DNA of 37,511 bases from Dehalococcoidia bacterium (GTDB lineage Bacteria > Chloroflexota > Dehalococcoidia > GIF9 > UBA5629), in contig JAFGHL010000071.1 of the NCBI GenBank assembly GCA_016930155.1, positions 1 to 37,511 of the forward strand, in the 5' to 3' direction. Of the stretch, positions 1 through 37,511 are shown piece by piece (position 1 is the first letter of the stretch; each line of letters starts with the position of its first letter). The notes beneath the pieces were generated by a model. The model did no database searches and was not told the origin of the DNA. It worked only from the letters and a program-made list of their open reading frames with translations. A program made the position numbers and the translations under genes.

Positions 1-1823
1 CAGACCAGCTCGCAACTGCTGCAGCGGGTGCACTTCTCCTGGTCGACGACCTTAATGCCTTTTTCATCACTGAAAATGGACTCAACCGGGCAGGCCAGAA
101 CGCAGTGGTCGCAGCCTTTCTCGCATTTGTCCGGGAGTATGTAATAAGCCGTCAATTCCTTGCAGACCCGGGCGGGACAGCGTTTTTCAGACACGTGCGC
201 CTCGTACTCGTCCCGAAAATAGCGCAGAGTGGTTAAAACTGGGTTGGGCGCCATTTTGCCGAAGCTGCACAGCGAGGCAGCTCTGATATCTTCAGCCAGT
301 ATCTGCAGGGTCTGCAGCCCCTCGGCGGTACCTTTTCCCGCGCAGATATCTTCGAGTATGCCCAGCATCTGATAGGTGCCGATCCGGCACTGCGTACACT
401 TTCCGCAGGACTCGCGGCAACTGAAGTCTATAAAAAACCTGGCGGTGTCCACCATGCAGTTTTCTTCATCCATAACGATAACGCCGCCCGATCCCATCAT
501 GGCCCCTGCCTCTTTGAGCGAATCAAAGTCGAGGGGCGTAGCCAGCATGCTCTGCGGGAGGCATCCGCCCGACGGTCCACCTATCTGCACTCCCTTGAAC
601 TGCTTCCCCAGCCTGATACCGCCGCCGATGTCGTTGATCAGGGTACCCAGCGTCGTCCCGGTCGCCACTTCCGCCAACCCAGTATTGACCAGTTTACCCG
701 CCAGAGCCAGCAGGACTGTGCCCGGGCTGGACTCGGCGCCTATGGAGGCAAACCACTTACCTCCATTTTTAACAATGAGAGGGATATAGGCGAGCGTCTT
801 GACATTATCCACCAGCGTAGGCCGGCCCCACAGTCCGCTCTCGGTGGGATAGGGAGGGCGGTGCTCCGGCCAAGAACGCCTACCCTCCATGGCAGCGATC
901 ATGGCCGTTTCCTCTCCCGAAACAAAGGCCCCCGCTCCCTTGACTATCTCTATATCAAAATCAAACCCGCTGTCCAGGACGTTCTTACCCAGCAGACCTT
1001 TGTCCTGCGCCTGTTTAAGGGCGATTTGCAGCCTCTCAATAGCCAGCGGGTACTCCTCCCGCACATAGATGAAGCCGTTGCCGGCGCCAACAGCATAACC
1101 GGCGATAGCCATTCCCTCGATAATGGCATGGGGGTCGCTCTCCAGCAGCACCCTATCCATGAAAGCGCCGGGGTCGCCCTCATCGGCATTGCAGATAACG
1201 TATTTGGGATTTTTACGGGATTTTCGGCAGGCCCTCCACTTAATGCCGGTGGGGAACCCCGCCCCACCGCGGCCGCGCAGCCCTGATGTCTCAACCTCGG
1301 CTATTATTGCCGGGGGTTTTTTCTTGAGCGACCGGGTCAGGCCGGCATAGCCGCCGCAGGCAATGTAATGCCCTATCTCCAGAGGGGAAGTGTAACCGCA
1401 GTTGCGCAGCAACAGCCGGGTTTCGTAATTGAAGCGCTCCATCTCTGGTATATAGACTGGCTCGCTGTCGCCGCCCGCCACCGTTCCCAATGCCAACTCC
1501 AGACAGGGGTCGTCCCCTTTCACATAGCCCTCGATAAGCTGCGGGACCATCTGCGGTGTGACATGATGGTAGCAGATGGGAAAATCACCGGGCTTCAGTA
1601 TGATGACCAGCGGCTCGTAGGAGCAAAGCCCCATGCACCCCACCTCCGAAACCCGGACGGGTATGTCCAGGCCCTCTATTCCGCTGCGCAAAGCGTCAAG
1701 GACGGCCAGGGCGCCAGCGGCGCGGCCGCAGGTAGCGGTCCCCACCAGAATGTGTATGAATTGATTGCCGTAGAGTACTTCCCAGTCCTTCCGGGCTACA
1801 GCATATATATCTTCAAAGGTCAT
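1..1823 (-). CDS. NADH-quinone oxidoreductase subunit F-like / HydB-HndC-like flavoprotein (partial, runs off left edge)
   Basis: Manual minus-strand translation from ATG at 1823 stays open to position 1: N-terminal thioredoxin-like Fe-S segment, NuoF core (TSGLRGRGGAGFPTGIKW, CNADEGDPGAFMDR, GAGAFVSGEETA), SCGKCTQCRIG cluster, C-terminal ferredoxin-like Cys motifs. Missing from the ORF track because it has no stop inside the window. Confidence 0.9.
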   Translation of the reverse strand, partial: MTFEDIYAVARKDWEVLYGNQFIHILVGTATCGRAAGALAVLDALRSGIEGLDIPVRVSEVGCMGLCSYEPLVIILKPGDFPICYHHVTPQMVPQLIEGYVKGDDPCLELALGTVAGGDSEPVYIPEMERFNYETRLLLRNCGYTSPLEIGHYIACGGYAGLTRSLKKKPPAIIAEVETSGLRGRGGAGFPTGIKWRACRKSRKNPKYVICNADEGDPGAFMDRVLLESDPHAIIEGMAIAGYAVGAGNGFIYVREEYPLAIERLQIALKQAQDKGLLGKNVLDSGFDFDIEIVKGAGAFVSGEETAMIAAMEGRRSWPEHRPPYPTESGLWGRPTLVDNVKTLAYIPLIVKNGGKWFASIGAESSPGTVLLALAGKLVNTGLAEVATGTTLGTLINDIGGGIRLGKQFKGVQIGGPSGGCLPQSMLATPLDFDSLKEAGAMMGSGGVIVMDEENCMVDTARFFIDFSCRESCGKCTQCRIGTYQMLGILEDICAGKGTAEGLQTLQILAEDIRAASLCSFGKMAPNPVLTTLRYFRDEYEAHVSEKRCPARVCKELTAYYILPDKCEKGCDHCVLACPVESIFSDEKGIKVVDQEKCTRCSSCELV

Positions 1824-2320
1824 GGCAGGGTGGAGGCACCCCCTTCTTTCTGCGGGGCGGCAGGCCTGATGGTCACCAGCACCTCCTCGATCTTGGGCGG
1901 CGTCATGTGCGGGTAAGCCTGCTCCCCGATGGTCACGACGGGGGCCAGGGCGCAGCAGCCGATGCAGGCCACCCTTTCCAGGCTGAACTCCCAGTCGGGC
2001 GTAGTGCCCCCGATCTTAATATCCAGCTCCCTGGCTATGGCCTCCAGCACCATCTGGCCGCCGGCCAGGTGGCAGGCCGTGCCCATGCAGACCTTGATGG
2101 GCCGTTTGCCGGGAGGGGTGAAACGGAACTGGTTATAGAAGGTGGCAACTCCCCAGACCGAGGCCGCGGGCATATCAAGGAATTTCGCCACATCCAGCAT
2201 GGCTTCCTGTGACAGGTATCCGTGCACAGCCTGGATATCCTGCAGGATATCTATCAGGCCACCGCGGCTGCGGCGGTCTTCGGTCAAAATAATGGATAGG
2301 TTGTTGCTTTCTTCGCTCAA
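1820..2320 (-). CDS. NADH-quinone oxidoreductase subunit E-like / HydC-HndA-like [2Fe-2S] protein
   Basis: 166 aa; CMGTACHLAGG and ACIGCCALAP ligand motifs; TTG start; 4-nt overlap with the downstream NuoF-like start. Confidence 0.88.
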   Translation of the reverse strand: MSEESNNLSIILTEDRRSRGGLIDILQDIQAVHGYLSQEAMLDVAKFLDMPAASVWGVATFYNQFRFTPPGKRPIKVCMGTACHLAGGQMVLEAIARELDIKIGGTTPDWEFSLERVACIGCCALAPVVTIGEQAYPHMTPPKIEEVLVTIRPAAPQKEGGASTLP

Positions 2321-2483
2321 TTCAAATGTCTCAAATCATCCATCGCAGGGACACAATTATTGCTACTATTCTATGTCAAAGCAGGGAATGAAGCCAGAGG
2401 TCAAGCTCCAAATAATATCGAAATCCAGATTAAACCGGAGAAATCTTTATACTCAGTACTTTAAACTTTTCGGGTTTATCCCG

Positions 2484-3851
2484 CTACTGGTTCCAGCTTT
2501 TTACCAGTTTGGGCAGGTAGCCCGGTATCTCGTTGGCATCGCCGGGGCCGACGATGATGTCCCATTCCGGTAACCCCTCCATAAGCTCGCCGCGTATGCG
2601 GGCGACCTTGCCGGGGATGACCAAGCGGCGATGGTTAACCTTGCCCTCTATGCCGCTCTTCTTAACAAAAGGAGCGATGGTGTCGCCGCTGAACTTGCCT
2701 GCCGCCCAAGCGGTGAGGATGCCCAACCCACCAGCCTCCTTCACCAGCAGCCAGGCCGGTACCTTGCTGGCCTCCACTTCCGAGGAGACCAGAAAGTAGG
2801 TCAGCGCCCAGTTGCTGGTTATCAGCACGGGCGACCCGGCATCCGGGTTGTTAACGGGATATATATTCTCCTCCATGGACATGGGTATGCGGGGATCGGT
2901 GTAAATATTCAGCCGCTGCGCTAGGACGGGCAGCAGCGTATGGGCGTCTATATGCGACAGCACAATGATGCCGGCGTACTTAATGATGAACATGGAGGCC
3001 ATTATGATCTCGCTCATACGGTCCTGCGTCATGAAGCAGGGGAAGCCAATGGTCGGGTAGCCCAGCGGCCGGAAGCTCTGCTTGAGTGAAGCACGCCGTA
3101 CCAGCGTCTGGTCCCGCACGGCCGACAGCAGGTCGCGGGAGCCGGGATCCATAACAATATTCTCAATGCCGTTCTCTTTCAGCTTCAAGGTGAGCAGCGC
3201 TAGGTCTTCCACGTTGTCCGCCTTTATCACAACCGTGGCCGGGTTGGTTTTCACAGCGGCAATTACCTTCTCGATACCGGCGGCTGTAACAGGATAGAGC
3301 GCCGGGTATCTGTCGGCACACATGCTGTGTGCAGCCAGTAAGGCGTCCGTGTCCTCCGCCATCATCAGCAGTGGGCAGTCCACCGCATTGCAGGCCTTTT
3401 TCACCAGGGCCTCATACTTAGAACGGTCGCCCGAGTTGAAGCGTACCGCAAGCATATCCGCTTTTAATGTCTTGCCGACCCAGGTGAACTGTAGCTCTTT
3501 CAGCTTACTGATCTTATCATCGATGTCAGCTTCCGGCTCATCATCCGAGACCATCACCGCTAGGGCTGGCTGGTGCACAAAGGTCTTCTCGTGGCGGTAC
3601 ATGACCTGCTCATCGCCAATCGTGAATGCCGTTGCGCCGGTACCGACGGTGACCGGCTTGACGGGGGGAGCCAGGGCGTCCGCCAGTTCGGCCTTCACTT
3701 CGGCTGCCAGGTACGGACACTTGTCCAGCGATACACCGCCTGACGCCAGCTTCATGGCAAAGGCAAAACAGGTCGGCAGGCCGCATTGCTTGCAGTTCTT
3801 TTTCCCGCCCTCGGGCAGCTTTTTAACAATATCAGTACCTTTAATTGCCAC
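2484..3851 (-). CDS. acsC: Corrinoid iron-sulfur protein large (gamma) subunit of CODH/ACS
   Basis: 455 aa; N-terminal CKQCGLPTCFAFAMKLASGGVSLDKCP cluster motif, TIM-barrel-like body; GTG start; overlaps the upstream small-subunit gene. Confidence 0.9.
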   Translation of the reverse strand: MAIKGTDIVKKLPEGGKKNCKQCGLPTCFAFAMKLASGGVSLDKCPYLAAEVKAELADALAPPVKPVTVGTGATAFTIGDEQVMYRHEKTFVHQPALAVMVSDDEPEADIDDKISKLKELQFTWVGKTLKADMLAVRFNSGDRSKYEALVKKACNAVDCPLLMMAEDTDALLAAHSMCADRYPALYPVTAAGIEKVIAAVKTNPATVVIKADNVEDLALLTLKLKENGIENIVMDPGSRDLLSAVRDQTLVRRASLKQSFRPLGYPTIGFPCFMTQDRMSEIIMASMFIIKYAGIIVLSHIDAHTLLPVLAQRLNIYTDPRIPMSMEENIYPVNNPDAGSPVLITSNWALTYFLVSSEVEASKVPAWLLVKEAGGLGILTAWAAGKFSGDTIAPFVKKSGIEGKVNHRRLVIPGKVARIRGELMEGLPEWDIIVGPGDANEIPGYLPKLVKSWNQ

Positions 3852-4758
3852 CGGCTGCTCCTTGCTGTATGGCCTCCCCGATCAGCCTGGCGCTTTCAGG
3901 GTGACGCAATACCAGTATGTTGGCCCCGGACAGCAGTAGGCTCATGGCGGTAACTCCTTCCCAGAGGATACCCTGCTCCCGGTCCGTCTTTGCCTGGCCT
4001 GTTTTCCAGCACTCAGCGCCCAGGTCGGCGATGACAGGCATCTGCATAGCCATATCGCCGAACATGATGCCCACGTGCTTGGTACGCTCGATAATAGTGA
4101 AGCTGTATTCCATGCCGTAGCCCGCCGCCGAAGCGAGCGGGTCGATGACAATCCTCTCCGGCGGGAGGTACTTTAACAGCTTCACGTTGAGTTCCTTTTC
4201 CAGGTTAATATCCATCGGGGTCTGGGCGATGATGCTGTGCCCGTTTTCGGCTACGGCCCGGGCGACGGCCTCATAGTTCTCTTTGACGGCAGGGCCCAGC
4301 AGCAGGTTTTCCCCCTTGCAGGCAACGGCCACAGCGGTCAGCACTTCGGCATCCTTGTTATCATCCCCGCAGCCGTAGACAATCAGGGGTACATCCAATT
4401 CGGCTGCTACCTGCTTAACCAGTTCAGCAGCCTGTTCTCCGCTTTTATTATCGCCCTGCGTGTCGGTGCTGCTGAGGCGCAGGCAGATAAGGTCGGCGCC
4501 ATTTTCCAGGCAGTGCTCCGCCCACTTGACAGGGTCGGAAACAACATCTTTGAACGGCTCCACCACCCACTTGGTCCAACTGGTAGCCGCATTGTCGTCG
4601 ACCTCCATCGCTATTAAGGGCCGATTGGCCGCAACGCCTTCAAAATAGTGAAACGGCAGGATGCTCTCGCCGCCTACCTTAACGGCCTTTTTCCCGGTTC
4701 CCAATATTACCTCTTTAACTTTTCCTGTGTACGTTTCTATCGGCACCTTGTATTCCAT
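3841..4758 (-). CDS. acsD: Corrinoid iron-sulfur protein small (delta) subunit of CODH/ACS
   Basis: 305 aa; CdhD/AcsD-like (IETYTGKVKEVILGTGKKAVKVGGES..., ERIVIDPLASAAGYGMEYSFTIIERTK); bacterial-like length. Confidence 0.9.
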   Translation of the reverse strand: MEYKVPIETYTGKVKEVILGTGKKAVKVGGESILPFHYFEGVAANRPLIAMEVDDNAATSWTKWVVEPFKDVVSDPVKWAEHCLENGADLICLRLSSTDTQGDNKSGEQAAELVKQVAAELDVPLIVYGCGDDNKDAEVLTAVAVACKGENLLLGPAVKENYEAVARAVAENGHSIIAQTPMDINLEKELNVKLLKYLPPERIVIDPLASAAGYGMEYSFTIIERTKHVGIMFGDMAMQMPVIADLGAECWKTGQAKTDREQGILWEGVTAMSLLLSGANILVLRHPESARLIGEAIQQGAAGGN

Positions 4759-4772
4759 CAGCCTTCCCTCAG

Positions 4773-5651
4773 CTAAGACTCCAACCAGGCATGCGAGTAC
4801 AGCGCATCGCCGTGCAATACCCGGGCTGTCTTAACGTAATCCTGTTCTTTCTCAGAAAGGCCGCGCAGGCTGACCTGTTCGCCATCCACGACACGGCAAA
4901 TGAGGTGCTTGATCTCCTGCAGGCCGCCTCGGTTCATCTCCATCAGCTCGGGGTCGAGGACATCGGCAATAGCCGAGTAAAGGCCGTCTCTTTCCATCAT
5001 CGTCAGGTAGGTGCGGTTCAGGATGCCGCGCAAAGGCCCGGGCGTCCCGTTCGATACATTGGATAAGCCGATGACCGATTTAACGCCGGGCAAAAGATCT
5101 GGCAGTATCTTGACGAACTCCAGGGCTTCACGGCATTGTTTCTGATCAGCACTGATGGGCAGGATAATAGGATCAATCCTGATGTCGTCCGGCTTGATGC
5201 CCAGTTCGGTGGCATAGCTGAACGTGTCCATGATGGCTTCGACCCGGGAGTCCACATCCGGCGGACAGCCGGCGTCCGTAATGACCGAGAGTATAATCTC
5301 GGCGTTATAAGTAATCGCCAGCGGCATCATTAATTCCTTGCTTTCTGCCTTTCCCGAAGCCGAATTGATTATCGGTCGCTTTTTAGCAACCTCCAGGGCC
5401 GCCTCCATGGCAACCGGGTTCATGGTATCGATGGACAACGGCAGGTCGGTAACCTCCTGCACGGTGTTGACCAGCCAGGCAGCAACTTCCCCGGGGTTCT
5501 GGCGGGCCGGGCCCATATTCAAATCAAGATAGTCGGCTCCAGACGCGGTTTGCGCTTTAGCCAGTTCCTGGATTACACCGGCGTCCCTGGCTTTGACGGC
5601 TTCGCTGATTGCTCTGGAAATTATATGTATGTTTTCGCCGATTAGATTCAT
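4773..5651 (-). CDS. acsE: Methyltetrahydrofolate:corrinoid Fe-S protein methyltransferase (pterin-binding)
   Basis: Start trimmed from 5693 to the MNLIGENIHI Met; pterin-binding motifs ADYLDLNMGPA, DTMNPVAMEAAL, NSASGK. Confidence 0.88.
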   Translation of the reverse strand: MNLIGENIHIISRAISEAVKARDAGVIQELAKAQTASGADYLDLNMGPARQNPGEVAAWLVNTVQEVTDLPLSIDTMNPVAMEAALEVAKKRPIINSASGKAESKELMMPLAITYNAEIILSVITDAGCPPDVDSRVEAIMDTFSYATELGIKPDDIRIDPIILPISADQKQCREALEFVKILPDLLPGVKSVIGLSNVSNGTPGPLRGILNRTYLTMMERDGLYSAIADVLDPELMEMNRGGLQEIKHLICRVVDGEQVSLRGLSEKEQDYVKTARVLHGDALYSHAWLES

Positions 5652-5746
5652 TGCCCGCCCAAAATATAAAAGGGTAGTGCAGAATTTTAACATCCGCTAT
5701 TCAGCATCTGCAAACGTTGCAGGTAAAACGAGGCGGTCGGATATCG

Positions 5747-5752
5747 TATAAT
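5747..5752 (+). promoter_or_regulatory. Candidate -10 element (TATAAT) for rnhA
   Basis: Exact TATAAT ending 6 nt before the ATG at 5759; no convincing -35. Confidence 0.4.
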
Positions 5753-5758
5753 TTAACC

Positions 5759-6220
5759 ATGCCCGAAAAAGAAAAAATTATTATTTACTGCGACGGGGCC
5801 TGCTCCAATAACCAGTTCAGAATCAACGCCGGTGGATGGGGAGCCATCCTCAGACATGGAAAAGCTGAAAAAGAAATTCGCGGGGGTGAATTGAATACCA
5901 CCAACCAGCGCATGGAGCTTACCGCTTGTATTCGCGCGCTGGAGCAGGTTAAATCGGCCTCTTACACAATCGATATCCATACGGACAGCGCCTATCTGGC
6001 AAATGCTATAAATAAGAAGTGGTACGTAAAGTGGCAGCGCAACGGCTGGCTGAACTACAATAAGAAACCTGTCGAAAACCGTGATCTGTGGGAGAGGCTG
6101 CTGGCGCTTTTATCTAACTATAAAGTAAACTTTATTAAGGTCGCCGGGCACTCGGGCGATGTGCTTAACGAACGTGCGGATGAGCTAGCTAGACGGGGCA
6201 TTGCGGAAATACGAAAATAG
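5759..6220 (+). CDS. rnhA: Ribonuclease HI
   Basis: IIYCDGACSNN, ELTACIRAL, HTDSAYL, VAGHSGDVLNERADELAR; internal ATG at 5759 preferred over 5717. Confidence 0.93.
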   Translation: MPEKEKIIIYCDGACSNNQFRINAGGWGAILRHGKAEKEIRGGELNTTNQRMELTACIRALEQVKSASYTIDIHTDSAYLANAINKKWYVKWQRNGWLNYNKKPVENRDLWERLLALLSNYKVNFIKVAGHSGDVLNERADELARRGIAEIRK

Positions 6221-6276
6221 ATCGGTCTCAATTAGGACCGTAAGCCCGCAGAATAGGGTTAACCGATTGTACAGGG

Positions 6277-6282
6277 TATAAT
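6277..6282 (+). promoter_or_regulatory. Candidate -10 element (TATAAT) upstream of cdhA
   Basis: Exact TATAAT in the rnhA-cdhA gap, about 35 nt before the cdhA ATG; weak -35. Confidence 0.4.
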
Positions 6283-6316
6283 TTTGCCAATATATCTTTT
6301 CTTGCGAGTAGAATAA

Positions 6317-8614
6317 ATGTCCACAGACTACCACGTTAAAAAGAAGAGGGAAGAGATTATCCGTGCTGAAGACAATTGGGAGCCGGTAGGCCATACCCCC
6401 ATGCCGGGTATACTGGACCTGCGGAACTGGGACATGCGCCTGCTCAGGACCTACCAGCCTCTATATGCCCCGCTGTGCGACCTGTGCTGTTTTTGCACCT
6501 ACGGCAAGTGTGACCTGACGGGAGATAAAAGGGGCGCCTGCGGTATAGACATATCAGCACAGCAGGCCAGGGTGGTGCTGATGGCCTGCTGCATGGGCAT
6601 GTCCGCCCATGGCGCACAAGCTAGGCGGGTGATTGAGTACGCTATCGAGAAATACGGAAAGAATCATAAGATCAATTTAGGCGATCAGATCAGCGTGGAA
6701 GCCCCCCATATCAGGACGGTGCTCGGGTTGAAACCCGAAACACTGGGCGATCTGGAGAAAGTCGTCACCTACCTGGAAGGGCAGCTTATTCATCTTGTCT
6801 CGTCGCTGCATACCGGTCAGGAAGGCTCTTGCCTGGATTTTGAGTCCAAAGCCCTGCACGTGTCAATGCTGGACCACGTCGCCATGGAAGCCAGCGAGAT
6901 CGCAGAGATTGTGGGTTTCAGCTACCCCACATCGGTAGCCGATACTCCTCTGGTCGAACTGGGTTGGGGGGCGGTGGACAGGACCAAGCCGGTCATTTTA
7001 CTGATAGGGAATAATCCGCTGGCCGGGGTGCGCATCGCAGATTATTTAAAGGAACACGGCCTGCAGGATAAGATAGAATTGGCAGGCATCTGCTCCACAG
7101 CCCACGGGGTAACGCGCCACGATGACCGTGCCAAAGTTGTCGGACCTCTTTCCCGCCAGCTCTTCTTCGTACGCTGCGGCATCGCTGACGTCATAGTGGC
7201 AGATGAGCAATGTGTCCGCACAGATATCAATATCGAGGCCGCTAAAGCGGGGGCGGCTTTTATCGCCACCAGCGACAAAGCCTGCTATGGGCTTGATGAT
7301 CTAACGGATAAAGATACCCGGTATATCATCGACGCAATGACAAAGGATGGTAAGCAGGCTCTGATACTGGATGCCGATAAAGCCGCTGAGGTAGCAGTAA
7401 AAGCTGCGCTGGAGATAGCCCCCAAACATGATAAGCCACTGTGCAAGGCTGAGGAAGTACCCGCACTGTGCAGAGACCACAAGCTGTGCAATACGTGCAG
7501 CCAGGTATGCCCCAACCTCCTAGAGGTGGGAGATGCCATTGAAGCGGCCCAGAATAATAATCTCCAGCCGCTGGTTGAGGTATTTAATAAATGCATCGGC
7601 TGCGGAAAATGCGAAGAGGCGTGTCCACGCCATGTGCCGATATTCAAGATTATGCAGGCCGCCGCCAGCTGGGAAAGCGGGAAGATACGGGTCGGTCGCG
7701 GGCCGGTCATGGACACCGAAATACGCAGGGGCGGAGCGCCACTTGTCCTAGGAACTATACCCGGCATAATAGCCCTCGTCGGCTGCTCCAATTTCCCCGA
7801 GGGGCCAGATGAGGTTGCCGAGATAGCCGAGGAGTTCGCCAGGAGAAAATACATTGTTGTGGTATCCGGCTGCGCTGCCATGGCTATTGGAATGAAGAAG
7901 GACAAAGACGGGAAGACCCTTTATGAAAAGTACCCGCCGGACTTGCTGCCGGGCGGCATTATTAACGTTGGCTCATGCACCTCCAGTGCTCATATCAGCG
8001 GAGCGGCCATCAAAATAGCCAATCTCTTCGCTGCCCTGCCGCTGCGAGGCAACTACGAGGTAATAGCCGACTATATTCTGAATAGAGTCGGCGTCTGTGG
8101 TCTGGCCTGGGGAGCTTATTCACAAAAGGCCGCCTCCATTGCCACCGGGTTTAACCGGCTGGGAGTGCCGGTCGTGCTAGGTCCGCACGCGGCTAAATAC
8201 AGAAGGCTATACTTGAGCCGCAAGGATGAGGACGACTGGACGGTGATGGACGGGAGGGAGAGAAAACTGGTCAATACGGGAGAGCCCTCTCCGGAACACC
8301 TGGCCATAGCTGTTGAATCCAAGGCAAAGGCGATGATCACCCTGGCCAAGCACTGCATTAGAAAAAACGATACGCCCCAGGGCCGTCAACTCAAGCTCAC
8401 ACACTACATCGCGCTGCACAAGCAGTACATGGGAATACTGCCGGACGACCTGCACCTTTTCGTCAGGAAGACCTCGGATATACCGATCTTCTTCAAAAAG
8501 GAAGTTCTGGCCTACTTGGAGAAATCCGGCTGGCAGGAGAAACAGCTGCTGACCCTGCCAACCATGATCGGCACTTACAAATCCGCTGTCTCCCTTGATT
8601 CGGTGATACGCTGA
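6317..8614 (+). CDS. cdhA: Archaeal-type CO dehydrogenase / ACDS complex alpha subunit
   Basis: 765 aa; CDLCCFCTYGKCDLTGDKRGACGID, CSTAHGVTRHDD, two 4Fe-4S motifs (CNTCSQVCP, CIGCGKCEEACP) inserted before the C-terminal C-cluster ligands, as in archaeal CdhA and unlike CooS/AcsA. Confidence 0.93.
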   Translation: MSTDYHVKKKREEIIRAEDNWEPVGHTPMPGILDLRNWDMRLLRTYQPLYAPLCDLCCFCTYGKCDLTGDKRGACGIDISAQQARVVLMACCMGMSAHGAQARRVIEYAIEKYGKNHKINLGDQISVEAPHIRTVLGLKPETLGDLEKVVTYLEGQLIHLVSSLHTGQEGSCLDFESKALHVSMLDHVAMEASEIAEIVGFSYPTSVADTPLVELGWGAVDRTKPVILLIGNNPLAGVRIADYLKEHGLQDKIELAGICSTAHGVTRHDDRAKVVGPLSRQLFFVRCGIADVIVADEQCVRTDINIEAAKAGAAFIATSDKACYGLDDLTDKDTRYIIDAMTKDGKQALILDADKAAEVAVKAALEIAPKHDKPLCKAEEVPALCRDHKLCNTCSQVCPNLLEVGDAIEAAQNNNLQPLVEVFNKCIGCGKCEEACPRHVPIFKIMQAAASWESGKIRVGRGPVMDTEIRRGGAPLVLGTIPGIIALVGCSNFPEGPDEVAEIAEEFARRKYIVVVSGCAAMAIGMKKDKDGKTLYEKYPPDLLPGGIINVGSCTSSAHISGAAIKIANLFAALPLRGNYEVIADYILNRVGVCGLAWGAYSQKAASIATGFNRLGVPVVLGPHAAKYRRLYLSRKDEDDWTVMDGRERKLVNTGEPSPEHLAIAVESKAKAMITLAKHCIRKNDTPQGRQLKLTHYIALHKQYMGILPDDLHLFVRKTSDIPIFFKKEVLAYLEKSGWQEKQLLTLPTMIGTYKSAVSLDSVIR

Positions 8615-8638
8615 TTATAAATAAGGATTAACTGTAAT

Positions 8639-9190
8639 ATGATAGGCAACCTGCCATACCACAGAGTGAACGTGCTGACAGGCACCAGAGCCGCCCGCAC
8701 GATCGCGGATGCCTCCGAGTATGCTCATCTGATAAAGAGCGCTGGCAGGCCACTGCTGGTAGTTGGGCCAGGGGCTCTGACCGGCACCCTGAACGGTAAA
8801 CCGGTCATAGAATATGCCCTAGAGATCGCCGGAATACTGGACATCCCGGTCTGCGCCACGGCACACACCAGGAAAAAACTGGCTGAACTGGGACTGGACC
8901 CGGCCAGTAGCTATGATATTATGGAGATAATCAACCATCTTAAAGACCCCGCTTGGCCTGGAACCAGGAAAGAAGGCAATCACGACCTAGTTATTTTCAT
9001 CGGCATACGGACCGATCTGGCCGGGCAGGCGCTCTCCACCCTGAAACACTATGCCAGGCACCTGCAGACCATGACTCTTAACAAGTATTACTTTCCTAAT
9101 GCTTCATATAGCCTGCCGAATATGAAAGACGGTACATGGAAGGTATTTATAGATACCCTGATAACGAACTTAAAGGAGAAAGCGGGATAA
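8639..9190 (+). CDS. cdhB: ACDS complex epsilon subunit (CdhB-like)
   Basis: 183 aa; RPLLVVGPGAL, DLVIFIGIRTDLAGQALSTLKHYA; between cdhA and cdhC. Confidence 0.85.
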   Translation: MIGNLPYHRVNVLTGTRAARTIADASEYAHLIKSAGRPLLVVGPGALTGTLNGKPVIEYALEIAGILDIPVCATAHTRKKLAELGLDPASSYDIMEIINHLKDPAWPGTRKEGNHDLVIFIGIRTDLAGQALSTLKHYARHLQTMTLNKYYFPNASYSLPNMKDGTWKVFIDTLITNLKEKAG

Positions 9191-10417
9191 ATGGAAGGTG
9201 TCTTTCCGGTAGATATAGGGCCCCAGTACGAGGGCGAAGTTATCAGAAAAGCCGACCTGTACGTTGAGCTGGGAGGGCCGAACGTAAGCGGGAAATTCGA
9301 ACTGCTGACGGTCAAAAGCGCCGACCAAGTCGAGAATGAGAAAATAGAAATCGTCGGGCCGGATATCCCGGACATGCAGGAAGGCGTGAGCTACCCGATA
9401 GGGCTGATAATCAGCGTAGCCGGTGAACGGCTGGAAAAGGATATGGAATCTGTCATGGAACGACGCATGCACCTCTATGGCAACTATATAGAGGGCTTCT
9501 ATCATATGAACCAGCGGGACGACGTGTGGATGAGGATCAGTAAAGAGGCCTATGGCAAAGGGCTCAGCTCCTTCGAAGAAATCGGCAAGATTTTAATGTT
9601 TTTCTACACTTCAGAGCTGGATGTCATCGAAAAGATCGCCATTTCCTTCATTACTGATGAAAAGAAAATTGCAGAGATGCTGCCGTCCGTACGCGAAATC
9701 TACAAAGACAGGGATGCCAGGGCCAGGGGACTGAAAGAGGAAGACGTTGAAGAATTTTATAGCTGCTCCCTCTGCCAGAGCTTCGCACCCACACACATCT
9801 GCATCGTCAGCCCGGAGCGTATAGCCAACTGCGGTGCCATCAGTTGGTTCGATGGCAAGGCAGCCTATAATCTGGATCCTGAAGGCCCCGTGCAAAAGGT
9901 CGTCAAAGGAGAATGCCTAGATCCGGTACGCGTAGAGTATTCAGGCTGCAACGAACTTGCCGCTGAGAAATCCATGGGCAGCTATACCCGGGTCTATCTG
10001 CACAGCGCCTTCGGCTTTCCTCATACTTCCTGCGGATGTTTCCAAGCTATATGTTTTTATATCCCGGAAGCGGATGCCTTCGGTATAGTGAACCGCGACT
10101 TCCCCGGAGAAACAGTCGTAGGAACTTCGTTTTCCACCATGGCCGGCGAAGCCAGCGGAGGGCAGCAGATCGAGGGTTATCTGGGACTGGCGCTGGAATA
10201 CCTGAGATCGCCCAAATTCCTGCAAGCGGACGGAGGCTGGCGCCGTGTCGTATGGATGCCGCAGGCGATAAAGGAGATGTATCGTGAAGCCTGTCCCACG
10301 GAGCTGTTCGAAAAAATCGCCAGCGAGAATAATGCTAAAAACATTGATGAGCTCATAGAGTTCCTCAACCGGGTAGGACACCCTTGGATCAAGGGTGATG
10401 TAGAACTTCCGACATAA
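9191..10417 (+). CDS. cdhC: Acetyl-CoA synthase, archaeal-type ACDS beta subunit (no AcsB N-terminal domain)
   Basis: 408 aa; A-cluster motifs YSCSLCQSFAPTHICIVSPERIANCGAISW and HTSCGCFQAICFYIPE; ATG abuts the cdhB stop. Confidence 0.93.
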   Translation: MEGVFPVDIGPQYEGEVIRKADLYVELGGPNVSGKFELLTVKSADQVENEKIEIVGPDIPDMQEGVSYPIGLIISVAGERLEKDMESVMERRMHLYGNYIEGFYHMNQRDDVWMRISKEAYGKGLSSFEEIGKILMFFYTSELDVIEKIAISFITDEKKIAEMLPSVREIYKDRDARARGLKEEDVEEFYSCSLCQSFAPTHICIVSPERIANCGAISWFDGKAAYNLDPEGPVQKVVKGECLDPVRVEYSGCNELAAEKSMGSYTRVYLHSAFGFPHTSCGCFQAICFYIPEADAFGIVNRDFPGETVVGTSFSTMAGEASGGQQIEGYLGLALEYLRSPKFLQADGGWRRVVWMPQAIKEMYREACPTELFEKIASENNAKNIDELIEFLNRVGHPWIKGDVELPT

Positions 10418-10635
10418 ACATAAGCCCTCAGAAAAGCGTTTTACCTGGCATGAAACGGGAAAAACCCGCAGATGCCTGCCCGGATGCATTTAAACACCAA
10501 ATATGGTATACTATCTACGAAATTGCAAGGCCTAGTATGTATTGATTCAGCAAACACTATATATTGTGGTACTAACTGTAAGAGCTTTTTGCTGGGAAGT
10601 GCCGGACCGAGGAAATCCAACCGACAGAAGAAACC

Positions 10636-12555
10636 ATGACTCCAGAGCAAATCAACAATTCCAATAACGGCGATTATACTGCAGAGAATATACGCGTCCT
10701 AGACGGACTGGAAGCAGTCCGTCTGCGGCCGGGCATGTATATCGGTGATACCGGCAAAGACGGCCTGCATCACCTGGTATACGAGATCGTCTATAACAGT
10801 ATCGACGAGGCGATGGCCGGTTTCTGCGACCACATCGAGGTAACCATACATCCGGACAATTCAGTAACCGTATCCGATAACGGGCGCGGCATCCCGGTTG
10901 ATATTCACCCCGAAAAGGGGGTCTCCGCCCTTGAGCTGGTGATGACCACCTTGCACGCGGGCGGCAAGTTTGGCGACGGAGCTTACAGTGTCTCCAGCGG
11001 CCTGCATGGCGTTGGCGCCTCGGTAGTCAATGCCCTCTCAACCTGGATGAAGGCTGAAATACGCCGCAACGGTAAATTATGGCACCAGGAATATCAAAAG
11101 GGGGAGCGCCTGGGCGAAGTAAAAGCGGCAGGCAAGACTGATGACAACGGCACCACAATTATCTTCATGGCCGATCCTGAGATTTTCGGGGAGATTGTCT
11201 ACGATTTCAACGTCCTTTGCGAGAGGCTGCGGGAGCTGGCCTTCCTCAATAAAGGCGTGTCATTAAGTGTCAGAGATGAGAGGAACGACAATGAGGTGTC
11301 CTTCTTCTTTGAAGGCGGCATTGCCAGCCTGGTACGTCGCATCAATAAAAACCGCCAGGTACTGGATAAATCGATCTACATAGCAGGGAGCGTCAACAGT
11401 ACCGCCGTTGAGATAGCTATTCAATATAACGACGGCTATTCTGAAAACGTGACTGCATTCGCCAATTGCGTTAACACCAGGGAAGGCGGCACACACATGA
11501 CCGGTTTCCGCGCCGCCCTGACAAGGGTGCTTAACGACTACGCCCGCAAGAACAAGTTTCTCAAAGATAACGACCCCAATCTATCAGGGGAAGACATCCG
11601 AGACGGGCTGACGGCTGTTGTCAGCGTCAAGGTAGCTCAACCGCAGTTCGAGGGACAGACCAAAGGCAAGCTGGGTAACCCAGAAGTCAAAGGCCAGGTG
11701 GAATCGATAGCCAGTGACGGTCTGACCGAATACCTGGAAAAGCATCCCGAAGAAGGCAAATCCATAATCGATAAATGCCTGCTGGCAGCCAAAGCCAGGG
11801 AGGCTGCCCGCAAAGCCCGCGACCTGATACTTAAAAAGACTGGCCTCGAATTCGGTACCCTGCCAGGAAAACTGGCTGACTGCTCCAGCAACAACCCTAA
11901 AGACTGCGAGCTATACCTGGTAGAGGGCGATTCAGCAGGCGGTTCGGCCAAGCAGGGACGCGACCGCAATTTCCAGGCCATACTACCCCTGCGCGGCAAG
12001 ATACTCAACGTTGAAAAAGCCGCCAAAGACAAGATCTTTGACCACGAAGAAATACGGGCGTTGATTACTGCGCTGGGTACGGGCATCAGCGAAGCCTACG
12101 ATTATTCCAAACTGCGCTACCACCAGATTATTATTATGACGGATGCCGACGTTGACGGCGCCCATATCCGCACCCTGCTGCTTACCTTTTTCTACCGTAA
12201 TATGTCTGATCTGATTCAGAACGGCCACCTCTTTATCGCTCAGCCACCGCTGTATCGCCTGCAGGCCGGTAAAAAGCAAAACTGGGTCTATTCAGATGCA
12301 GAAAAGGATGCTGAACTGGCCAAACTTAAAGGCAGCAAGGTCGATGTCCAGCGCTACAAAGGTCTGGGGGAAATGAGCCCCGAGCAGTTGTGGGAAACAA
12401 CCATGAACCCGGCAACGCGGACACTCTTAAAGGTGCAGGTAGAAGATGCCATCAAAGCCGATGAGATATTCCACATGCTGATGGGAAGTGAGGTTCCTCC
12501 CCGCAAGTCTTTCATACAGGCTCATGCCCGCAGTGTGAAGAACCTGGATATCTGA
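10636..12555 (+). CDS. gyrB: DNA gyrase subunit B
   Basis: 639 aa; RPGMYIGDTG, SDNGRGIPVD, VEGDSAGGSAKQGRDRNFQAILPLRGKILNVEKA, TDADVDGAHIRTLLL. Confidence 0.97.
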   Translation: MTPEQINNSNNGDYTAENIRVLDGLEAVRLRPGMYIGDTGKDGLHHLVYEIVYNSIDEAMAGFCDHIEVTIHPDNSVTVSDNGRGIPVDIHPEKGVSALELVMTTLHAGGKFGDGAYSVSSGLHGVGASVVNALSTWMKAEIRRNGKLWHQEYQKGERLGEVKAAGKTDDNGTTIIFMADPEIFGEIVYDFNVLCERLRELAFLNKGVSLSVRDERNDNEVSFFFEGGIASLVRRINKNRQVLDKSIYIAGSVNSTAVEIAIQYNDGYSENVTAFANCVNTREGGTHMTGFRAALTRVLNDYARKNKFLKDNDPNLSGEDIRDGLTAVVSVKVAQPQFEGQTKGKLGNPEVKGQVESIASDGLTEYLEKHPEEGKSIIDKCLLAAKAREAARKARDLILKKTGLEFGTLPGKLADCSSNNPKDCELYLVEGDSAGGSAKQGRDRNFQAILPLRGKILNVEKAAKDKIFDHEEIRALITALGTGISEAYDYSKLRYHQIIIMTDADVDGAHIRTLLLTFFYRNMSDLIQNGHLFIAQPPLYRLQAGKKQNWVYSDAEKDAELAKLKGSKVDVQRYKGLGEMSPEQLWETTMNPATRTLLKVQVEDAIKADEIFHMLMGSEVPPRKSFIQAHARSVKNLDI

Positions 12556-12559
12556 TTCT

Positions 12560-13027
12560 TTAACTTTCCAACGTTATATCATAATTGGCCACGGTGCTGC
12601 GGCGAAATCCAAGGTTCTCTACGGATTTACGAAGTTTCTCATTTTTTTCAGGGAATATGGCACGCACGGTGTTTATACCTTCTGCACTGCAAGTATCCAG
12701 TACCTCATCAACCATCCGCCTGCCGATACCCCTGTTACGGAATTCATCAGCAACATCAATAGCATATATCACGCAGAACTCATTAAACGGCATACCCATA
12801 TACATGAGGTGGGCAAGTATAAAACCGGCAAACTTCTTTTCAACCTCCGCAATAAAGCTAAAATCAAGAGGGCCTCCTGGATCAAGCGCCGCCATATCTT
12901 TATAAGTAATCTGGCTTTTACCCCCACTGATTTTCCTGTCTAAATCGATGACTGAATCAATATCAGCCCTGGTCATTCGCCGAACTACAACCTCTGTCCT
13001 GCTAAGCATACTCATTTCAACCTCCAT
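12560..13027 (-). CDS. GNAT-family N-acetyltransferase
   Basis: 155 aa; VADEFRNRGIGRRMVDEVL acetyl-CoA binding motif; SD-like GGAGG upstream. Confidence 0.85.
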   Translation of the reverse strand: MEVEMSMLSRTEVVVRRMTRADIDSVIDLDRKISGGKSQITYKDMAALDPGGPLDFSFIAEVEKKFAGFILAHLMYMGMPFNEFCVIYAIDVADEFRNRGIGRRMVDEVLDTCSAEGINTVRAIFPEKNEKLRKSVENLGFRRSTVANYDITLES

Positions 13028-13164
13028 TTAAAATAAAAATCCTCCCTTTGCCCTGTGTACGCAACCCCAGTGTTTTTCCGTCACCTCCGCCATTCTGCGA
13101 GACATCCAGTTGTTTATCCTATACTATCCTTATACTACGATAGGTTTGCTCATTTCAAAAATAG

Positions 13165-13770
13165 TTACTTGCTTTTATATAAACTATATTCTGCGATATA
13201 GTTTTCCACATTATCGGGTATCAGGTAACGGACTGACTTCCCCGCCACCAGACGTTCCCTGACGTCCGTCGAGCTGATGCCTACAGGGGTACCCTCAAAT
13301 TCAATCAGGCGTTTTGAAAGGCCGGGCATGGATTCCTCCAGATCTGTAATATCCGGCCGGGATGCACCTGGCCTGGGAAATGTCACCAGGGTCGCCATCG
13401 TTGATATACGGTAAGGAGCTTTCCATTGCGGCATGGTCTTCAACCCATCCCACCCTATCAGCAAGAACAGACTTGTATCACTGCCCAGATCCCTGCTCAG
13501 CTGCTCAAGCGTATCGACTGTGTAAGACCAGCCCGGATGTTCTATTTCAATAATCGAGATCCCAAAGAAAGGGTTTGACCGTATGGCTAATCTGACCATC
13601 TCCACCCTGTGTTCAGCCTCAGTTATACTTTGGTCAGCTTTCATCCAGGGTTCCCCAGCCGGTATAAACAGTACCTTATCCAGATTTAGGGCCTCGCGTA
13701 CCTCCTCAGCAGAGATAAGATGCCCGATATGGATCGGATCGAATGTCCCTCCCATTATGCCGATTTTCAT
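13165..13770 (-). CDS. nadD: Nicotinate-nucleotide adenylyltransferase
   Basis: MKIGIMGGTFDPIHIGHL...; ISSTDVRERL; start moved from 13809 to the Met at 13770. Confidence 0.93.
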   Translation of the reverse strand: MKIGIMGGTFDPIHIGHLISAEEVREALNLDKVLFIPAGEPWMKADQSITEAEHRVEMVRLAIRSNPFFGISIIEIEHPGWSYTVDTLEQLSRDLGSDTSLFLLIGWDGLKTMPQWKAPYRISTMATLVTFPRPGASRPDITDLEESMPGLSKRLIEFEGTPVGISSTDVRERLVAGKSVRYLIPDNVENYIAEYSLYKSK

Positions 13771-13771
13771 A

Positions 13772-14833
13772 TCAGTCACCTTTATCAACCGGTTTCGGCC
13801 TGTAAACAACCTCGTGCTTGCTTTCCCCGGCTGTTTGTAATTTCCGTTCAGTTACTAAATTGTGCACACCACAGATGAGATCTTTTAAACCTTTCTTCTC
13901 TTTGGCGGAGATAAAGTATACATCATATTCCATATTCTGCATTGCCCAGCGGATTTCTTCAAGCGCAATTTCATTTTCAATCATGTCTATTTTATTAATG
14001 ACGACGACAGCCTTTTTTTCTGTAATTGCAGTGTTAAATAGAGCAACTTCCCTGCGCAGCTGCAGCAGATCCTTTTTTACATCCTGTGAGAATGCTTCCA
14101 GCAGGTAAATCATCACTTCAGCCCTGCTGGCCTGATGCAGGTACTTATTGCCTGGTCCTTTTCCCTCATGCGACCCTGCTGTCATCGACGGAATTTCTGC
14201 CCATGTATATTTCTTCACTCCATCGTCAACAACTCCCAGAACCGGTTCTGTGGTAGTAAACGGGTATTCGGCAATTTTCGGCCTAGCCGCTGATACAGCA
14301 GCCAGCAAGGACGATTTGCCGATATTGGAAAATCCGATGATACCTACGTCTATGGGAAGTATTATCTTTAGCAGGACCTTATACTCTTCACCTGTTTCAC
14401 CCGGCTGGAAAGTTTCCGGCGCTTTACGGGTTGCAGTAGCGAAGTGCACATTTCCCTTTCCTCCCTTTCCTCCCTTGGCTGCCAGCATTTTCTTGCCATC
14501 CTTTTGCAAATCCAGCACTAACATATCTTTATCGGGCTCCTTTACATAAATGGCAGTACCAACCGGCACTTTAATCACCAGTGCTTCAGCATTAAACCCA
14601 TGCTTTTTATTTCTCCCTCCCACTCCACCGTTTCTTGCCTTATAAACTAGCTTATGCTTAAAGATGCTCAAGTCTTCTATATTACCATCAGCCTGAAAAT
14701 ACACATCACCTCCTCTTCCTCCATCGCCTCCATCAGGGCCACCAAAAGGTAAGAATTTTTCACGCCTGAAACTTGCCAACCCGCTGCCTCCACTGCCGGC
14801 TTTTATAGTTATTTCTACATTATCAACAAACAT
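13772..14833 (-). CDS. Obg-family GTPase-like protein, divergent, without OCT domain
   Basis: 353 aa; glycine-rich Obg fold (GGSGLASFRREKFLPFGGPDGGDGGRGG), GFSNIGKSS P-loop, NKID; ends at VYRPKPVDKGD. Confidence 0.88.
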   Translation of the reverse strand: MFVDNVEITIKAGSGGSGLASFRREKFLPFGGPDGGDGGRGGDVYFQADGNIEDLSIFKHKLVYKARNGGVGGRNKKHGFNAEALVIKVPVGTAIYVKEPDKDMLVLDLQKDGKKMLAAKGGKGGKGNVHFATATRKAPETFQPGETGEEYKVLLKIILPIDVGIIGFSNIGKSSLLAAVSAARPKIAEYPFTTTEPVLGVVDDGVKKYTWAEIPSMTAGSHEGKGPGNKYLHQASRAEVMIYLLEAFSQDVKKDLLQLRREVALFNTAITEKKAVVVINKIDMIENEIALEEIRWAMQNMEYDVYFISAKEKKGLKDLICGVHNLVTERKLQTAGESKHEVVYRPKPVDKGD

Positions 14834-15022
14834 AGTTTTTAATAAATAAAATAAATATCTACCTACTGTTGAATTATATCATCATCCACATTATAAGCCG
14901 GTTAATGTTGTGGAAGACAGCTATGCATACTGCGAGAGTAGACCGAAGCTGGAGTAGATGTTCAAAAGGTATAAAAATTATCAACAATCGGCGGTGATTT
15001 TTCCACAAAAGTTAAAGAAACT
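14834..15022. other. Candidate replication origin (oriC) region
   Basis: AT-rich gap next to dnaA with near-consensus DnaA boxes (TTATCCACA): TCATCCACA 14882-14890, TTATCAACA 14978-14986, TTTTCCACA 14999-15007; another TTATCAACA at 14820-14828. Confidence 0.45.
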
Positions 15023-16384
15023 TTAATGAGGCTTGTCAGACTTCAACATGGTGCGGATATCTTCGATGGATTTGCTGAGTTGGGAGTCCGCACTAATTTG
15101 AGTTGATATTTTTTCGCAACCATGTATGACCGTTGAGTGATCTCTGTTGCCTAAGATCTGGCCAATTTCAGCGAGATTGCAGTGGTTTTGCTGGCGGAGC
15201 AGGTACATAACAATATGGCGTGCGCGTGCTGTCTTCAAATCCCTCTTTTTACCGGTAATATCTTCCGGCGAGATGGCGTAATAGTCAGCTACTGCATGTA
15301 TCACTGATTGAGCAGGATAATGGCCGTAGCTCTCCCTGGAAACGGATATCATATCGGCGAGAAGCTGCCTGGCAGCATTTATGTCTATGTCATTACCTTC
15401 CAGCCTTGCGTAGGTGGTCAAACGTATTAATGCACCTTCCAGCTCCCGGACGCTATGATGAAAGTGGGTTGCCAAAAACTCATAAATTGAGGGGTCGAAA
15501 TACGCCGACAGTGCAGTTGAGCGAAGTTCGAGGATAGCCAGCCGGGTTTTATGATCCGGAGGGTAAATATCTGCCACCAGTCCACCCTCCAGTCTGGAAC
15601 GTAAACGCGCGTTGAATGACACAATATCGCGGGGTGGGCGGTCGCATGTTATGACAACCTGTTTGTTATCAGCCAGGAAGTCATTCAGAATATGGAAAAT
15701 GCATTCCTGGGTCTGCGTTTTGCAGCTAAGAAACTGGATATCATCCAGCAGGAGAACATCTGCATTGCTGAATTTATATCTGAATTCCTCCGCAATTTTG
15801 TTGCGTATCGACACGATAAATTCGTTGGTAAATTGTTCGGCACTCATGTACACCGCCGATAAATCCAGCAGCCTGACAGCATGACCGATAGCATGTAACA
15901 GGTGTGTTTTCCCGGTTCCGGTGCCGCCGTAAATATAAAATGGATTAAAAACAGATCCAGGATTGGCGGCTATCTCTATGGCAGCGGTATATGGGAGGCG
16001 GCTGCAATCCCCCGATACAAAGGTATTGAATGTCAACTTCGGATTGAAAGCGAAGGTTTTGCTGGCAGCAGGTTCTAGAACTTTCAGACTGGTGCCGCCG
16101 TCCGGCATTAGACCGGCTTTGATTTTGCCGGCCTGATCAAGGGCCTGAACCTGAAAACTTACCTCAACTTTTTGTCCGATTAAAGTCGAAACAACCTGAC
16201 ATACCACTGGATGGAGCCTGCTCTTCAGCCATTCAGCAATAAATACCGTAGGAACTGCGACTGCAAATATCCCGTCGTTATAATACAGCCCCCTGGTATC
16301 TTTCAACCAGGTATCATAATTTACTTTACTAACTTGAAGTTGAAGCTCACCAAGAGCTGCCCGCCATATCTTATCAGCTTGCAT
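15023..16384 (-). CDS. dnaA: Chromosomal replication initiator protein DnaA
   Basis: 453 aa; GGTGTGKTHLLHAIG, LLLDDIQFL, domain IV signature NRDHSTVIHGCEKI. Confidence 0.97.
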   Translation of the reverse strand: MQADKIWRAALGELQLQVSKVNYDTWLKDTRGLYYNDGIFAVAVPTVFIAEWLKSRLHPVVCQVVSTLIGQKVEVSFQVQALDQAGKIKAGLMPDGGTSLKVLEPAASKTFAFNPKLTFNTFVSGDCSRLPYTAAIEIAANPGSVFNPFYIYGGTGTGKTHLLHAIGHAVRLLDLSAVYMSAEQFTNEFIVSIRNKIAEEFRYKFSNADVLLLDDIQFLSCKTQTQECIFHILNDFLADNKQVVITCDRPPRDIVSFNARLRSRLEGGLVADIYPPDHKTRLAILELRSTALSAYFDPSIYEFLATHFHHSVRELEGALIRLTTYARLEGNDIDINAARQLLADMISVSRESYGHYPAQSVIHAVADYYAISPEDITGKKRDLKTARARHIVMYLLRQQNHCNLAEIGQILGNRDHSTVIHGCEKISTQISADSQLSKSIEDIRTMLKSDKPH

Positions 16385-16585
16385 CTGTAATATAAATTCC
16401 GTACGATATTTTTTACCGGGAACCTAAAAAAGGCGCAAAAACTCCCCTATCGAGAGATAAGCAAACGTATTTAATAATTTAGATAAAAATTATATTGGAC
16501 GTGTTTGCCGAGTTTCGCCGATGTACCCCTCCCGAAGACAGTTTATAGCTTACCACGCCCGTCTTCTATGATGTCAATGGTTATT

Positions 16586-16614
16586 TTGACATAATGGTAA
16601 AAATTATCTAAATT
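16586..16614 (+). promoter_or_regulatory. Candidate sigma70-type promoter for fmt
   Basis: TTGACA (16586-16591), 17-nt spacer, TAAATT (16609-16614). Confidence 0.55.
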
Positions 16615-16620
16615 TTATGG

Positions 16621-17568
16621 GTGCATACGGTAAAAGCTGTATTTATGGGATCGCCAGCCTTCGCTTTACCGGCCTTACATTCGCTTATGTCAAGCCAATA
16701 TGACATAACTGCGGTGTATAGCCAGCCTGACAAGAGGACAGGCCGGGGTCAGCAGGTTGTATCATGCCCGGTAAAACAGTATGCCGTATCTCAAGGCCTT
16801 CGTGTTATTCAGCCAGAGACTTTTAAGGACCCGCAGGAAATATCTGCACTGGTCGAACTGCAACCGGATATAATTGTTGTGGCGGCCTACGGGCAAATAC
16901 TGCCGGATGCAGTGCTGAACATTCCCCAATATAAATGTATTAATATTCATCCATCGCTTCTGCCGCAATACCGGGGGCCTTCGCCGATAGCGGCGGCAAT
17001 CCTTAACGGGGATACAGTAACCGGTGTTACCATTATGTTAATTGAAAAAAAGGTTGACGCCGGCCCCATACTTGCTCAAAAGGAGATATCGGTGGCGGAA
17101 GATACCACGGCAGACCGGCTTTCTGAAATACTGGCAAAAACGGGCGCCGAACTACTGATAGAGACTATGTCGGCGTGGGTAGGTGGGACAATCCGACCGC
17201 AGCCGCAAGACGAATCACGCGCGAGCTATACCAGAATGGAGACCAAGGAGGATGGAAGGATTGACTGGAACGTGCCGGCAGTACAAATATGGCGCAAAGT
17301 CAGGGCCTATCATCCCTGGCCGGGATGTTTTACAGTTTGGAAAAATACACGGCTGAAAATAATAGAAGCAGTGCCCCTGCAGGCAGCCGGCGGCGGCAAA
17401 GAGGGCGATGTTATAGCATTGCCAAAGGGCAGCGCAGCCCGCGTGGGTGTGCGTACAGCAAAGGGAATGTTGGGATTAATTACCGTTCAACCGGCTGGGA
17501 AAAAGGAAATGGACGTGACTGATTTCATGGCGGGGCACCGCGATTTCGTCGGCGGCTCTTTGACTTAG
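16621..17568 (+). CDS. fmt: Methionyl-tRNA formyltransferase
   Basis: 315 aa; VFMGSPAFALPAL, INIHPSLLPQYRGPSPIAAAILNGD; GTG start. Confidence 0.95.
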   Translation: MHTVKAVFMGSPAFALPALHSLMSSQYDITAVYSQPDKRTGRGQQVVSCPVKQYAVSQGLRVIQPETFKDPQEISALVELQPDIIVVAAYGQILPDAVLNIPQYKCINIHPSLLPQYRGPSPIAAAILNGDTVTGVTIMLIEKKVDAGPILAQKEISVAEDTTADRLSEILAKTGAELLIETMSAWVGGTIRPQPQDESRASYTRMETKEDGRIDWNVPAVQIWRKVRAYHPWPGCFTVWKNTRLKIIEAVPLQAAGGGKEGDVIALPKGSAARVGVRTAKGMLGLITVQPAGKKEMDVTDFMAGHRDFVGGSLT

Positions 17569-17621
17569 CAGCCAAGGCGAAATAAACTTAATCATTAGAA
17601 TTTATCCCCAGGAGTAAGAGA

Positions 17622-18326
17622 ATGTTGCTTTACCTGATTTTCATGATACCTCCCCTGATATTCATGATATATGCCCAGATAAAAGTGAACTCGACTTATA
17701 AAAAGTATTCCAAAGTATATAACCAGAGGGGAATAACAGGCGCCCAGGCTGCATTGCAGGTATTAAGGAGCAATGGGCTTGGCAACGTGCCGGTAGAAGT
17801 CGTTAAAGGCAAGCTGACCGACCACTATGACCCTACCCAAAAAGTCCTCCGGCTGTCGGCGGATGTTGCAAATACTACTTCTGTAGCTGCCATCGGCATA
17901 GCCTTGCATGAAGTAGGGCATGCTATTCAGCACAAGACCAAATACTGGTTCATGGGAATACGCTCGGCTCTGGTTCCTGCCGCCAATATCGGCAGCAATT
18001 TCGGTTGGATACTGGTGATCGGCGGCCTTCTGCTGATGGCGCTTTCGCAGGCCCTCGCTGAATTTGGGATGTGGGTAGCAGTGGCTGGAGTAGTGCTTTT
18101 CGGGGCTGCCGTGTTATTTACGCTGGTGACGCTTCCCGTAGAGTTCGATGCCAGCAATCGGGCCAGACAGGTGATTAAAAGCACGGGTTTACTGGTGGGG
18201 CAGGAATATGAAGGAGCCAGCGCTGTGCTGTCGGCGGCGGCGCTGACATATGTAGCTGCCATGCTGCAGGCGGTTGCCCAGTTGCTCTACTTTTTACTGA
18301 TGATATTTGGCATGAGGAGAAACTAG
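17622..18326 (+). CDS. Zinc metallopeptidase, YugP-like membrane protein
   Basis: 234 aa; HEVGHAIQH zinc motif, several hydrophobic segments, LPVEFDASNRA. Confidence 0.88.
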   Translation: MLLYLIFMIPPLIFMIYAQIKVNSTYKKYSKVYNQRGITGAQAALQVLRSNGLGNVPVEVVKGKLTDHYDPTQKVLRLSADVANTTSVAAIGIALHEVGHAIQHKTKYWFMGIRSALVPAANIGSNFGWILVIGGLLLMALSQALAEFGMWVAVAGVVLFGAAVLFTLVTLPVEFDASNRARQVIKSTGLLVGQEYEGASAVLSAAALTYVAAMLQAVAQLLYFLLMIFGMRRN

Positions 18327-18341
18327 AAATACCTGGTGATG

Positions 18342-18394
18342 AGAAATTGATATATGGGGCCGCCGGCCAAGGTGCCGCGAGGCCCCTGATTTCT
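18342..18394. other. Nested inverted repeat / structured RNA element between YugP-like gene and mazG
   Basis: AGAAAT 18342-18347 pairs with ATTTCT 18389-18394; GGGGCC 18356-18361 pairs with GGCCCC 18381-18386; inner CGGC/GCCG. Confidence 0.5.
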
Positions 18395-18450
18395 TATAAT
18401 GGATAGAAATTAACTTCAAAGCAAAAGGTATATGTATAAAGGAATAACAT

Positions 18451-19293
18451 ATGAATAGACCAGGAAATGAATTCGGCAGAGCAGATCTGGGCCGGTTTTC
18501 AACGTTCCGTAAAATCATACAGAGATTGCGGGGTCCCGGCGGCTGCCCATGGGACAGGAGGCAGACCCACGCTTCGTTAAAACCATACCTGGTGGAAGAG
18601 AGCTATGAAGTACTGGAAACGCTGGAAGACCAGAATCTGCCGGCGCTCTGCGAAGAGTTAGGCGACCTTTGGCTGCAGATTATGCTTCATTCCCAGATTG
18701 CCGAGGAGGCGGGGGAGTTCACTCTGGAAGATGTGCTGCGTGGCATTAATTCCAAGCTAATACACCGGCATCCCCATGTATTTGGCAACAGGAGAGTCAA
18801 AGATGCTGCAGAGGTTTCGGCTAACTGGCAGGAACTTAAGGGAGAAGAAAAAGAAGGTAGCCATTCCCTTTTGTCCGGCGTCCCGCGTGGGATGCCCGCT
18901 CTCGCATACAGCCAGTCCATACAGCGGAGAGCAGCTTCGGTAGGGTTCGACTGGGAGAAGGTGGACGATATTCTGAAAAAGTTGGTAGAGGAGGTGGACG
19001 AACTGAAAAATGCCCTCAGTCGTGAGGAGAAAGAGAGGGAGTTCGGGGACATCCTGTTTACGCTCGTTAATTTGGGGCGGCGCATGGATATGGATGTCGA
19101 ATCTGCACTCAGGCAGGCTAACAGAAGATTTACTGAGCGCTTCAAATATATTGAAGAAGAATGCCGCAGGAAGGGCGTAGATTTAAAGACACTTACGCTA
19201 GTCGAGATGGACAGGTTGTGGGATGAGGCGAAAGAGACTGAAAGTGGCGGTGGAAGAAAAGGGCTGCCGGGTAATCATTCTTGTGCCCAATGA
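18451..19293 (+). CDS. mazG: Nucleoside triphosphate pyrophosphohydrolase MazG
   Basis: 280 aa; LRGPGGCPWDRRQTHASLKPYLVEESYE, EELGDLWLQIMLHSQIAEE. Confidence 0.95.
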   Translation: MNRPGNEFGRADLGRFSTFRKIIQRLRGPGGCPWDRRQTHASLKPYLVEESYEVLETLEDQNLPALCEELGDLWLQIMLHSQIAEEAGEFTLEDVLRGINSKLIHRHPHVFGNRRVKDAAEVSANWQELKGEEKEGSHSLLSGVPRGMPALAYSQSIQRRAASVGFDWEKVDDILKKLVEEVDELKNALSREEKEREFGDILFTLVNLGRRMDMDVESALRQANRRFTERFKYIEEECRRKGVDLKTLTLVEMDRLWDEAKETESGGGRKGLPGNHSCAQ

Positions 19294-19327
19294 TATTCTC
19301 TGGTGAGATCGACTTTAGGTATATCGG

Positions 19328-19404
19328 TGGTCGGGGAGAGAGGATTCGAACCTCCGACCTCAGCGTCCCGAACGCTGCGCGCTAACCAACTGCGCTACTC
19401 CCCG
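19328..19404 (-). tRNA. tRNA-Pro (anticodon CGG), with encoded CCA
   Basis: Reverse complement CGGGGAGTAGCGCAGTTGGTTAGCGCGCAGCGTTCGGGACGCTGAGGTCGGAGGTTCGAATCCTCTCTCCCCGACCA; anticodon loop TTCGGGA, T-loop GGTTCGAATCC, matched acceptor stem. Confidence 0.95.
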
Positions 19405-19465
19405 CACGAAGTAAATATTATAATCGGCTTTAACTTTTCCGGCAACAATTGTAAACTAATCTACT

Positions 19466-20653
19466 ATGAAATTTTGCGTGGTCATAATGGATGGTGCCTC
19501 GGGTTGGCCACTGCCCGAAAGGGACAACCTGACCTGCCTTGAGTTGGCGATTACCCCGAACCTAGATACCATGGCCAGAGAAGGATATTTGGGCATGGCG
19601 CTGACAGTGCCGCCTGGCATGGAGCCCAGCAGCGCCTGTGCCTGTATGTCGGTGCTGGGATATGACCCGGTAAAGTACTACAGGGGGAGAAGTGGTATCG
19701 AAGCACGCAGCATGGGAGTGCCCGTAGAAGAAGGAGAAGTTACATTTCGTTGCAATCTGGTGACTGTGCTGGAAGGAAGGATGGTGAGCTACAGCGCCGG
19801 GCAGATATCAACCGATGAAGCCCGTGCAATAATAAGGACCGTCGATGAGAAGATGGGCACAGAGGAGATTAGCTTTTTCCCGGGCGTGAACTACAGGCAT
19901 ATCTGCAAAATTAAGGGGAGAGAAGATACGCTCAAAGCTGTCTGCACCCCGCCTCACGATATCACGGGCAGGCCGGTAGTGGATTTCCTGCCGAAAGGGG
20001 AGGGCAGCGCTCTTTTACGTGAGCTGATGAAAAGGTCGGAAGGTATAGTGTCGGGGCATCCTGTCAATGCCAGGAGGAAGACCGGTGGTAAGCTCCCGGC
20101 GACGAACATCTGGCTATTCTGGGGCAGCGGACGGATACCGGATATGCCACCGTTTGAAACCGAGTATGGTTTGAGCACGGCGATGACCTCGTCGGTCGAC
20201 CTGCTGCGGGGACTCGCTGATATGGCCGGTATGGAGAATCTCAATATTCCAGGTGTGACTGATGGGCTGGATAATGATTACGCCGCACAGGCGGAAGGAG
20301 CGCTGCAGGCTTTGCAGCAAAAGGACCTGGTAGTAATACATATAGAAGCACCCGATGAGATGGGGCACAGGGGAGCGATACAGGATAAGATAGCAGCAAT
20401 CGAAAATATCGACAGGGAAGTGATCCGCAGGCTGCTGGAGTGGGAAGGGGATGATTTGAAGGTGCTGGTGATGCCCGACCACCCGACACCCATTAAGCTG
20501 AAAACGCACTGTGCTGAGCCAGTGCCGTTCCTCGTATGGAGAAGCGGCGTCAAAGGCAAGGGGGGTAAGAGGTTTACCGAGCAGGAAGCAAGCAGGACCG
20601 GACTTTCTGTCGAGCCTGGATACAGGATAATGGACCGTTTCATACGGGGCTGA
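19466..20653 (+). CDS. ApgM-family protein (cofactor-independent phosphoglycerate mutase / proposed homoserine kinase family)
   Basis: 395 aa; VVIMDGASGWPLPE, TPNLDTMAREG, VLGYDPVKYYRGRSGIEA, HIEAPDEMGHRG, MPDHPTPIKLKTH. Confidence 0.88.
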   Translation: MKFCVVIMDGASGWPLPERDNLTCLELAITPNLDTMAREGYLGMALTVPPGMEPSSACACMSVLGYDPVKYYRGRSGIEARSMGVPVEEGEVTFRCNLVTVLEGRMVSYSAGQISTDEARAIIRTVDEKMGTEEISFFPGVNYRHICKIKGREDTLKAVCTPPHDITGRPVVDFLPKGEGSALLRELMKRSEGIVSGHPVNARRKTGGKLPATNIWLFWGSGRIPDMPPFETEYGLSTAMTSSVDLLRGLADMAGMENLNIPGVTDGLDNDYAAQAEGALQALQQKDLVVIHIEAPDEMGHRGAIQDKIAAIENIDREVIRRLLEWEGDDLKVLVMPDHPTPIKLKTHCAEPVPFLVWRSGVKGKGGKRFTEQEASRTGLSVEPGYRIMDRFIRG

Positions 20654-20679
20654 ATTAAATAAAGCAGGCGGCAAAATAT

Positions 20680-21897
20680 ATGACGATAATTGTACAAAAA
20701 TATGGGGGCAGCTCTGTAGCAAATGCCAAGAAAATACGCAATGTGGCACGCAGAGTGGCTGAATCCTATAAAAAGGGTAACAAGGTGGTGGTAGTCGTAT
20801 CTGCCATGGGGGATACGACGGACGAGCTGATAGAGATGGCTAACGAGATTAATCCCAGTCCGCAGCCACGGGAGAAGGACCTGCTACTTTCCACAGGTGA
20901 GATCGTATCCAGCACGTTGCTGGCCATGGCATTGCACGCCGCCGGTTTCCCTGCGGTGGCGCTGAGCGGTCCGCAAGCGGGAATCTCCACCGATTCAAGT
21001 TTCAGCCGCGCTCGCATAACGGGGATTGAGCCTAAACGCATCATAAAGGAACTTAAGAAAGGCAATATAGTTATTGTAGCCGGATTTCAGGGACTCACGG
21101 AGGAGGAGGATATAGCCACATTAGGAAGAGGCGGTTCAGATACAACAGCGGTGGCTCTAGCTGCCAGCCTGAAGGCAAAAATCTGTGAGATTTATACGGA
21201 TGTTGAAGGAGTCTATACGGCAGATCCCAGATTAGTCCCTGAGGCACGCAAGCTTGATGAAATAGGTTATGAAGAAATGCTCGAGATGGCTACTTCGGGC
21301 GCCAGGGTAATGCACCACCGTTCAGTCGAGCTGGGCCAGCTATATAACATGCCGATCCTGGTGGCGTCCAGCATGGTAGACAGGCCTGGCACGATTGTTC
21401 ATGGAGGAAAAAACATGGAAGTTCAGAATAAAGTCAGAGGCATAGCACATGATCTGGATGTGGCGAAGATCACCATCACCGGTGTCCCAGACCGTCCGGG
21501 TGTCGCCGCAGCTATTTTTCTCCCCCTGGCCAAAGCAGGCATCAGCGTGGATACCATCGTTCAAAATGCCGGCGCTAATAATATTACGGATATGACCTTT
21601 ACAGTGATGAAGGACGATCTGCCTAAAGCTATGGAGATCATTAAACCGGTGGCCAAGGAGATAGACGCAAAGAAATGCCTGAGCGATTTAAATCTCGGCA
21701 AGGTATCCATAATCGGGACCGGCATGCAGAATACACCGGGTTATGCTGCCAAGATGTTTCAGACGTTGTCTAAGCAGAACATCAACATCCTGCTGATAAC
21801 CACGTCAGAGATACGTATAACGTGCATAATCGACGGTGACAGGGTAATAGAGGCGGTGAAAGCCCTGCATAAGGCTTTCAAACTGGACAAACCCTGA
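20680..21897 (+). CDS. lysC: Aspartate kinase
   Basis: 405 aa; VQKYGGSSVAN, VVVVSAMGDTTDELI, TLGRGGSDTTAVALAA, two ACT domains. Confidence 0.96.
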   Translation: MTIIVQKYGGSSVANAKKIRNVARRVAESYKKGNKVVVVVSAMGDTTDELIEMANEINPSPQPREKDLLLSTGEIVSSTLLAMALHAAGFPAVALSGPQAGISTDSSFSRARITGIEPKRIIKELKKGNIVIVAGFQGLTEEEDIATLGRGGSDTTAVALAASLKAKICEIYTDVEGVYTADPRLVPEARKLDEIGYEEMLEMATSGARVMHHRSVELGQLYNMPILVASSMVDRPGTIVHGGKNMEVQNKVRGIAHDLDVAKITITGVPDRPGVAAAIFLPLAKAGISVDTIVQNAGANNITDMTFTVMKDDLPKAMEIIKPVAKEIDAKKCLSDLNLGKVSIIGTGMQNTPGYAAKMFQTLSKQNINILLITTSEIRITCIIDGDRVIEAVKALHKAFKLDKP

Positions 21898-21900
21898 CAG

Positions 21901-22122
21901 CTATTGAACGGCCACTACTTCTTTGACACCGGAGATTTTCTCTTTCAAAAAGCGTTCAATACCGTGTTTAAGCGTCATGGTCGACATGGGACAGCCTGCG
22001 CAGGCACCCTTTAATTTGACGCTTACTACACCGTCTTTAACATCCACCAGTTCTACATCGCCGCCGTCAGCCTGTAAACTCGGCCTGACAATATCTAATA
22101 CTTCCTGAACCTGATCTTTCAT
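21901..22122 (-). CDS. NifU-like C-terminal domain protein (Fe-S scaffold)
   Basis: 73 aa; [16 protein letters not shown]...[18 protein letters not shown]. Confidence 0.92.
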
Positions 22123-22160
22123 TGGTGCACCTTCTTGTTGACTAAATTTAAGCTACGTGG

Positions 22161-22195
22161 TAATTTAGCACCGCTTGAAAAGCGGTGTCAAATTA
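22161..22195. other. Stem-loop in the NifU-like / TPR divergent intergenic region
   Basis: TAATTT-AG-CACCGCTT-GAA-AAGCGGTG-TC-AAATTA: perfect 8-bp inner stem plus 6-bp outer stem around a 2x2 internal loop. Confidence 0.55.
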
Positions 22196-22328
22196 ACGGT
22201 ACGCAAGCTATTTCAGCAATGATAACAGTTACAGGGAGTATGCGAAGCGACTAAAATCACAAATGTGGCAGAGCCTGTCATGCGTAAAAAGATTTGCAAC
22301 AGGGGTCGTTTTAGTATTAAAGTAGATG

Positions 22329-22357
22329 TTTACACGACTAGTATTTGTTGTTAACAT
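22329..22357 (+). promoter_or_regulatory. Candidate promoter for TPR gene-gyrA operon
   Basis: TTTACA (22329-22334), 17-nt spacer, TAACAT (22352-22357). Confidence 0.35.
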
Positions 22358-22374
22358 AGCGAGAGGCCTATAGA

Positions 22375-23217
22375 ATGGCGGAACGAGAAGAAGAAAAGAC
22401 CGGTATATGGCGGTCAAGAATACAGGAAGCAATAAAACTTGCTCAGGAGAACCGCTGGCAGGAAGCTGTGGCGTCTAATCAGAGCATTATTGAAGTTTTT
22501 CCCAACGACGTTGACGCTTATAATCGCCTGGGTCGAGCCCTGATTGAGTTGGGAGAATATGATAAGGCCAGAGAAGCATACAGCAAGGCACTGGAGCTAT
22601 CGCCGTCGAACAGCATAGCTAAGAAAAACCTTGACCGGCTGGCGCTGCTGAAAGGTGCCAATGCTGTAAAAAATGAGCAGAGGCGCAAGCTGCCCCCCAG
22701 CGCTTTTATACCGGATTCGGGCAAGGCCGGCGTGGTCAACCTGCTTGACATAGCGCCGCAGTCAGTGCTGGTCAAGGTGGCGCCCAGCGAGCAAGTTTTC
22801 CTTAAAATCCGTGGCCATGATATCGTGGTGGAGAACTATAAGGGTGAATACCTGGGCCTACTTGAACCTGAACATGGGCTGAGGCTGGCCAAGCTGATTC
22901 AGGGGGGCAACCAGTATATTGCTGGTATAGTCAGCCTGGATAACGATAAAGTTAAAGTGATGATACGGGAAACTTTGCAGCATCCCTTGCAGACCGGCAA
23001 GCTGTCATTCCCCATACGTGTAGCGGAGAGCTATCCTGCGCATGTTAAGGACAGCCTGTTGAGGCACAGTGCCGGCGAAGAAGAGGGATTGGAGGAATCC
23101 GAATATGCCGAGGCTGAAGAGTCAGAGGCAATGCCTGAAGGGTTTTCAATTTATGAAGGTTATACATCTCCAGATGATATACAGCACCTAGGCGGCAATT
23201 TTGGAGATGAGGAGTAA
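22375..23217 (+). CDS. TPR-repeat protein with acidic C-terminus, unknown function
   Basis: 280 aa; [34 protein letters not shown]; stop codon 2 nt before the gyrA ATG. Confidence 0.8.
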
Positions 23218-23219
23218 AC

Positions 23220-25793
23220 ATGGAGTTAGGACTATCGATCAAACCGATTGGCATTGAAGAGGAAATGAAGCGTTCCTATCTGGATTATGCTATGAGCGTT
23301 ATTGTTTCCCGCGCCCTGCCGGATGTGCGTGACGGCCTCAAACCAGTTCACCGCCGCATACTTTATGCGATGCATGAGCTAGGGATGCGGCACAACTCTC
23401 CCTATAAAAAGAGTGCCCGTATCGTCGGTGAAGTGCTTGGTAAATACCATCCGCACGGCGATTCTTCTGTTTACCTTTCAATGGTTAGGATGGCGCAGAG
23501 CTTTTCCATGCGCTATCCCCTGGTAGACGGCCAGGGCAACTTCGGCAGTGTGGATGATGATCCTCCTGCAGCTATGCGTTACACGGAAGCACGTCTGGCC
23601 AGGATATCCGATGAAATGCTGCTGGATATCGATAAGGATACCATCGATTTCATGCCTAATTTCGATGACAGCCTCAAAGAGCCGTTGGTGCTGCCTGCAA
23701 GGCTGCCGAATCTGCTGGTAAATGGTTCTTCGGGCATAGCTGTTGGCATGGCCACCAACATACCCCCGCATAATTTAAGTGAAGTTTGCGATGCCACACA
23801 CTATTTGATAGGAAATCCTGAAGCCTCGGTTGATGAATTGATGCAGTTTGTCAAGGGGCCGGATTTCCCGACTGCGGGCATAATCTGTGGCGTGGAAGGC
23901 ATCAAGAATGCCTATGCGACGGGACAGGGCAAAGTTGTCCTGCGTGCCAGGATAGTTGAAGAGTCGACCAAGGGCGGCAAAATGCAGCTCGTAGTGACCG
24001 AACTCCCGTATCAGACCATCAAGTCAGAGTTGGTTAAAAAGATCGCCGAGCTAGCCAGGGACAAGCGGATAGAGGGAATCAGCGATGTCCGCGATGAATC
24101 CGATCGGCAGGGCATGCGCGTCGTTATCGGGTTGAAGAAGGATGCGCATCCAGCCAAGGTTCAGAACAACCTCTTTAAGTACACTTCGATGCAGTCTACC
24201 TTTTTCATAAACATGCTGGCGCTGGTGGATGGTATGCCGCGAGTGATCAACCTGAAAGAGTCGCTGCAATGTTACGTGACTTTCCGTACGGAAGTTATCA
24301 CCCGCAGGACCAAGTTTGACCTCCAGAAGGCCAAGGAAAGAGCGCACATTTTGGAGGGCTTCAAGATAGCGCTGGATCACCTGGACGCAGTAATAAAGAC
24401 TATTAGGGAATCGGAAACCGCTGAGGCTGCCCGCTCTAACCTGATGTCCGGTTTTTCCCTTAGCCAGTTGCAGGCACAGGCCATTCTCGAGATGCAGCTG
24501 CGCAGGCTGGCCAACCTCGAACGTAAAAAGATACTGGATGAGTATAAAGACGTCCTGAAGACCATCGACTATCTAGAAGACCTGCTGGCCAACCCGGAGA
24601 AAATATTAGAGCTTATTCAGCTGGATTTACTCGAGCTTAAGAACAGGTATGGCGATAACCGCCGTTCGGTGATCGAATCCGAGGAGGTAGGGCAATTTCA
24701 GGTACAGGATCTCATTCCGCATATGGATGTCATCGTTACGCTGAGTGAGCAGGGCTATATTAAAAGGATACCGGCTGATGTATTTCGCAAACAGCTGCGC
24801 GGCGGTAGGGGTGTTAAGGGCATGGGAACACGAGATACAGATGACGTCATGAGCTCCATGGCAGCTGATACGCATGATAACCTGCTGTTTTTTACCAGCA
24901 GGGGGCGCGTTTTCAAGTTGAAATGCCACGAGATACCGCAGGACAGCTCCAGAACCACCAAGGGCATCAATATTGTTAATCTGATACCCATAGAAGCCAA
25001 GGAGCGCGTAACTGCCATGTTTGTGCCGGAGAGGACCGACCCGGGGCTTTTTATGCTGCTAGCGACGGCCAAGGGCATCGTTAAGAAGACCAGTCTGGAC
25101 AATTTTAAGGATGTCAGAAGGAGCGGGCTGATAGCCATGAAGCTCAAACCGGATGAGGATCTGATAGGTGTGGATGTTGTCAGCGATGCGGATAAGGTGA
25201 TGCTGGTCAGCCGCAATGGGCAGGCTGTTAAGTTTGCAGTGGGGCCGCTGCGCAATGCCTCCCGTACCAGTGGTGGCGTACGTGGGATTAACCTGAACAA
25301 GGGCGATGTTGTTGTCAGCATGGGAACGGTACGGCCGAATGCCGATCTGATTACCGTTACTGAGAAGGGGTATGGTAAACGGACCAAGGTAGATAAATTC
25401 CCGCTGCACGGCCGTGGTGGGAAAGGCGTGATGGCGCATCGTGTGACGGAAAAGACGGGGAAAGTAATAGCTGCTAAATTTGTACCGCTGGACCATGAGC
25501 TGTTTATCACCACCGCCAACGGTGTACAGCTCAGGATTAATGTGAATGTTGAAAAAGAGACCAAGATAGAAGCGGGAGGAAAAAGGAGGAGGGAAGGAGT
25601 GCCCGTCAAAGGCAGGATCACGCAGGGCGTGATGCTCTCCAGGCTGGATGAAGGGGACAGGGTGGTCTCCATCGCTCTGGTCGAGATGGAGAGCCTTGAG
25701 GAACAGGCTGCCAAGGAGACAAGGGCTGTTACCAAGGTACCTCCCAAGCCGATGATACCCGGCGGGCAGCAGGAATTGCCCTTCGCGTCATAG
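23220..25793 (+). CDS. gyrA: DNA gyrase subunit A
   Basis: 857 aa; [39 protein letters not shown] catalytic Tyr, GyrA-box-like QLRGGRG. Confidence 0.96.
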
Positions 25794-25800
25794 ATTTTCA

Positions 25801-25826
25801 ATGTGTGGGCCGTGCGGCCCGCACAT
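25801..25826. other. GC-rich inverted repeat downstream of gyrA
   Basis: ATGTGTGGGCC-GTGC-GGCCCGCACAT: 11-bp stem with one G-T wobble, no T-tract. Confidence 0.5.
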
Positions 25827-25916
25827 CAAGAGAGAAATTTATTCAGGCGGAAAGGCTGGCAGGATTATCAGGGGCGGGCCTATTTACCGAACTGGGACTG
25901 TCAAGGAGATATTGCT

Positions 25917-26612
25917 ATGAAACTGATCTTTATACATGGCTCCGGCGCCTGCGGCGATGTGTGGTACTATCAAAAACAGCAGTTCATAGAGGCAGAGGCT
26001 ATTGATCTGCCGGGGCATCCCAGGGGCGGATTATGCTACAGCGTTGAGGAGTACGCGGACTGGCTGCATGCCTATATTAAGCAAAAGAAATATCAGGATG
26101 CCGTTCTGGCCGGCCATTCGTTGGGTGGAGGCATAGCATTGATGCATGCCTATAAATATCAACAGGATTTGCGTGGCATCATACTTGTTGGCTCGGGGGC
26201 CAGATTAAGGGTACTACCATTGATCCTGGAGGCCATAAAAGCCAAGCTTGATGATAGAGAAGGATGGATGAGAGAGCTGGTGGCTCCTTTCTACGGTACC
26301 GTCAACAGAAAGGCGCTTGATATCATATTGCCCAGGCTGGCAGAGATCGGCCCAGCTGTGCAGCTCAATGATTTCTATTGCTGCGATAAATTCGATATCA
26401 TGGATAATGCAGGTCTGATAAACATTCCTGCACTGGCAATTGTGGGTGATCAGGACAACATGACGCCCCCTAAATATTCACAGTATCTGGTTAAAAACAT
26501 GCAGAACTGCAGGATGACAGTTGTCGAAGGAGGCAGCCACTTGGCTTTTTTAGAGAAGCCCGATCAGGTCAACCAGGCCATAGCAGGGTTTATTAAAGAG
26601 CTGGGTGGATAA
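25917..26612 (+). CDS. Alpha/beta hydrolase
   Basis: MKLIFIHGSGACGDVWYYQ, AGHSLGGGIALMHA nucleophile elbow, VVEGGSHLAFLEKP; start trimmed from 25803. Confidence 0.88.
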   Translation: MKLIFIHGSGACGDVWYYQKQQFIEAEAIDLPGHPRGGLCYSVEEYADWLHAYIKQKKYQDAVLAGHSLGGGIALMHAYKYQQDLRGIILVGSGARLRVLPLILEAIKAKLDDREGWMRELVAPFYGTVNRKALDIILPRLAEIGPAVQLNDFYCCDKFDIMDNAGLINIPALAIVGDQDNMTPPKYSQYLVKNMQNCRMTVVEGGSHLAFLEKPDQVNQAIAGFIKELGG

Positions 26613-26621
26613 GGTAAACGC

Positions 26622-27746
26622 ATGATGATGAAAGGGTCCCTGCGTGTAGCACGTATAGCAGGCATCGATATTGGGATCCATTATACGTGGATACTGATCT
26701 TTATGCTGATAACATGGTCGCTAGCGGCAGGGTATTTCCCGGTAGACTATCCAGGCTGGGCCGAGTGGCTTTACTGGCTGACTGCGGCCGTGGCATCTCT
26801 GCTGCTGTTCGTTTCAGTACTGATCCATGAGCTGGCGCATTCGCTGGTGGCCCGGTCGCGTGGCCTGCCGGTGAAGAGCATTAACCTGTTCCTGTTGGGC
26901 GGCGTAAGCAATCTTGAGACCGAACCTGAGAAGCCGGGGGTAGAGTTTGCCGTTGCCATCGTCGGGCCGCTGGCCAGCATAGCCATTGCTGGTGTCTTCT
27001 GGGCTGTGGAATATTTTAAACTGGCACCGTTTGAGTCTGCAGAGGCAATTGCAAGGTACCTAGTAGTGGTCAACGTACTGCTGGCTGCTTTTAATATACT
27101 GCCGGGCTTTCCTCTGGACGGCGGCAGGGTGTTGCGCGCCATTATCTGGGGAGCTACTAATAACCTGAAAAAAGCCACCAATATTGCCACTATAACCGGC
27201 CAAGTATTCGGATGGATAATGATTGCCGCGGGAGTCTTTATGGCACTGGTGGTCGACCTGATTAGCGGCATATGGTTCGTATTTATTGGATGGTTTCTCA
27301 ACAGCTCGGCTGAGGCTTCGCGGCGAGAGCTGGAGTTGCGTTCACTGTGGTTGAATGTAAGGGTAGCCAGCGTGATGAACGACAGGCCGGAGAGTATTGG
27401 TCCCGGTGAAGCTGTGGATAAACTGGTGAATGAGATATACCTGAGGCGCGGGCTGAGATATGCTCCCGTAGCTGAGGAAGGCCGCCTGCTGGGCATAGTA
27501 ACCCTGGCTGATATTAAAAAAATTCCCATGGGGGAATGGAAGAATACTCCTGTATCCAGCATCATGACGCGCCAGCCGCTGAAGGTGGTCAGCCCGAGTG
27601 ATGACATGAGGACGGCGGTGCAGCTAATGGCGGAAAACGGCCTTGATCAGATCCCGGTCGTTGCCAATGACAGGATCGTAGGCATGCTGGGACGCGCCGA
27701 TATCATCCGTTATGTGCAGGTACATCACGAGTTGGGACGGCGCTAG
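26622..27746 (+). CDS. Site-2 protease (M50) family metallopeptidase with C-terminal CBS domains
   Basis: 374 aa; LIHELAHSLVARSRGL, LPGFPLDGGRVLRA, tandem CBS-like segments. Confidence 0.93.
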   Translation: MMMKGSLRVARIAGIDIGIHYTWILIFMLITWSLAAGYFPVDYPGWAEWLYWLTAAVASLLLFVSVLIHELAHSLVARSRGLPVKSINLFLLGGVSNLETEPEKPGVEFAVAIVGPLASIAIAGVFWAVEYFKLAPFESAEAIARYLVVVNVLLAAFNILPGFPLDGGRVLRAIIWGATNNLKKATNIATITGQVFGWIMIAAGVFMALVVDLISGIWFVFIGWFLNSSAEASRRELELRSLWLNVRVASVMNDRPESIGPGEAVDKLVNEIYLRRGLRYAPVAEEGRLLGIVTLADIKKIPMGEWKNTPVSSIMTRQPLKVVSPSDDMRTAVQLMAENGLDQIPVVANDRIVGMLGRADIIRYVQVHHELGRR

Positions 27747-27764
27747 CGGCCGGGGGTATTTGGA

Positions 27765-28226
27765 CTACTTTATTTCGGGTTTGCGTATGGTCAGCACCGG
27801 GCAGCAGGCCTGCCTTACGATCTGCTCGGTGGTGGAGCCCGAGATGAACCTGCGCCAGCCGGACAGACCGTGCGTGGCGATCACTACCATATCTATTGAT
27901 TTATCGCTGGCGTAACGCATTACTTCGCCGGCGGCATTGCCGATAAGGACCGCGGTAACTGTGTTGACACCGCTGGAAACCTTTTGTTCGACCATAGACT
28001 TGAGAGACTTGGTCGACTGTTCTTCCAGCTCCTGCTGATACGAGGCGACGTTGAAGCTGGCCGATTCCACCCCGATAGGCGCTTCTACGATCGGTACGAG
28101 GGGTACAACGTTTACTATATGCAGGGTGGCGCCGAAATGGGCGGCAAGCTCGTCCGCCACCTTGAGGGCTTCGTATGAAGGCTCGCTGAAGTCTGTTGGG
28201 CAAAGAATACTCTTAACTGGCAGCAT
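27765..28226 (-). CDS. Universal stress protein (UspA family)
   Basis: 153 aa; ILCPTDFSEPSYEALKVADELA, DMVVIATHGLSGWRRFISGSTTEQIVRQACCPVLTIR. Confidence 0.93.
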   Translation of the reverse strand: MLPVKSILCPTDFSEPSYEALKVADELAAHFGATLHIVNVVPLVPIVEAPIGVESASFNVASYQQELEEQSTKSLKSMVEQKVSSGVNTVTAVLIGNAAGEVMRYASDKSIDMVVIATHGLSGWRRFISGSTTEQIVRQACCPVLTIRKPEIK

Positions 28227-28419
28227 TTTTAAATTCCTCCTCCCATATTTTGGTAGTGCTGTAACCGCAGGGCTTTCCGCACAGAGGCACCGAAAAGCAT
28301 TGGTAACGCTATATATACATATATCCTGTACAATTTGTCAAGAGGGCTATATACAACTTTCCACTTCCCTGATGTATAATCGGATAAATATAGGTTTGCG
28401 TCAGAACAGAATAAGGTAA

Positions 28420-29304
28420 ATGCAGCAGAATTTGATCTGTCCGCGTTGTAACAATACATTTTATCTGGGGCAGCGCTTTTGCGGTTTCTGCGGCCTGGCT
28501 TTTATCTACGCCTGTCCTAGGTGCGGCGCCGAAATTGACCCCGGCCACAACTACTGCGGATCATGCGGCACCAAGGTGGCATGGGCTGAAAGCAGCGAAC
28601 AGCAAGGTCAGCCGACGCCATTTATTATGGCGTCCAACGGCGAAGCTGGTACCGAAAAGGCAATAGACCCTGATCCTCAGCCCCAGCAGGAACTGGTCGA
28701 TCAGCCGGTTGCTCCTGTAGAAGGTCCCTCCCGCGGCAGAGCAGAAGAACATCAGGAACGCAGCTTTACGTTACTCAAGGAAGGGCATTACGGTCTGGCC
28801 ATCGAAGAGTTGACCAAAGCTATACAACACGATCCCAGTAAAGCCATAGTGTATTTGCTCAGGGGAGGTGCCTATTATAAGAAGGGTAACTATGACAGGG
28901 CTCTGCCGGACCTCAGCAAGGCCATAGAGCTTGACTCAAATATCCCCGCCGCTTTTTATAACCGCGGGAACATTTATTATTATATGAAGCAGTTCGGCAG
29001 GGCTATTGCCGATTTCTCCCATGCCATAGCTATCGATAATAAGGACGCCGGCGCATATCATAACCGGGGCTGCGCCTTTATTATGAAGGGTCTATATGAA
29101 AAAGCTATCGATGACCTCAGTCGGGCCATACAGCTCGACCCTGGCGACCCCCGGGTCTTTTGCAGCAGGGGAAGAGCATATGTGGGCAATGGGCAGAGAG
29201 AAAAAGCGGCCGAGGACTTTCGCAAGGCCATCAGCCTGTCATCCGACCCAGAAGTTATTCAGAAAGCGGAAGAAGTGCTGCACGAGCTAAGCGAAGAAGA
29301 TTAG
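28420..29304 (+). CDS. Zinc-ribbon and TPR-repeat protein
   Basis: 294 aa; CPRCNNTFYLGQRFCGFCG and CPRCGAEIDPGHNYCGSCG followed by TPRs. Confidence 0.85.
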   Translation: MQQNLICPRCNNTFYLGQRFCGFCGLAFIYACPRCGAEIDPGHNYCGSCGTKVAWAESSEQQGQPTPFIMASNGEAGTEKAIDPDPQPQQELVDQPVAPVEGPSRGRAEEHQERSFTLLKEGHYGLAIEELTKAIQHDPSKAIVYLLRGGAYYKKGNYDRALPDLSKAIELDSNIPAAFYNRGNIYYYMKQFGRAIADFSHAIAIDNKDAGAYHNRGCAFIMKGLYEKAIDDLSRAIQLDPGDPRVFCSRGRAYVGNGQREKAAEDFRKAISLSSDPEVIQKAEEVLHELSEED

Positions 29305-29368
29305 GCCGTGGCATCGCTAACTGTCTATCCTTGGAGCGACGGGCGTGCGGACTAAAAATATTTAAAGC

Positions 29369-30580
29369 TCAAATATTATCCGCGGGACTGGAGTCTCCTG
29401 CTTCAATCAGTTGTATATCATTTTCCATCGGTTCTAGTTCCTCTATGCCGCGCTCCTTCCGGATATCATCGATCTTCTTGAGAGGACGCTCCAGCTTGTT
29501 CCTGCGAGTGGTGATAAGGTTATCGAATTCCTTCTGCGCTTCGTATATCTTTTTACCCATCTTGTCCATGCTTTCCACGTACTTTTGCCACTGGATGAGG
29601 AAGAAGCTTACCTGCTGTATGATCTGGTCGATGGCCTTCTCGGTCTTGAAGTTGCGGACAGCCTGGTTGATCAGCGCCAGCACCGCGTAAAGGGTGACCG
29701 GAGAACAGAGTACGACCTTACTCTCCAGTGCATAATCGAGCAGAGTGGGATCGTTTTCGTTAATAAACCGGTAGACCTGCTCATTGGGTATCAGCACCAG
29801 TACGTAGTCGACAGTATTTTGCTCGGGATTGATATATTCCCTGGTAGTGACCTCCTTGATGCGTTGCCGCGTGTCTTTAAGAAATTCGCTCTTATAGTCG
29901 TCACGCTCAATGTCCGTTTCGGCATCCATGTATTTCATATAATTGTCCAAAGGGAACTTGACGTCCATGTTCAACTGAAGGTTGTTGGGCATTAAAAATG
30001 TGTAGTCCGGCCTGTTGCCGGTGGTTTCACTGACGACCTGTTTACGGTAGTTGGTGCCCTCTACGAAGCCGATGCTGCGCAGAATGTCGTCTGCCATACG
30101 CTCTCCCCATTGACCCCTGACCTTACTGTTGCCGAGAGCCCTCTGAAGCTGTCCGGTTGTCTCCTGGAGCTTGGAGGCCTGCTCGGATGCCGCCTTTAGC
30201 TGCTCTGAAAGCTGCCCCATGGTGCGCTCGCGGTTTTTCTCCATCTCGCTCACCAGGCTTTCGACGGTCTTGAGGTTGTCCCTCACTTCCTTGATGGACT
30301 GGTCTATGAGCTGTTTCTTGGTATCAAGATTCTTTTCACCAAGCTGGGTGTGCTTGGACAATACCTGTTCTGACATATCCACCAGACGCTGGACGGAGGT
30401 CTGCATGGAAGTATCCGTGAAGGCTGCCATGTTCTTTTGTATCTCTCCGCCGATAGTCAGAATATCCTGCTTGTAGTATGGTTTATATATACGGCTGATT
30501 ATGATTGTTGCGGCAATGCCCACAACCAGACCCCCCAGAAAGATAAGCCCGTAGATCATCAGTTCATTCATAGATTGCAC
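29369..30580 (-). CDS. rmuC: DNA recombination protein RmuC homologue
   Basis: 403 aa; N-terminal TM, coiled coil, RGQWGERMADDILRSIGFVEGTNY, RPDYTFLMPNN, DVKFPLDNY. Confidence 0.92.
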   Translation of the reverse strand: MQSMNELMIYGLIFLGGLVVGIAATIIISRIYKPYYKQDILTIGGEIQKNMAAFTDTSMQTSVQRLVDMSEQVLSKHTQLGEKNLDTKKQLIDQSIKEVRDNLKTVESLVSEMEKNRERTMGQLSEQLKAASEQASKLQETTGQLQRALGNSKVRGQWGERMADDILRSIGFVEGTNYRKQVVSETTGNRPDYTFLMPNNLQLNMDVKFPLDNYMKYMDAETDIERDDYKSEFLKDTRQRIKEVTTREYINPEQNTVDYVLVLIPNEQVYRFINENDPTLLDYALESKVVLCSPVTLYAVLALINQAVRNFKTEKAIDQIIQQVSFFLIQWQKYVESMDKMGKKIYEAQKEFDNLITTRRNKLERPLKKIDDIRKERGIEELEPMENDIQLIEAGDSSPADNI

Positions 30581-30619
30581 CTCGTTATAATATTTTGCCC
30601 CGGCCCGGCACCGGCATCT

Positions 30620-31195
30620 TTACTGCCAGGGAATATAGTCTTTCCAGGAATCACCGATACCGGCTGTTTGGGCTATCATGTAAAGAGAAATCGCCAGTAC
30701 GACTAGGCAAATCATTATTACAATATAGGCAAGGAGTATTGCCAGTCCCCACCAGGCCCAGGAACGCTGCACTTTCTTAAAATGCTCTATGCTTTCCCAT
30801 TTCTTGTGTTGCCAGGCCCACTCGCTGCCTTTTATGCCCAGGACGATGCTCATAGCCAGGCTGGCAATCCAGCCAACATATGGTATAAGGCCGAGCAGGG
30901 CGATAAGGGCGATCCAGACATTATTGCCGATTCCCCAGATCCAAGTGAGCAGAAACCCGCCCCAGCTCCAACCTTTGATATCCTCTGGAACAGGCGACCC
31001 TTCGCCCATCCCTGGAGCACAAGGTGCTACGATGTTTGTCTGACCGGGCCAGGAGCCAGTTTTAAGCAACACTTCCAGGCAGCGGTTGCAGTAAATATGA
31101 CCGCCGAGGTCGACCTTGCATTCCGGGCAGACAAATGATCCGCAATTGCAGCAGGCCCCCAGGGCTTCTATATCCGGGTGAACAGCGCATTTCAT
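30620..31195 (-). CDS. B-box-like zinc-binding N-terminus plus membrane domain protein (paralogue A)
   Basis: 191 aa; C/H-rich MKCAVHPDIEALGACCNCGSFVCPECKVDLGGHIYCNRC, hydrophobic C-half. Confidence 0.75.
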   Translation of the reverse strand: MKCAVHPDIEALGACCNCGSFVCPECKVDLGGHIYCNRCLEVLLKTGSWPGQTNIVAPCAPGMGEGSPVPEDIKGWSWGGFLLTWIWGIGNNVWIALIALLGLIPYVGWIASLAMSIVLGIKGSEWAWQHKKWESIEHFKKVQRSWAWWGLAILLAYIVIMICLVVLAISLYMIAQTAGIGDSWKDYIPWQ

Positions 31196-31231
31196 ATTTT
31201 TTCACCTTCCTTTTACTAGGCGGAAGCAGTT

Positions 31232-31768
31232 TTAATACCAGCGGGAGTCTGTCTGGCTGATACCCCAGACCAGCAGGAGAGCGCCGCCTATCATCAGCAG
31301 CAGTAAAAGCACAGCTAATGTGATCGATAAAGCCCAACCCCAGACCGACCAGGTATGCTGCACTTTTTTGAAGTGTTCCACACTTTCCCACCGCCTGGAT
31401 TGCCAGGCCCACTCGGTTCCTTTAAAGGCCAGTACCCAGGGCATTACCATCCATCCCAAGTACGGGACAAATACAAGGAACGACCACCAGACATTATTGC
31501 CGATGCCCCAGATCCACGTCAGCAACAAGCCTCCCCAGTTGAATTCCCCGAGTCCGGCAGGCACGGCAGCGCCGCTTCCCAAGCCGGAGGTATTTCCTGT
31601 TTGACCAGACACGGAAGCAGGGCCTACCGTTCCTGCTACCTTCTTCTGGATGCAGGAGTTGCAGTAAATTTTGCCGTCAAAGATAACCTTGCACTCAGGG
31701 CAAACTGCTTGGGAGCACTCTATACACTGGCCGACGGCCTGGCGGTCAGGATGGTGATAGCAATACAT
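31232..31768 (-). CDS. B-box-like zinc-binding N-terminus plus membrane domain protein (paralogue B)
   Basis: 178 aa; MYCYHHPDRQAVGQCIECSQAVCPECKVIFDGKIYCNSC; shares WGGxLLTWIWGIGNNVW with the neighbour. Confidence 0.75.
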   Translation of the reverse strand: MYCYHHPDRQAVGQCIECSQAVCPECKVIFDGKIYCNSCIQKKVAGTVGPASVSGQTGNTSGLGSGAAVPAGLGEFNWGGLLLTWIWGIGNNVWWSFLVFVPYLGWMVMPWVLAFKGTEWAWQSRRWESVEHFKKVQHTWSVWGWALSITLAVLLLLLMIGGALLLVWGISQTDSRWY

Positions 31769-31951
31769 ACAACCCTCCTTTCAATATAGCCTCCCGGTGC
31801 AAACAGCCCGGACGGTATCCCGCGTTTTAAGTAAAGTATATTTCATGTGCGCCTAACAATCTACTTCGATTTTGGGGTGTCGGCTAAACCTTTTACAGGG
31901 ATACGGCGTTTTTCTTACTAGAAAAGCAAAAATTATTTAAGGCAGTAAAAA

Positions 31952-32038
31952 ATGAGCGTGAATGTGCAACTGGCAGCTATCCTGATAGGGTTCATCGTCT
32001 TTTGCTCAATGATGCTTTTACTGGCCTGTGCATATTAA
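31952..32038 (+). CDS. Possible 28-aa single-pass membrane microprotein
   Basis: ATG-TAA ORF MSVNVQLAAILIGFIVFCSMMLLLACAY directly before a strong terminator. Confidence 0.35.
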   Translation: MSVNVQLAAILIGFIVFCSMMLLLACAY

Positions 32039-32060
32039 CCTGCTGCATCACCACCTTTTT

Positions 32061-32097
32061 CACCACTCCTGTTCTCCTCCGGGAGTGGTGATTTTTT
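32061..32097 (+). terminator. Rho-independent terminator
   Basis: CACCACTCC-tgttctcctccg-GGAGTGGTG followed by ATTTTTTG. Confidence 0.85.
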
Positions 32098-32162
32098 GCC
32101 CGGGCAGGGTAAGCCAGAATATACTATCAAAGTAGCAGTAATCAGCCAGAGGCCGTTGAATT

Positions 32163-32624
32163 TTGAAGATCGGCGTTATTTCAGATACCCACGTTAGATT
32201 TTTCTCGGATCTTCCGGCAAACTTGGTAAAAGCTCTGTCAGAGATAGATTTGGTAATCCATGCAGGCGATATAGTTACCCTTGATGTTATCAAGGGGCTG
32301 AAAACGCTAGCGCCGGTTAAAGCTGTCTGTGGTAATATGGATTATCCCGAGGTGCGTGCGGCTTTGCCGGACCAGGAGATATTTGAGGCCGAAGGCAGGA
32401 AAATAGGTATTACACATGGCAGGGGAGGTCCTTCTATCCTTGAAGTTAACGCACCCCGACTTTTTAACGGAGTTGATATAATTATATTCGGGCATACACA
32501 TATTGCATTTAACAAAGTTATGGGCGGTGTGCTGGTGTTTAATCCCGGAAGCGCAAGGGATTCATATGGGATATTAGAATTGGGCAATACCATCGAGGCA
32601 AAAATAATCAGGGGTTATTTTTAA
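32163..32624 (+). CDS. YfcE/MJ0936-family metallophosphoesterase
   Basis: 153 aa; GVISDTHVRF, VIHAGDI, VCGNMDY, ITHGRGG, IFGHTHIA; TTG start. Confidence 0.92.
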   Translation: MKIGVISDTHVRFFSDLPANLVKALSEIDLVIHAGDIVTLDVIKGLKTLAPVKAVCGNMDYPEVRAALPDQEIFEAEGRKIGITHGRGGPSILEVNAPRLFNGVDIIIFGHTHIAFNKVMGGVLVFNPGSARDSYGILELGNTIEAKIIRGYF

Positions 32625-32625
32625 A

Positions 32626-33420
32626 ATGAAAGAGAGCTGGCAGGATTTCGAGTTCCTCGACCACCCGGCGCTGGTCGGTTTTATATTTTGCCCGAGGCCT
32701 GACCAGTTTATTTATCCTGACACTGATCATTCTAGCTCTTTTAGTCTGCCGGTGGATGGGGGTGTCAGCATCTCGTGCCGGTTTTATCTGGGAGATAAGG
32801 GCTATCCCAATATCCTGTATTTTCACGGGAATGGCGAGCTGGCCAGCGAGTATGGGGAGGTAGGGGATCTCTATAACCGTGCCGGTGTCAATTTATTTGT
32901 GGCCGATTACCGCGGATACGGTAGTAGCGGCGGGTATCCTTCCATCAGTAGTATGATGAAAGATGCCCAGGGCGTGCTCGAAGGATTTAAAAGGATTCTC
33001 AGCGAGAGATCGATGAGAGGAGGCGTTTTCATTATGGGGCGCTCGCTCGGGAGCGGATCAGCGATTGAGTTGGCAGCCAACCACCCCCTTGATTTTCGCG
33101 GTCTGATCATCGAGAGCGGTTTTTGTGATGTTACAGACCTGATGGGCAGTATAGGCTTGTCTCCGTTTAAGGGAAAAGCGGCAGGCTCTGTGACTCCTGG
33201 CCTGGACCGCGTGCGGCGGATTAACCTGCCGGCACTGGTTATGCACGGTGAACATGATTCTATTGTGCCTCTGGACGAGGGGAAAAAAATATTCGGCAAC
33301 CTTAACTCGGCCGATAAAAAAATAGTAGTAATCCCGAAGGCCGATCATAATTCGATCATGGCGGTGGGGATGGACCTTTATATGCGAGAGCTAAAGGAAT
33401 TTATCCAAAGGGTCGGATAA
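32626..33420 (+). CDS. Alpha/beta hydrolase
   Basis: 264 aa; NILYFHGNGELAS, YRGYGSSGGYPS, MGRSLGSGSAIELAA, PKADHNSIM. Confidence 0.9.
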   Translation: MKESWQDFEFLDHPALVGFIFCPRPDQFIYPDTDHSSSFSLPVDGGVSISCRFYLGDKGYPNILYFHGNGELASEYGEVGDLYNRAGVNLFVADYRGYGSSGGYPSISSMMKDAQGVLEGFKRILSERSMRGGVFIMGRSLGSGSAIELAANHPLDFRGLIIESGFCDVTDLMGSIGLSPFKGKAAGSVTPGLDRVRRINLPALVMHGEHDSIVPLDEGKKIFGNLNSADKKIVVIPKADHNSIMAVGMDLYMRELKEFIQRVG

Positions 33421-33450
33421 AAAAGCCCCCTCCGTACGGAGGGGGCTTTT
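33421..33450. terminator. Bidirectional rho-independent terminator
   Basis: Perfect 30-nt palindrome AAAAGCCCCCTCCGTACGGAGGGGGCTTTT between convergent genes. Confidence 0.95.
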
Positions 33451-33468
33451 AAATTGCAGGCTAATCTT

Positions 33469-34131
33469 TTATTCGCTGGCAGGTGCTTCTTCTTCTGCTT
33501 CCTCTTTCGCCTCAGCAGCAGCTTCCTCCACCGCTCCCTCGGCCTCAGCAGCTGGCGCCTCCTCAGCCGCCTTGCGTACCTCGGAGACCTTGATAATCAT
33601 CTGTTCAGGATCGGCAAGCACCGTAATTTTATCGCCGACCACAATGTCTTTAACATGCAAAGACTGGTCGGGTAGAGCGAGGCTGGAGATGTCTACCTCG
33701 ATATTGTGAGGGAGGTCATCGGGCAGGGCTTCTATCTGAAGGGAGGTCATGGCATGAAGCAATGATACGTTCTTGAGCTTGGCAGCCGGGGCCTCTCCAA
33801 CAAATATCAGGGGAACCTCAGCCTTGAGTTTCTCGGTCATGGTCACCTGGTAAAAATCGACATGGGTGGGTTCACCAGTCATTGGATTACGCTGGACATC
33901 GCGGATAAGTACTTTGGACGGAGATGCAACCTCAGCCATTTTGAGGGTGATCAGGTCGGTGCCTCCCGCTCTGGCCAGCAGATGTCCCAGCTTGCGTACA
34001 TTAACCTGCACTGGAATAGATTGAATCCCCCGACCGTAAATATTGCATGGAATTAAACCGCCCCTGCGCAGGAACCGCACTTTCTTGCCTGTAATTTCCC
34101 TTTTCGATATTTCCAGCTCAAGTTTTCTCAT
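33469..34131 (-). CDS. rplY: 50S ribosomal protein L25/Ctc
   Basis: 220 aa; RKLELEISKREITGKKVRFLRRGGLIPCNIYGRG, HVDFYQVTMTEKLKAEVPLIFVGEAPA, acidic Ala/Glu tail. Confidence 0.94.
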   Translation of the reverse strand: MRKLELEISKREITGKKVRFLRRGGLIPCNIYGRGIQSIPVQVNVRKLGHLLARAGGTDLITLKMAEVASPSKVLIRDVQRNPMTGEPTHVDFYQVTMTEKLKAEVPLIFVGEAPAAKLKNVSLLHAMTSLQIEALPDDLPHNIEVDISSLALPDQSLHVKDIVVGDKITVLADPEQMIIKVSEVRKAAEEAPAAEAEGAVEEAAAEAKEEAEEEAPASE

Positions 34132-34197
34132 CGTCTTTCTCCAGAGTTAGTAACAAAATATAAAGATTATCCTGTTTAAGCGCTAAAGTCAAATTCA

Positions 34198-36027
34198 CTA
34201 TTTTTTATTTAGCTGTTGCGCCCGGTCACGACAGGCCGGGTATATCCCCTGTAATCCGCAAAGGTTGCAGTCGTTGTGGCGACAATCCGGAGTTAAATCC
34301 GTAGAAAACATCTTTTCACGCTCTTTTTTCAGGAAGGCAGTGCTTACTCCCGAACTTATATGCTGCCAGGGAAGCAATTCATCTGGATGGCGATCACGAT
34401 GCGCGTATAAAGAGGTGTCTATACCACATTCATTGAAAGCCTGCTGCCATTTATTAAAATCCAGGAACTCGCTCCAGGTATCAAGGCGGCAGCCCTTTTT
34501 CCAGGCAGTATAGACGGCAGGGCTCAACCGGCGGTCACCACGGGATAGGACTGCTTCAAGTAAGCTTGTCCTGGGATCGTGCCAGGATAAATGAACGCTG
34601 CCGCGTTTCATACGTCCCTGCAAAAGAATATGCTTCTGGTTGAGAGTTTCTATGCTGTCCTGGGCTGACCACTGGCAGGGTGTGTGGGGTTTGGGGACAA
34701 AGGATGAAACGGAAACCCGTACTCTGGGTGGCCGGCCACGGATGCCCTTTCCCAACCTGCAAATAGTGTCGACCAGGCTTGCAATGGAGGAGACGTCATC
34801 CATCGTTTCCCCGGGAAGGCCGATCATGAAGTAAAGCTTGAGGTTCATCCAGTCTTTTTCAAAGGCAGCAGAAAAGGCTTCCATCATGGCTTCCTCAGGT
34901 ATCCATTTATTAATCGCCTTCCTCATGCGCTCACTGCCGGCCTCGGGAGCAAAGGTAAGGGTCGTCTTGCGGCCTGAAGGAAGGGAGTCGATCAGGTCTA
35001 TGGAAGACTTATCCAATCTTAGGCTGGGTAAGGAAATCGTGATACCATCATGCTTGAACCTTTCTATAATGCTTGCGACCAGATGATTTATGGCGCTGTA
35101 ATCTCCTGAACTGAGAGAAACGAGAGAGAGTGTGTTATAGCCGCTGTTTTTCAGCAGGCAGTCTGCTTCTTCGAGCACTCTGTCTTCGGATATTTCGCGT
35201 ACGGGACGGTAAAGTATGCCTGCCTGGCAAAAGCGGCAACCACGGCTGCAGCCGCGCTGTATTTCCACCGCCGCCCTATCATGAACCACTTCAAGATAGG
35301 GTACCACGGGAAGCAGGGCGGGTTTAAGTTCATTGGCGATAATACGTTGAATGCTGGCGTGTGCATAGGACTGCACTGGGCTAATCGAAGTAAAAGTGCC
35401 CTTTTGGCTGTAGGCGGCTGAATAAAATTGGGGCACGTAAATGCCAGGCAAACGGCAAATCTGCCGCAGCAATTCCTGCTTGTCCTGTCTATGTTTGCCG
35501 TACGTATTAATAATGTTAGATAAAGCTTCCTCAGCCTCGCCTATGAAAAAGGCATCGATGAAGTCGGACATCGGTTCTGGGTTCATGGCGCAGCTACCAC
35601 CGGCGATTACCAGTGGTCCTCCTTCATTTCGATCCCGGGCGAACACTGGAAGGCCGGCCAGATCCAGCATATTCAACACGGTGGTGTAGCTCAACTCATA
35701 TCCCAGCGAAAAACCTATGATGTCGAATTGATTGAGCGGGTGGCGGGACTCCAGGCTGTAGAGCTTCAGGTTGTTTTGTCTGAGACGTTGCTCCATATCA
35801 GGCCAGGGAGAGTACACCCTTTCGGCAATCACTCCGGGCATGGCATTGAGCAATTCGTAGAGTATGGGGATTGCCATATTGGACATTCCCACTTCATAGA
35901 TATCGGGGAAAGCCAGCGCTATCCTGACATTCATGGAGTCCCAGTCTTTGCATACGCAGTTCCATTCCCCGCCTGTATATCTGGCTGGTTTAGTGACTTG
36001 GTTGAAAATAGTATCAGGAATATGCAT
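34198..36027 (-). CDS. Radical SAM protein, TIGR03960-like B12-binding family
   Basis: 609 aa; VEIQRGCSRGCRFCQAG radical SAM cysteines, ALAFPDIYEVGMSNMAIPILYELLN, C-terminal Cys cluster CRHNDCNLCGL. Confidence 0.88.
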   Translation of the reverse strand: MHIPDTIFNQVTKPARYTGGEWNCVCKDWDSMNVRIALAFPDIYEVGMSNMAIPILYELLNAMPGVIAERVYSPWPDMEQRLRQNNLKLYSLESRHPLNQFDIIGFSLGYELSYTTVLNMLDLAGLPVFARDRNEGGPLVIAGGSCAMNPEPMSDFIDAFFIGEAEEALSNIINTYGKHRQDKQELLRQICRLPGIYVPQFYSAAYSQKGTFTSISPVQSYAHASIQRIIANELKPALLPVVPYLEVVHDRAAVEIQRGCSRGCRFCQAGILYRPVREISEDRVLEEADCLLKNSGYNTLSLVSLSSGDYSAINHLVASIIERFKHDGITISLPSLRLDKSSIDLIDSLPSGRKTTLTFAPEAGSERMRKAINKWIPEEAMMEAFSAAFEKDWMNLKLYFMIGLPGETMDDVSSIASLVDTICRLGKGIRGRPPRVRVSVSSFVPKPHTPCQWSAQDSIETLNQKHILLQGRMKRGSVHLSWHDPRTSLLEAVLSRGDRRLSPAVYTAWKKGCRLDTWSEFLDFNKWQQAFNECGIDTSLYAHRDRHPDELLPWQHISSGVSTAFLKKEREKMFSTDLTPDCRHNDCNLCGLQGIYPACRDRAQQLNKK

Positions 36028-36190
36028 CTTGACGGACCTTTCAATTATAGCGGGCTATGGCCATACGGACAAAAAATGTCGCAAAATCTCATCCTGTAAC
36101 AGCAACCATGTGCCATTATAAATTGACACCCGATGAAATTAAAGAGTATATAATAATCTAAATACTATTTACCTTCTCCTGATGGGTTGT

Positions 36191-37511
36191 ATGGGGGACT
36201 GTCATATCGTGAGGAAAGAGCAAGAGAAAGATCGGAAAAAAGCCAGCTCAAAAGCTGAGAAGCAGCCTGCTGCAGCGAAGAAAAGGGATCGAGCCAGAGC
36301 GCTAAGGTCTGCTAAAGCCAAACCTGTCACCGTTGAAATCATGGCTTCTACGCAGCATGTAATGGAAACGCTTTCCAATATGCAGTTGGGGATCTGTATT
36401 TTCGACAAGGAAGACAGGATTATCGCTGTTAGCCGGCATTTTTCCGGGATAACGGGCTTGCAGACTGAAAGGATAACAGGAAAAAAGCTGGCTAAAAATG
36501 CTCTGTGGGGAGAAGGAGAAGAGCAGGAACAATTTGCGGAACTTTTTGCAGAAGCCAGGAGCTCAGGCAAACCGGTCGCCGGTGAACGCTGGGCTGCGGG
36601 CGCCGGGGAAGAAGGCAACAAGTACTGGAATATTACCCTGCTGCCACAGCAGGAAGATAATAAAGAATATTGTGGCATGTATCTAACGATACAGGAAATC
36701 TGCGAAAAAGGGCCAGAGGTCAGCATGGCGGAGCTGATAGGTGGCATTTTGAAAGAAGGTTTGAGGCATGATGAATTGCGGGGCTTGCTGGATAACCTGG
36801 TTGGAATAGTGAGGGACTTTTGCCGCTGCTCACAGGTAAAAATAGCTCTGATGGATAGATCCGAAGAGCACGTGGTTAGGGCGGAAACGGGGAAAGAGTT
36901 GGGTCTGTGGGATACTGGAGAGACGTTGACCCCCGATGTTATAAAGAAGCTGTTTGAGCAGACTGGGGAGGAAGCGTCGCAACATCGGAACGACCGGGGA
37001 ACAATTTATCTGGAGAATATTAACCTTCTTGAAGGCAGCTTGGAGGGAGAGGTAAAAGAACTGGCGGTTAACCTGCGCAATTCATATGGATTCCGCTCTA
37101 TCGCGTTCATCCCGGTCAAGGTTGACGGCAGGACCAAAGGATTCATCCAGCTGGCTAATACAAGAGCGGGAGGCATAACGTCAGAGGCATTAGAAGCTGT
37201 TGAAATTGCCGCGGACCAGCTTCACATGATACTGGAGAGGACGGAGTTAAAAGAAGATGTACGCAGACAGCGCGAGAGTCTTCTGCGGCAGATGCATGAA
37301 CGCAGTGCCCACCTAGAGGCCATGAGCGGCAGGCTAAAACAGGAGGTCTTTGAACGCAAGAAGAGTCAGGATGAAATGCGGGAGCAAAGGGATCTCGCCG
37401 TGACGCTCAATGGTATTGTCAATTTAAATGAAGCCCTACAGCTTTGCCTTGAATCTGCCATACGTGTTGCAGGCGCAGATTCTGGCGGTATTTATCTTGT
37501 CGACCGTCAGA
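36191..37511 (+). CDS. PAS/GAF-domain sensory protein (partial, runs off right edge)
   Basis: Manual translation from ATG 36191 (in-frame GTG alternative at 36209): basic N-terminus, PAS-like MQLGICIFDKEDRIIAVSRHFSGITG, GAF-like segments, coiled coil, open to window end. Missing from the ORF track for lack of a stop. Confidence 0.75.
   Translation, partial: MGDCHIVRKEQEKDRKKASSKAEKQPAAAKKRDRARALRSAKAKPVTVEIMASTQHVMETLSNMQLGICIFDKEDRIIAVSRHFSGITGLQTERITGKKLAKNALWGEGEEQEQFAELFAEARSSGKPVAGERWAAGAGEEGNKYWNITLLPQQEDNKEYCGMYLTIQEICEKGPEVSMAELIGGILKEGLRHDELRGLLDNLVGIVRDFCRCSQVKIALMDRSEEHVVRAETGKELGLWDTGETLTPDVIKKLFEQTGEEASQHRNDRGTIYLENINLLEGSLEGEVKELAVNLRNSYGFRSIAFIPVKVDGRTKGFIQLANTRAGGITSEALEAVEIAADQLHMILERTELKEDVRRQRESLLRQMHERSAHLEAMSGRLKQEVFERKKSQDEMREQRDLAVTLNGIVNLNEALQLCLESAIRVAGADSGGIYLVDRQ

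Follow-up and report, generated by a model that had tools for sequence, protein, structure and literature searches.

The window, a 37,511-nucleotide stretch of DNA, comes from a sediment bacterium and encodes a hybrid ACS complex whose alpha subunit, CdhA, appears to be under conversion from a CO dehydrogenase to a non-catalytic partner of ACS. We consider it fairly likely that the window protein represents an intermediate of that conversion. The hybrid arrangement itself is already known and is common in Dehalococcoidia; what is unusual is that the window CdhA lacks both ligands to the unique iron of the C-cluster, and that ligand-less CdhAs occur in its relatives. The genes of the locus are as follows.

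6317..8614, + strand: cdhA, CODH/ACS alpha subunit, 765 aa, C-cluster site incomplete (TIGR00314, 1034 bits, and ligand survey)
8639..9190, + strand: cdhB, epsilon subunit, 183 aa (TIGR00315, 121.5 bits; PDB relatives 1ytl and 3cf4)
9191..10417, + strand: cdhC, ACS beta subunit, 408 aa, without A1 domain (TIGR00316, 577 bits, and tree)
4773..5693, − strand: acsE-like methyl-THF:corrinoid protein methyltransferase (PRK07535, 222.7 bits, under the cut-off of 259)
3841..4758, − strand: acsD/cdhD, corrinoid Fe-S protein subunit (NF003376, 353.5 bits, cut-off 280)
2484..3851, − strand: acsC/cdhE, corrinoid Fe-S protein subunit (NF003195, 549 bits; Fe-S motif intact)
1820..2320, − strand: nuoE-like electron-transfer subunit
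3..1823, − strand: nuoF-like subunit, C-terminal ferredoxin part, continuing past the contig end

The original prediction placed an archaeal-type cdhA-cdhB-cdhC module at 6317–10417, and the three open reading frames are found there, all on the + strand and each scoring above its NCBIfam equivalog cut-off, including the separate epsilon gene that follows cdhA. The predicted lack of the N-terminal A1 domain of AcsB in CdhC is also borne out, as the alignment covers only positions 302–705 of the AcsB model NF007078. The bacterial flanks hold to the extent that fmt, and also gyrA, are assigned by model, while the open reading frames read as gyrB and dnaA are present. The idea of a bare archaeal ACDS module, however, has to be given up: a bacterial-type acsE-acsD-acsC-nuoE-nuoF cluster (3–5693, − strand) lies upstream of cdhABC and is divergent from it. 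Judged by gene content, the locus is a hybrid CODH/ACS in which CdhABC and AcsC, AcsD and AcsE occur together, the acsE-like gene being under its cut-off.

Phylogenetic trees place CdhC on the archaeal-type side, separate from AcsB (100/100); CdhA falls among its archaeal and hybrid counterparts, separate from CooS, so that the bacterial grouping that would have contradicted the prediction is not seen. The proposed search of the genome turned up no acsB and a single cooS-like gene, which belongs to the CODH-V type and encodes Glu in place of Cys295. Given the trees and the lack of a detectable acsB in the genome, the designation archaeal-type holds. That such systems in bacteria had been discussed before is correct: hybrids of CdhABC and AcsCDE have been published for Unc8 (NPL-UPA2), D. 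audaxviator, the Chloroflexi genome RBG_13_51_36 and Hakuba Actinobacteria (Suzuki 2018, Merino 2020; PMC6305446, PMC7325909). These share with the window the archaeal-type CdhABC and bacterial-type AcsCDE, whereas in the window cdhABC stands apart from acsEDC-nuoEF and runs in the opposite orientation. Unc8 (L248) retains all six C-cluster ligands, in contrast to the window, which is missing two. Within the class, cdhB is above its cut-off in 33 of 396 genomes, and the arrangement is also seen in many Deltaproteobacteria.

The metal sites of the window CdhA are listed here.

6476..6511, + strand: D-cluster motif CDLCCFCTYGKC, aa 54–65, type I, intact
6617..6628, + strand: altered His relay, H to Q101 (6617–6619) and H to R104 (6626–6628)
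7010..7012, + strand: Asn232 in place of the C-cluster His (His266 of D. vulgaris CODH)
7094..7096, + strand: Ser260 in place of the C-cluster Cys (Cys302 of D. vulgaris CODH, Cys295 of CooS-II)
7478..7513, + strand: E-cluster motif H388KLCNTCSQVCP399, without the first Cys
7589..7627, + strand: F-cluster motif KCIGCGKCEEACP, aa 425–437, intact

The C-cluster ligands of the window CdhA read N,S,C,C,C,C, with four Cys kept, and the relay reads H,Q,R; the genome G402 and nearly all cdhB-bearing relatives have H,C,C,C,C,C and H,H,H. The closest relative of the protein, at 84% identity, has both unique-iron ligands and both relay His residues. Against the His and five Cys of a functional Ni-CODH, the ligand set is therefore incomplete, and while the acid-base Lys is present, two of the three relay His are gone. 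H101, H232 and C260 are invariant among 75 distinct intact CdhAs, and the window protein departs at 11 columns that are invariant across the other bacterial intact CdhAs, which themselves depart at a median of 0 and a maximum of 5. In D. vulgaris CODH, the His and Cys equivalent to positions 232 and 260 hold the unique iron, and a Cys to Ser change at the adjacent, non-ligand Cys301 alone gives an inactive, Ni-free enzyme (PMC6168284). Without either protein ligand to the unique iron, and with two relay His lost, the window CdhA is probably unable to interconvert CO and CO2, a loss of activity predicted from sequence. The original prediction, though right about the archaeal type of the module, overlooked these losses. 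Of the two extra Fe-S motifs that it described, the F motif is intact, but the E motif lacks its first Cys, which is likewise absent from intact CdhAs of the same family. The acid-base Lys, the D-, B- and F-cluster motifs and CdhB are all retained.

Rescue of function by a second CODH was considered and rejected: in the cooS-like genes found in the window genome and in its g1/g7 kin, Glu takes the place of Cys295 and Tyr lies close to the acid-base His, which is the group D-1/CODH-V pattern, reported to be inactive with CO. The cooS-like gene of the window genome is frameshifted in this assembly, and the two g2 genomes gave no cooS match. CooS proteins of this kind resemble the window CdhA in having the CODH fold and in having lost the Cys295 ligand; unlike it, they are of the standalone CooS type, carry Glu at the site and are not ACS partners.

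On the ACS side, the relevant features are preserved.

9764..9832, + strand: A-cluster Cys motif CSLCQSFAPTHICIVSPERIANC of CdhC, intact
10025..10045, + strand: A-cluster CGC motif TSCGCFQ of CdhC, intact
7718..7753, + strand: ACS-facing helix of CdhA, EIRRGGAPLVLG, aa 468–479, with R470, A474 and V477 equivalent to Arg500, Leu504 and Val507 of M. thermophila CODH
8027..8029, + strand: F571 of CdhA, equivalent to Phe601 of the M. thermophila CO alcove

All six A-cluster Cys positions of a functional ACS are occupied in the window CdhC, and the A-cluster Cys are intact in the CdhC of every genome checked. In the M. thermophila complex, the alcove residues of the CODH take the place of the ACS A1 domain. 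The alcove Arg, Val and Phe are kept in the window (R470, V477 and F571), in 11 of 11 ligand-less CdhAs and in the CdhA of genome G122; position 504 is Ala in the window, as in 8riu. With these residues directed towards the A-cluster, the window CdhA would work like the A1 domain of AcsB without being a member of that family.

In 11 related genomes, CdhA has none of the six C-cluster ligands, the catalytic Lys is lost and cdhB is absent; in two genera the two-cluster insert is missing as well. These genes evolve under purifying selection (dN/dS 0.07–0.15) and adjoin a cdhC whose A-cluster is intact. Identity to intact CdhA is 70% in Rossmann 2 and 42% in Rossmann 1, and the G011 protein keeps the fold, with a TM of 0.84 to 8riu. 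The CdhA of G122, one genome only, is 445 aa long, comprises the helices, Rossmann 2 and the C-terminal extension, and aligns with AcsB A1 nearly end to end; its AF2 model is poor (pLDDT 52) and was left out of the structural reading. Every genome in question is apparently a metagenome bin. An accompanying loss of CooC, the Ni chaperone, was rejected, since the ligand-less genomes searched encode a homologue; nuoEF is retained in them as well.

In the explanation that we propose, the archaeal-type CdhC would carry the ACS A-cluster, AcsCDE would form the methyl-transfer side, and CdhA would be giving up its CO dehydrogenase activity. CdhA would be retained because CdhC, which has no counterpart of the bacterial AcsB A1 domain, would need Rossmann fold 2 and the C-terminal extension of CdhA for docking and for the CO pocket over the A-cluster. 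In the sister genera the conversion would be complete, with no C-cluster ligand, no epsilon subunit, often no Fe-S insert, and a conserved ACS-facing surface. We infer that an ACS working without its own CODH may either split acetyl-CoA into CO and a methyl group, the direction proposed for Dehalococcoides, or synthesize it from outside CO. The AcsB of Dehalococcoides is full-length. Dehalococcoides mccartyi, of the same class, has ACS and a corrinoid protein without CODH, for which acetyl-CoA cleavage with CO release has been proposed (PMC7005905); it lacks metF, acsE and CODH, whereas the window side keeps a CODH-shaped subunit, AcsE and MetF.

Several observations count against conversion. 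The window CdhA is otherwise conserved, as described above; Rossmann 2, too, holds changes unique to the window (15 vs 2); nuoEF and the cooC homologue persist in ligand-less genomes; and the 445-aa form is a single case. The N,S pair, moreover, defines an ACS-linked group, A-6, and could thus be a functional variant. Among the clade-A CODHs that Inoue 2019 listed with an incomplete site, N/S included, groups A-4 and A-6 are, like the window, bacterial and ACS-linked (PMC6344411). Group A-6 has N,S,C,C,C,C, no D-cluster Cys, acid-base H and L (Leu for Lys) and an F-cluster one Cys short; the window matches the N,S pair, but its D-cluster is of type I, Lys is present and the F motif is complete. 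Group A-4 has D,P,C,C,C,C and Arg for Lys (PMC6344411), a pattern that we also find in divergent second copies of other Dehalococcoidia. Neither group is ligand-less (PMC6344411), unlike the 11 relatives of the window. The rival view of a functional hybrid CODH/ACS of the usual sort, with Asn232 and Ser260 serving as ligands or the C-cluster having an altered but real CO chemistry, would fit the A-6 precedent, the intact CdhB, Lys and cluster motifs, and the low dN/dS of the window cdhA. We nevertheless regard it as unlikely, given the invariance of H232 and C260, the additional loss of relay His, the effect of the Cys301 change in D. vulgaris CODH, and the complete removal of the site in sister genera; for group A-6, no characterization was found in the literature.

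Still less probable is that CdhA is simply decaying towards loss under relaxed selection, with no partner role kept. CdhA does change faster on the window branch than on the G402 branch (47 vs 14, p = 2.7e-5), which supports conversion as well as decay, with changes spread across all domains; no other locus gene is significantly faster on the window branch, though the contrast between CdhA and the other genes pooled reaches only p = 0.03, which weighs against conversion. The 765-aa frame is, however, intact, dN/dS between the window and G402 is 0.05–0.07 with dS near saturation, and the ligand-less relatives are full-length genes under purifying selection in which the ACS-facing part is best conserved. 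A sequencing, assembly or binning artefact is very improbable. The source is a metagenome bin with 7.95% contamination, and its CdhA is closer to G402 than to nominal genus mates; yet several independent base changes hit catalytic positions in a clean frame, and the ligand-less state recurs in 11 genomes. A contaminant contig is unlikely because this contig holds the one gyrA that was found in the bin, and GyrA groups it with G402 (94%) within the clade. Regain of cdhABC by transfer was also considered, as the GyrA tree nests the window and G402 inside the ligand-less lineages with moderate support. The CdhC and CdhA trees instead make the ligand-less forms one clade with the window and G402 as its sister, a topology that the acsEDC-nuoEF tree does not reject (AU p = 0.25).

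Set beside Methanosarcina ACDS (PDB 3cf4, 9c0q–9c0t) and the CODH 8riu, the window shares the CdhA fold, the D-, B- and F-cluster motifs, the epsilon subunit, a CdhC without A1 and the alcove Arg/Val/Phe. It differs in lacking the unique-iron His and Cys and two relay His, in a CdhC without the C-terminal extension, and in its AcsCDE methyl side.

For annotation, these observations call for caution. Some ligand-less CdhAs pass the curated cdhA cut-off (827 vs 781 bits), so their genomes may be credited with the whole carbonyl branch of the Wood-Ljungdahl pathway. As to origins, Biester 2024 speculates that the A1 domain of AcsB arose by duplication of CODH Rossmann fold 2. The proteins described here form a graded series, from intact CdhA through the half-lost site of the window and ligand-less CdhA without epsilon to the 445-aa A1-like remnant, which permits testing which parts of CODH an A1-less ACS needs. 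We give even chances to the broader proposition that the CODH alpha subunit of this Dehalococcoidia branch has become a dedicated non-catalytic ACS subunit, shrunk in one lineage to a 445-aa A1-like protein; ACS would then operate with a CODH-shaped partner devoid of CODH activity, and the branch would illustrate how an A1-like domain can arise from a CODH.

The original prediction of cdhA, cdhB and cdhC holds, as evidenced by three open reading frames at 6317-10417 that pass the curated models for all three, with acsE, acsD, acsC, nuoE and nuoF located upstream on the opposite strand. The contig (C114) belongs to a 2.62 Mb bin of 98% completeness and 7.95% contamination. In trees, CdhA is separate from CooS and CdhC from AcsB, as expected for the archaeal type. 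A search of the genome gave no CdhC/AcsB match beyond this one; both FTHFS and MetF are present. One cooS-like gene is also found, on contig C101 (L002/L281), and is frameshifted in the present assembly.

An archaeal-type module in bacteria, whose novelty the prediction left to be checked, has been described before. Hybrids of archaeal CdhABC and bacterial AcsCDE have been described in NPL-UPA2 Unc8, D. audaxviator and Chloroflexi RBG_13_51_36 (PMC6305446) and in Hakuba Actinobacteria (PMC7325909), both articles citing Adam 2018. Among sampled genomes of the class, cdhB scores above the cut-off in 33 of 396. Dehalococcoidia and Deltaproteobacteria repeatedly show the order acsE-acsD-cdhA-cdhB-cdhC-acsC, in most cases with nuoE-nuoF behind it; in Acetothermia and Unc8 the order is seen with nuoEF not in view. 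The window and its closest relative, G402 (a Lake Pavin bin, L254), deviate from this order: cdhABC is inverted and acsEDC-nuoEF is closed up. An RNase HI gene (5717-6220) lies between acsE and cdhA, where the rearranged operon is broken. A conserved ORF of ~231 aa between cdhA and cdhB in intact same-family operons (L096:9185-9883, L097:9178-9870) is absent from the window.

Read against the solved archaeal CdhA structures 8riu and 9c0q, the CODH active site of the window CdhA is incomplete. The C-cluster His is replaced by Asn232 and the first C-cluster Cys by Ser260, and Q101 and R104 stand in place of His in the His relay; the remaining four Cys and the Lys are retained. The altered ligands correspond to His266 and Cys302 of D. 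vulgaris CODH, by which the unique iron is bound (PMC6168284). H101, H232 and C260 are invariant across 75 distinct intact CdhAs, and the window breaks 7 of the 136 fully invariant columns, G402 none. Since the intact sequences were picked by their ligands, a leave-one-out control over all columns was added, in which the window breaks 11 columns and the others a median of 0, with a highest value of 5. A relative-rate test gives 47 against 14 for CdhA (p = 2.7e-5), with all other genes of the locus non-significant; the contrast with those genes pooled is modest (p = 0.03).

A more extensive loss is seen in 11 genomes, six of them in the nominal genus of the bin, four split evenly between two further genera of the family, and UBA6803 from another family, where every C-cluster position observed has lost its ligand. 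Examples are as follows:
L195, fen_1075
L196, UBA6803
L197, UBA1162
L270, STD1_5
L264-L267 and L269, Alinen, A14 and Lake Pavin bins
In these ligand-less CdhAs the Lys motif SQKA is changed to GEEE (GEDE in one), and two genera also lack the two-cluster insert, with a CdhA of about 695 aa. All 11 genomes lack cdhB; where both can be read, an intact site and cdhB co-occur, the window being the exception. The ligand-less genes have dN/dS of 0.07-0.15 and are therefore not decaying. The copy in G066, a genome of a different family, clusters with them; the operon has thus probably passed from one family to another. Some ligand-less operons carry a cysteine-hydrolase-like gene (isochorismatase type by weak matches) between acsD and acsE (L117:13082-13720, L119:13658-14341). 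In a PF02219 search of whole genomes, the MetF type varies by clade, being mostly high-scoring (about 265-290 bits) in the window's genome, G402 and the ligand-less genomes of family f1, and distant (about 140 bits) in intact f1 genomes.

The ACS side is retained. CdhC has its full set of A-cluster Cys both in the window and across the ligand-less set, and the alcove Arg, Val and Phe (Arg500, Val507 and Phe601 of M. thermophila CODH, which replace the AcsB A1 domain in that complex) are kept in the window and all 11 ligand-less CdhAs; at position 504, Leu in M. thermophila, there is an Ala, which 8riu has too. The sequences of ligand-less and intact CdhAs are 42% identical across Rossmann 1 and 70% identical across Rossmann 2, and the AF2 model of the ligand-less protein from G011 (pLDDT 74) gives a TM of 0.84 to CdhA structures. 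In a single genome (G122), CdhA measures 445 aa: it has cleanly lost the insert, Rossmann 1 and the Fe-S segment at the N-terminus, and retains the helices together with Rossmann 2 and the C-terminal extension. Its match to the AcsB model runs from position 3 to position 255, spanning almost all of the A1 domain; full-length ligand-less CdhAs start to align only at about 78-85.

Incomplete sites have precedent in the clade-A groups A-4 (D,P,C,C,C,C) and A-6 (N,S,C,C,C,C) of Inoue 2019, both bacterial and ACS-linked (PMC6344411). The window has the N,S replacements of A-6 but differs from it in the remaining features. Sequences with altered C-cluster Cys were excluded from a later survey (PMC13240472), and such genes are thus easily overlooked. 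Within one open-access library we found no earlier report of a ligand-less, epsilon-less CdhA or an A1-like remnant. A second, divergent cluster in six genomes (L284-L289; G051, G100, G125, G114, G213, G148) contains cdhB-like, cdhC-like and 828-855 aa cdhA-like genes, with two cdhC/cdhA pairs in tandem in several; its CdhA shows D,P/A,C,C,C,C with Arg for Lys, the A-4 pattern, and has lost the alcove Arg. In G229 and G263 (L124:8897-10204, L125), an AcsB-type gene consists of the C-terminal half alone, without A1, has CEW in place of the A-cluster CGC motif, and sits in an acsE-acsC-acsB'-acsD cluster without CODH.

At the sequence level, C-cluster ligands are lost, ACS ligands and ACS-facing residues are retained, and selection acts against change. 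We infer that such a CdhA would not interconvert CO and CO2, and would give CdhC a partner to dock on and a wall for its pocket. In the cooS-like genes of the window genome and of genera g1 and g7, Glu occupies the Cys295 position. Proteins with this CODH-V pattern are reported as not acting on CO; the numbering follows a CooS-II reference sequence. The same type occurs in G268 and G100. D. mccartyi has AcsB without CODH, which has been proposed to split acetyl-CoA with CO release (PMC7005905). The ACS here may likewise cleave acetyl-CoA with release of CO, or may carry out synthesis from outside CO.
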